This document shows positions 1 through 39,744 of a stretch of DNA of 39,744 nt, piece by piece. Location: contig JBFMHI010000010.1 in the NCBI GenBank assembly GCA_040753085.1, forward strand, positions 1 through 39,744, written 5' to 3'. Both the position numbers and the translations under genes were made by a program. The notes below the pieces were generated by a model that made no database searches, was not told where the DNA came from, and was given only the letters and a program-made list of their open reading frames with translations. Source of the DNA: a bacterium. GTDB lineage: Bacteria; UBA9089; JASEGY01. Numbering within the stretch: the stretch's first letter is position 1; each line of letters begins with the position of its first letter.

Positions 1-2
1 TG

Positions 3-124
3 TCCGTTCCGTAGACGGACAACCACAAGGGTTGTCCCTACAGCCTAAGGACAGACCCGAATCACGGACACGGCTCACGGATTTTCCGTGTTTCATCTGT
101 GTGCATCTGTGGCTGAACGGTTAC
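3..124 (+). repeat. MITE-A right-end segment, copy a (123-bp direct repeat)
   Basis: Positions 3-125 match 2747-2869 without a mismatch. The segment contains short palindromes (GTAGACGGAC, ACAAGGGTTGT) and ends in GTGGCTGAACGGTTAC, the terminal sequence shared by many intergenic elements in this window. The left end of this copy lies outside the window. It directly follows the 3' end of the GT2 gene. Confidence 0.85.
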
Positions 125-164
125 AAGCCCAGATATCTCCTCATCGTCGTCTGTTATCTGTGGA

Positions 165-1310
165 CTAATTTCCTTTCCAGGCGGTTTTCTGGGTCCCAAA
201 GAGGTATTTAAAAAATCCGACTAAGGCCGCCAGGTTAGCTACACAAAAAAAGTAAGGAAATTGGAATATCTTTATTTTCTTGCCCAGACCTTGAAATAAC
301 CAACCAAGAGCGCCGCTTAGATAAAATAGTATCTGGCCTATAAAAAGAATCTTAAAGAGAAGGATATGAAGCAGGCATAAATTGGAGATCAAGACCGCCA
401 GGACAAAGAAGGGAAGCAGGACCCGAAAGAATTTATGGGAGATATACTCTATCGAGATAAGCCCTCTCTTGAAGGGATTAAGGAAGCCGTCTAAATAAGA
501 GAGCGCCTGATAGTTCGCCGCGATATTCCTTACCCGCCGGCCAAATTCTACCTGGGCCTGATTTACCCGTTCAATGGCGATTGCCTCCGGATCAGATATA
601 ACCCGATAGCCCTGTTCAATAACCTTAAGAGGGATGACTAAATCGTCGGCGATAATATAATTAGGCGGATATGGATAAAGTTCCTTCCGAACCGAGTAGA
701 TGGCCCCGGCTGCTCCCAGGGTAGTCCCTGAAGCGGCACACTCTAATTGTTTCAAGTAGTATTCATATTTCCAGTAAGAACTTACACTCTTGCCCACCGA
801 GGTGTCCGATTCATAGACGGTTCTTGTCTCGCCGCTGACGCACCCCACTTCTGGATCAGCGTAATTCTTGACCAATTGTTTTAAGGCATCGGGTTGATAC
901 ATCTCGGCGGCATCAGAGAAGACAATAATCTCGCCTTTAGCCGCCGGAACAGCATTATTTATGGCTGAAATCTTACCCCGAATCCCGCGGTTAATACTAA
1001 GTGAGACCTCCTGCCCCTGATAGCTCTTTACTATCTCATCTGTCCCATCAGTCGAACCATCACTGGCCACCAGGATCTGGAGCTTTTTCTTGGGATAGTC
1101 AAGGTTAAGACTATTTTCGATCTTTTCCCCGATAACCTTGGCTTCATTATGGGCAGGAATCAAGAGGGTGACAAAAGGTGTAATCGCCTCCTTTTTCACT
1201 TGTTTTTCCCCGCGCCAGGCTATAATCAAATGTAAAAGAAGAGGATAGCCCATCTGGGTGTAGAAGATAAGAAACAGAGAGAGAAAAAAGATAGAGGAGA
1301 AAAAGAGCAT
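165..1310 (-). CDS. Membrane-anchored family 2 glycosyltransferase
   Basis: Probable inner-membrane GT2 enzyme that transfers sugar from a nucleotide donor during surface polysaccharide synthesis. One membrane segment lies near residues 3-28. The GT-A domain (about 45-280) has the nucleotide-binding strand TLLIPAHNE, the ASDGSTDGT motif, FSDAAEMY in the DXD position, IIADDLVIP as the ED-type catalytic motif, and QVEFGRRVRNIAAN in place of the usual QXXRW. Two or three hydrophobic helices fill about 295-370. This is the usual length for the cellulose/hyaluronan-synthase-like subgroup. The start ATG has no strong ribosome site. The next gene upstream is a sugar-nucleotide epimerase, which supports a glycan role; acceptor and sugar cannot be told. 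Confidence 0.85.
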   Translation of the reverse strand: MLFFSSIFFLSLFLIFYTQMGYPLLLHLIIAWRGEKQVKKEAITPFVTLLIPAHNEAKVIGEKIENSLNLDYPKKKLQILVASDGSTDGTDEIVKSYQGQEVSLSINRGIRGKISAINNAVPAAKGEIIVFSDAAEMYQPDALKQLVKNYADPEVGCVSGETRTVYESDTSVGKSVSSYWKYEYYLKQLECAASGTTLGAAGAIYSVRKELYPYPPNYIIADDLVIPLKVIEQGYRVISDPEAIAIERVNQAQVEFGRRVRNIAANYQALSYLDGFLNPFKRGLISIEYISHKFFRVLLPFFVLAVLISNLCLLHILLFKILFIGQILFYLSGALGWLFQGLGKKIKIFQFPYFFCVANLAALVGFFKYLFGTQKTAWKGN

Positions 1311-1341
1311 TTGACTTATATTATCTTGTTCACGTCAGCCT

Positions 1342-1394
1342 GATAAATCAGGGTGCTAAACTCAAGGAGGTTGAGAATAGCACCCCCATTTATC
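1342..1394. repeat. 53-nt intergenic palindrome
   Basis: A long hairpin of 7, 8 and 5 bp helices (GATAAAT/ATTTATC, GGGTGCTA/TAGCACCC, CTCAA/TTGAG) is separated by symmetrical 2-nt internal loops, with GGAGG in the apical loop. It lies between the epimerase stop and the GT2 start. No U-run follows on the minus strand, so it is more likely a small palindromic repeat or an RNA-processing hairpin than a classic terminator. Confidence 0.7.
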
Positions 1395-1420
1395 GGGTGG
1401 GGAATTAATAGAGTTAAAGT

Positions 1421-1436
1421 AACCGCTTCAGCGGTT
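1421..1436 (-). other. Small hairpin over the epimerase stop codon
   Basis: AACCGC-TTCA-GCGGTT forms a perfect 6-bp stem. On the minus strand the loop is TGAA and contains the epimerase stop codon TGA. No U-run follows. Function unknown; it may protect the mRNA 3' end. Confidence 0.4.
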
Positions 1437-2423
1437 TATAGAGCCGTTGCCCAGGTCGAAATCTTTTACCCGAATCTTCTCTCGCCAGTATTCTAAAAGG
1501 TCTCTTAAGGTAGTCTCAAACGGTATTTCAGGTTTCCAGCCGGTTTGTCGGCAAAACTTGGAGTTGTCCCCTAACAGGATAGGGACATCAGAAGGTCTCA
1601 TCCGTTTTGGGTCCTGTCTTATCTCAATATGAACCTTAGCCATATCAAGCAGCATATCCAGGATTTCCTTAATGGTATAAGCCTTCCCTGAGCAGATGTT
1701 GTATGCCTCCCCTGATTGGCCACGTTCCAAGGCCAACCAATAAGCCTTGACCATATCTCTGACGTCAGTAAAATCTCGCCTGGCCTCTAAATTACCCACA
1801 TATAAGACAGGTTCTACCCAACCTTTCTCCACCATAACTATTTGTTTGGCAAAGTTAGAGGCCACAAAGCTCTCTGCCCGTCTGGGGCCGGTATGATTAA
1901 AGGCCCTGGTTCGAACTACCTCGATCCCATAATTCATAAAGTATTGATAACTGAGCAAGTCCTGGCCGACCTTGCTGACGGCATAGGGGCTTAAGGGACG
2001 GAGGGGATTCTCTTCCGTGATAGGGACTTCATAGGGGTGAACAAAACCATACTCTTCAGCCGAACAGGCCACCTGTATCCGGGTGGGCAGACCCAACTGT
2101 CGAACCGTTTCCAGTATATTCAAGTTACCTATAATATTGGTGGTTATGATCTCAGCCGGCGTGTCCCAGGAGGAAGACACCACGCTGTGGGCCGCTAAAT
2201 GAAAGATGCGATCCGGCCTCACCTCCTCAATAATCTTCCTCATGCTGGTGGCGTCTCTAATATCCCCCTCAATAATCTTTACTCGAACCCCAAGATGTTC
2301 AATATTTTCAGTTCGACTCCTCCAGCGATCCATACCAAAGACTTCCACCTCATCACGCTCAAGTAAATAATCGGCTAAATGACTTCCCACAAAACCGGTA
2401 ATTCCCGTAATAAGACACCGCAT
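1428..2423 (-). CDS. GDP-mannose 4,6-dehydratase / GDP-6-deoxy-4-keto-mannose reductase family protein
   Basis: An NAD(P)-dependent extended short-chain dehydrogenase acting on nucleotide sugars. The Rossmann motif GITGFVGSH is at residues 7-15 and the catalytic pair Y147/K151 sits in SPYAVSK. CSAEEYG at about 120-126 and FNHTGPRR at about 176 are more like Rmd reductases than typical Gmd dehydratases, so GDP-rhamnose or a related deoxysugar is the likely product. At 331 residues it is full length. Its ATG abuts the stop of the truncated hicB upstream (TAA then ATG, no gap). The following gene is a GT2, so the two probably serve the same surface glycan. The exact reaction is an inference. Confidence 0.8.
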   Translation of the reverse strand: MRCLITGITGFVGSHLADYLLERDEVEVFGMDRWRSRTENIEHLGVRVKIIEGDIRDATSMRKIIEEVRPDRIFHLAAHSVVSSSWDTPAEIITTNIIGNLNILETVRQLGLPTRIQVACSAEEYGFVHPYEVPITEENPLRPLSPYAVSKVGQDLLSYQYFMNYGIEVVRTRAFNHTGPRRAESFVASNFAKQIVMVEKGWVEPVLYVGNLEARRDFTDVRDMVKAYWLALERGQSGEAYNICSGKAYTIKEILDMLLDMAKVHIEIRQDPKRMRPSDVPILLGDNSKFCRQTGWKPEIPFETTLRDLLEYWREKIRVKDFDLGNGSINR

Positions 2424-2639
2424 TTATCCTGCGCTCCTTGATGGTTCCTCTGGTTTTCTCCCTTGTTCTCGGCAAAACTCAAGGTACTCTTCAACCGACT
2501 TCCGCATTTCTTCCCGAAGGTCCGCTACCGACGATCCGTAAGATGTGATCACGTCGTTTGTATTGATCACTGTTCCATGAAATGAGTCGATCTCGGGATC
2601 GAAATCGACCATACCGATATAACCTTTGTATTCAATCAT
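2424..2639 (-). pseudogene. Truncated HicB-family antitoxin
   Basis: 71 residues starting MIEYKGYIGMVDFDPE, with GTVINTNDVITSYG and SVEEYLEFCREQGRKPEEP. This is the N-terminal pseudo-RNase-H part of HicB antitoxins of the class that continues into a C-terminal DNA-binding segment. Here the family sequence stops at PEEP and five unrelated residues (SRSAG) follow, so the DNA-binding half is missing. The ATG at 2639 is preferred because further upstream the frame runs through repeat sequence. No hicA is next to it. Probably a remnant, although a small protein could still be made. Confidence 0.7.
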
Positions 2640-2642
2640 AGC

Positions 2643-2868
2643 GTAATCCCTGCAGGTATAGCTGCACGGATTAGCACGGATAAATAACACAGGACAGAAG
2701 GCGGAAGTGTAGGGACAGGGCTTGTCCCTGTCCGTGCTTGTCCATATCCGTTCCGTAGACGGACAACCACAAGGGTTGTCCCTACAGCCTAAGGACAGAC
2801 CCGAATCACGGACACGGCTCACGGATTTTCCGTGTTTCATCTGTGTGCATCTGTGGCTGAACGGTTAC
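2643..2868. repeat. MITE-A copy b, including 123-bp perfect direct repeat
   Basis: Positions 2747-2869 duplicate 3-125 exactly and end in GTGGCTGAACGGTTAC. The likely left end is near GTAATCCC at 2643, and the interior holds short palindromes such as GGGACAGGGCTTGTCCC. No 8-bp target duplication is visible. The element fills the space upstream of the truncated hicB, and 2870-2944 beyond it holds nothing I recognise. Confidence 0.65.
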
Positions 2869-2944
2869 ACTCTTTTTACTGGCTACACCAACGTCCCCCT
2901 GAAGGCTAAACTCGTCACTGCCGCCCCATCTACTCTCGGACTAA

Positions 2945-3949
2945 TCAGAAACTCGCCGAAAGAGCGGCTCGGCTTATCCTCTCATACGGTCCCCCTCCGG
3001 GGACTGAGGCAAAATCAAACTGGAAAGAGCCATATTTCAGGCCAAATCCCCAGGTTGACCCCTTTCTATCCTCTTGACTTTCCGCCTTTTCCCACTTTAA
3101 TCCATCAAACCTACCATCCTTATTAAAATAGCCCAGCCGGACAAATAAGCTGTCGGCTATATCCCATTCTATTCCAAAGTTTATAGGCACCCGGTCTTCA
3201 ACCTGATATTTATTGATATCGCCGGCTACGATAACCCTATTATTCTTATCTTCCCAGGCCTTATAAGAGAAGCCATATCGCAGATTACCGGGAAGAGGGT
3301 CTGACTGTGGTTCGTCTTCATACCTCATCTCTTCTCCCTCATTTTCCCAATTCACCCCTATGGCCAGGCCCTTAAGAGGCGTATGCCAAAGAAGACCTAA
3401 ATCAAGCGCCCCGGCTTTTCCTGCAAAATTTTCACCCAGATGACTATAAATATACTTTCCATTAATACCCATAAAAAGTTCCTCCATTAGCGGGTAACTA
3501 TACGAAAGGATATAAGTATCTTCGTAAATGTCAATAACAGATAGGTTTTTATACTGGCCTGTTATCGGATCATACTCGTCATTGGTTTCTATTTCGCCTA
3601 CATTCATTCTAAATATTCCCACCCCTAAGGTTCCCCACTTATGGAAAGGGTGAGCGTAAGCCAGGTAAATTTGAGACATATCGCTATCTTCTCCACCTTC
3701 TACCGGTAAAGGAGAATATACACCTATAAACTCTCGTTTCTTTAAGTGGCTCAATCCGGCCGGATTGTAAAAGATGGCCTCCGCATCATCCGCCAAACCG
3801 GCAAAGGCCTCCCCCATACCACTGGCCCTTCCCCCCACTCCAAATCGAAGGGCGGGCACCGCCGGCGTGCCTGCCGCCAAAGCCACTTCTGATGTTATTA
3901 GACATAACATCAACCCACTCATCAAAACACCAAGCCAACTTTTCCTCAT
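2945..3949 (-). CDS. PorV/UPF0164-like outer-membrane beta-barrel protein
   Basis: 334 residues with a clear signal peptide (MRKSWLGVLMSGLMLCLITS, cleavage near ALA-AGTPAVP). Next comes the family hallmark RFGVGGRASGMGEAFAGLADD, then AIFYNPAGL, and alternating-hydrophobicity strands to the end (AALSASF). These features match the PorV/UPF0164 group of conserved outer-membrane proteins in diderm candidate phyla. In Bacteroidota, PorV shuttles type IX secretion cargo, but no type IX genes are visible here, so a secretion role is not supported. A strong promoter lies upstream at 4062-4090. Confidence 0.8.
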   Translation of the reverse strand: MRKSWLGVLMSGLMLCLITSEVALAAGTPAVPALRFGVGGRASGMGEAFAGLADDAEAIFYNPAGLSHLKKREFIGVYSPLPVEGGEDSDMSQIYLAYAHPFHKWGTLGVGIFRMNVGEIETNDEYDPITGQYKNLSVIDIYEDTYILSYSYPLMEELFMGINGKYIYSHLGENFAGKAGALDLGLLWHTPLKGLAIGVNWENEGEEMRYEDEPQSDPLPGNLRYGFSYKAWEDKNNRVIVAGDINKYQVEDRVPINFGIEWDIADSLFVRLGYFNKDGRFDGLKWEKAESQEDRKGSTWGFGLKYGSFQFDFASVPGGGPYERISRAALSASF

Positions 3950-4061
3950 AAAAGAACTCCTCCTTTAAGTAATTTGGTTACCGGTGATTACCCACCAGCA
4001 TGTGCTGGCCGCAGAAACGCAGAGACCACTGCGCCACCGTAGCCAACAGTCAACTACCCCT

Positions 4062-4090
4062 ATAATATCTAAAAGTAGCCACTTTGTCAA
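4062..4090 (-). promoter_or_regulatory. Sigma-70-like promoter for the PorV-like gene
   Basis: On the minus strand, TTGACA (4085-4090) and TATTAT (4062-4067) are separated by 17 bp. The predicted start site is about 105 bp upstream of the ATG at 3949. Confidence 0.7.
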
Positions 4091-4115
4091 GTTTTTTCCC
4101 TCAGGGAGAAACTAT

Positions 4116-4366
4116 CGACCTGTATGGTTAGAGATTACAAGCAATTCCCTGCAAACTTGAAAGGTTTGAATTTTACATAACCACAGGTGAAACCTGCGGA
4201 AGGCGAAACAGCTACGAACATCTCAACCCTGAAAGGGTTGAATTCTATATAATATTCGACCCTTGCAGGGTCGAACGCTGCGATTTATTTCCGTAGATTA
4301 CATCTACGGCTATTTAAAATTCGACGCTTTCAGCGTCAGTAGTCTACAACCTAACCATACAGGTCG
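4116..4366. mobile_element. MITE-B copy, 251 bp, CGACCTGT ends
   Basis: Perfect 16-bp terminal inverted repeats: CGACCTGTATGGTTAG at 4116-4131 and its complement at 4351-4366. The interior is a run of small palindromes, including CAACCCTGAAAGGGTTG, TCGACCCTTGCAGGGTCGA and CGACGCTTTCAGCGTC. The flanks GAAACTAT and GAAAATAG match at 6 of 8 positions, so they could be a decayed 8-bp target duplication. It fills most of the 440-bp gene-free stretch 3950-4390. No coding capacity. Confidence 0.7.
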
Positions 4367-4390
4367 GAAAATAGTAGGCCTACCTTCATC

Positions 4391-5401
4391 TTAGATATCT
4401 TGGCCGCATCTTATCCAATGCCCCTCGACTACTTGCCTTAACTTCGGTTTCTCCCTGGCACAGAGATCGAAGACGTAGGGGCAGCGGGGGTGAAAGGAGC
4501 AGCCTGGCGGCAAATGAGCCGGATTAGGCACTACCCCTTCAATAGCCGGCAACCTATCTACCTTTTGACCCAGTCGGGGCATAGATTTCAGCAATCCTAA
4601 GGTATAAGGATGCCTTGGTCTCTCAAATATCTCCAAAACCGGGGCGTATTCGACCACTTTCCCGGCATACATCACCATCACCCGATCAGCCGTCTCGGCT
4701 ATTATTCCCAAATCATGGGTAATCAGAATAATAGCCATGCTTAGTTTTTCTTGAAGACTGCCAAGTAGTTTCAGAATTTGAGCCTGAATGGTCACGTCCA
4801 GGGCTGTCGTCGGCTCATCAGCAATGAGCAGGGAGGGGTGCGAAGATAGGGCCATGGCTATCATCACCCGCTGACACATCCCGCCGCTTAGTTGATGAGG
4901 ATAATCCTTTATTCGCTCTTCCGGTAAAGGGATACCCACCAGCTTTAGCATCTCGATGGCCTTTTCGTAGGCCTGGCCTTTAGAAAGCCCCTCGTGAAGC
5001 CTGATGGCTTCAGATATCTGATGGCCCACAGTAAAGACAGGATTAAGGGAAGCCACCGGTTCCTGAAAGATCATAGCTATTTCTTTTCCCCTGATCTTTC
5101 GTATCTCCGATTCTGAGAGGCAAAGCAGATCCTGACCTTTAAAGTAGATTTTCCCTTTTTCAATCCGGCCAGGAGGGTTGGGAATAAGCCTCATAATGGA
5201 AAGGGAGGTTACACTCTTACCACAGCCTGACTCGCCCACAATCCCCAGGGTCTCGCCCTGGTTCACGGTAAAGCTGACCCCATCGACCGCCCTGACCAGG
5301 CCTTCGTCTAAATGAAAATAGGTGGTTAGGTCTTCTACCTTCAGGAGAGTGGATGGCTCACCCACTTTGTGGGTACCCGGGATGGCGGATTGGTCGCTCA
5401 T
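4391..5401 (-). CDS. Peptide ABC transporter ATP-binding protein (OppD/DppD type)
   Basis: An ATPase of the oligopeptide/dipeptide/nickel importer class, acting at the inner membrane. Walker A GESGCGKS is at residues 56-63, followed by Q-loop [10 protein letters not shown], signature LSGGMCQRV, Walker [13 protein letters not shown] and the H-loop ITHD. The C-terminus carries the family's Cys-containing tail ([18 protein letters not shown]). The usual partners (OppF, permeases, binding protein) are not adjacent, so the transporter is incomplete here. The N-terminus is odd: residues 4-17 ([14 protein letters not shown]) come from a 42-bp repeat also found in mfd and tssBC, so the native protein probably began near LLKVEDL. 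The gene starts 2 bp after the stop of the upstream membrane-protein gene. Confidence 0.9.
5351..5392 (-). repeat. In-frame palindromic coding element, copy 1 (in oppD)
   Basis: A 42-bp unit read as [14 protein letters not shown]. The core is CACCCAC-(A/G)AA-GTGGGTG. It matches the units at 11469-11510 and 35550-35591 in sequence, orientation and reading frame; it differs from the tssBC copy at 5 of 42 positions. It lies within the first 17 codons. Confidence 0.85.
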
Positions 5402-5403
5402 TA

Positions 5404-7002
5404 TTAGTTTCTCCTAACCGTTGTATCTGTTCTCTGACCTCTAACCTCTGTCTTCTGATATATAATCGAATCCTGGTCAGAGAAGATAACCCCCCAGTCT
5501 GATGTCTCCTTCAGGACAGAGGTCAGGGGGGCCTTCTTGTCCAGTAAGATAAATTTGATGTTATATTTTTCCAAGGCTTCCCGCCAGCCTTCCCGGCCGT
5601 GGTAGAGCCTTCGGTACTCATTAAAGAACTCCTCTCCATACATATCGGCCCGGCCGTCAATAAAGACCTTGTGTTCGGGATAAAGTCGAAAGATAAGATA
5701 CCCTCCCCAATGGTAGGGATGAAAGAACCGGCCGGCTAAACCTTCTTCCTGAATGAATTTTACCGCGCCTAAGGGATAATTTTTTTCCTCTACACCGGAA
5801 CCCAGGTCAAGCGCCCCCCATTTCAGATTAGGATAGAGGCTGAAGATTAACCCTGTGGCCAGAAAGAATATGACCGGTAAGAGATGCCTGTTACAAAGCA
5901 GGGTAAGTTGGGTCAGGTTTGAGGAGAAAGATCTGAACCATAATCTAATTACCCTGGCTAAAGGCCCTTTATTTTCAGAGTCTGCCTGATTTAGCTGAGC
6001 CGTTTCCCTGGTGAGGGCAGGCCAGAGATCGGCTATCACTAGGGTAGCCGTGAACACGAAAAAGGGGATATTCCGGAGCGAAGTCAAGGAGAGGTGAAGG
6101 GTAGCTAAAAACAGCAGGCCCAGGGAGGGGGCTATCTTTTTTGATCTTAAGGCCAGAAGTATAATGCACAGAAAGATAAAGATCCGGTATCCCCACCAGC
6201 TCTGGAGATCAGGGGCCTGCCATTCACTGATATGAGTCATAAAAGATTTAGTAGTGACTGTTTTAAAAACAAAGAAGAAGATTTTAAGCCCTTGAGGATT
6301 AAAAAGAGAGGCCGCTAACACCGCAAAGCTGATGAGCAGAAGCCACTTACCCGACTCCGAAGAGGCTGTTTTTATCCCTTCCCCGGCACAGGCCTCTCTT
6401 TTCTTGGACCAAAAGGAGAGGTACTGGCCAATAAGGTAGCTTACCACCGTGATTAAGCCAATGACAAAGCCTCCATGCAGATTAACCCAGAAGATCATCA
6501 GTAAGGGAAGTAAAAACAAGGGTAGAATTTTCTGCGACTGGCGATGCCCTTCTAACACAAGGAGATAGAAAGTAAAGAATAAAAAGGTAAATATCTGAGG
6601 TCTGTCTAACCAGAAACTGGTGGAAGAAATAACGGCTAAGGAAAGCAAGGCTACGGTCCCCAGGATAGAGAGTCCTTTTCTGAGCAGGATAGTGCCCAGC
6701 AGGCCAAAGGTCACGGTGATGACCAGGGCCTTCAGGAAGATAAGGAGGGGGAAACCGCCCTTGGAATAAACCCCGGCAAAAATGACCTCACTGAGCCATT
6801 CGTGAGCCACCCAGGGCTTACCGGCGGCCGTATATGAGTAAGGGTCTTGACGCGGGATGCCCCCGGATGAAATGATGTCCTGACCGGCCCTGAGATGCCA
6901 CCAGGTATCGTAATCTCTTATCGGACTCAGGGAAATTATAAAAACGGCCACTAAAACAATGTCCAGAAGTGATGGCAAGAAAAACCGCATTATCGGAGGC
7001 AT
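5404..7002 (-). CDS. Polytopic membrane protein, GT-C glycosyltransferase-like
   Basis: 532 residues with roughly ten hydrophobic helices over the first 400. The first extracytoplasmic loop has [14 protein letters not shown], then [21 protein letters not shown], a pattern I know from uncharacterised GT-C-like membrane proteins in many environmental bacteria. The soluble C-terminal part (about 410-515) contains [24 protein letters not shown] and [10 protein letters not shown], typical of the same proteins. Function is inferred only: a lipid-linked sugar transferase of the cell envelope. The last residues ([11 protein letters not shown]) come from a small repeat of the GACAGAGG type rather than conserved sequence. 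Its stop is 2 bp from the oppD start. Confidence 0.65.
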
Positions 7003-7016
7003 AAGATAATTATACC

Positions 7017-7193
7017 GTAACTATTCAGCCACAAAGCCACGAAGAGAATAATGGAATAGCCCACGGATGACCCAGATTTTGGCGGATTCTCACGGATTTT
7101 TTTAATAAATTTTTATCCGTGTCAATCCGTTTCATCCGTGCAATCCGTGTGCTATCATTTGTAATCTTTGTGCCTTAGTGGCTGAATAGTTAC
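7017..7193. mobile_element. MITE-A copy c, 177 bp
   Basis: Perfect 16-bp terminal inverted repeats: GTAACTATTCAGCCAC at 7017-7032 and GTGGCTGAATAGTTAC at 7178-7193. The interior has repeated CACGGAT/ATCCGTG words (for example TCAATCCGTTTCATCCGTG). No target duplication visible. The rest of the gene-free stretch, 7194-7338, contains a weak inverted repeat with CGAAGTTA/TAACTTCG arms and nothing coding. Confidence 0.8.
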
Positions 7194-7326
7194 GACTTTT
7201 CTTTACATAGATGCTTTTTGCAATGGAGCGAAGTTAACTAAACCCTTCGTCTGCCTGGGCATACCCGCACTCAGACAGGGGAAATTGCCTCCCCTAACTT
7301 CGTGAATACAAACAGGTAGGCGACAT

Positions 7327-7353
7327 TCTGCGAATATCTCAATGCAGAATGTT
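7327..7353 (-). other. Stem-loop spanning the stop of the DUF4143 ATPase gene
   Basis: ACATTCTGC and GCAGAATGT arms flank a loop holding the TGA stop codon of the gene ending at 7339. No U-run follows on the minus strand. Possible 3'-end or termination structure of uncertain function. Confidence 0.35.
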
Positions 7354-8583
7354 CAAAGTTTGGTTTAGTTCCTTAAGGTATTCATCTATATTTTGTCCTA
7401 CAACATCTTTTGATAGAGGAGTCCATTCCTCATCGCTTAAGGATATTATTCGTCCTTGAGCAATCTTTAATTTAGAGAATAACCTCTTGAACCTTTCTAT
7501 TGGTCTTTTCATCCCAAGATTAAGTGTTTTCGTCATCTTAAACTCAATTGGGTAGAGAGTCATCTCCTTCTCTATAATTAGGTCTATCTCCAAGCCATTG
7601 TGTGTCCTTAAGTAGAAGATATTTGGTTTTAAGCCTTGATTTAAGAAGAACTTGACCGTCTCCTGAATACAATAATTCTCAAAGAGTGCTCCTGCTAAAG
7701 GCCCTTTTAACAAATGCTCCTCGTCTTTTAAACCGGTCAGATAACAAATAAACCCACACTCTAAGAAATATATCTTTGGACTCTTGGTTATCCTTTTCCC
7801 TATATTCTGATAATAAGGAGGAAGCAGAAAGATTATGTGGCTTGCCTCTAAAACAGAAACCCATTTTTTAACAGTATTTACCGAAACACCTAAATCATTT
7901 GATAGACTACTTAGATTAAGAATAGAAGAACAGCGACTCGCCAATAATTGTAAGAATCTCTGGAACTCCCTCAAACTTCCTATGTTGTAAAGGGTGCGAA
8001 TATCCCTTTCTAAGTATGTTGAGACATAACCTGCATACCAATTAACAGGATTTATCCCTGTATGAATAGAAACCTCAGGGAAAGAACCAAACAGACAACT
8101 ATGAATAAAATGGTCCTGGGAGGTGATTAATCTGGATTTAATATTGGGAATAAGTTCCTTTTCTCCTTTAGTAAATGGTAATAATACCAGAATACCAATC
8201 CGACCAGCTAATGTCTCAGTTAGATTTTTTATCAGATTGAATTGGCAAGAACCCGTCAGAATAAAACGACCCCTCCTTTGCCTCTCTTTATCAATGGCTA
8301 TCTTTAGGTAAGGAAGGATCTCAGGAACATATTGGATTTCGTCGAAGATTATATCATCCGAAATCCCCTCTAAGAAAAATTTTGGGTCAGAGATGGCCCT
8401 TTCTCTTACCAAAGGATCATCAAAGGAAATGATTTTGTGTGTTTTGCCAAAGAGATTCAATAGCAGAGTAGACTTTCCCGATTGTCTGGGACCGGTTAAT
8501 ACAACCGCAGGAAATTGTTTGGCTAATTCAACTATGGTCTTTTCAATTTGACGAGGAATATAAATAGTATCTTTATTCTCCAT
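7339..8583 (-). CDS. AAA_14 / DUF4143 ATPase
   Basis: 414 residues. Walker A GPRQSGKS is at 31-38 and Walker B IIFDEIQ ends in D81-E82; a sensor-like LTGS follows. The C-terminal DUF4143 region contains FENYCIQE and EIDLIIEKE...PIEFK, a PD-(D/E)XK-like nuclease core. Such single-gene P-loop proteins are common accessory genes in anaerobic bacteria and archaea, and their function is unknown. Base composition looks AT-richer than the neighbouring mfd, which would fit horizontal transfer, but I have not measured it. The gene has its own promoter and is a lone unit between two MITE-A copies. The ATG is almost at the predicted transcription start, so the mRNA may be leaderless. Confidence 0.85.
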   Translation of the reverse strand: MENKDTIYIPRQIEKTIVELAKQFPAVVLTGPRQSGKSTLLLNLFGKTHKIISFDDPLVRERAISDPKFFLEGISDDIIFDEIQYVPEILPYLKIAIDKERQRRGRFILTGSCQFNLIKNLTETLAGRIGILVLLPFTKGEKELIPNIKSRLITSQDHFIHSCLFGSFPEVSIHTGINPVNWYAGYVSTYLERDIRTLYNIGSLREFQRFLQLLASRCSSILNLSSLSNDLGVSVNTVKKWVSVLEASHIIFLLPPYYQNIGKRITKSPKIYFLECGFICYLTGLKDEEHLLKGPLAGALFENYCIQETVKFFLNQGLKPNIFYLRTHNGLEIDLIIEKEMTLYPIEFKMTKTLNLGMKRPIERFKRLFSKLKIAQGRIISLSDEEWTPLSKDVVGQNIDEYLKELNQTLNILH

Positions 8584-8591
8584 TGTCCATT

Positions 8592-8620
8592 ATGGTATCA
8601 TATAACAAGCCAATTGTCAA
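8592..8620 (-). promoter_or_regulatory. Sigma-70-like promoter of the DUF4143 ATPase gene
   Basis: Minus strand TTGACA (8615-8620), 17-bp spacer, TACCAT (8592-8597). Transcription should start around 8585, within about two bases of the ATG at 8583. There is no Shine-Dalgarno sequence between them. Confidence 0.55.
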
Positions 8621-8757
8621 GACAAATTTGCATTGCTATTGCAAAATCTCTTAAGACTTGAGGTTACAGAACTTTCGATTTATCAGTTTTAGGTTGAGAG
8701 GCTGAAGGCTGAAGCAGCCTTCGTAATCGTTCACCACAGAGACACGGAGAATGATTT

Positions 8758-8819
8758 CGACCTGTGAAATAGGCTTAAATAAATTGGGGGATATTTGTAT
8801 AAACCTATTTCACAGGTCG
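8758..8819. mobile_element. 62-bp MITE-B with perfect 8-bp target duplication
   Basis: The 16-bp arms CGACCTGTGAAATAGG and CCTATTTCACAGGTCG are perfectly complementary and flank a 30-bp AT-rich middle. The host sequence AATGATTT is duplicated exactly on both sides (8750-8757 and 8820-8827). The first eight bases of the ends match the 251-bp copy at 4116-4366. Confidence 0.8.
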
Positions 8820-8820
8820 A

Positions 8821-8979
8821 ATGATTTTAGAAAAAGTACTTACAGAGCAAATAATTGGGTCAACAATAGAAGTTCATAGGTATTTAGGCCCTGGTTTATT
8901 AAAGTCAGCCTACGAAGAATGCCTTTGTCATGAACTCAATTGGCGTGGTCTAAATTTTGAACGACAAAGACCTCATTAA
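8821..8979 (+). pseudogene. N-terminal fragment of a GxxExxY-family protein
   Basis: 52 codons. It contains the family core [18 protein letters not shown] then [14 protein letters not shown] and FERQRP, which is the start of GxxExxY proteins (normally about 125 residues, predicted PD-(D/E)XK fold). The reading frame stops right after RQRP. The catalytic C-terminal half is absent, so it should not be functional. The ATG is part of the 8-bp duplication made by the adjacent 62-bp element. No good ribosome site. Confidence 0.75.
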
Positions 8980-9002
8980 GAGACTTGTCCTTTAGATTTT
9001 TC

Positions 9003-12000
9003 TCAGTGTCTCTGTGTCTCCGTGGTGAGGTGAACGGTTACAGGTAGATAGGCTAAAAGCCGAAGCACCTTTCTAAGCACGGTTATTTCGTCAGGATTAG
9101 TAATGGTCAGCATATCAGGCCGCTTCGGATTTAGTCTAAGGGCATGGGGATATACTTTAAGGACTTCCAAGATCTTAGGGGCCGCCTGTTCCGGGTGGGT
9201 AAACCAAATATTAATGTATCCGTCCTCTTTACCGATTTTTGATACCCCGGCTTCCTTGGCTGAGATCCTGAGCTGCATAACTTCCAGGAGCCTGTTTACT
9301 ACCTCCGGTATCCGTCCGAAACGATCGGTAAGCTCCTCTTTTGTTTCGACTAAATCATCCCTGGTTTTTACCCCGGCAATACGTTTGTAGATGGCAAAAC
9401 GCTGTTTGGGATCAGGGATATATTCATCCGGGATATAGGCATCACCGGGAATGTCTACGGTAGGGAGAGGCGCTTCTTTTTCCACTGGTTCCCCTTTTAG
9501 TTCGGCCACGGCCTGGGCAAGAAGTTGGGAGTAGAGATCAAAACCAACCGCCATCATCTCACCATGCTGCTCCCGGCCTAAAATATTTCCGGACCCTCTG
9601 ATTTCTAAATCCTGCATAGCGATCTTGATCCCTGAGCCTAAGTCAGTGAACTCCCTGAGCGCCGCCAGCCGTTTCCTGGCCGCACCTGAAAGGGTGAGCT
9701 TAGAAGGATAAAAGAGATAGGCATAAGCCTGGTGGCTGGCCCGGCCGACTCGTCCCCGGAGCTGGTAAAGCTGGGCCAAACCGAATCGATGGGCCTGATG
9801 GATAATGATGGTATTTACCGAGGGAATATCCAGGCCAGACTCAATGATAGAAGTGGAAAGGAGAAGGTCGAATTTATGGTGGAGGAAGTCTAACATAACC
9901 CGTTCCAACTCCCGTCCGCGCATTTGACCATGAGCAATAGCCATCCTGGCTTCCGGCACAATATCAGCCAGATGATTTCCAAAGGCGTCAATGGTTTCCA
10001 CCCGGTTATGCACGAAATAGATCTGTCCTCCCCTGTCCATCTCCCTGAGCACGGCTTCACGAACCGTTTCAGGGTTAAAGGGAGCCACATGGGTTTTAAT
10101 GGGGAGCCGATTCAGTGGGGGGGTGTTAATGAGACTTATATCCCTGACCCCCATAAGGGACATATAGAGGGTGCGGGGGATAGGCGTGGCCGTTAAAGTA
10201 AGGCAGTCAACCATTCGTCTCAAGGCCTTCAGCTTTTCCTTGTGGGCCACCCCAAACCGCTGCTCTTCATCCACAATGATCAGACCAATGTCTCGAAATT
10301 GAATATCCTTCTGAAGAAGGCGGTGAGTGCCGATAACAATGTCCAATTCCCCCCGGCGCAGTTTGGCCATAATTTCCGTCTGTTCACCTTTGGTCTTAAA
10401 TCGGGAAAGGACATCGATATTTACCGGATGAGCCTTAAACCTCTCACTAAAGGTAGCAAAATGCTGCTGAGCCAAGATGGTGGTCGGCACAAGCACCGCC
10501 ACCTGTTTGCCGTCCATAATGGCTTTAAAGGCCGCCCTGATGGCTACTTCTGTCTTCCCATAACCTACATCTCCACAGACAAGCCTGTCCATAGAGCGAT
10601 CCTTTTCCATGTCCTGTTTGATCTCTTCAATGGCCCGAAGTTGATCTGGGGTTTCTTCATAGATAAAGCCTGCTTCAAACTCCCTCTGCCAGGGTGTATC
10701 TTTGGTAAAGCTATGACCCGGCAGGCTTGCCCGGGCCGCATAAAGCTCCAGAAGTTCTTTGGCCATATTCTGGATGGAACGCTTCACCCTCAGTTTGAGC
10801 TTATCCCAGGCCCGGCCGCCCAGACGGTAAATAAGGGGCGGATTGTCTTCGCTGCCGATATATTTTTGAACCAGATCTAATTGGTCAAAGGGGACATAAA
10901 GCTTATCTCCCTCAGCATACTCGATGCTCAGAAAGTCCCTTCGGTATCCGGCGGCCACCAGGTTCTCTATCCCTAAGTACCTCCCGATACCATAGTTGAT
11001 ATGGACGCAATAATCTCCTTTCTTGAGTTCAGTTATGCTTTCCAGGGGCGCACTCTCTTCAGAGACGAATCGTCTCTTTCGTCTGGCCTGGGGATAGCCG
11101 AATATTTCGTGCTCGGTAATAAGGGCCAGTTTAATCTCAGGAAAAAGGAAACCAACCCTTAATCGGGCCGTAGCAATAGTTAACCCGGATAACTCCATCT
11201 CTTCCAGAATCTGGCGCAGCCTTTCACCCTGGCCTTCAAAGCCGACCACCGCCACCACTTGATAGCCTTGCTTAGACCAGCCCCTGACCTCTTCAAAGGT
11301 CTGTTTGGCCCCGCTCGGTTTAGTCGTAATGGACTGAACCGCCCAGTCTAACCGTTTCTTCCCATCCAGGTCATCACCTAAGAGAGAGATATGAATAGAG
11401 GGATAGCTAGCTGTCTTTTCCTGAATCTCTTTGAGTCGGCCAATCATCTGCTGCGGCTTGCAGATTTCGGCTTGTGCACCCACTTCGTGGGTACCCGGGA
11501 GGGCGGATGGGTTTTTGACTTCAATCTGGGTTCTGTAGCGCTCCCGCACTTCTGCCTCTACCTTTTTCACCTCTTCCTTGAAGGAGGATGGTTCATCTAC
11601 GATGATAAGTCCTTTCTCGGGAAGATAGTCCAGGATGGTGCCGGCTTCAGGATAAAGCAGAGGAAGGTACTGTTCTAGGCCGGTACCGGAAGCCGGCAGG
11701 CCGAGTTTTTCTACTCGCTCAAGGATGGGCTCAGTCATAATAACCTCCCTAACCGGAAGGATAGTTATCTCTTTAAGATGAGTAGTAGAGCGTTGGGTTT
11801 GAGGATCAAAACAGCGAATTTCTTCAATACAATCACCAAAAAAGTCTATTCTGATAGGAAGGTCTTGTCTTTGAGCGGGAAGATACTGAGGGGGGAAGAG
11901 GTCGATGATCCCACCCCGGACACTTATCTCCCCCCTTTGTTCCACCATATCCTGCCTGGTATACCCGGCCTCAATCAGTCCTTTAATCAAATCCTCCCGA

Positions 12001-12437
12001 TCTATCTCCTGGCCTTTGGAGAGATGAAGAGTAGCCTCTATTAAGGATTCGGCCGGGATGGTCTTTTGCATCAGCGCCCTGGGATGGGTGACCACGATGC
12101 CTTTCCTTTTCTCAAGAAGGGCTGTTAAGGCCAAAATCCGTTCGGCAATCAGATCCAAATGGGGGGAAGCTGATTCATACGGCAGAATCTCCCAGTCAGG
12201 ATATAGAAAGGCATTGGGATTAAAGGCAGCAATATCCTCCGCTAAGGCCTCGGCCTCTTCCGAAGTGGGAAGAATGAAGAGACAAGACTGGTCGGTTCCT
12301 AATCTGGCGGCCAGAAAGGCCTTGCCTGAACCGGCTAAGCCCGTGAGACCAATAGGGATATTTGAGGAGAGATCAGTCTGCAGGGCCTTGAACCCGGCTG
12401 ACTTGTCCAGCAAAGACAATAAAGGGTTTAAACTCAT
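9003..12437 (-). CDS. mfd: Transcription-repair coupling factor Mfd
   Basis: 1144 residues, a normal length. It displaces RNA polymerase stalled at DNA lesions and recruits UvrA. The N-terminal UvrB-like module (1-300) is followed by the polymerase-interaction domain (about 480-545: KKGDYCVHINYGIGRYLG). The RecG-type translocase has Walker A GDVGYGKTE, DEEQRFG, TATPIPRTL, ESGLDIPSVN and QLRGRVGR, and a C-terminal TRCF domain follows. Two oddities: residues 310-323 (PSALPGTHEVGAQA) are a 42-bp palindromic insertion shared with oppD and tssBC, and the last 12 residues (VTVHLTTETQRH) are translated from the end of a MITE-A copy. The GAGG ribosome site lies in the arm of a perfect 23-bp hairpin upstream. 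Confidence 0.97.
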   Translation of the reverse strand: MSLNPLLSLLDKSAGFKALQTDLSSNIPIGLTGLAGSGKAFLAARLGTDQSCLFILPTSEEAEALAEDIAAFNPNAFLYPDWEILPYESASPHLDLIAERILALTALLEKRKGIVVTHPRALMQKTIPAESLIEATLHLSKGQEIDREDLIKGLIEAGYTRQDMVEQRGEISVRGGIIDLFPPQYLPAQRQDLPIRIDFFGDCIEEIRCFDPQTQRSTTHLKEITILPVREVIMTEPILERVEKLGLPASGTGLEQYLPLLYPEAGTILDYLPEKGLIIVDEPSSFKEEVKKVEAEVRERYRTQIEVKNPSALPGTHEVGAQAEICKPQQMIGRLKEIQEKTASYPSIHISLLGDDLDGKKRLDWAVQSITTKPSGAKQTFEEVRGWSKQGYQVVAVVGFEGQGERLRQILEEMELSGLTIATARLRVGFLFPEIKLALITEHEIFGYPQARRKRRFVSEESAPLESITELKKGDYCVHINYGIGRYLGIENLVAAGYRRDFLSIEYAEGDKLYVPFDQLDLVQKYIGSEDNPPLIYRLGGRAWDKLKLRVKRSIQNMAKELLELYAARASLPGHSFTKDTPWQREFEAGFIYEETPDQLRAIEEIKQDMEKDRSMDRLVCGDVGYGKTEVAIRAAFKAIMDGKQVAVLVPTTILAQQHFATFSERFKAHPVNIDVLSRFKTKGEQTEIMAKLRRGELDIVIGTHRLLQKDIQFRDIGLIIVDEEQRFGVAHKEKLKALRRMVDCLTLTATPIPRTLYMSLMGVRDISLINTPPLNRLPIKTHVAPFNPETVREAVLREMDRGGQIYFVHNRVETIDAFGNHLADIVPEARMAIAHGQMRGRELERVMLDFLHHKFDLLLSTSIIESGLDIPSVNTIIIHQAHRFGLAQLYQLRGRVGRASHQAYAYLFYPSKLTLSGAARKRLAALREFTDLGSGIKIAMQDLEIRGSGNILGREQHGEMMAVGFDLYSQLLAQAVAELKGEPVEKEAPLPTVDIPGDAYIPDEYIPDPKQRFAIYKRIAGVKTRDDLVETKEELTDRFGRIPEVVNRLLEVMQLRISAKEAGVSKIGKEDGYINIWFTHPEQAAPKILEVLKVYPHALRLNPKRPDMLTITNPDEITVLRKVLRLLAYLPVTVHLTTETQRH
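11469..11510 (-). repeat. In-frame palindromic coding element, copy 2 (in mfd)
   Basis: A 42-bp unit read as PSALPGTHEVGAQA, in the same frame and orientation as the copies in oppD and tssBC. The last 6 bp have diverged most. It falls between the UvrB-like module and the polymerase-interaction domain, a region expected to tolerate loop insertions. Confidence 0.85.
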
Positions 12438-12444
12438 TTTAACA

Positions 12445-12491
12445 ATCCTCGATACTCGATGCTCGAGCCTCGAGCATCGAGTATCGAGGAT
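12445..12491. repeat. Perfect 23-bp inverted repeat upstream of mfd
   Basis: The arms at 12445-12467 and 12469-12491 are fully complementary around one central base and built from CGATRCTCGAG words; more ATCGAGC copies follow to 12510. The mfd ATG is at 12437, and its likely Shine-Dalgarno GAGG is in the promoter-distal arm. The same word set fills the MITE-A copy at 27951-28077. Confidence 0.85.
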
Positions 12492-12542
12492 CGAGCATCG
12501 AGCATCGAGGCTTGTTTGGTGGCGGCTTCGCCGCGCTAATAT

Positions 12543-13238
12543 TTACTCCCACCAGTTAGTATGATTATGATCAGGGTGCTCCAGGGTTTCAGCTTTCTGT
12601 TCTACTTTTTCACCTTTATGCTTTCGTCGTCTCCTGGTTAACTCCTTGAAGAGATCGGACAATTCAATGTCATGCCAGGCCAGGAGGACAAGACAGTGAT
12701 ACCAGAGGTCAGCCATTTCAGATACAATTCTTTCCTGAGCTTCGTTCTTTGCCTCAACTAAAACCTCACCTGCCTCTTCGATGATCTTCTGAAGCACCTT
12801 ATCTTGTCCCTCCTTAAGAAGATGTGAGGTATAAGAACCCTTTTGGGGATTGACTTTTCGCTTCTGGATAACCTTAGCTAATTCTTTTATAATCTTAGCG
12901 CTATCAGGCAACTCAACTTTTTCTTCAGAGAGAGATCGGTAGAAACAAGATCGTTCGCCAGTATGACAGGCCACCCCCTTTTGGTCAACCTTAATCAAAA
13001 GGGTATCGTAGTCGCAATCATAATAAATCTCCTTAACAAACTGGTAATTTCCTGAGGTCTCTCCTTTAAGCCAGAGTTTATCCCGTGACCGACTCCAGAA
13101 ATGAGTCTTCCCTGTTTCTATTGTCTTCGCCAGCGATTCCTTATTCATATAGGCCAGCATAAGGACTTCATCCGAGTCTTCATCCTGAATTATGGCCGGG
13201 ATAAGTCCTTTTTCATCGAATTTAAACTTTTCTGTCAA
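12543..13238 (-). CDS. hisIE: Bifunctional phosphoribosyl-AMP cyclohydrolase / phosphoribosyl-ATP diphosphatase
   Basis: Steps 2 and 3 of histidine synthesis. The HisI domain (1-115) has [29 protein letters not shown], and the metal ligands in DCDYDTLL and [11 protein letters not shown]. The HisE domain (about 120-205) has [17 protein letters not shown] and [15 protein letters not shown] charged tail to residue 231 is longer than usual. The start is TTG at 13238, preceded by AAAGGAGG and overlapping the stop of a small upstream frame (TTGA). hisA lies 8 kb away, so the pathway genes are scattered. Confidence 0.95.
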
Positions 13239-13351
13239 CCTTTCGATTCCTCCTTTATATCACGGCCTCCGTGTGCCACCATAAACTCCAACGATTTCCG
13301 CTTAGGCTCCAGCGTCTTGTCCTTATCCCTGGCCAGGAATGATTGGATCAT
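13235..13351 (-). CDS. Possible 38-residue small protein coupled to hisIE
   Basis: Reads [20 protein letters not shown]... to ...EESKG; very basic/acidic, with no domain I recognise. The ATG at 13351 has GGAG 12 nt upstream. The TGA overlaps the TTG start of hisIE by two bases (TTGA), as in translational coupling. It lies within 20 bp of the upstream barrel-protein stop. It could be a leader frame that helps hisIE translation, or chance. Confidence 0.3.
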
Positions 13352-13370
13352 TACTTTATCTACTCCTATC

Positions 13371-14213
13371 CTACCTTTTTCCTAATGGAAATAGATACTC
13401 AATCCCAACCCCAAAGGCACTGTATATATCCACGCCGGGGCAGTCCTCAATATCCGCCTGATCCGTGGTTCCCTCCCAGATAGAGGCCGCCAGACGGTAG
13501 TCCAGGCAAAGCCTCAGGTTGTCAGCCAACTTAACGGCGACCTCGGGCACGATTCTCACGCCGTGGGCAGTGTGGGTAGCGCTCCCCTCGTTGCGGTCCT
13601 TCTGGTCGCCGGGATACTTGGTACGCTCATACTCCCAGTCATACTCTGCGTCGATGAAGTAGCTGTAGCCCAGACCAAGTCGAACATAGATGTCTTTACC
13701 TCCAATAAAATTAGCCTCCAGATCCAGTCCTTTTCTCAGGTCACCGGTGGCCTCAGCGTTCTCGGCTTTCTCGATAAGTGTCCCATACTGGGTCTTTTCC
13801 AGAAGGCCGTCGCTGAATTCATATTTGAAATACCGGTATCCAAATCGCAGATTAAAGTTAGGACTGGCCCAAAAACGCCCATAGAGGTCAAATATATTGC
13901 GGTCTACGGTCACCTCCCCTTTACTGTGCTTTCCTTCAGAACCATCCCACTCGCCGACGAAGTCGTTTCCGCTCTGGCTGTAGCCAACGCCAACGGCGAA
14001 GGTGAAGTTCTTATCCTCTCCGAAAGAATATTCCAGCGAGACAGCCGGATTAAAGTAGGTGGTCTCCACATCAGCCGTCACGTCCTCCACCGTAAAGTCC
14101 CCCCAGGTGACGCCTGTAGCAGCGTCAATGAGGAGGCTATCGCCCTTAGCCGGAGCGCACAGGGCCGCCCCCACAAACACACTTACGATAAACAACTTAC
14201 AGGTCTTTTGCAT
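13371..14213 (-). CDS. Secreted outer-membrane beta-barrel protein
   Basis: 280 residues with an N-terminal signal peptide (MQKTCKLFIVSVFVGAALCA, cleavage near APAKG). The body has alternating strands such as FTFAVGVGYSQSG, FNLRFGYRYFKYEF, DIYVRLGLGYSYFID and LRLCLDYRLAASIW, and it ends in FGVGIEYLFPLGKR. The pattern fits an 8-12-stranded OmpA-like/porin-family barrel. No specific family recognised. AGGAGAGG precedes the ATG. Upstream is a MITE-A copy, so the native promoter may have been displaced. Confidence 0.65.
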   Translation of the reverse strand: MQKTCKLFIVSVFVGAALCAPAKGDSLLIDAATGVTWGDFTVEDVTADVETTYFNPAVSLEYSFGEDKNFTFAVGVGYSQSGNDFVGEWDGSEGKHSKGEVTVDRNIFDLYGRFWASPNFNLRFGYRYFKYEFSDGLLEKTQYGTLIEKAENAEATGDLRKGLDLEANFIGGKDIYVRLGLGYSYFIDAEYDWEYERTKYPGDQKDRNEGSATHTAHGVRIVPEVAVKLADNLRLCLDYRLAASIWEGTTDQADIEDCPGVDIYSAFGVGIEYLFPLGKR

Positions 14214-14271
14214 GTCTTCCTCTCCTTTCTTGTTTTGAACGCTCTTGGATAAAATTGAGCGTTGATTTTAT

Positions 14272-14453
14272 GTAACCGTTCAGCCACCAAGGCACAAAGA
14301 CACAAAGGGGAAAAAGTATGTGTCTTAGAGAGCAGTAGAGCAGTAGAGCAATAGAGCAGCAGTTCTGGAACCTTCGGAAAAGTCTTTAACTACTGCTCTG
14401 CTGCTCTACTGCTCTATTTTTGTGTCTTAGTGTCTTTGTGGCTGAACACTTAC
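14272..14453. mobile_element. MITE-A copy f, 182 bp, AGAGCAGT cargo
   Basis: Ends GTAACCGTTCAGCCACCAAG and GTGGCTGAACACTTAC. The arms continue as AAGACACAAAG/CTTAGTGTCTTTG. The core is a palindrome made of tandem AGAGCAGT-type units on one side and their complement on the other. An inverted, closely similar copy is at 22215-22389. No 8-bp target duplication is visible. Fills the gap between the amidase and the barrel protein. Confidence 0.8.
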
Positions 14454-14460
14454 GAAGAGA

Positions 14461-16836
14461 TTAGTAATTAATTATTATCACATCTACCTGCTTTTTTTCT
14501 CCAGCCTGCAAAATAACATCTGTCTTTTCTACGCCGGCAAATCCCTGGCCTTCGACCTTAAGGCGGTGGTTACCCGGCTCCAGATAGAGAAAACGAAATA
14601 CCCCGTCTTCCCCTGTTTGAAGCATCAGGTAATCATCTACGGTTACCAGGGCATTAGCCACAGGCTCTCCCTTCTTATTAAGCACCTGGCCGATCAGGGA
14701 GGCAGTATCGTGATTAGTCAGTCCATAGCTGGCCAGGATACCATTGTAGATAGCATAAGCCTCTTTTCGATTGTAGATCGGGCTGCTCAACCGTGTCTCT
14801 TCTTCCGGGTGGGTGATCAAGGAGGCATGGGTGTAAATAGCCGGACAGGCCGTTTGTACCAGACAATAAGCAGAACTATCCTTATCTCCCTGATCTTCAT
14901 ACCCTAGGGCTTCCACCAGATGTGCCTGCACGGCTTTGGCCAGAGGAACACCTAATTTGGAATTGGGATAGTGGGCGGTGTAGGTGAAATTTAAGGCTGG
15001 ATTAGAGGAATCTCCATGTCCTATGGAAACAAACCGGTCTGCCTCCACGGCATTAGCCAGTTTAACCCGCTCCAGGAGGGGGGTGGTCACATCAAATTCC
15101 CGAGTGAGGAAAACCTTGGCCCCGGCTCTGACCAGATAGTCTTTCAGATACCTGGCTACGACTAAGTTAACATCCGAGGCCCGCATACTGGTAGGTCCAA
15201 TCGCCCCTGATTCTCCTCCGCCAAACTCCGGATCAACCACAAAAACCTGGCCTTTCAAAACACCTCTGCCTACAGGAAGGAGGGGTAGGTCTTGCCTCTT
15301 GCTCTCCTGATTCTTGAGGTCAAGGTCAATCTTAACAGGGATGTAGCCGTTACTACTTACTGAAAATACGTGTCTGTCAGGCGGCACATCAGGCAGGGAA
15401 AAGAAACCATCCCGATTGGCATAGACGATTCTTTCGTCATCTAATACTACCACCGCCCCCTTAACCGGATTATTGTCCAGCCCATCTTGAACAAATCCGC
15501 TTACCAGGGCAAAATTAGTCGGGTAATGGGAGGCAATCTGCCTTTCCGCGGCCAGGTCTTTAAAAGAGGTCCTGACCGAAATGGCCCCTCTATTCTTAGC
15601 GCTCAGATAGGTGATGGCCTCTCCCTTTAGGATAGCGGCCGTGTCTGAGCTTAAGTGGCCTTGGCTAACCTGGAACTGGATGATCGATCCATCCCGAATG
15701 GGATGTCCGTATTTGTCCTTGACTACCGCGATAACCACTATTTGAGTCTGGCCGTCAGGGGGAAGAATGGGGGGATCGAAGGTAAATTCCAGACTTTGCG
15801 GCGGCAGGTCAACGGTGAAAAAGGTTGAGACAGTCCTTAGGGCATTGCCTTTCAGATTTCGGGCATCTATGCTTATCCGATGCTCCCCGTTGGTCAACGG
15901 GTCCGGCGGGATGTAAATAATCTGACCGGCTTCCGGCAGGTAATGATGATTAACTATCTGGCCATCCAGTCTTAACCTGATAGAAGCAGGGTCTATTCCA
16001 GCTCCACCGGGGCCGTCTTTAATGGTGGCTGAAATCCGAGGCATTGCCTCCGTGACTGTTTCATCAGACGGCGTTATTTCGACCACCTCCGGGATACCCT
16101 TAGAGAGATAATCACAGAGTCCCAGGAAATATGCCCCGGCCTCAAGCCTTTGCGCGGCAGCCAATCTGAGTCTCTCCTCCACCCACTTATTGGAAAGATA
16201 AGAGGCCTCACCCAGGAGAGCGGCTCTGGCCGAGCTGTGCCGAAGGACATAGTAATTTCCGGCCAGGATTTTATTTTCCTTAATGCCGAGATTACGCACC
16301 AGGTGGCGATGCACAGTGTGAGCCAGATCAAGGGAGGGGCCTGGATCATCCATCTTGTAATAGGTCTCAATCTGATTCTTCTGCGAGTCGGGCACAATAT
16401 CAGCGTTGTGATGTAAGGAGATAAAGATGTCGGCCTCAGCTTTTTGGGTGATATCTACCCTGGCCTGAAGATCCTCCTTCTGGACCTCAGCCAAATGGGT
16501 GTCAGCGGTTCTGGTTAAAGTCGACTCGGCCCCGGCCTCCTCCAGTAGACCCCAGAGATAAAGCCCGACGCCTAAATTGACTTCTGCTTCTGTTACCCCT
16601 CCTGAGCCAACCGCCCCAGGGAATCGCCCTCCATGCCCCGGATCAATCACAATACGCTTTCCGGCCACGGCAGAACTGTCAATCTTATCCAGGGGCTCGG
16701 TTAGAGAGGCATAAAGCCAGGCCAACTTTGCCGGTTCAGCTTCCAGGGGCAGGATAGGTCTTACCCTGGCACAGCCCAAAAAGGCGGCTGAGAAGCTTAA
16801 CAGCCAAATTAAGACGATAATTTTTCTCAAAGCCAC
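14461..16836 (-). CDS. Lipoprotein N-acetylmuramoyl-L-alanine amidase with a second, degenerate amidase domain
   Basis: 791 residues with a lipoprotein signal ending FLGC (Cys22). Domain 1 (about 60-245) is an Amidase_3 zinc enzyme that cuts peptidoglycan stem peptides: IDPGHGG (H68), TEAEVNL, ISLHHNAD and LLGEASYLSN keep the metal and catalytic residues. Middle parts are Ig-like, with a carboxypeptidase-regulatory-like repeat (about 440-505). A second Amidase_3-like fold (about 525-695) has DPEFGG for DPGHGG, ASDVNL for EAEVNL and SIGHGDSS for SLHHNAD, so it should be inactive. A last carboxypeptidase-regulatory-like domain ends the protein. The GTG start has GGAAGGAGG, which lies inside the end of the upstream regulator gene (TAA abuts GTG). 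Confidence 0.9.
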   Translation of the reverse strand: MALRKIIVLIWLLSFSAAFLGCARVRPILPLEAEPAKLAWLYASLTEPLDKIDSSAVAGKRIVIDPGHGGRFPGAVGSGGVTEAEVNLGVGLYLWGLLEEAGAESTLTRTADTHLAEVQKEDLQARVDITQKAEADIFISLHHNADIVPDSQKNQIETYYKMDDPGPSLDLAHTVHRHLVRNLGIKENKILAGNYYVLRHSSARAALLGEASYLSNKWVEERLRLAAAQRLEAGAYFLGLCDYLSKGIPEVVEITPSDETVTEAMPRISATIKDGPGGAGIDPASIRLRLDGQIVNHHYLPEAGQIIYIPPDPLTNGEHRISIDARNLKGNALRTVSTFFTVDLPPQSLEFTFDPPILPPDGQTQIVVIAVVKDKYGHPIRDGSIIQFQVSQGHLSSDTAAILKGEAITYLSAKNRGAISVRTSFKDLAAERQIASHYPTNFALVSGFVQDGLDNNPVKGAVVVLDDERIVYANRDGFFSLPDVPPDRHVFSVSSNGYIPVKIDLDLKNQESKRQDLPLLPVGRGVLKGQVFVVDPEFGGGESGAIGPTSMRASDVNLVVARYLKDYLVRAGAKVFLTREFDVTTPLLERVKLANAVEADRFVSIGHGDSSNPALNFTYTAHYPNSKLGVPLAKAVQAHLVEALGYEDQGDKDSSAYCLVQTACPAIYTHASLITHPEEETRLSSPIYNRKEAYAIYNGILASYGLTNHDTASLIGQVLNKKGEPVANALVTVDDYLMLQTGEDGVFRFLYLEPGNHRLKVEGQGFAGVEKTDVILQAGEKKQVDVIIINY

Positions 16837-18330
16837 TTACCTCCTTCCTTCTGATTCTTTACTCCGAGTAAGCCCGTAACCCTTGATCTTTTTATCCAGA
16901 GTCGGCCGGGATATTTTCAAAAGCTGGGCGGTCTGGCTTTTGTTCCAGTCGGTGTATTCCAGGGCCTTGAGGATATGTTCCCGTTCCACATCTTCCAGAG
17001 CCGGAATGACGGCCCCATTTACTTCCTCGCTGACAAAACGCACCTCAAAGGGTAAGTGTTCCAGGTGAATCACATCGCCTTCCATTAAAATCATAGCCCG
17101 CTTAATAGCTGATCTAAGTTCCCTGATATTTCCAAACCACTCATATCCCATCAGGTGCTTGAGGGCCACATCGGAAACCCTTTTCACCTTTCGCTGGAGT
17201 TCCGCATTAAATTCCTCGATGAAATGCTCAATCAAAAGAGGAATATCCTCTTTTCTTTCCCTCAACGGAAGAAGGTAAATATTTACTTCATTTAACCGGT
17301 AGTAGAGGTCCTCTCGAAATTTACCTTCCTTTATGGCCTCTAAAAGATCAATATTAGTGGCGGCAATGATCCGCGTGTCGGTCTTGATCATCCGTTGACC
17401 ACCCACCCGTTCGAACTTTTTCTCCTGGATAACCCTCAGTATCTTGGCCTGGGCCATAAGGGACATATTACCAACCTCGTCCAGAAACAGAGTGCCCCCA
17501 TCGGCTAATTCAAATTTCCCCTTACGGGTATAAGTAGCCCCGGTAAAGGCTCCTTTTTCATAGCCAAAGAGTTCAGATTCAAGCAGGGTATCCGGAATAG
17601 CCGCACAGTTGATCTCCACAAAGGGTCCATCTTTTACCGGGCTGCTTTCGTGAATAGCCCGGGCCACTAATTCCTTGCCCACCCCGGTCTCTCCGTTGAT
17701 TAATACCGTGGCCCGGGTGCTGGAGACCTTTCCGATCAAGTTTAAAGTCTCCTTTACTGATCTACTTTCACCAATGATAGTATGTTTAATCTCCAGGATT
17801 TCCTTTAGTCCCTTATTTTCTTCAGTGGCCTTAGCGTAAAGTTTGGCATTTCTGATAGAACCGACCACGCAATTAGCGATCTCTTTCAGAAAATCTTCTT
17901 CTATCTCAGTAAAGATAGCTTTTCCTTCCCTGTTGACCACTTCTATGGATCCGATTAGTTTATCTTCCATGACTAAAGGAATACAAAGGAGAGAACCGAT
18001 TTTAAAATCCATTACCTTCTTTAATCGGTCACTGAATCGTCCTAAATCATCCCTTTTAGGAATAAGGACGGATTCACCTGAGGTGGCCACCCAGGCCTCT
18101 ACATCTTCTCCCATCCTGGGTTCAAGACTTTTCACCTCTTCACCTCTCTCTGTTACCCTAAAATAGAGATGATGATCCCGATTCATTAACAAAAGAGTGC
18201 TGGCATCGGCCTTTAAAGCCTCAGAGACGGTTTTAAGAACTAAATTCACTACTGAGTTAAACTCAAGGGTAGAATAGACAATATTGCTCATCTCCAGTAA
18301 GGTATTAAGTCTGTTGATATCTTGAATCAT
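16837..18330 (-). CDS. Sigma-54-dependent transcriptional activator (GAF-AAA-Fis)
   Basis: 497 residues. The GAF sensor domain (about 15-165) includes [20 protein letters not shown]. The AAA+ domain (about 190-420) has Walker A GETGVGKE, the sigma-54 contact loop GAFTGA, Walker [10 protein letters not shown] and the arginine-finger region [11 protein letters not shown]. The C-terminal Fis-type helix-turn-helix has [20 protein letters not shown]. It lacks a receiver domain, so it is probably controlled by a small molecule bound to GAF. It sits between gatA and the amidase gene and overlaps the latter's ribosome site. Targets are unknown. Confidence 0.93.
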
Positions 18331-18364
18331 CTTTCTCCTCTCCTAAATAGGCAATGGCCAAGAG

Positions 18365-18499
18365 TCCCTTTGGTCCTTTTGGTCCTTTAACCCAAAGGGA
18401 CCAAAAGGACCAAAAGGACCAAAAGGACCAAAGGGACCAAAGGGACCAAAAGGACCAAAGGGACCAAAAGGACCAAAAGGACCAAAAGGACCAAAGGGG
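18365..18499. repeat. Tandem 9-bp GGACCAAAA array with inverted partner
   Basis: From about 18393 to 18499 there are roughly twelve tandem 9-bp units of GGACCAAA(A/G), preceded at 18365-18388 by about 2.5 units in reverse complement. The whole can fold as a long hairpin. Flanking words ATAGGCAATGGCC and GGCTATTGG look like the palindromic micro-repeats in other gaps. Its right end overlaps the gatA stop codon (18500-18502). It is too short-period for CRISPR. Confidence 0.85.
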
Positions 18500-19966
18500 C
18501 TATTGGCTAATGCCTATTGGCTTTTTCCGGTGGAAATCCGTCTGTTGTTCATAAGCATAAGCGGCTTGGAGTAATTTCTCTTCACCCAGGGGTGGAGCCA
18601 GCATCTGAAGCCCCACCGGTAAATCTTCGACAAATCCACAGGGAATAGATATAGCTGGTATTCCGGCTAAATTAGCTGAGATGGTAAAAATATCCGAGAG
18701 ATACATCTGGAGTGGATCATCCAGTTTTTCTCCCAATTTAAAGGCTACGGTGGGGGAAGTCGGGGTAATGACCAGATCAAAGCGGTTAAAGACCTCTTCA
18801 AAGTCGGCCTTGATTAAGGTTCTAACCTTTTGCGCCTTCAGATAGTAGGCATCATAATAGCCGCTGGACAGGCAATAGGTGCCCAACATTATCCGCCGCT
18901 TCACTTCTGGGCCAAACCCTTTTTTACGGGTTAAACGATACATATCCGCCAGATTGTTATCTCCCCCGGCCCGATAACCGTATTTAACCCCATCATACCT
19001 GGCCAGATTAGAACTCGCTTCAGCCGTGGCAATCAGGTAGTAAGTGGCTACGGCATAGTCAGTGTGGGGAAGCGAAACCTCCTCTATCTCTGCCCCGAGG
19101 CTTTTAATGACCTGACATGCCTCCTCTATCTTTTCTTTAACCCCTTTCTCTATACCCTCGCCAAAGTATTCCTTGGGCCAAGCCAGTTTCATCCCTGATA
19201 GGTCAGGCATAAGGGCTTTGGTATAATCCGGAACCGGGTAATTCAGAGAGGTGGAATCTTGGGGATCAAAACCGGCTATAACATTCATGGTTAAGGCTGC
19301 ATCGTACACATCTTTAGTAATAGGACCAATTTGATCCAGAGAAGAGGCAAAAGCGACCAGACCATAACGGGAAACCCGGCCATAAGTCGGCTTAAGCCCA
19401 ACCACGCCGCATAAGGCTGAGGGTTGTCTGATAGACCCCCCTGTATCAGAACCCAGGACAATTATGGCCTCATCTGCCGCCACCACCGCGGCTGAGCCAC
19501 CACTGGAACCGCCCGGAATGGCAGAGAGGTCCCACGGATTCTTGGTCGGCCCAAAGAAGGAGGTCTCGGTGGATGAACCCATCGCAAATTCGTCCATATT
19601 GGCCTTACCAATAAAGACTACACCCTCTTGCCTGAGTCGTTCTACCACGGTCGCCTCATAAGGTGGTTTAAAGGGGGCCAGGATATTTGAACCACAAGTG
19701 GTGGGAATTCCGCGAAGACACATGTTATCTTTGATGGCCACAGGCAGGCCGGTCAAAGGTCTGATCTCCTCCCCACACCCTATCCGGTTATCTACTTCCC
19801 GGGCCATGTCCAGGGCCAGATCAAAGTTAGTCTCGATATATCCATTTATCTTTGGCTCTACCTCTTCTATCCTGGAGATGACCGCCCTCGTCACCTCTTC
19901 AGAGGTTACTTCCTTCTTTTGCAGCAACTGATGAATCTCATGGGCAGCAAGTTGATAAAGCTCCAA
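18500..19966 (-). CDS. gatA: Asp-tRNA(Asn)/Glu-tRNA(Gln) amidotransferase subunit A
   Basis: 488 residues, full length. GatA releases ammonia from glutamine for transamidation of mischarged tRNA within the GatCAB complex. The amidase-signature triad is visible: K79 in VAIKDN, S154 in PGGSSGGS and S178 in GSDTGGSIR. The TTG start at 19966 is supported by GGAGTAGG upstream, 13 bp after the rpoD stop, so the two share a transcript. gatB and gatC are not in the window. The C-terminal codons run into the 9-bp repeat array. Confidence 0.95.
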
Positions 19967-19979
19967 ATCCTACTCCTTC

Positions 19980-21188
19980 CTACTCGATTAAGAAATCCCT
20001 CAAAGCGGTACTGATCTTCTTGTGCCGAAGTTTCTGAATAGCAGCTACTTCTATTTGCCGGGCACGTTCCCGGGTTACGCCGAGTCTCTTGCCTATCTCT
20101 TCTAAAATATACGGCTTCCCGCCTTCCAAACCATAACGAAGACGGAGAACTACTTGTTCTCTTTGACTCAGACCCTCAAGAAGCTCCTCCAAACTCTGTC
20201 TGAGCATTTTTAAAAAGGTGGCGCCCGTGGGAGAAAGTGATTCCTTATTTTCAACATAATCTCCCAATTCACCTTCAGATTCAAAACCATGGGGAGTCTC
20301 TAAGGATTGGGCATCCTCAGCCGTATTTACGATTTCAATGATCTTAGAGACGGGTAACTCCATTCTGGCGGCAATCTCTTCCCAGGCCGGTTCCCGCCCC
20401 AATTCATAAGAAAGCTCTCTGGTAACCTTCATACACTTATTAATCATCTCGATAATCGGTACAGGGAGTCTGATCATTCTTCCTTTATCGGCTAAGGCCC
20501 GGATAATAGACTGTCTGATCCACCAGATGGCATAAGTGCTAAACCGGTAGCCGCTTTGATAGTTAAACTTATCCACCGCCCTCATTAATCCTAAATTCCC
20601 TTCATTAATCAAATCAAGAAAGGAGAGTTTGTCACTGGCATATTTTTTAGCTACATTGACCACCAATCTGAGATTAGCCTCTGTAAATTTTCGCTTGGCC
20701 TGCCGAACTTTATCCTGTAATAATTCAATCTGTAAGGCCGTGCGTTCCAACTCATCATTGGACATATTCTTAAGGCTTGGCGGCAGATCAGCCTGTCTTA
20801 AGGCCCCCCCTTTCCACTCCTTAAATAAAATTCTTACCTTATCCGATGATAGGTGGAGGTCTTTCTCCATAGTGACGATCTCGTCTTCACCTGTTTTTAT
20901 CTCCTTGCCTAGTTCTATCTCCTCTTGGGCGGTAAGCAGAGGTATTTGACTTATTTCTTTAAGATATATCTTGACCGGATCTTCAATATAATAAGAAGGC
21001 TCTGGTTCGGTGGCTACGACCGGGTTATCCACTACCGCAATCTTCATTTCTTCCAATTGGGCTAAAAGATTTTCTACTTCCAAATGGGAGCTGTCCTCAG
21101 GAAATATTTCGTGAATTTCTTCGTGAGTAACATATCCTTTTTGTTTACCTTTTTTGAGCAACTCCTTAACTTCTTTTTCCTTCTCCAT
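19980..21188 (-). CDS. rpoD: Primary-type RNA polymerase sigma factor RpoD
   Basis: 402 residues. An N-terminal region 1.1-like part (YVTHEEIHEIFPED) is followed by region 1.2 (DPVKIYLKEISQIPLL), regions 2.1-2.4 (NLRLVVNVAKKY, DLINEGNLGLMRAVDKF, RFSTYAIWWIRQSI), region 3 and region 4.2 (LEEIGKRLGVTRERARQIE). It lacks the long non-conserved insertion of E. coli RpoD, as in many non-proteobacteria. The region 3 start reads RMIRLPVPIIEMINK instead of the common RTIRIPVHMIE. Given the -35/-10 elements seen in the window, it probably recognises TTGACA/TATAAT. Cotranscribed with gatA. Confidence 0.95.
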   Translation of the reverse strand: MEKEKEVKELLKKGKQKGYVTHEEIHEIFPEDSSHLEVENLLAQLEEMKIAVVDNPVVATEPEPSYYIEDPVKIYLKEISQIPLLTAQEEIELGKEIKTGEDEIVTMEKDLHLSSDKVRILFKEWKGGALRQADLPPSLKNMSNDELERTALQIELLQDKVRQAKRKFTEANLRLVVNVAKKYASDKLSFLDLINEGNLGLMRAVDKFNYQSGYRFSTYAIWWIRQSIIRALADKGRMIRLPVPIIEMINKCMKVTRELSYELGREPAWEEIAARMELPVSKIIEIVNTAEDAQSLETPHGFESEGELGDYVENKESLSPTGATFLKMLRQSLEELLEGLSQREQVVLRLRYGLEGGKPYILEEIGKRLGVTRERARQIEVAAIQKLRHKKISTALRDFLIE

Positions 21189-21203
21189 AGCTCTTTTTTA
21201 CAG

Positions 21204-21352
21204 GTAATTACTCAGCCACAAGGACACGAAAGCACTAAGATTACAGAAGCCATTAGGCAATAGCCAATAGGGCATTTATACCTGCTGCCTATTGCCTATT
21301 GCCTATTGGCTATTTGGCTATTGGCCCAGTGTCTTAGTGGCTGAGTAGTTAC
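21204..21352. mobile_element. MITE-A copy g, 149 bp, CTATTGGC cargo
   Basis: Ends GTAATTACTCAGCCAC and GTGGCTGAGTAGTTAC differ at one position. The arms continue AAGGACACGAAAG. The core is a palindrome of GGCAATAGCC/CTATTGGC words. No target duplication visible. It occupies the whole gap between hisA and rpoD. Confidence 0.8.
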
Positions 21353-21358
21353 TGTCTA

Positions 21359-22075
21359 CTATTCACTGTCTACTGATACGGCTTCCTTAAGGTCGAACCG
21401 GCCTTCATAAAGGGCCTTGCCGATGATGCATCCTGCCACGCCAATCCTTTTTAGCTTCTTAATATCCTCAAGAGCAGATATGCCTCCTGAGGCAATAATT
21501 TCAAGATGAACACCCTTGACCATTTTTTCAATAGAGGCAAAATTAGGACCGCTCATACAACCATCTCTGGCAATATCGGTAAAGATTATTCGGGAAACGC
21601 CCATTGCTTCAACCTGATGGGCTAAGGGAATTGCTTTCGACGCCGTTACCTCTTGCCAGCCTCGAATAGCTACATATCCATCCTGGGCGTCTATTCCGAC
21701 TACTATCCTGTCTTCAAATCGGTCGCAAGCCATCTTTATCAAATCCGGGTCAGTGATTACCTTCGTTCCTAAAATAACCCTGGCTACACCTAAGTTAATC
21801 AGCGCCTCAATGGTGCTTATGTCTCGGATACCTCCACCAAGCTGAATAGGGATATTAATGGCTGCCAGTATTTGTTTCACTGCCTCTAAATTCTTAGGAC
21901 GTCCGTCAAAGGCCCCGTCGAGATCGACCACATGGATAAGTTCGGCGCCTTGAGCCTCCCAGCGCCTGGCCATAGCTGACGGGTCAGGAGAGTAGACAGT
22001 CTCCTGGTTCTTTTTGCCCTGGATGAGGCGAACACATTGGCCTTTTTTAATATCTATGGCTGGGATAATAAGCAT
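21359..22075 (-). CDS. hisA: Phosphoribosylformimino-5-aminoimidazole carboxamide ribotide isomerase
   Basis: 238 residues, a TIM barrel that isomerises ProFAR in histidine synthesis. Typical motifs are PAIDIKKGQCVRL (with the N-terminal catalytic Asp), HVVDLDGA, QLGGGIRD, VVGIDAQDGYVAIRGW, IFTDIARDGCMSGPN (second catalytic Asp) and ASGGIS. The gene stands alone among non-histidine genes. A promoter is present upstream at 22119-22148. The last codons (about VDSE) lie at the edge of a MITE-A copy. Confidence 0.96.
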   Translation of the reverse strand: MLIIPAIDIKKGQCVRLIQGKKNQETVYSPDPSAMARRWEAQGAELIHVVDLDGAFDGRPKNLEAVKQILAAINIPIQLGGGIRDISTIEALINLGVARVILGTKVITDPDLIKMACDRFEDRIVVGIDAQDGYVAIRGWQEVTASKAIPLAHQVEAMGVSRIIFTDIARDGCMSGPNFASIEKMVKGVHLEIIASGGISALEDIKKLKRIGVAGCIIGKALYEGRFDLKEAVSVDSE

Positions 22076-22118
22076 AGCCTCTAAGATAGACAGCAGTCAA
22101 TGATTTCTAACGTTAATA

Positions 22119-22148
22119 ACTCTATCACATTGCCCAGGGTTTTGTCAA
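22119..22148 (-). promoter_or_regulatory. Sigma-70-like promoter for hisA
   Basis: Minus strand TTGACA (22143-22148), 18-bp spacer, TAGAGT (22119-22124). The -10 is a weak match. The start codon is about 44 bp downstream of the -10. Confidence 0.45.
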
Positions 22149-22161
22149 TCAAAATTTCAGG

Positions 22162-22436
22162 GTATTATTCCGCCACTGATTGACACGGATTAGCGCGGAT
22201 AAAATAGAATGAGTTGTAAATGTTCAGCCACAAAGACACTAAGACACAAAAATAGAGCAGTAGAGCAGCAGACCAGTAGTTAGAGACTTTTCTGAAAGTT
22301 CCAGAACGGCTGCTCTATGGCTCTACTGCTCTCTAAGACACATACTTTTTCCCCTTTGTGTCTTCGTGCCTTAGTGGCTGAACGGTTACAAAAAAATCAG
22401 TGTTTCATCCGTGTAAATCTGTGGCTGAATAGTTAC
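22162..22436. mobile_element. Older MITE-A copy interrupted by copy h
   Basis: The left arm GTATTATTCCGCCACTGATT and the right arm, which ends ATCTGTGGCTGAATAGTTAC, are imperfect complements, with CACGGATT-type sequence in both. Between them lies the complete copy at 22215-22389. This is best read as one element inserted into an older one. The gene-free stretch 22076-22615 otherwise holds the two divergent promoters. Confidence 0.6.
22215..22389. mobile_element. MITE-A copy h, 175 bp, inverted relative to copy f
   Basis: Ends GTAAATGTTCAGCCAC and GTGGCTGAACGGTTAC. The reverse complement aligns along its length with 14272-14453, sharing AAGGGGAAAAAGTATGTGTC and the AGAGCAGT palindromic core with a handful of differences. 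Nested inside an older element. Confidence 0.8.
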
Positions 22437-22489
22437 AGAGTTTTTTTAAGGCTCTTATGTCTGAATTACAGGCGTGGGGATAATTCTGA

Positions 22490-22518
22490 TTGACAGGCTA
22501 ACTATGATTTGTTATAAT
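22490..22518 (+). promoter_or_regulatory. Consensus sigma-70 promoter for the GT4 gene
   Basis: TTGACA (22490-22495), 17-bp spacer, TATAAT (22513-22518): a perfect match to both consensus hexamers. The leader to the TTG start at 22616 is about 90 nt. Confidence 0.8.
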
Positions 22519-22615
22519 TAGGTTCGGCCATTTACGAAGAGCACTAGACTACCGGTTATCAGACGACCAGACACCAGTCTGCCCAGATAAAGCGGCGGAG
22601 GGATAAAGGCAATCC

Positions 22616-23776
22616 TTGAAAATATGCTATTTTGGAACTTATGATGATCATTATCCCCGGAACAGGATACTCATCTCTGGCCTGACCCAGGCCGGTTTTG
22701 AAGTGGCTCAATGTCATGCAGGGCTGTGGAAGGATACAGCCGCTAAAATGGCGGCGGCTTCTTCCAAATGGGGTAGCCTGAGCTTGATTTGGCGACTGGT
22801 TAAGATTTATCCTAAACTAATCTGGGATCTTCTGCATACGGAAAAAGTTGACTACCTCTTTGTCGGCTATACTGGCCAATTTGATATGTTCTGGGCTAAA
22901 ATAGCCGCCAAACTTAAAGGGGTCCCGGTGGTCTTTGATGCCTTCCTCTCTCTTTATGACTCGCTTGTCTTTGACCGCCGGGTAGTTAAGGAAGGCTCGC
23001 TAAAGGCCAGGTTTCTTTATTGGGCTGATAAGATTTCCTGCCAATTGGCTGATCTGGTCCTGTTAGATACCGAGGCACATATCGATTACTTTGTGAAGAC
23101 CTTTAAGGTCCCCAGATCAAAATTCAGAAGGATTCTTATCGGGGCTGATGACACCATCTTCTATCCCCGGGAACAAATAAAGAAGGATAATTCCTTTCTG
23201 GTTATTCACTACGGTAAGTATATTCCTCTTCACGGATTGCCCTACGTAGTTAAGGCAGCTAAAGAGCTGGAGTCGGACCCGGCCATTCGATTTCGTTTCA
23301 TCGGGGCCGGCGATGAATATGAGCGAGTTTTTTCCTTGGCTAAGGAGCTTAAGGTTACTAATATCGATTTCATTCGATTCCTCCCGCCGGAGGAGTTGGT
23401 TGATCATATTGCCGAGGCCGATGTGTGTCTGGGGATTTTTGGTGACACGGATAAGGCCGCCCGGGTAATACCCAACAAAGTTTATGAATGTATGGCTATG
23501 GCCAAGCCGGTTATTACGGCTGATTCTCCGGCCTCACGGGAGTTCCTCACCGATGGAGAAAATTGCTTGTTCTGCCGTTTAGCTGATTCCTCTTCTATCG
23601 CCGAGGCTATCTTGCGTCTAAAGAAAGACCCGTCTCTTAGGCGGCGGATCGCTGAGGCCGGCTATCGGCTCTTTCACGACTACGCGGCGCCGGCCCCATT
23701 GGGGAGAGAAGTAGGGAATATCCTGAAAAATCGTAGGGAGCGTAAACTAAATTCCAAAATGAGAAAGGGAGGTTGA
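22616..23776 (+). CDS. Family 4 glycosyltransferase
   Basis: 386 residues with a GT-B fold: MKICYFGTYDDHYPRNR at the N-terminus, YGKYIPLHGLPYVVKAA and RFIGAGDEYE at the domain junction, and the C-terminal nucleotide-sugar site VYECMAMAKPVITADSPASREF with LTDGENCLF. A retaining transferase acting on a surface glycan or glycolipid is likely; donor and acceptor are unknown. The start is TTG with AAAGG 7 nt upstream. The zinc-ribbon gene begins 6 bp after its stop. Confidence 0.85.
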   Translation: MKICYFGTYDDHYPRNRILISGLTQAGFEVAQCHAGLWKDTAAKMAAASSKWGSLSLIWRLVKIYPKLIWDLLHTEKVDYLFVGYTGQFDMFWAKIAAKLKGVPVVFDAFLSLYDSLVFDRRVVKEGSLKARFLYWADKISCQLADLVLLDTEAHIDYFVKTFKVPRSKFRRILIGADDTIFYPREQIKKDNSFLVIHYGKYIPLHGLPYVVKAAKELESDPAIRFRFIGAGDEYERVFSLAKELKVTNIDFIRFLPPEELVDHIAEADVCLGIFGDTDKAARVIPNKVYECMAMAKPVITADSPASREFLTDGENCLFCRLADSSSIAEAILRLKKDPSLRRRIAEAGYRLFHDYAAPAPLGREVGNILKNRRERKLNSKMRKGG

Positions 23777-23782
23777 TCTTAC

Positions 23783-24049
23783 ATGCCTACTTACGAGTAT
23801 AAGTGCAAGGACTGCGGGAATAAATTTGATATCTTTCAAAGTATCACGGAAGAACCTATCACGGTATGTCCTAAGTGCCAAGGGGAACTTAGAAAATTAT
23901 TCTCTCCTGGAGGAGGGTTTATCTTTAAGGGGAGTGGCTTTTATATTACTGACTACCGAAGTGAGGAATACAAAAAGAGAGCCAAGTCGGAACAAGGGAT
24001 AAAGGAGAAAAAAGAGGCAAAGGAGGGAGAAAAGAAGGTAGCGGCGTGA
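23783..24049 (+). CDS. FmdB-family zinc-ribbon protein
   Basis: 88 residues. MPTYEYKCKDCGNKFD gives the first CxxC (C8, C11) and VCPKCQGEL the second, forming the family zinc ribbon. GGGFIFKGSGFYITDYR is the conserved follow-on, and then a Lys/Glu-rich tail (about 62-88). The family is named from formamidase regulators but is widespread as small putative regulatory proteins of unknown role. Expressed with the upstream GT4 gene judging by the 6-bp gap. Confidence 0.88.
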   Translation: MPTYEYKCKDCGNKFDIFQSITEEPITVCPKCQGELRKLFSPGGGFIFKGSGFYITDYRSEEYKKRAKSEQGIKEKKEAKEGEKKVAA

Positions 24050-24100
24050 CAGATATCGGGTCCTCAATTGGATGGAGGGAGTAAACCCTAAATTTTTTCT

Positions 24101-24129
24101 TTGACAAGAAAGGATTTTTCTGTTACACT
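24101..24129 (+). promoter_or_regulatory. Sigma-70 promoter of tRNA-Cys
   Basis: TTGACA (24101-24106), 17-bp spacer, TACACT (24124-24129), ending 9 bp before the mature tRNA 5' end. This is the compact spacing expected for a tRNA gene. Confidence 0.75.
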
Positions 24130-24138
24130 AACCTTTAA

Positions 24139-24213
24139 GGCGGCGTCGCCAAGCAGCTAAGGCAGAGGTCTGCAAAACCTCCATCCCCGGTGCAAATCCG
24201 GGCGCCGCCTCCA
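24139..24213 (+). tRNA. tRNA-Cys (GCA)
   Basis: A 75-nt cloverleaf with 7-bp acceptor stem GGCGGCG/CGCCGCC, D-arm CAAGCAGCTAAGGCA, anticodon stem GAGGT/ACCTC with loop CTGCAAA (anticodon GCA), and T-arm with GGTGCAAATCC. The discriminator is U73, as usual for tRNA-Cys, and CCA is encoded in the genome (24211-24213). Confidence 0.96.
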
Positions 24214-24291
24214 AGACAGAGGACAGAAAACAGGGGACAGAAGACAGGTGACAGAACTTAGAGAAATCTGACTTCTGGCTTCTAAAAAAAG

Positions 24292-24335
24292 AAACCACGA
24301 AGAACCATGCGAGGAGCCAGGTTCTTTCGTGGTTT
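24292..24335 (+). terminator. Hairpin with T-run downstream of tRNA-Cys, upstream of prs
   Basis: The arms AAACCACGAAGAACC and GGTTCTTTCGTGGTTTT pair with a single bulge, and TTTT follows the stem. It could terminate the tRNA transcript or attenuate prs. The stretch 24214-24290 before it is a short tandem of GACAGAGGACAGAA-type words. Confidence 0.55.
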
Positions 24336-24360
24336 TATATTCTGAAGGGAGGAATTACTA

Positions 24361-25299
24361 ATGGTAGGTGAGCTGAAAATATTTTCAGGGAATGCTAATC
24401 GTAGCCTTGCTCAGGAAATATGTGACTATTTGAAGATATCTATGGGTAATGCTGAGGTGTCAAGATTTAGTGACGGAGAGGTCATGGTTCAAATCAATGA
24501 GAATGTCCGGGCAACCGATGTCTTCATTGTTCAGCCTACCTGTCCTCCGGTTAACGACCATCTTATGGAGCTCTTGATTATGATTGATGCGGTTAAAAGG
24601 GCTTCGGCCCAGCGAATAACCGCGGTTATCCCTTACTATGGTTATGCCAGACAGGATAGGAAGGTTCAACCCCGGGTGCCCATTAGTTCCAAATTGGTGG
24701 CTAATCTTATTACTAATGCCGGGGCGGACCGGGTCTTGACTATGGACCTGCATGCCGGTCAGATACAAGGGTTCTTCGACATACCGGTTGATAACCTCAT
24801 TGCCGCCCCCATTCTGATTGATTATATTAAAAAGAAGGAACTGGAGGACGTGGTTATTGTCTCGCCTGATACCGGTGGGGTAGAGAGGGCCAGGGAAGTG
24901 GCCGGCAGATTAGGCGCTAATATCGCCATCATTGACAAGCGCCGAGAAAGCCCTAATGAGGCCGAAGCCATGAATGTTATCGGTGAGGTAGCCCATAAAA
25001 ATTTAATCATTCTTGATGATATGATTGATACGGCTGGGACTCTAACGCAAGCGGTAGAGGTCCTGAAAGAAAAGGGGGGGAAAGATATTTATGCCGCCTG
25101 CAGCCATTCCGTCTTTTCTGGTCCAGCGATCGATCGAATCAAAAACTCGAAACTCAAAGAGGTTATTACAACTAATACCATCCCTCTTAATGATAACAAG
25201 AAAATTCCTAAAATTACTTCTCTCTCAGTGGCTACACTTTTGGGGGAGGCTATTAACCGAATACATGAGGGGACAAGTGTAAGTTCGTTATTTAGGTAG
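24361..25299 (+). CDS. prs: Ribose-phosphate pyrophosphokinase
   Basis: 312 residues. Makes PRPP from ribose 5-phosphate and ATP, feeding nucleotide and histidine synthesis. Conserved parts: [54 protein letters not shown] (ATP loop), [24 protein letters not shown] and the PRPP-binding loop [16 protein letters not shown] precedes the ATG. The stop codon lies at the edge of a GGCTGAAGACTGAAGG repeat. rplY and pth follow in a common bacterial order. Confidence 0.96.
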
Positions 25300-25454
25300 A
25301 TAGGCTGAAGACTGAAGGCTTTTAGGGATAAGCCTTCACCGCCTATTCACCTGAATAGGTCTTGAATTGCTTGATTCGAGCATGGCGGGATAATTGAACT
25401 TCAGCCTTCAGTCTTCAGCCTTCAGTCTTCAGCCTAAATAACCTAAGTAGTTAC
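25294..25454. repeat. GAAGACTGAAGGCT palindromic repeat, MITE-A-like right end
   Basis: The left arm AGGCTGAAGACTGAAGGCT and the right arm built from tandem TTCAGCCTTCAGTC words are complementary. The right side ends AAGTAGTTAC, close to the MITE-A terminus. The left terminus is unclear because it merges with the prs stop. It fills the prs-rplY gap. Confidence 0.6.
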
Positions 25455-25496
25455 CAATCCGCCTTCCGAAATCCGAAATAAAAAGAGGAGGTTAAA

Positions 25497-26138
25497 ATGG
25501 AACAGTTAGAACTCAGGGCTAATTCCAGGTCAGAGGCAGGCAAAGGATATGCCAAACAGTTAAGGGCACAGGGATTTATTCCGGCTGTTATGTATGGTGA
25601 AGGAAAAGAGGGTATTCCCCTTCAGGTTTCTGTAAGAGATCTTTTTCATATCCTCTCTACCGAAGCAAAAGATCATGCCATCATCCAGCTGAAGCTGGAT
25701 GATGGGACAGAAAGGACAGTTCTTCTTAAAGAAAAACAGGTTCATCCGGTTACAGGCAAATTACTCCACTGTGACTTTTACCGGATTACTCTTGACAAGG
25801 CAATCAAGACCAGGGTCTCCGTCGAACTCATTGGAAATGCAGCCGGGGTCAAAGCCGGCGGTATAATGGAACAAATGATCTGGGAAGTGGAAATAGAGAG
25901 TCTTCCGACTAAGATACCGAAACATATTGAAGCCGATGTCTCTTCCCTTCAGATGGGTGATTCCCTTTATTTGAAAGATCTTAAACCCATCGAAGGAGTT
26001 GCCCTCCTGGGCGATCCAGAACAAATAATAGCTGTCATAGCTGCGCCGAGAGAGATAGAAGCGGAGGTTGTCCCTGAAGTTGAAGAAAAAGAACCTGAAG
26101 TGATATCAGAACGCAAGAAAGAAGAAGAAGAGGCGTGA
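25497..26138 (+). CDS. rplY: 50S ribosomal protein L25 (general stress protein Ctc form)
   Basis: 213 residues. The N-terminal 5S-rRNA-binding L25 domain (to about 90) has RSEAGKGYAKQLRAQGFIPAVMYG and LLHCDFYRI, and the C-terminal TL5/Ctc beta domain runs to about 185 (VELIGNAAGVKAGGIMEQ, LPTKIPKHIEADVSSL). An acidic tail (about 185-213) is typical of long forms. GAGGAGG precedes the ATG. Its TGA overlaps the pth ATG (TGATG), indicating coupled translation. Confidence 0.95.
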   Translation: MEQLELRANSRSEAGKGYAKQLRAQGFIPAVMYGEGKEGIPLQVSVRDLFHILSTEAKDHAIIQLKLDDGTERTVLLKEKQVHPVTGKLLHCDFYRITLDKAIKTRVSVELIGNAAGVKAGGIMEQMIWEVEIESLPTKIPKHIEADVSSLQMGDSLYLKDLKPIEGVALLGDPEQIIAVIAAPREIEAEVVPEVEEKEPEVISERKKEEEEA

Positions 26139-26695
26139 TGAAGCTGATAGTTGGCCTGGGAAATCCAGGTTCAAGTTATGCCGCTACCCGGCATAATGTT
26201 GGATTCAGGGTGATTAATTTCCTGGCCAAAAAGTTGGCTATCTCGCTTGATACCAGACGCTGCTGGTCACGGTTGGGTAATGGAGAAGTAGCCGGAGAAA
26301 AGATCGTCCTGGCCAGACCAGGGACTTATATGAACTTGAGCGGTAAGGCAGTCGCTTGCCTGATGAATAGATACCAAGCCTCCCGCCCTGACCTCCTGGT
26401 GGTGATGGATGACACTGATCTGGAGGTGGGACGGATTCGCCTTCGGCCAAGGGGAAGCAGTGGCGGACATCGTGGTTTGGCCTCTATTATTGAGCATATA
26501 GGTGGAAGTGATTTCCCCCGACTCAGGGTAGGGGTGGGGATGTGTCCGCCCCAGTTAGCGATGGTTGACTATGTCTTATCCGCATTTGACCCCGAAGAAG
26601 TGGAGATTATTCAGCAGTCGGTCGAGCGGGCTGCCTCGGCCGTAATGACCTTTGTCACCGAAGGGATAGAGAAGGCGATGAATATGTATAACTGA
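26138..26695 (+). CDS. pth: Peptidyl-tRNA hydrolase
   Basis: 185 residues from the ATG at 26138. Recycles peptidyl-tRNA released from stalled ribosomes. Active-site and substrate residues are visible: GLGNPGSSYAATRHNVGF (catalytic His), TYMNLSGKAV (Asn), MDDTDLEVGRIRLRPRGSSGGHRGL (Asp, Asn-equivalent region) and FPRLRVGVG. The preceding in-frame GTG at 26135 is less likely because the ATG overlaps the rplY stop in a standard TGATG arrangement. Confidence 0.95.
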   Translation: MKLIVGLGNPGSSYAATRHNVGFRVINFLAKKLAISLDTRRCWSRLGNGEVAGEKIVLARPGTYMNLSGKAVACLMNRYQASRPDLLVVMDDTDLEVGRIRLRPRGSSGGHRGLASIIEHIGGSDFPRLRVGVGMCPPQLAMVDYVLSAFDPEEVEIIQQSVERAASAVMTFVTEGIEKAMNMYN

Positions 26696-26729
26696 GAGGT
26701 AATTTCACAATTTTATGTTTTTTTGTAGA

Positions 26730-26830
26730 TAATATCTGTAATCGCTTATCCAGCTTGAGAAAGTCAACTAAAAATGACCCTATCAGCGGAAAAGTGGCAA
26801 ATCTTGAAAAATCCTTGTCAATAAAGACAA
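26730..26830. other. Possible insertion-sequence end remnant
   Basis: The stretch with TAATCGCTTATCCAGCTTGA and ACTAAAAATGACCC resembles terminal sequences I associate with IS21-like elements. No transposase frame is recognisable, and the rest of 26696-26940 is AT-rich without a clear gene. Confidence 0.2.
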
Positions 26831-26948
26831 TACGAATCTTTTTCATTTATGGTGGATTCTCCAATTTTTGGAAAATTGCGCCATAATTATATTATATTTA
26901 TCGACTTATGTCAACAGCGGTTTTTCCTGTAATAATAGGTGTGATCTT

Positions 26949-27020
26949 ATGCCTACAATATGCATGTTTTATGATAGCGAAGAAGGCTCAAGGGCCGAAG
27001 GCGGAAGCGAGGATAACTGA
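26949..27020 (+). pseudogene. DUF4160 N-terminal remnant
   Basis: A 23-residue frame beginning MPTICMFY, the typical start of DUF4160 proteins (toxin-antitoxin-associated small proteins), after which the sequence changes completely and stops. The break coincides with the group II intron remnant that follows. Only eight residues support the call. Confidence 0.35.
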
Positions 27021-27021
27021 A

Positions 27022-27092
27022 GAGCCCGGGGCGGGAAAACTGCACGTCGGGATCTGGGCAGGGGCGGTCGGGTAACTGGCCGTCCTACCGCG
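27022..27092 (+). mobile_element. Group II intron 3'-end remnant (domains V-VI)
   Basis: 27022-27054 reads like domain V: GAGCCC start containing the AGC triad, GAAA tetraloop, then CTGCACGTCGGGATC. 27055-27092 resembles domain VI, with a GGGGCGGTCGGGTAACTGGC stem and the CCTACCGCGAT type of intron end. No reverse transcriptase or upstream domains are present here, so only the 3' tail remains. Pairing near the base of domain V has one mismatch. Confidence 0.55.
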
Positions 27093-27121
27093 ATGGCTCT
27101 ATATGGAAAACGGAGGTTAAG

Positions 27122-27496
27122 ATGAGAATTTTGAAAGAGATAGAAATTGAGGGGAAAAAAGCTAATGCACTGTTTGATACTGGTTCTATACATACCTATG
27201 TTTCAAGCCGACTTTTAGAAGGTGTTCCTATCCGCATCCTATCTAAACCTTACAAAGTGGCGTTAGGTGGGAGAGTAATTGAAATAAAGGAACACTGTTC
27301 AATTCAAGGCAGAATTGAAGGGCTTGACTTTCATACTGAAGTAATACCTATTGATGAAGTGGGAAGGGTGGATGGAAAGGTAGTTGATGTTCTCATTGGC
27401 GCTTTAACTATGGAGGAATGGGAGATAATTCCGAACCCAAAGGATGCAACCATAGATCTATCAGGATTAAAGAGAAGAGAGTTTACTGAATTTTAA
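27122..27496 (+). CDS. Retropepsin-like aspartic protease family protein
   Basis: 124 residues. ALFDTGSIHTYVS carries the catalytic DTG near residue 19-21, and DVLIGALTMEEWEI is the usual C-terminal partner of the clan AA single-domain proteases, which act as dimers. No signal peptide or membrane segment is seen. GGAGG lies 6-7 nt before the ATG. The gene is wedged between a group II intron tail and a half attC-like site, the position expected of an integron cassette gene. Substrate unknown. Confidence 0.75.
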   Translation: MRILKEIEIEGKKANALFDTGSIHTYVSSRLLEGVPIRILSKPYKVALGGRVIEIKEHCSIQGRIEGLDFHTEVIPIDEVGRVDGKVVDVLIGALTMEEWEIIPNPKDATIDLSGLKRREFTEF

Positions 27497-27503
27497 GAAG
27501 AGC

Positions 27504-27547
27504 GACTAACAAGGCGTTGGAGCGGACGGCTAATGCCGCCGCTCAAC
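27504..27547 (+). other. Truncated attC-like site
   Basis: Immediately after the protease stop comes GACTAAC (R''-like box), then AAGGC, then inverted arms GTTGGAGCGGACGGC and GCCGCCGCTCAAC, as in the central part of integron attC sites. The matching R' box (GTTAG-type) that should follow is missing, because IS-related sequence begins at about 27551. Confidence 0.45.
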
Positions 27548-27549
27548 TT

Positions 27550-27937
27550 CTACTTTAGCTTGCGACACGAAGTCGCAAAGTTGAGTGTATTCAAGTACTT
27601 AGATTTTAAGTACCAGGAATACCCGGCATGTTCCTGCCGGTCCCTACACAGGCGTGCTACCGTTGCGCTGATGACTGGGTGCGAAGCCCTGTGGACAACG
27701 TACCTTTTCCCTATAAATAACTCTGTGATGTCATTGCTTGCTATGGCCTTCCAATTCCTTATTTGCCCAGGATGAACCTGATACTGACTTGCCAATTCAG
27801 TGGTCTTATCTTCCTTTATTGCTTCTAATGCTACTTTTGCCTTAAAGGCCGGGGGATAATTTACCCTCATTTTCTTCATCGACCTCCTTTTTTGACCTCA
27901 ACTGTAACTTAAAATACTGTCCGATTTTCTGGGTCCA
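27550..27937 (-). pseudogene. IS3-family fragment with truncated OrfA
   Basis: The frame 27550-27879 begins [23 protein letters not shown] (given here in part) and continues [17 protein letters not shown], the helix-turn-helix start of IS3-family OrfA. Similarity ends near ELFIGK (about residue 57), after which unrelated sequence is read. The inverted-repeat end TGGACCCAGAAAATCGGACA is intact on the minus strand (27918-27937). OrfB and the other end are absent, so it is immobile. The plus-strand frame opposite it is a shadow. Confidence 0.75.
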
Positions 27938-27950
27938 TTATAAAAAAGAT

Positions 27951-28077
27951 GTAACCGTTCAGTACATGATGCTGGATGCTCGATCCTCGATGCTCGATCT
28001 TCGATGCTGGTAAAGGATCCAGTATCCAGGATCGAGCATCGAGCATCGAGTTTGTGCCTTAGTGGCTGAACGCTTAC
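27951..28077. mobile_element. MITE-A copy k, 127 bp, with 8-bp target duplication
   Basis: Ends GTAACCGTTCAG and CTGAACGCTTAC. The core is a palindrome of GATGCTCGATCCTCG words, as upstream of mfd. AAAAAGAT is duplicated exactly at 27943-27950 and 28078-28085. It sits directly behind the IS3 fragment and upstream of the phenylphosphate synthase-like operon. 28086-28208 shows no clear promoter. Confidence 0.9.
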
Positions 28078-28208
28078 AAAAAGATAAGAATGACTGATTT
28101 AATGAATAGGGGATGGCGACAAAGTAAGGGCGAATAATCATTTGCCCCTACATCTCTCTAAATGATAGGCGATATTGCCAATCCCATTAATAAGGAAGAG
28201 GTTAAAAG

Positions 28209-30032
28209 ATGGGAGAGAAGAGGTTTGAGAGTCCTTTTGAGGTTAAAACCCCAGAAGGGGCGGAGGGTTGGGAGGAGATGTATCCATACTATCTCTTATT
28301 TAGTAAGGAGAGAAAGGAGACTGAGGAGGAGCGGTTTTGGTTTTGTGACACCATGCACTGGACAACCCCCCTATATCCCTTTGATATCTTTACCGCCGAG
28401 AGTGCCATGTCTGCCCTGGGTAGATATAACAGCCGGGTTTGGCTTATCCCCCCTGCCCTGGGTATAGATATAAGGGTGCTTAATGGCTTTTTTTACCTAA
28501 GCCCGATTACCGTGGATGACCCTGGTCAAATAGAAGAAAGGATAAAGGATTTTAGCCAGCGGGCAGGCTTTTATTATCAAAATTGGGAGGGATTGTATGA
28601 TAAGTGGAAGGAAAAGGTGGTAAAGGAGATAGAAGCCCTAAAGGCAATAAATATCCCTTATTTACCCGAGAAGGAGGATCTAACTAAGGTTACTGAGGCA
28701 GTGGGCATCTCCACAGGATTTTCCCTTCTATCCGCCTATAATCAGCTCCTGGAGAGTATGACCAGGATATGGGAATACCACTTTGAATTCTTGAATCTGG
28801 GTTATGCCGCCTTCCTTGATTTCTCATGTTTTATGAAGGCCGTCTTCCCAGATATCCAGGACCAGACCATCACAAAGATGGTAGCCGGCATAGATGTCAT
28901 CCTCTTTCGGCCAGATGATGAGTTAAGAAGACTTGCCAAATTAGCCGTAGGGCTTAATATAGATAAGCTCTTCTTTGAGACAAAAGACCCAAAAGAAGTA
29001 ATAGAAAGACTACAAAAGATAGAAAATGGTAGAAATTGGCTTAAAAGTTTAGAAGAGATTAAAGACCCCTGGTTCTATTTTAACTCAGGCACTGGCTTTT
29101 ACCATACCCCTTTGAGTTGGATAGATGACCTATCTATCCCCTTCTCAGGTATCTCAGGGTATATTAAAAAGTTACAAAATGAAGAGAATATAGACAGGGA
29201 TAGAGAAAGGATAATCAAAGAGGCAGAGGAATTACATAAGGGATATTTTTCCCTGTTAAGAACAGAGGAAGATAGAAATGCCTTTGTGGAAAAGTTCTCC
29301 TTAGCCAAGAGGGTATTTAGCTATGTGGAGGAGCATAATTTTTATATTGAGCATTGGCATCATACCATCTTCTGGCAAAAGATGCGCCATCTCGGGGAGA
29401 TTTTGAAAAAAGAGGGCTTCTTTGAAGAGGAGGAGGATATATTCTATCTCAATAGGTATGAGATAGCTACTGCCCTTTATGATTTATACTCCTCCTGGGG
29501 GATTGGCTTAAGTCCAAAGGGGGGACAATATTGGCCAAAGATAATCAAAAGAAGAAGGGGGATAATTAAAGCCCTTGAGAAATGGCAGCCTGCACCTGCC
29601 CTTGGCCCACCACCAGATAAGATAACCGAACCATTTACCATTATGCTCTGGGGGATTGTCTCTGAGAAGATAGAGCTTTGGCTGGAGGCACAGGATAAAG
29701 GGCAAAAAGAGGCGGTTTTAATAAAGGGTCATCCTGCCTCTCCTGGAATAGTTGAAGGAAGGGCGAGAATAATCCTCACCGCGGATGAGATTTGCGAGGT
29801 CCAGGAGGATGAGATAATGGTCTGTCCGATTACTACCCCCTCCTGGACACCTGTATTTGCAAAGATAAAAGGTGTGGTTACCAATGTAGGTGGGATGATG
29901 AGCCATGCGGCCATTATCTGCCGCGAATATGGGTTACCTGCAGTAGTAGGCACAGGCTTTGGCACTCAGTTGATCAAGACCGGGCAATGCGTAAGGATTG
30001 ATGGGAGCAAGGGAACGGTGGAGATAGTCTGA
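28209..30032 (+). CDS. PEP-utilising enzyme resembling phenylphosphate synthase alpha subunit
   Basis: 607 residues. The C-terminal phosphohistidine (PEP-utilisers mobile) domain has HPASPGIVEGRARI, TTPSWTPVFAKIKGVVTNVG and GGMMSHAAI with the phospho-accepting H566, then REYGLPAVVGTG. The N-terminal 480 residues (EGWEEMYPYY, FWFCDTMHW, LYPFDIFTAES, YHFEFLNLGYAAFLDF, KMVAGIDVILFRPDDELR) match what I know of the 70-kDa protein of phenylphosphate synthase, whose active His is near residue 569. That enzyme activates phenol with ATP in anaerobic phenol degradation. The substrate here is an inference, as no carboxylase genes are near. GGAAGAGG precedes the ATG. The ATP-binding partner follows at 30310. 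Confidence 0.8.
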   Translation: MGEKRFESPFEVKTPEGAEGWEEMYPYYLLFSKERKETEEERFWFCDTMHWTTPLYPFDIFTAESAMSALGRYNSRVWLIPPALGIDIRVLNGFFYLSPITVDDPGQIEERIKDFSQRAGFYYQNWEGLYDKWKEKVVKEIEALKAINIPYLPEKEDLTKVTEAVGISTGFSLLSAYNQLLESMTRIWEYHFEFLNLGYAAFLDFSCFMKAVFPDIQDQTITKMVAGIDVILFRPDDELRRLAKLAVGLNIDKLFFETKDPKEVIERLQKIENGRNWLKSLEEIKDPWFYFNSGTGFYHTPLSWIDDLSIPFSGISGYIKKLQNEENIDRDRERIIKEAEELHKGYFSLLRTEEDRNAFVEKFSLAKRVFSYVEEHNFYIEHWHHTIFWQKMRHLGEILKKEGFFEEEEDIFYLNRYEIATALYDLYSSWGIGLSPKGGQYWPKIIKRRRGIIKALEKWQPAPALGPPPDKITEPFTIMLWGIVSEKIELWLEAQDKGQKEAVLIKGHPASPGIVEGRARIILTADEICEVQEDEIMVCPITTPSWTPVFAKIKGVVTNVGGMMSHAAIICREYGLPAVVGTGFGTQLIKTGQCVRIDGSKGTVEIV

Positions 30033-30049
30033 CAAAAAAAGGAGCTCCA

Positions 30050-30310
30050 ATGAACCACAAAAATGAGCTAATACCCCTGCATGGTGGCTACCGCAAGTTG
30101 CGCAGTTTTCAGACAGCACAGTTAGTCTATGACGCTACGGTTATCTTTTGTAATCGGTTCGTGGAGAAAGGCTCACGAACCCGAGATCAGATGATCCAGG
30201 CTGCGCGAAGCGGTGTGCAAAACATCGCCGAAGGCAGTGTAGCATCTGAGGGTGGTTTTACGGAACGGCTGTATCGAGAACGGCAAAAAAGGAGACAAAG
30301 ATCAGAATAA
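30050..30310 (+). pseudogene. Truncated four-helix-bundle suffix-domain protein
   Basis: 86 residues: GGYRKLRSFQTAQLVYDAT, FCNRFVEKGSRTRDQM and QAARSGVQNIAEGS are the first helices of this small family. The normal continuation after AEGS is replaced by about 20 unrelated residues. It splits an otherwise tight operon and is flanked by near-identical ribosome-site sequences (ACAAAAAAAGGAG before, GGCAAAAAAGGAG at its end). Its TAA overlaps the ATG of the next gene (TAATG), so translation of it may still feed the next gene. Confidence 0.7.
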
Positions 30311-31188
30311 TGTACATCCAATGGAACACAGATAAGGCTACAGATGAATTAGGAAATAAGGCAGCTAATCTTTGCCGATTAAAACAGATGGGGATAGCTG
30401 TGCCAGAAGGATTTACCCTTACTAAAAAGGCATTCTTAGACTTTGTTAGTGGTCATCAAATCAGGGAAAGGATTATGGAGTCATTATTAGGGCTTCCTTC
30501 TGATCTCCTGGCCATTAAAGAGAGGAGTCAAGACCTCTATTCCCTCTTTAATAGGTATGAGATCCCTGATAAAATAAGCAAGGAAATAACTCAGGCCTGT
30601 GAGGCTCTTAGAGGCTCTAAAGAAAAGGTCAGGTTTGCCATAAGGTCCTCAGCCGGTATTGAAGACTTAAGCTCAAGAAGCTTCGCCGGGATGTATAAAA
30701 CATTCCTCAATGTAGAGACTACGGATGAGGTCTTGAGGTGTATCAAGGGGTGCTGGCAAAGTGCCTTTAGCTTTTCTGCCTTAAGCTACATAAAGAGAAC
30801 AAACATAGATATCAAAAGAATAGAGGATACGGCAATGGCCGTGATTATTCAAAGGATGATAAAGGCTAAGTTCTCGGGGGTAATGATGACTATAGACCCA
30901 ATAACTGGCGACCCATCCAAGATCCTGATTGAATATACCGCCAGGGGTAATGTTGTCTCTGGAGAGATTACCCCAAATCGCCTCCTGGTGGATAAGATTA
31001 CCCACCAGATAGATAAAACCATTAATTCACCTGAGGCTATACTGGCTGAGGAGCATATCTTTTCTCTCCAGAATCTGGCAAAGAGGATTGAGGCGCACTT
31101 TGGTGGCTATCAGGACATTGAATGGGCGATTGATGAAGGGGTCATCATTTTACAGGCAAGGCCGGAAACGGTGTGGAGTAAGAGATGA
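30310..31188 (+). CDS. PEP synthase-like ATP-binding protein, phenylphosphate synthase beta-like
   Basis: 292 residues matching only the N-terminal ATP-grasp (PPDK_N) part of pyruvate-water dikinases: ELGNKAANLCRLKQMGIAVPEGF, RFAIRSSAGIEDL, SFAGMYKTFLNV, VIIQRMIKAKFSGVMMTIDP and DIEWAIDEGVIILQARP. It would transfer phosphate from ATP to H566 of the upstream protein, the division of labour known for phenylphosphate synthase (alpha with His, beta with ATP site). It is shorter than the 40-kDa reference. Its stop overlaps the kinase start (ATGA). The third, CBS-type subunit is not present. Confidence 0.8.
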   Translation: MYIQWNTDKATDELGNKAANLCRLKQMGIAVPEGFTLTKKAFLDFVSGHQIRERIMESLLGLPSDLLAIKERSQDLYSLFNRYEIPDKISKEITQACEALRGSKEKVRFAIRSSAGIEDLSSRSFAGMYKTFLNVETTDEVLRCIKGCWQSAFSFSALSYIKRTNIDIKRIEDTAMAVIIQRMIKAKFSGVMMTIDPITGDPSKILIEYTARGNVVSGEITPNRLLVDKITHQIDKTINSPEAILAEEHIFSLQNLAKRIEAHFGGYQDIEWAIDEGVIILQARPETVWSKR

Positions 31189-33158
31189 ATAAAGTCTACG
31201 ATGTAATCTATGAGAAGGCTAAGGGATACTGTAGGGATAACTGTGATTTGCTCCATCTAAAGAATGCCCTGGACATGGCTAAAGGCTTAGTCACAAAAGA
31301 GGGTGGGGATGAGACCATCATTCTCCCAGGCATTATCCTCCATGATGTAGGTTGGCATACCTTTTCCTTTGAAGAGGAAAAAAGGATCAGGATACCTCTC
31401 ATCACGGCGAACCTGCGGACCAGGGGCTATTCCCTTCAAAATGGAGTCTTGATTCATAGGCATGAGGTAGAGGGTGGGGCGATCGCAGAAAAAATCCTTA
31501 CAGAGCTGGATTATCCTGAAGATAAAAGGATAAAGATTATTGAGATTATCCTCGGACACGATACCCGAACCCAAGCTATTTCAAAAGAGGATATGTTGGT
31601 GAAAGACGCCGATAAGCTTTCACGATATACCAAAGAGGGCTTTTCTTCCCTGTGTGAGAAATTTAATCTTAATGAAGATGACTTCTTCAATTATATAAGG
31701 TTTAAGATAGAGAAATGGTTCTTCACCTCCTCAGCTAAGGATATGGCCAGAGAGTGTCTATTAAAAAGACAGTTGAAGATCTCTGAGCTGGCTTGGGAAG
31801 GTGGGATGAGGAGTAGATTCTTTGAGCTTCTTATCCGATTAGAGTCTGAGGTAGGTAACATAGCCAAGGAGCAGGGGCAAAAAATCCTCATAGAGGTGTT
31901 AAGACAAACCGTCTATAACCTCAAAAAGGCCATAGAGAATTATCTCTCTCTTGTGCCAAATCCAACCCTTAAATGCCTCCAGGAGGATGAGGGATTTCGC
32001 TCCTTAGTTTCCCCAGGGGTAGGGAGGACAGGCTACATCGGGATTATCGACAGAAATACCGGCAGTATCATCTTCCATCCTGACCAAGAGGTGATAAATC
32101 TACCCCTGGCAGAACTTAAAGAGAGAAAGAGACCATCCCAATATCTTTATGGCTTCTGGGATGGATTTAACCGTACCTTAAGGGGGGAGGAATTCTATTC
32201 CACCTATCAGGGGATGAATGAGTACAACGAGATAACTGATAAGCTGTGGTATGTTGTCCCCGTGGATATAAGGGGATTTAAATGGGCATTAGTAGGGGCA
32301 GGTGTCTGTGATGATTTCTTTGAACCAGTAGACATTCTAAGTCGAGATGTTCTCCAACCTATTAGCCAGGTGGCAAATCAATTCCATCATCTCCTTGATC
32401 TGGTTGATCAACAGCGGCAGGGATTAGAAAGGCTTAATGAAAGGCTTAAGCAAGAGATAATTGAGCATCAGAAGACAGCAAGAAGGCTTATTGCCGCCGA
32501 GAGATTATCCGCCATAAGCCAGATTGCGGCTGAGGCTGCCCATGAGATAAAAAACCCTTTAAGTGTGGTTAAGACCGGGGTATATTATCTATCTTCGATC
32601 TGCAAGGAGGAAAAGATAAAAAAGACACTTTCACAGATGGACAAGGCCATAGAAAGGGCAGCCTCTTATCTGAATAACCTCCTCTCCTTTTCAAGACCAC
32701 CCATACTCAAAACAACCCAGGTAGATATAAATGAGGTGATTACTGAGACATTAGGAGAGTTACCCGAAGAGGCAAAGGCAGGGGTAGAGATAGAGAAGGA
32801 TTTAGCACCTGGTCTCCCTTCTATAAGCGCTGATTCTGGGCAACTTAAGGTGGTCTTCTTAAACTTTATCAAGAATGCTATCGAGTCTATGAAGGAAGAG
32901 AAAAGGCTGGGGATTAGCACAAAAGAGGCAGAGGAAGAAGGAGCCAGATTTGTCCAGATAAAATTCAAAGATAGTGGTGTGGGTATCCCGGCTGAAGATA
33001 TAGAAAGGATATTTGACCCCTTTTATACCACCAAGTCCAAGGGCACAGGTCTGGGTTTGGCTATATGTAAGCGGATAATTGATAGCCATCAGGGAAGAAT
33101 AGAGGTAAAGAGTAAACAGGGTGAAGGAACAACCTTTACCATTAAATTGTCAATATGA
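31185..33158 (+). CDS. HD domain - Cache-like - sensor histidine kinase
   Basis: 657 residues, no membrane helices. The N-terminal HD-type domain (about 20-155) has ILHDVGWH, LIHRHEVEGG, ILGHDTR and KDADKLSRY. A Cache-like segment (about 275-385) has GRTGYIGIIDRNTGSIIFHP and GFKWALVGAGV. A coiled linker leads to HisKA with H453 in AAHEIKNPLSV, and the HATPase domain has NFIKNAIES, KDSGVGIP, DPFYTTKSKGTGLGLAI and GEGTTFTI. The HD domain on a cytoplasmic kinase is unusual. It overlaps the ATP-binding gene by ATGA and the response regulator by ATGATG, so kinase and enzyme are made together. It may sense the enzyme's substrate or product; that is an inference. Confidence 0.85.
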   Translation: MNKVYDVIYEKAKGYCRDNCDLLHLKNALDMAKGLVTKEGGDETIILPGIILHDVGWHTFSFEEEKRIRIPLITANLRTRGYSLQNGVLIHRHEVEGGAIAEKILTELDYPEDKRIKIIEIILGHDTRTQAISKEDMLVKDADKLSRYTKEGFSSLCEKFNLNEDDFFNYIRFKIEKWFFTSSAKDMARECLLKRQLKISELAWEGGMRSRFFELLIRLESEVGNIAKEQGQKILIEVLRQTVYNLKKAIENYLSLVPNPTLKCLQEDEGFRSLVSPGVGRTGYIGIIDRNTGSIIFHPDQEVINLPLAELKERKRPSQYLYGFWDGFNRTLRGEEFYSTYQGMNEYNEITDKLWYVVPVDIRGFKWALVGAGVCDDFFEPVDILSRDVLQPISQVANQFHHLLDLVDQQRQGLERLNERLKQEIIEHQKTARRLIAAERLSAISQIAAEAAHEIKNPLSVVKTGVYYLSSICKEEKIKKTLSQMDKAIERAASYLNNLLSFSRPPILKTTQVDINEVITETLGELPEEAKAGVEIEKDLAPGLPSISADSGQLKVVFLNFIKNAIESMKEEKRLGISTKEAEEEGARFVQIKFKDSGVGIPAEDIERIFDPFYTTKSKGTGLGLAICKRIIDSHQGRIEVKSKQGEGTTFTIKLSI

Positions 33159-33169
33159 TGGGGGGAAGA

Positions 33170-34090
33170 ATGGCTAAGATCTTGATTGTTGATGATGAAC
33201 CGGATTTGGGGGAGATATTGAAAGATACCCTTGAGATTAAAGGCTATGAGGTAGATGTTGTCTTAGATGGTTATCAAGCTATGGCTCAGATAAAGAAGAC
33301 CCACTATGACCTGACCTTAATGGATGTTAGATTGCCTGGGTTAAATGGGGTAGAGACATTCCTTCGAATTAAGGAAATAGATCCCTTAGTCAAGGTGATT
33401 ATGATGACGGGTTTTGCTATGGAGGATTTGATAGAGGAAGCATTAAAACAAGGGGCTTATGCCTGTCTTAATAAGCCATTTGACCTGGGAAAGACAATAA
33501 AATTGATCGAGAAGGCTATCTACGAGAACCACAAGGTTATCTTGATTGGTAACTACTCAGCCACCACATATTGATTTTGAAGCTTACAGAACACAATATA
33601 TTGTGGTTCGTCTCCTTTTATAGGTTGCATAGAAAGCCGTTTTTTAGGAATTTTAGCTAACTTTTAAACACCTAAACACAATATGTTGTGGTTTCGCTAG
33701 GTAAGGCTACTATATAGAGGCTGAGTAGTTACCTTGATTGTTGACGATGAGGAGGGAATAAGAGAGAATCTCTTCAATATCCTCAAAGAAAGGGGTTATT
33801 TGGTCTGTTTGGCTAAGGATGGAGAGGAGGCATTGATGAAGATCAGAAATAGTTCATATCATTGTATCATCCTTGATATTAAACTTCCCAAGATAGATGG
33901 GATTACGGTTTTAAAGGAGGCAAAAAGGATAGACCCTAAGGTTATAGTCATTGTAATTACCGGGTATGACCTGCCCTATTTGCTCAAGGAGGCAAAGAAC
34001 TTGTCTGCCTATGCCTGCCTTAGAAAACCCATTGATATTGCCCAACTGTTGAGTTTGATAGAGGAAGCGAGCGGATATGCTTATCAGTAA
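33170..34090 (+). pseudogene. Tandem-receiver response regulator split by a MITE
   Basis: Receiver 1 (33170-33547) starts MAKILIVDDEPDLGEIL, with phospho-Asp in LTLMDVRLPG and Lys in LNKPF. It now reads into the inserted element and stops at 33574 after IGNYSATTY. Receiver 2 (33734-34090) starts IVDDEEGIREN, with phospho-Asp in IILDIKLPK and LRKPI. Removing 33549-33732 plus one copy of CTTGATTG joins them in frame as one 242-residue protein. The ATG at 33170 is chosen over 33155 because GGGGGGAAGA precedes it. Receiver 1 alone is probably still made and phosphorylated by the upstream kinase; receiver 2 has only a TTG and no clear ribosome site. Confidence 0.88.
33549..33732. mobile_element. 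MITE-A copy l, 184 bp, inserted in the response regulator
   Basis: 14-bp perfect ends GTAACTACTCAGCC and GGCTGAGTAGTTAC. The 8-bp target CTTGATTG is duplicated at 33541-33548 and 33733-33740. The interior has CACAATATATTGTGG-type palindromic words and no coding capacity. This is the clearest insertion in the window. Confidence 0.95.
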
Positions 34091-34139
34091 GGCAACCTTA
34101 ACAGGACGACAATAAGAAAAGTAAATTTTCTCCTCTTTT

Positions 34140-34275
34140 TATCCTCCAAAATTTCTATTGGCTATTGCCTTTGTGGTTGCCAGGCGTCGTTATGGTTTAC
34201 CAGTTTACCACCTCAACCCGATAAATCGGCCTGTTGCCTATTGGCTATTGCCTTTATCCGCCATCTTATGTTTCT
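34140..34275. repeat. CTATTGGC-type micro-repeat region
   Basis: Two tracts of TATTGGCTATTGCCTTT (near 34156 and 34234) flank a segment with GGTTTACCAGTTTACCACC. The words are those found in MITE-A copy g. No clear terminal repeats. The rest of the gene-free stretch 34091-34475 holds the promoter at 34360-34388 and nothing coding. Confidence 0.5.
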
Positions 34276-34359
34276 AACTCTATTGTATTATTATGTCTAT
34301 TTAGAAAACGCTATAGTAGTTACCCCTGATTTATTGAGAAGATTCTCCAAGTATTTCTA

Positions 34360-34388
34360 TTGACATCCCTGTTAATTTGTGATATATT
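34360..34388 (+). promoter_or_regulatory. Sigma-70-like promoter of the T6SS gene group
   Basis: TTGACA (34360-34365), 17-bp spacer, TATATT (34383-34388). The leader to the ATG at 34488 is about 93 nt. Confidence 0.7.
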
Positions 34389-34487
34389 ATTGAAGATATC
34401 TTCTCCATATTTCGGAGGACAGTAGTGAGAGTTGAGAGCTGAGACCTCTCCGTTCTCCACCCTCGGCTCTTAGAAATGAGGCAAAAA

Positions 34488-36374
34488 ATGCCGACTGGTG
34501 ATAGGCATAAATCACGAGTTACTCTCGGGATGTTTGGCGGCAAAGGTCAAATATATTCCATGCCGTTGAAGTTGCTTGTTCTGTCAGAGTTGACTCCCCG
34601 TGACATTCAGACTGGAATATCATCTGACAGGCTTCAGCGGGTTCGGATTAACAAGGATAATTTCAATGAGGTAATGGAACAATTCAACCTTCGAGTTGTT
34701 CTGGAGATACCGAACCGTCTGGCTGATGCCCCCCAAGACCTTCTTATAGAGTTGTCCCTTGAGAATATCAAGTCCTTTCGACCGGAAGCTATTGTGGAGC
34801 AGGTAACGGAGCTAAGGGATTTGTGGCGAATCAGGCAACTACTGGTTGACTTGCGGGAGCGAAAGGTTTCGCGGCGTGAGGTTCAGCAGTGTCTTAGTGA
34901 TTGGAGGGGCAGTTCGGCGCTGCGGGAGCAAATTAAGATGGCTCTGTCAACCTCGCCGGCCGCGCCTCAACCAACTCGAGCGCCTTCTCAACCCTCGAAG
35001 GTTAAACCGCCCACATCTAAGGATGCCCTCGACACACTCTTCGATATGGTCGAGGTACCGGAGACATTAAGTAAGCCCGCCCCATCCCCACGGCCGGTGA
35101 GTTCCACTCTGGGTGAGGTGATCTCCCTCATTGCAGGTAGTCAGCCATCGGAGGAGCCAGTGAATGCCCAAGCAGTGGCGGCGGTAATTGCCGATCTCGA
35201 CGCTACTCTGAGTGCGCCGGTTAATGAGATCCTTCATCATCCTGAGTTTCGTCGATTAGAATCTGCATGGCGAGGGCTGAAATTTCTGGTTGACCGGACC
35301 GACTTTCGGGAGGATATCCAAATCGAAGTCCTCAGCCTTTCCAAGGATTCCTTAAGCCGCACCTTTGATGAATACATCTTTCAACCGGAATACGAGAAAA
35401 TAACTGACGCCTCTGTCTCGGTTATCATCGCCGACTACGAATTTGACAATTCACCGCCGGATATTGATCTGCTTAGAGAACTATCGGAAAAGGTTGAGAG
35501 GCTTCAGACCCCCTTTATCTCTTCCATTGGGCCATCCTTCTTTGTGTCCCCATCCGCCATCCCAGGCACCCACGAAGTGGGTGCGCCATCCGCCATATTT
35601 GAGGGTCCTGAGCACATCAAGTGGAAGGGATTTCGCCGGACTGAATCCTCCCGCTGGCTCGCCTTGGTCTTTAACCGATTTCTATTGCGTCTTCTTTATG
35701 GGGTGGAAGGAAATCGGGTAAAGGTTTACCAGGCCGGCTCGGCCTTCGATTTTCAAGAGGAGACTGAATACCTTTGGGGCAATCCGGTCTGGGCCTTAGC
35801 CAGTCTGCTGACAGCCAGCTTTGCCAGGACAGGCTGGTGCACCCAAATAATCGGTGTCCGTTATGGTGCGATTGAGAATCTGCCGGTCTGGGAATACCCA
35901 CGGCGAAACAGCCACGAAAAGGTGAGTATGCCCCTCGAATTCCTTCTGCCCGAGCAAAAGCAATCAGATCTGGCCGAGAACGGGATCATCGCCCTTACTT
36001 GCCGGGTTAATTCTGATGCAGCCATTGTCTTTTCCGCCCCCACGGTTCATCTGCCTGAGCGTTACGCGGAGGCGGCTGAAAGCCTCAAGAGTGTCCGGCG
36101 GGCGGCCCTTTCATATCAATTGTTCGCGAGTCGGATTACTCACTATGTGGAACGGATTCAAGGTGAGATCATCCCGGGAAATACACCAGAAGGCATAAAG
36201 AGCGATTTGGCGAGGGCGCTAAGCGCCTTTATCGGCAAGCAAGGCGAAGTGGCGGCTGAGATGGTTGAAAGCGAAGAACAGCCTGGCTGCTATGAACTTG
36301 TCCTTTCTATTTTACCAGGACGGGAAATTATGCCGGAAGGGACTGAGCTGGAATTGAGGCTGCGAATCAGGTGA
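34488..36374 (+). CDS. T6SS contractile sheath TssB-TssC fusion
   Basis: 628 residues. Residues 1-150 are TssB/VipA-like (LVLSELTPRD, NFNEVMEQFNLRV, SFRPEAIVEQVTEL). A Pro/Ser-rich linker follows (150-215), then TssC/VipB (HPEFRRLESAWRGLKFLV, LTASFARTGWCTQIIG, GIIALTCRVNSDAAIVFSAP, ALSYQLFASRITHYV). The two sheath proteins are normally separate genes. Residues 355-368 (PSAIPGTHEVGAPS) are the 42-bp palindromic insertion, in the loop before GPEHIKWKGFR. The ATG at 34488 is chosen because GAGG lies 6 nt upstream; an ATG at 34476 lacks one. TssK follows after a decayed hicBA; other T6SS genes are absent here. Confidence 0.85.
   Translation: MPTGDRHKSRVTLGMFGGKGQIYSMPLKLLVLSELTPRDIQTGISSDRLQRVRINKDNFNEVMEQFNLRVVLEIPNRLADAPQDLLIELSLENIKSFRPEAIVEQVTELRDLWRIRQLLVDLRERKVSRREVQQCLSDWRGSSALREQIKMALSTSPAAPQPTRAPSQPSKVKPPTSKDALDTLFDMVEVPETLSKPAPSPRPVSSTLGEVISLIAGSQPSEEPVNAQAVAAVIADLDATLSAPVNEILHHPEFRRLESAWRGLKFLVDRTDFREDIQIEVLSLSKDSLSRTFDEYIFQPEYEKITDASVSVIIADYEFDNSPPDIDLLRELSEKVERLQTPFISSIGPSFFVSPSAIPGTHEVGAPSAIFEGPEHIKWKGFRRTESSRWLALVFNRFLLRLLYGVEGNRVKVYQAGSAFDFQEETEYLWGNPVWALASLLTASFARTGWCTQIIGVRYGAIENLPVWEYPRRNSHEKVSMPLEFLLPEQKQSDLAENGIIALTCRVNSDAAIVFSAPTVHLPERYAEAAESLKSVRRAALSYQLFASRITHYVERIQGEIIPGNTPEGIKSDLARALSAFIGKQGEVAAEMVESEEQPGCYELVLSILPGREIMPEGTELELRLRIR
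35550..35591 (+). repeat. In-frame palindromic coding element, copy 3 (in tssBC)
   Basis: 42 bp = 14 codons, PSAIPGTHEVGAPS, with an 8-bp stem GCACCCAC-GAA-GTGGGTGC. Same frame and orientation as the copies in oppD and mfd. Only this copy adds a second CCATCCGCCAT word at its right side (35586-35596), echoing its left end. Confidence 0.88.
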
Positions 36375-36465
36375 GGATTGATCCAAAATAGTGACTTAGA
36401 TAATGGCTTATGCTTAACTGTTTGGCATCGTCCCAATTTGAAAGAAAGGGAGGATGAGGATACAA

Positions 36466-36720
36466 ATGGCCAAAAGATCCAAAGTAGCAGAATATTATGT
36501 TATATATGAGCGGGATGAGGACGGATATTTCATTGCTTCTTGTCCCTCAATCAAAGGGTGTGTAGCGGCCGGCAAGACTCTGGATGAGGCCTATCAGAAT
36601 ATTAAAGAGGCGATAGAGAGTTGTCTGGAAGCCCTAGAGAAGATGGAAAGGAGTTTCCCTGAAGAGAAATTTCCTCACGAAAAGATTGCTCAAATGTCAC
36701 TGGTAACAGTAGGTATATAA
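36466..36720 (+). CDS. hicB: HicB-family antitoxin
   Basis: 84 residues from the ATG at 36466 (GAGG 6 nt upstream; the ATG at 36454 abuts its Shine-Dalgarno). YYVIYERDEDGYFIASCPSIKGCVAAGKTLDEAYQNIKEAI is the HicB pseudo-RNase-H fold, and the C-terminal part is short. HicB neutralises the HicA mRNA interferase. The toxin gene that should follow is broken, so this antitoxin is an orphan. It sits between tssBC and tssK. Confidence 0.85.
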   Translation: MAKRSKVAEYYVIYERDEDGYFIASCPSIKGCVAAGKTLDEAYQNIKEAIESCLEALEKMERSFPEEKFPHEKIAQMSLVTVGI

Positions 36721-36728
36721 TAGTATAT

Positions 36729-36950
36729 CCAGGGGCTAAACTAACGGTATGTTCATACAGGGAGCTTGCCCAAAAATTAGAAAGAGCCGGCTATATCAAG
36801 ATTAGAACCAGTAAACATCCAGTCTATTACAGCAAGCGATAGGGGATGACAGTGCCAGTTCCTATGCATTCCGGAGATTCGCCCAATGGCCTTTTGAGGA
36901 GAATTATCAAGGAAATGGGAATGAGTGTAAAAGAGTTCAATGAACTTTGA
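36729..36950 (+). pseudogene. hicA toxin pseudogene with in-frame TAG
   Basis: One frame reads YRELAQKLERAGYIKIRTSKHPVYYSKR, then TAG (36840-36842), then MTVPVPMHSGDSPNGLLRRI and IKEMGMSVKEFNEL, ending TGA at 36948. This is the whole HicA double-stranded-RNA-binding-like fold including the active His region (SKH). There is no in-frame start codon upstream and one internal stop, so it should be dead. Confidence 0.8.
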
Positions 36951-36968
36951 TAAACGAGGTGATTTTAA

Positions 36969-38342
36969 ATGCCATCCTATCCCAAGATCGTCTGGAACGA
37001 GGGGATGTTTCTTACCCCCCAGCATTTTCAGCGATGGGACCATTATCATGAGAATCTCCTTGATTTTCGGATGAGGTCTATTATGCCGCTGGGTTGGGGG
37101 TTAAGGGATCTGAAAATAAATCAAGAGGCTCTGGAGAATGGCAATTTTATCCTGGTATCCTGTCAGGGGATACTTCCAGGAGGCACATCCGTTGATATTC
37201 CGAATACGGATGAGTCGCCGGTAAGTCGACCAATTGAAAAACATTTTGGCCCGTCTCTGAGCGCCCTTGACGTGTATTTAGCCATCCCTGTAGAACGGCC
37301 AGGAAAGGCAAGCTGTTCCCTCGAAAGCAGGAAAGGCCCTCTGGAAACGCGATATTACAGGGAATTTGTGCGGGTAGTAGATGAAAACACCGGCGAGGCC
37401 GGGAATGAGCAGGAGATTCCGGTAGCTAAAAAGAATCTGAAGATTCTCTTTGGCGGAGAGTCCCTGGATGATCACGACTGCCTTAAGATTGCTGAATTAG
37501 GTCGATCTCCGAGCGGCGTTATTGTTCTGCGGGATGACTATATCCCGCCCTGTATAGCTATTTCTGCCTCACCGCCATTAATGAAGATGCTTGGCCGCCT
37601 GATGGAGGTGCTTACCACCAAAAGCAATGAACTGTCAGAGCAGTTCCGCCAAAGGGAGAGCGGCTTGTATGAATTTGGGGCAGCCGATATTTCCAATCTC
37701 TGGTTCCTGCATACCATTAATTCCTTTATCCCGGAAGTTTATCATTTTTATCGTATGTCGGGGGTCCATCCGGAAAAACTCTTCCGTCTTCTTTTGCGCT
37801 TTGCCGGAACCATAACGGCCTTTAATGCCCATATCCGGCCGATGGACTTGCCTGGCTATGACCATAAAAATCCGGCGTCTTGTTTTGGTTATCTTGACAA
37901 GGTAATTCGGGAATTCTTACAGATGCTGGCCCCCGTTACCATGTATAAATTGATCCCCTTGAGAAAAGTTAGCGAATCCGTCTACGAGGCAGGCATAGAT
38001 GATTATCTATTTACCCCTTCCTACAGATTTTATTTGGCGGTCAAGGGGGAAGGGAGTCAGAGAGATTTGATTGAGGGAATCTTGCAAAGGGCGAAAATCG
38101 CTTCGGCCGGAGAAATTAATCTGCTCATTGGCAAGGCCCTGCGAGGTATTAATCTTATTCATTTGCCCTCCCCACCAGCGGCCATTCCCAAGAGATCAGG
38201 ATATTCTTATTTTAGCCTGGACTTGCGGGGGGATTATTGGGCCAATATTCAGCAGTCGAAATCTTTGGCTATTTATATCCCTCCCGGGTTTACGAAGGTG
38301 GAATTGGAATTGATGGCGGTGGAAGAAATGGGTGGGAAATGA
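36969..38342 (+). CDS. tssK: T6SS baseplate protein TssK
   Basis: 457 residues. The hallmark N-terminus is IVWNEGMFLTPQHFQRWDHY, then MPLGWGLRDLKINQEAL and GGTSVDIP. The middle contains FLHTINSFIPEVYHFYRMSGVHPEKLFRLL (partly quoted), and the C-terminal domain has SYFSLDLRGDYWANIQQSKSLAIYIP. In a T6SS, TssK links the baseplate to the membrane complex. GAGG precedes the ATG at a suitable distance. With tssBC it forms an isolated pair of T6SS genes. Confidence 0.9.
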   Translation: MPSYPKIVWNEGMFLTPQHFQRWDHYHENLLDFRMRSIMPLGWGLRDLKINQEALENGNFILVSCQGILPGGTSVDIPNTDESPVSRPIEKHFGPSLSALDVYLAIPVERPGKASCSLESRKGPLETRYYREFVRVVDENTGEAGNEQEIPVAKKNLKILFGGESLDDHDCLKIAELGRSPSGVIVLRDDYIPPCIAISASPPLMKMLGRLMEVLTTKSNELSEQFRQRESGLYEFGAADISNLWFLHTINSFIPEVYHFYRMSGVHPEKLFRLLLRFAGTITAFNAHIRPMDLPGYDHKNPASCFGYLDKVIREFLQMLAPVTMYKLIPLRKVSESVYEAGIDDYLFTPSYRFYLAVKGEGSQRDLIEGILQRAKIASAGEINLLIGKALRGINLIHLPSPPAAIPKRSGYSYFSLDLRGDYWANIQQSKSLAIYIPPGFTKVELELMAVEEMGGK

Positions 38343-38445
38343 ATCCGAAAATCGGGCCTGGTTGAGTATAGTGGTTATTAGTAAAAAATTCTCATGTTTT
38401 TGCTATAAAGAGCCGATATAACGATATAAATAGTAGGAGGATAAA

Positions 38446-39486
38446 ATGGAAGAGGATAACAAAGAGCGCCGGGCAGAAGCCCTGGAAGTAGCGATAGGAT
38501 ATGTGGAAAGGCAGTTTGGGAAAGGGGCATTGATGCGGCTGGGTGAAAAAGCCAAAATAGGCGAGGTGCCGGCTATTTCCACCGGGGCCTTGACCCTTGA
38601 CTTAGCTATTGGGGTGGGAGGCGTCCCCAGGGGAAGAGTGATTGAAGTTTTTGGTCCGGAATCTTCAGGAAAAACCACCCTCACCCTGGAAATAATTGCT
38701 CATGCCCAACGTCAAGGGGGGATAGCTGCCTTTATTGATGCCGAACATGCCATGGACCCCACTTACGCCCGAAAGGTAGGGGTAGACATTGATAATCTCC
38801 TGATTTCGCAGCCGGACAGCGGGGAGGAGGCCCTGGAAATCGCTGATACCCTGGTGCGTTCAGGGGCCATAGATGTGGTGGTCATTGATTCGGTAGCGGC
38901 CCTTGTGCCTAAGGTGGAATTAGATGGAAGTATGGAGGATATCCAGGTTGGCGCCCAGGCCAGACTGATGTCCAAGGCCTTAAGAAAGCTGACCGCTAAT
39001 ATTAGTAAGACTAAGACCTGCTGTATCTTTATTAATCAGATTCGGGAGAAGATCGGTGGAATGGGGTATGGGCCTTCTGAGACCACTACCGGCGGCCGGG
39101 CCTTAAAGTTTTACTCTTCTGTCAGATTGGACTTGCGGCGAATACAGACCCTGAAAGTTGGAGAAGAAGCCATTGGCGGTCGAATCAAGGTTAAGGTAGC
39201 CAAAAACAAGGTCGCCCCTCCCTTCAGGGAAGCCGAATTTGACATGCTCTATGAAGAGGGTATCTCTAGTGAGGGTTGTCTTATCGATCTGGCCCTGGGG
39301 TATAAATTAATCAAACAAAGCGGCGCCTGGTTTGCCTACGAGGGATTGCAGTTAGGCCAGGGTCGGGAAAAGGTGAGACAATATCTCAAGGAGAATCAAG
39401 CCCTGCGGGATGAGATCGAGCAAAAGATTAAAGAGAAGCTTGGTCTGGTTAAAACTGCTGAGGAGATAGAGAAGCCTTCTGGCTAA
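38446..39486 (+). CDS. recA: Recombinase RecA
   Basis: 346 residues. DNA strand exchange and SOS co-protease. Walker A GPESSGKT is at 70-77, with [26 protein letters not shown] (Walker B), loop L1 [13 protein letters not shown], loop L2 region [22 protein letters not shown] and [14 protein letters not shown]. The C-terminal acidic tail is short. A strong AGGAGG precedes the ATG. I saw no convincing SOS box or sigma-70 promoter in the 100-bp gap upstream. Confidence 0.98.
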
Positions 39487-39589
39487 GTTGTCGGCGAGAA
39501 TCATGGCAGAAATGATGAGCTATTATCCGATTTTTCTTAACCCCTTTCCAACACACTTTGGTCTTATCACCTGATCCAGTAAAAAATTG

Positions 39590-39744
39590 CGACCTGTATG
39601 GTTAGAAATTAGTATCTACGGGACGGTTCACCTTGCTGTGAAAGCTTGCGACTAATGGCCTATCCCAAAACCTCCGCGATAGAAACCTGGTTTCTTGAAG
39701 AAACTCGGCTTCTGGTCACACTGGAGAGGTTTTGGGATAGGCTC
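39590..39744. mobile_element. MITE-B-like left end and a further inverted-repeat element, cut by the window edge
   Basis: CGACCTGTATGGTTAGAAAT at 39590 repeats the left end of the 251-bp element at 4116. Within the stretch, CCTATCCCAAAACCTC (39659-39674) and its exact complement (39726-39741) form another 16-bp inverted repeat around AGAAACCTGGTTTCTTGAAG. Both may extend past the window. 39487-39589 holds nothing recognisable. Confidence 0.6.

What the first reader, a model, noticed from the sequence alone, without database searches (positions are those of the whole stretch)
33541..33740. Recent MITE insertion splits a tandem-receiver response regulator; excision restores one exact frame
The 184-bp element has 14-bp perfect terminal repeats and a perfect 8-bp duplication (CTTGATTG). 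Removing the element and one duplication gives ATC TTG ATT GTT GAC GAT, that is ILIVDD, fusing two complete receivers into 242 residues. This proves mobility, fixes the element's borders, and shows the ancestral gene. Today only receiver 1 has a good start.
Basis: seen in the sequence. Interest (0 to 1): 0.85.

Follow-up and report, generated by a model that had tools for sequence, protein, structure and literature searches.

The report
IS66-type MITE splitting tandem-receiver gene
A short, recently copied jumping-DNA element, present in 20 or more near-identical copies in this genome, has landed between the two halves of a two-receiver signalling gene and split it; this is a clear, well-documented example of a familiar kind of event, in a genome unusually full of such elements.

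Summary
Thirteen complete copies in the genome are 100% identical, each flanked by its own perfect 8-bp duplication; broken copies at contig ends add at least nine insertions. A sister species carries an 85-91% identical family. Uninterrupted double-receiver genes occur in ten other genomes of the phylum; the two closest (70-71% identity) follow the same histidine kinase. So the window's gene was one 242-residue tandem receiver, now split. The mobilising system is most likely of the ISBst12 group of IS66: ISDge4 has near-identical ends and an 8-bp duplication, and IS66-type transposase genes in phylum-mates lie between GTAACYRYTCAG-type ends. No IS66 transposase lies in this bin, but a longer three-copy element with the same ends does, its interior lost in assembly. 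"Proves mobility" holds for past transposition only; precise excision was not tested. Insert plus duplication is 192 bp, a multiple of 3, so in-frame stops, not a frameshift, split the gene. Ordinary kind of event; the phylum's MITE load is the more notable part.

The parts
33549..33732 (+). 184-bp MITE, non-coding
   Evidence: 13 complete 100% identical copies in the genome, each with its own 8-bp duplication
33549..33562 (+). left terminal inverted repeat GTAACTACTCAGCC
33719..33732 (-). right terminal inverted repeat (GTAACTACTCAGCC on the minus strand)
33541..33548 (.). left copy of the target-site duplication CTTGATTG
33733..33740 (.). right copy of the target-site duplication CTTGATTG; contains the TTG start of the remaining ORF for receiver 2
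33590..33693 (.). two near-identical internal palindrome-like repeats (33590-33608 and 33675-33693) that pair with each other in the folded element; largely kept in the sister species' copies
33155..33574 (+). receiver 1 ORF (139 aa), ending in residues coded by the element
   Evidence: PF00072 E 2e-29
33734..34090 (+). receiver 2 ORF remnant (118 aa, TTG start)
   Evidence: PF00072 E 2.6e-25
31185..33158 (+). HD-domain histidine kinase directly upstream, overlapping the receiver gene start; same order in G013 and G018

Best explanation
A non-autonomous miniature element with IS66/ISBst12-type ends was copied in trans by an IS66-family DDE transposase, inserted and duplicated 8 bp of target. 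Here it landed at the start of the second receiver of a tandem-receiver response regulator encoded just after its histidine kinase. Stop codons carried by the element end the protein after receiver 1. Receiver 2 is left behind the element's hairpin with only a TTG start from the duplicated target, so it is probably lost or weakly made. Shown: the insertion, its borders, its dispersed identical copies, and the ancestral fusion. Inferred: the IS66-type transposase as mover, and the effect on expression.
For: 13 identical complete copies with 13 different perfect 8-bp duplications and at least nine more insertions at contig ends, four of them re-paired by their duplication. Sister-species family at 85-91% with its own duplications. 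Full-length uninterrupted orthologues in ten genomes, two with the same upstream kinase. Mover: IS66 transposase genes lie between inward-facing GTAACYRYTCAG-type ends in L106, L108 and L109; ISDge4 of the ISBst12 group has ends GTGACTACTCAGCA / GTAACTGCTCAGCA and an 8-bp direct repeat (PMC12898284). A longer three-copy element with the same ends exists in this genome, two copies re-paired by 8-bp duplications.
Against: No IS66 transposase in the bin or in the sister genome, and the interior of the longer element is not seen. The phylum-mates' IS66 elements do not show matching 8-bp repeats at their flanks. The MITE shares only about 14 terminal bases with the longer element. Expression of either receiver is unknown.
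Confidence: 0.85

Rival explanations
1. The element is a MITE, but a transposase of a family other than IS66 that also makes 8-bp duplications moves it.
For: No IS66 gene in this bin; the interior of the longer element with the same ends is unread.
Against: Ends match the ISBst12 group of IS66, and IS66 genes in phylum-mates lie between ends of this type. The two DDE_Tnp_1 genes of the genome lack such ends as a bounding pair.
Confidence: 0.12
2. The split is productive: the duplicated target gives receiver 2 its own TTG start, making two single-domain regulators from one gene.
For: Both receivers keep the acidic pair, phospho-acceptor Asp, Thr and Lys; a 118-aa ORF opens at the border.
Against: TTG start without a well-placed Shine-Dalgarno, preceded by a strong hairpin, and the start clips the first residues of strand beta-1. 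Intact residues are expected anyway after a recent insertion.
Confidence: 0.12
3. The two receivers were always separate genes, and the CTTGATTG copies are similar gene starts (both begin ILIVDD) rather than a target duplication.
For: CTTGATTG also occurs at the start of receiver 1 (33181).
Against: All 13 complete copies have 8-bp duplications of unrelated sequence; ten relatives have one fused gene.
Confidence: 0.01

Closest known systems
ISBst12 group of the IS66 family (ISDge4 of Deinococcus geothermalis, PMC12898284)
   Same: Near-identical ends (GTAACTGCTCAGCA against GTAACTACTCAGCC) and an 8-bp duplication on insertion.
   Different: ISDge4 is autonomous, with a 449-aa transposase; this element has no gene and is 184 bp long.
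MITECca01 of Cardinium cOegib (PMC9769881)
   Same: Short non-coding element of high copy number in one bacterial genome, thought to be moved by a parental IS.
   Different: About 240 bp, IS982-derived, 169 copies; mostly in intergenic regions or other mobile elements.
MITEPsy1 of Pseudomonas syringae (PMC3189936)
   Same: Short bacterial MITE with terminal repeats and target duplication.
   Different: 100 bp, 4-bp duplication, few copies; its mobility was shown by experiment.

Membership tests
MITE | short (under about 300 bp), no transposase gene, terminal inverted repeats | tested here: met
   184 bp, 14-bp perfect ends, no ORF of 80 aa or more inside it
MITE | multiple dispersed copies with target-site duplications | tested here: met
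   13 of 13 complete copies with different perfect 8-bp duplications
MITE | shares its ends with an autonomous element present in the genome | tested here: inconclusive
   a longer three-copy element shares the ends, but its interior is not in the bin
IS66 family, ISBst12 group (as mobiliser) | GTAA-type ends and 8-bp target duplication | tested here: met
IS66 family, ISBst12 group (as mobiliser) | single-ORF DDE_Tnp_IS66 transposase between these ends | tested here: inconclusive
   found in phylum-mates (L106), not in this bin
tandem-receiver response regulator (ancestral gene) | two receiver domains in one ORF in orthologues | tested here: met
   ten genomes with full-length stop-free hits; both halves are PF00072 in the window

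The most novel reading that the evidence does not exclude
A MITE insertion carried out a productive gene fission: the duplicated target donates the start codon of a new single-domain response regulator, uncoupling two receivers that follow one kinase.
Probability: 0.1. Interest if true: 0.5.

Novelty: new member of a known kind. Interest (0 to 1): 0.3.

Why it matters
It gives an exactly bordered, recent MITE insertion with a known ancestral gene, ties a large MITE superfamily of a little-sampled phylum to IS66/ISBst12-type ends, and explains part of the fragmentation of this assembly, since many contigs end inside copies of it.

Tried and rejected
Rfam scan of the region: nothing. IS66 transposase in own and sister genome: none. 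DDE_Tnp_1 genes as mover: not bounded by matching ends. Interior of the longer element sought in viral contigs and in the 19 phylum genomes held: only end fragments in G000 and G001. The MITE in plasmids: no match. The orthologous site in the sister species: kinase and receiver gene both absent at the thresholds used. A first fuzzy-match script timed out; one protein alignment was spoiled by wrong strands and redone.

Full report
Observation. The sequence is as described. The element is 33549-33732, exactly 184 bp, with 14-bp perfect inverted ends and CTTGATTG on both sides. In-silico removal of the element plus one repeat joins the halves into a 242-residue protein from MAKIL, or 247 from the ATG at 33155. 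Element plus duplication is 192 nt, a multiple of three. What splits the gene is stop codons carried by the element (33572-33574 and one just before the right border).

The element is mobile DNA. The window is the whole of contig C10 of a 3.05-Mb, 250-contig genome bin. The genome holds 13 complete copies, all 100% identical to the window copy, and all 13 have a different perfect 8-bp repeat at their borders (12 printed; the 13th, on C79). Thirteen further matches are truncated at contig ends after about 121-131 bp, as expected where a short-read assembly breaks in a repeat. Six left halves and seven right halves include four pairs with identical 8-bp flanks (C173/C174, C69/C67, C91/C125, C168/C141). 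By their flanks these are nine further insertions, 22 in all. The only other genome of the genus that is held (G001) has its own family at 85-91% identity; nine of ten copies read have perfect 8-bp duplications and one appears to have a 10-bp one. Perfect identity within this genome and divergence from the sister point to recent, separate expansions (inference). The 13 target sites average 28% GC against 47% in a 365-kb sample of the genome. The element folds into one long hairpin (-54.4 kcal/mol, z -4.57), as its end-to-end inverted symmetry would give.

The gene was one gene. Both halves are Response_reg domains. Full-length, stop-free double-receiver ORFs were found in ten other genomes of the phylum. 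The two closest (G018, G013; 71 and 70%) also have a 60% identical kinase directly upstream, as in the window. All align through the junction, in the window ...ENHKVILIVDDEEG... and in L070 ...ENRPTILIVDDDEG.... Three named public records also carry the full-length gene (L027-L029). The sister species G001 lacks both kinase and receiver at the thresholds used, so no same-genus empty site could be read.

What moves it. The ends read GTAACTACTCAGCC. A 2026 paper on Deinococcus geothermalis describes ISDge4, an ISBst12-group IS66 element with ends GTGACTACTCAGCA and GTAACTGCTCAGCA and the 8-bp direct repeat CCTCGATG (PMC12898284). In phylum-mates, IS66 transposase genes sit between inward-facing ends of this type: L106 (540-aa frame with PF03050, DUF6444 and a sub-threshold zf-IS66), L108 and L109. 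Their flanks do not show matching 8-bp repeats, so they may be old. The own bin has no PF03050 hit. It does have a longer element with the same ends, seen as three copies of one end (C93, C109, C175) and three of the other (C159, C207, C156), nearly all at contig ends; two copies rejoin by their 8-bp duplications (C109/C159 and C93/C156). Its interior is not in the bin, as expected for a multi-copy element that collapses in assembly. It is my candidate parent, unproven. The MITE shares little beyond the terminal 14 bases with what is visible of it, so a simple internal-deletion origin is not shown.

Load. The pattern GTAACYRYTCAGSY occurs 655 times in this genome against 0 for the pattern read backwards, over 100 times in G001, G009, G013, G015 and G018, and hardly at all in the six genomes outside the phylum. 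Sub-families with variant ends and 8-bp duplications occur across the sampled contigs.

Function after insertion (inferred). Receiver 1 keeps a complete domain with a short foreign tail. Receiver 2 keeps its catalytic residues, but its only usable upstream start is the TTG inside the duplicated target, behind a strong hairpin. Loss or strong reduction of receiver 2 is most likely; productive fission cannot be excluded.

Verdict. Real and correctly read; a known kind of event (MITE disruption of a gene) with unusually complete evidence. The MITE load of the phylum is the more interesting side.

Noticed in passing
window 7017-7193, 14272-14453, 21204-21352, 22216-22389: Four other MITE-sized pairs of related ends (GTAAYYRYTCAGCC type) in the window without clear duplications, apparently older sub-families; genome-wide 655 exact termini.
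   Followed up: partly
L086, L087, L098 (one end); L088, L089, L153 (other end): A longer three-copy element with the same ends, broken at contig ends; two copies re-pair by 8-bp duplications, interior missing from the bin.
   Followed up: partly
window 34476-36374: One 632-aa ORF carries both T6SS VipA and VipB sheath domains, followed by a VasE/TssK-like gene (36969-38342): a fused sheath protein in a type VI secretion-like cluster.
   Followed up: no
L072-L077, L082 (orthologues of the double receiver): In many relatives the second receiver has lost its acidic pair and phospho-acceptor Asp (e.g. LIANGDS, LLNL), so it looks like a pseudo-receiver there, while the window's copy keeps them.
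   Followed up: no
L140:1501-1685: One sister-species copy is flanked by a 10-bp instead of an 8-bp direct repeat (TAATATTTAT).
   Followed up: no
L084 (G003:C79): A second double-receiver gene in G003 appears frameshifted near residue 175.
   Followed up: no
window 28209-30032 and 30310-31188: PEP-utiliser mobile domain and PPDK_N ATP-binding domain lie on two separate ORFs upstream of the kinase, a split PEP-synthase-like arrangement.
   Followed up: no

What the first reader, a model, noticed from the sequence alone, without database searches (positions are those of the whole stretch)
35550..35591. A 42-bp palindrome-centred element inserted in frame inside three unrelated genes
The sequence shows directly that oppD (5351-5392), mfd (11469-11510) and tssBC (35550-35591) contain the same 42-bp unit, in sense orientation and the same frame, encoding (P/Q)SA(I/L)PGTHXVGXXX. 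The unit is exactly 14 codons with a stem-loop CACCCAC-NAA-GTGGGTG. Known precedent: Rickettsia palindromic elements, which insert in frame into protein genes. I know of no described family with this peptide. Inference: a selfish coding-compatible element that survives only where the peptide is tolerated in a loop or terminus.
Basis: partly seen in the sequence, partly recalled or inferred. Interest (0 to 1): 0.92.

Follow-up and report, generated by a model that had tools for sequence, protein, structure and literature searches.

The report
Hairpin unit inside gene-borne heptamer repeats
In this unnamed bacterium and its same-genus relative, dozens of genes, many of them housekeeping genes, carry in-frame arrays of a 7-base repeat, and a 22-base hairpin sits inside many of those arrays in the studied genome; it resembles the gene-invading palindromes of Rickettsia but is much smaller and is built from different units.

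Summary
The three copies in oppD, mfd and tssBC are genuine, sense-oriented and in the same frame, and the genome holds about 78 copies. Of these, 71 lie in ORFs of at least 200 aa (91%, against 76% of random positions). Hosts include LeuRS (2 copies), SMC (5), MutS, AcpS and NAD kinase. The "42-bp element" is better described as a 22-bp hairpin core (CGGGTACCCACGAAGTGGGTGC) embedded in heptamer repeats (ATCCGAA/ATCCGCA/ATCCGCC). Core plus heptamers has no stop codon in any of the six frames; hosts use all six, with sense and PGTHEVG-frame bias. In the only other same-genus genome, 31 of 49 orthologous sites carry a heptamer array without the core, 6 carry the core and 12 neither; control positions give 10 of 134 arrays and no core. 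Orthologues checked in other families of the phylum lack the inserts. Both 7 and 22 leave remainder 1 on division by 3, so core and heptamer are interchangeable without a net frame shift (OppD +15 bp). RNase P RNA P12 carries other heptamer arrays in the same way. No Y1 transposase or reverse transcriptase was found. It works like Rickettsia palindromic elements but is not one; spread by copying between arrays is inferred.

The parts
5358..5379 (-). 22-bp hairpin core (CGGGTACCCACAAAGTGGGTGA) in oppD, codons ~8-15
5351..5393 (-). core plus flanking heptamers in oppD ([17 protein letters not shown]); G011 orthologue has heptamers only (MSSQSEIRNPKSEI), 15 bp shorter
4391..5401 (-). host gene oppD (ABC_tran + oligo_HPY); homology to solved OppD/DppD starts after the insert, at residue 17
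11476..11497 (-). 22-bp core in mfd
11469..11511 (-). core plus degenerate heptamers in mfd (NPSALPGTHEVGAQAEICKP); both G011 Mfd homologues have NPQSAIRNP-type heptamers there
9003..12437 (-). host gene mfd; insert lies in the poorly conserved segment between the UvrB-interaction and CarD/RID domains
35563..35584 (+). 22-bp core (CAGGCACCCACGAAGTGGGTGC) in tssBC
35549..35597 (+). core plus ATCCGCC heptamers in tssBC (PSAIPGTHEVGAPSAI), in a loop between conserved FISSIGPSFF and FEGPEHIKW
34476..36374 (+). host gene: fused TssB-TssC (VipA + VipB) T6SS sheath protein

Best explanation
The element is a 22-bp hairpin unit that lives inside 7-bp tandem-repeat arrays (ATCCGMM) carried at tolerated positions (N-termini, loops, linkers) of protein genes in this genus. 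SHOWN: arrays occupy the same gene positions in both genus members; the hairpin is present or absent within those arrays; core plus heptamers is open in all six frames; host proteins keep homology in one frame on both sides. INFERRED: arrays were seeded in genes on the genus lineage, grow and shrink by slippage, and swap units by copying between arrays at different loci (ectopic gene conversion or template switching through the shared heptamers), which carries the hairpin from array to array without a dedicated transposase. Because 7 and 22 both leave remainder 1 modulo 3, one hairpin replaces one heptamer without a net frameshift, and selection keeps arrays whose unit count preserves the frame and whose peptide is tolerated. 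Translation into NPQSAIR / PGTHEVGA-type peptides is inferred from frame maintenance, not measured.
For: 78 copies, 71 in ORFs >=200 aa vs 1138/1500 random positions, Fisher p=0.0014. Immediately flanking 7-mers match GMMATCC within one mismatch in 69/79 (left) and 68/79 (right), vs 0.5% expected; left and right heptamer types agree in 55/79 vs 24.8 by shuffling. Tandem core spacings 22, 29 = 22+7, 36 = 22+14. G011 orthologous sites: 31 heptamers only, 6 core, 12 neither of 49; control positions 10/134 heptamers, 0 core. Clean swaps: OppD +15, HdrA-like +15, NfeD-like +15, MurJ-like +15, WaaF-like -6, NADK +36, AcpS +36. Outgroup LeuRS, MutS and WaaF-like homologues lack the insert. Core and heptamers have no stop in six frames. 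Sense bias 61/74, p=1e-8, and frame-A bias 38/61, p=4e-6. No Y1 transposase or reverse transcriptase in the 97%-complete genome. Heptamer arrays: 248 pattern hits in G000, 745 in G011, reversed control 0.
Against: Only two genomes of the genus are held, both fragmented assemblies. The prediction that orthologous length differences equal 1 mod 7 holds at simple sites but not significantly overall (7 of 33, 4.7 expected), because many sites carry further indels. 12 of 49 sites show no heptamers in the relative. No movement was observed and no donor-recipient tract was traced. The core also occurs in unrelated phyla in different contexts, so its origin may lie outside the heptamers. Other transposase families were not searched.
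Confidence: 0.62

Rival explanations
1. A discrete MITE- or RPE-like element (core plus about two heptamers, 36-43 bp) is mobilised as a unit by a trans-acting transposase or integrase and inserts into genes; flanking heptamers are its ends or target duplications.
For: Flanking heptamers agree left and right; near-identical copies across 52 host ORFs; some sites lack heptamers in the relative, such as AcpS, where the difference is exactly 22+14 bp.
Against: 31 of 49 sites in the relative have heptamers and no core, not predicted by one-step insertion into empty sites; no Y1 transposase or reverse transcriptase; spacing between cores varies by heptamer units.
Confidence: 0.2
2. The core is inserted site-specifically into ATCC^G sites of heptamer arrays by an unidentified enzyme, so that heptamer arrays are homing sites.
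For: Constant junction ATCC|core|G in most copies; strong preference for heptamer sites.
Against: A bare 22-bp insertion would break frame in every gene; net differences such as +15 or -6 require loss of heptamers too.
Confidence: 0.13
3. Coincidental convergent or neutral low-complexity tails: host proteins evolved similar peptides independently.
For: Peptides sit in loops and termini.
Against: Nucleotide-level identity including silent positions, and the same DNA read in all six frames, cannot come from peptide convergence.
Confidence: 0.01
4. Assembly artefact of short-read assemblies (repeat mis-joins inside genes).
For: Both genomes are fragmented assemblies.
Against: The same gene positions carry repeats in two separate assemblies with diverged flanking genes; host proteins stay in frame across inserts.
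Confidence: 0.03

Closest known systems
Rickettsia (and Wolbachia) palindromic elements, RPE/WPE
   Same: Hairpin-forming repeats inserted in frame in many unrelated conserved genes; orthologues carry inserts at the same sites with differing content; RNA genes (RNase P RNA, tmRNA) also hit (PMC2229807, PMC3767692, PMC10969869).
   Different: RPEs are about 100-150 bp with long stems. Here the hairpin unit is 22 bp and sits in 7-bp tandem arrays, all six frames are used, and the organism lies in a small unnamed phylum.
Bacterial heptamer repeats: TAACTGA of marine Beggiatoaceae; STRR heptamers of cyanobacteria
   Same: 7-bp direct-repeat arrays dispersed in a genome, some near start codons and protein ends (PMC4679880, PMC4692102).
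   Different: TAACTGA arrays are mostly intergenic and have stops in the forward frames; the ATCCGMM arrays here are stop-free in all frames and lie inside housekeeping genes, with a hairpin unit interspersed.
REP / BIME palindromes with RAYT (Y1) transposases
   Same: Short (20-40 bp) hairpin repeats in high copy (PMC3733652).
   Different: REPs are extragenic and tied to Y1 RAYT genes; here copies are mainly intragenic and no Y1_Tnp was found.
Bacterial MITEs with ORFs (Correia, ERIC, YPAL/RU-2)
   Same: Small non-autonomous repeats sometimes fused in frame to genes (PMC2229807).
   Different: MITEs are about 100-200 bp with terminal inverted repeats and TA or target-site duplications; not seen here.

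Membership tests
Rickettsia palindromic elements (RPE) | palindromic repeat inserted in frame in unrelated protein genes | tested here: met
Rickettsia palindromic elements (RPE) | length about 100-150 bp with long stem | tested here: not met
   core 22 bp, 8-bp stem; typical core plus flanks about 36-50 bp
Rickettsia palindromic elements (RPE) | sequence similarity to a described RPE family | not tested
   no RPE models at hand
Rickettsia palindromic elements (RPE) | insertion also in structured RNA genes | tested here: inconclusive
   RNase P RNA P12 carries other heptamer arrays, not this core; tmRNA match is 360 nt, about model length
REP/RAYT | Y1 transposase (RAYT) in the genome | tested here: not met
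   PF01797: 0 matches in own genome, positive in 5 control genomes
REP/RAYT | extragenic location | tested here: not met
   71/78 in ORFs >=200 aa
MITE | terminal inverted repeats, target-site duplication, related transposase | tested here: inconclusive
   flanking identical 7-mers are usually part of heptamer arrays, which the relative has without the core; no donor transposase sought beyond Y1
Short tandemly repeated heptamers (STRR / LSSR) | tandem 7-bp units dispersed genome-wide | tested here: met
   248 pattern hits in G000 and 745 in G011, reversed control 0

The most novel reading that the evidence does not exclude
A transposase-free, gene-dwelling repeat system: heptamer arrays act as frame-tolerant landing pads that exchange units across the genome, and a 22-bp hairpin, frame-equivalent to one heptamer, spreads only through them, continually adding and replacing short peptides at fixed exposed sites of essential proteins and, with other heptamers, loops of RNase P RNA.
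Probability: 0.4. Interest if true: 0.85.

Novelty: new variant of a known kind. Interest (0 to 1): 0.72.

Why it matters
In-frame gene invasion by palindromes is best documented in Rickettsiales, and its mechanism is unknown. Here is an RPE-like case in another phylum with much smaller units. Filled, heptamer-only and empty states can be compared at dozens of orthologous sites, so order of events, frame rule and mode of spread become testable. It also shows non-triplet tandem repeats accepted in tRNA synthetases, repair and chromosome-segregation proteins, and a steady source of new protein segments.

Tried and rejected
Y1/RAYT mobilisation: no PF01797 in the genome. Reverse-transcriptase route: no PF00078. 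Viral or plasmid origin: core absent from viral contigs and plasmids; heptamer arrays alone occur in 24 viral-collection stretches. Universal length rule (difference = 1 mod 7): true at simple sites, not significant overall (7/33). TssC, DXR and TatD found no good G011 orthologue in the first set of fetched loci.

Full report
Observation. The three copies are exactly where reported. A 32-mer consensus finds only these three in the window with at most 3 mismatches and never in 100 shuffles. The genome (G000, 3.05 Mb, 250 contigs) has 77 places within 3 mismatches of TCCCGGGTACCCACRAAGTGGGTGCG, none for the reversed pattern.

Anatomy. Aligning the copies shows a 22-bp core, CGGGTACCCACRAAGTGGGTGC, that folds as an 8-bp stem with a 3-nt loop, with 7-bp repeats ATCCGAA, ATCCGCA or ATCCGCC on either side. 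The nearest 7-mer fits GMMATCC within one mismatch in 69/79 copies on the left and 68/79 on the right (0.5% expected), and the heptamer variant agrees across the core in 55/79 against 24.8 by shuffling. Tandem cores lie 22, 29 and 36 bp apart (C64:9457/9479, C64:4185/4214, C6:51705/51741), i.e. 22 + 0, 1 or 2 heptamers.

Genes. 71 of 78 copies lie in ORFs of 200 aa or more, against 1138 of 1500 random positions (p=0.0014). There are 52 distinct host ORFs of 150 aa or more. NCBIfam or Pfam identify LeuRS (two copies in two frames), SMC (five), MutS, AcpS, NAD kinase, a heptosyltransferase-like protein, OppD, Mfd and TssBC; others named from sequence only (not profile-tested) include QueC, AroB, ArgJ, TatD, MurJ, MurB, DXR, an Nth-like endonuclease and an HdrA-like protein. 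Core and heptamers are stop-free in six frames. All six are used (A 38, C 14, B 9, b 7, c 5, a 1), with bias to sense (61/74) and to PGTHEVG (38/61). 15 of 52 hosts have the element within 30 codons of the open-frame start, 3.5 expected. In OppD the insert precedes the start of homology; in LeuRS it falls where Thermus LeuRS has a shorter segment before IPVFTTRPDT; in TssC in a loop between two conserved segments.

Comparison with relatives. Of 19 genomes of the phylum only G000 and the one same-genus genome, G011, have the core. By coordinates G011 matches GenBank JASEGY01, 'bacterium isolate Yes70-08'. For 49 core sites with an aligned G011 orthologue, 31 have a heptamer array but no core, 6 have a core, 12 have neither; positions elsewhere in the same genes give 10 arrays and 0 cores in 134. 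Examples: LeuRS VVD-NPQSAIRNPQSEDPHSAIRN...-IPVFTTR in G011 versus VVD-QPGYPRSGCDIRLPSSE-IPVFTTR in G000; OppD MSSQSEIRNPKSEI versus [18 protein letters not shown]. In other families of the phylum the LeuRS, MutS and WaaF-like sites lack the insert. Heptamer pattern hits number 248 in G000 and 745 in G011, and 26 or fewer in each other genome of the phylum.

Frame rule. 7 and 22 are both 1 modulo 3, so one core replacing one heptamer adds 15 bp. OppD, HdrA-like, MurJ-like and NfeD-like sites differ by exactly +15, the WaaF-like site by -6 (core for four heptamers), NADK and AcpS by +36 (core plus two heptamers). Over all sites the modulo-7 prediction is not significant (7/33) since further indels are common.

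RNA gene. RNase P RNA of G000 is 512 nt, in part because P12 is extended by (AGTAGAC)n facing its complement; G011 has a different heptamer, (AAGTAGG)n, at the same place, and a family-f3 genome a CTACTGA-type array. Position is conserved and the repeat family turns over, as in the protein genes.

Mechanism. Shown: shared array positions, core present or absent within arrays, open frames, host homology on both sides in one frame. Inferred: translation; growth by slippage (heptanucleotides are the commonest long simple repeats in most genomes, as summarised in PMC4679880, citing Mrazek et al. 2007); spread of the core by copying between arrays; selection for frame and tolerated peptide. No Y1 transposase or reverse transcriptase was found. 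The 21-mer core motif also occurs, with other flanks, in Syntrophorhabdus, Tectomicrobia and a few other MAGs, so shared ancestry by transfer or convergence on the same hairpin is open.

Known kinds. Closest in behaviour are Rickettsia palindromic elements, roughly 100-150 bp, in frame in many genes, with inserts at the same sites in orthologues and also in RNase P RNA and tmRNA (PMC2229807, PMC3767692, PMC10969869). Closest in repeat unit are heptamer arrays of Beggiatoaceae and cyanobacteria, mostly intergenic in Beggiatoaceae (PMC4679880, PMC4692102). The combination found here fits neither definition, hence 'new variant of a known kind'. My literature search covered only open-licence PMC papers.

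Noticed in passing
window 34476-36374 (+): TssB (VipA) and TssC (VipB) T6SS sheath subunits are fused in one 632-aa ORF (PF05591 + PF05943).
   Followed up: partly
L247:1501-2012 (-); L251:349-939 (-); L253:1501-2021 (-): RNase P RNA P12 is extended by arrays of heptamers that differ between genomes: AGTAGAC (G000), AAGTAGG (G011), CTACTGA-like (G005).
   Followed up: partly
window 14328-14416 and 22253-22332; 12445-12523 and 27962-28064; 18374-18516: Other short tandem repeats (TAGAGCAG 8-mer, ATCGAGC 7-mer, GGACCAAAA 9-mer), several arranged as inverted pairs, mostly in intergenic DNA.
   Followed up: no
window 85-133, 2829-2877, 7154-7202, 14427-14464, 21329-21352, 22350-22445, 28051-28088: Dispersed, mostly intergenic repeat ending GTGGCTGAACGGTTAC, in both orientations.
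   Followed up: no
L033, L034, L039, L041, L043, L063, L065 (Syntrophorhabdus sp. PtaU1.Bin058); L031, L050, L059, L062, L067 (Tectomicrobia): The same 21-22-bp hairpin occurs in multiple copies in unrelated phyla with different flanks (93-bp tandem repeats in Syntrophorhabdus L033); shared origin or convergence unknown.
   Followed up: partly
L117 and L118 (G011): The relative has two Mfd homologues (open frames of 1129 and 1153 aa), both with heptamer arrays at the window Mfd's insertion site but of different composition.
   Followed up: no
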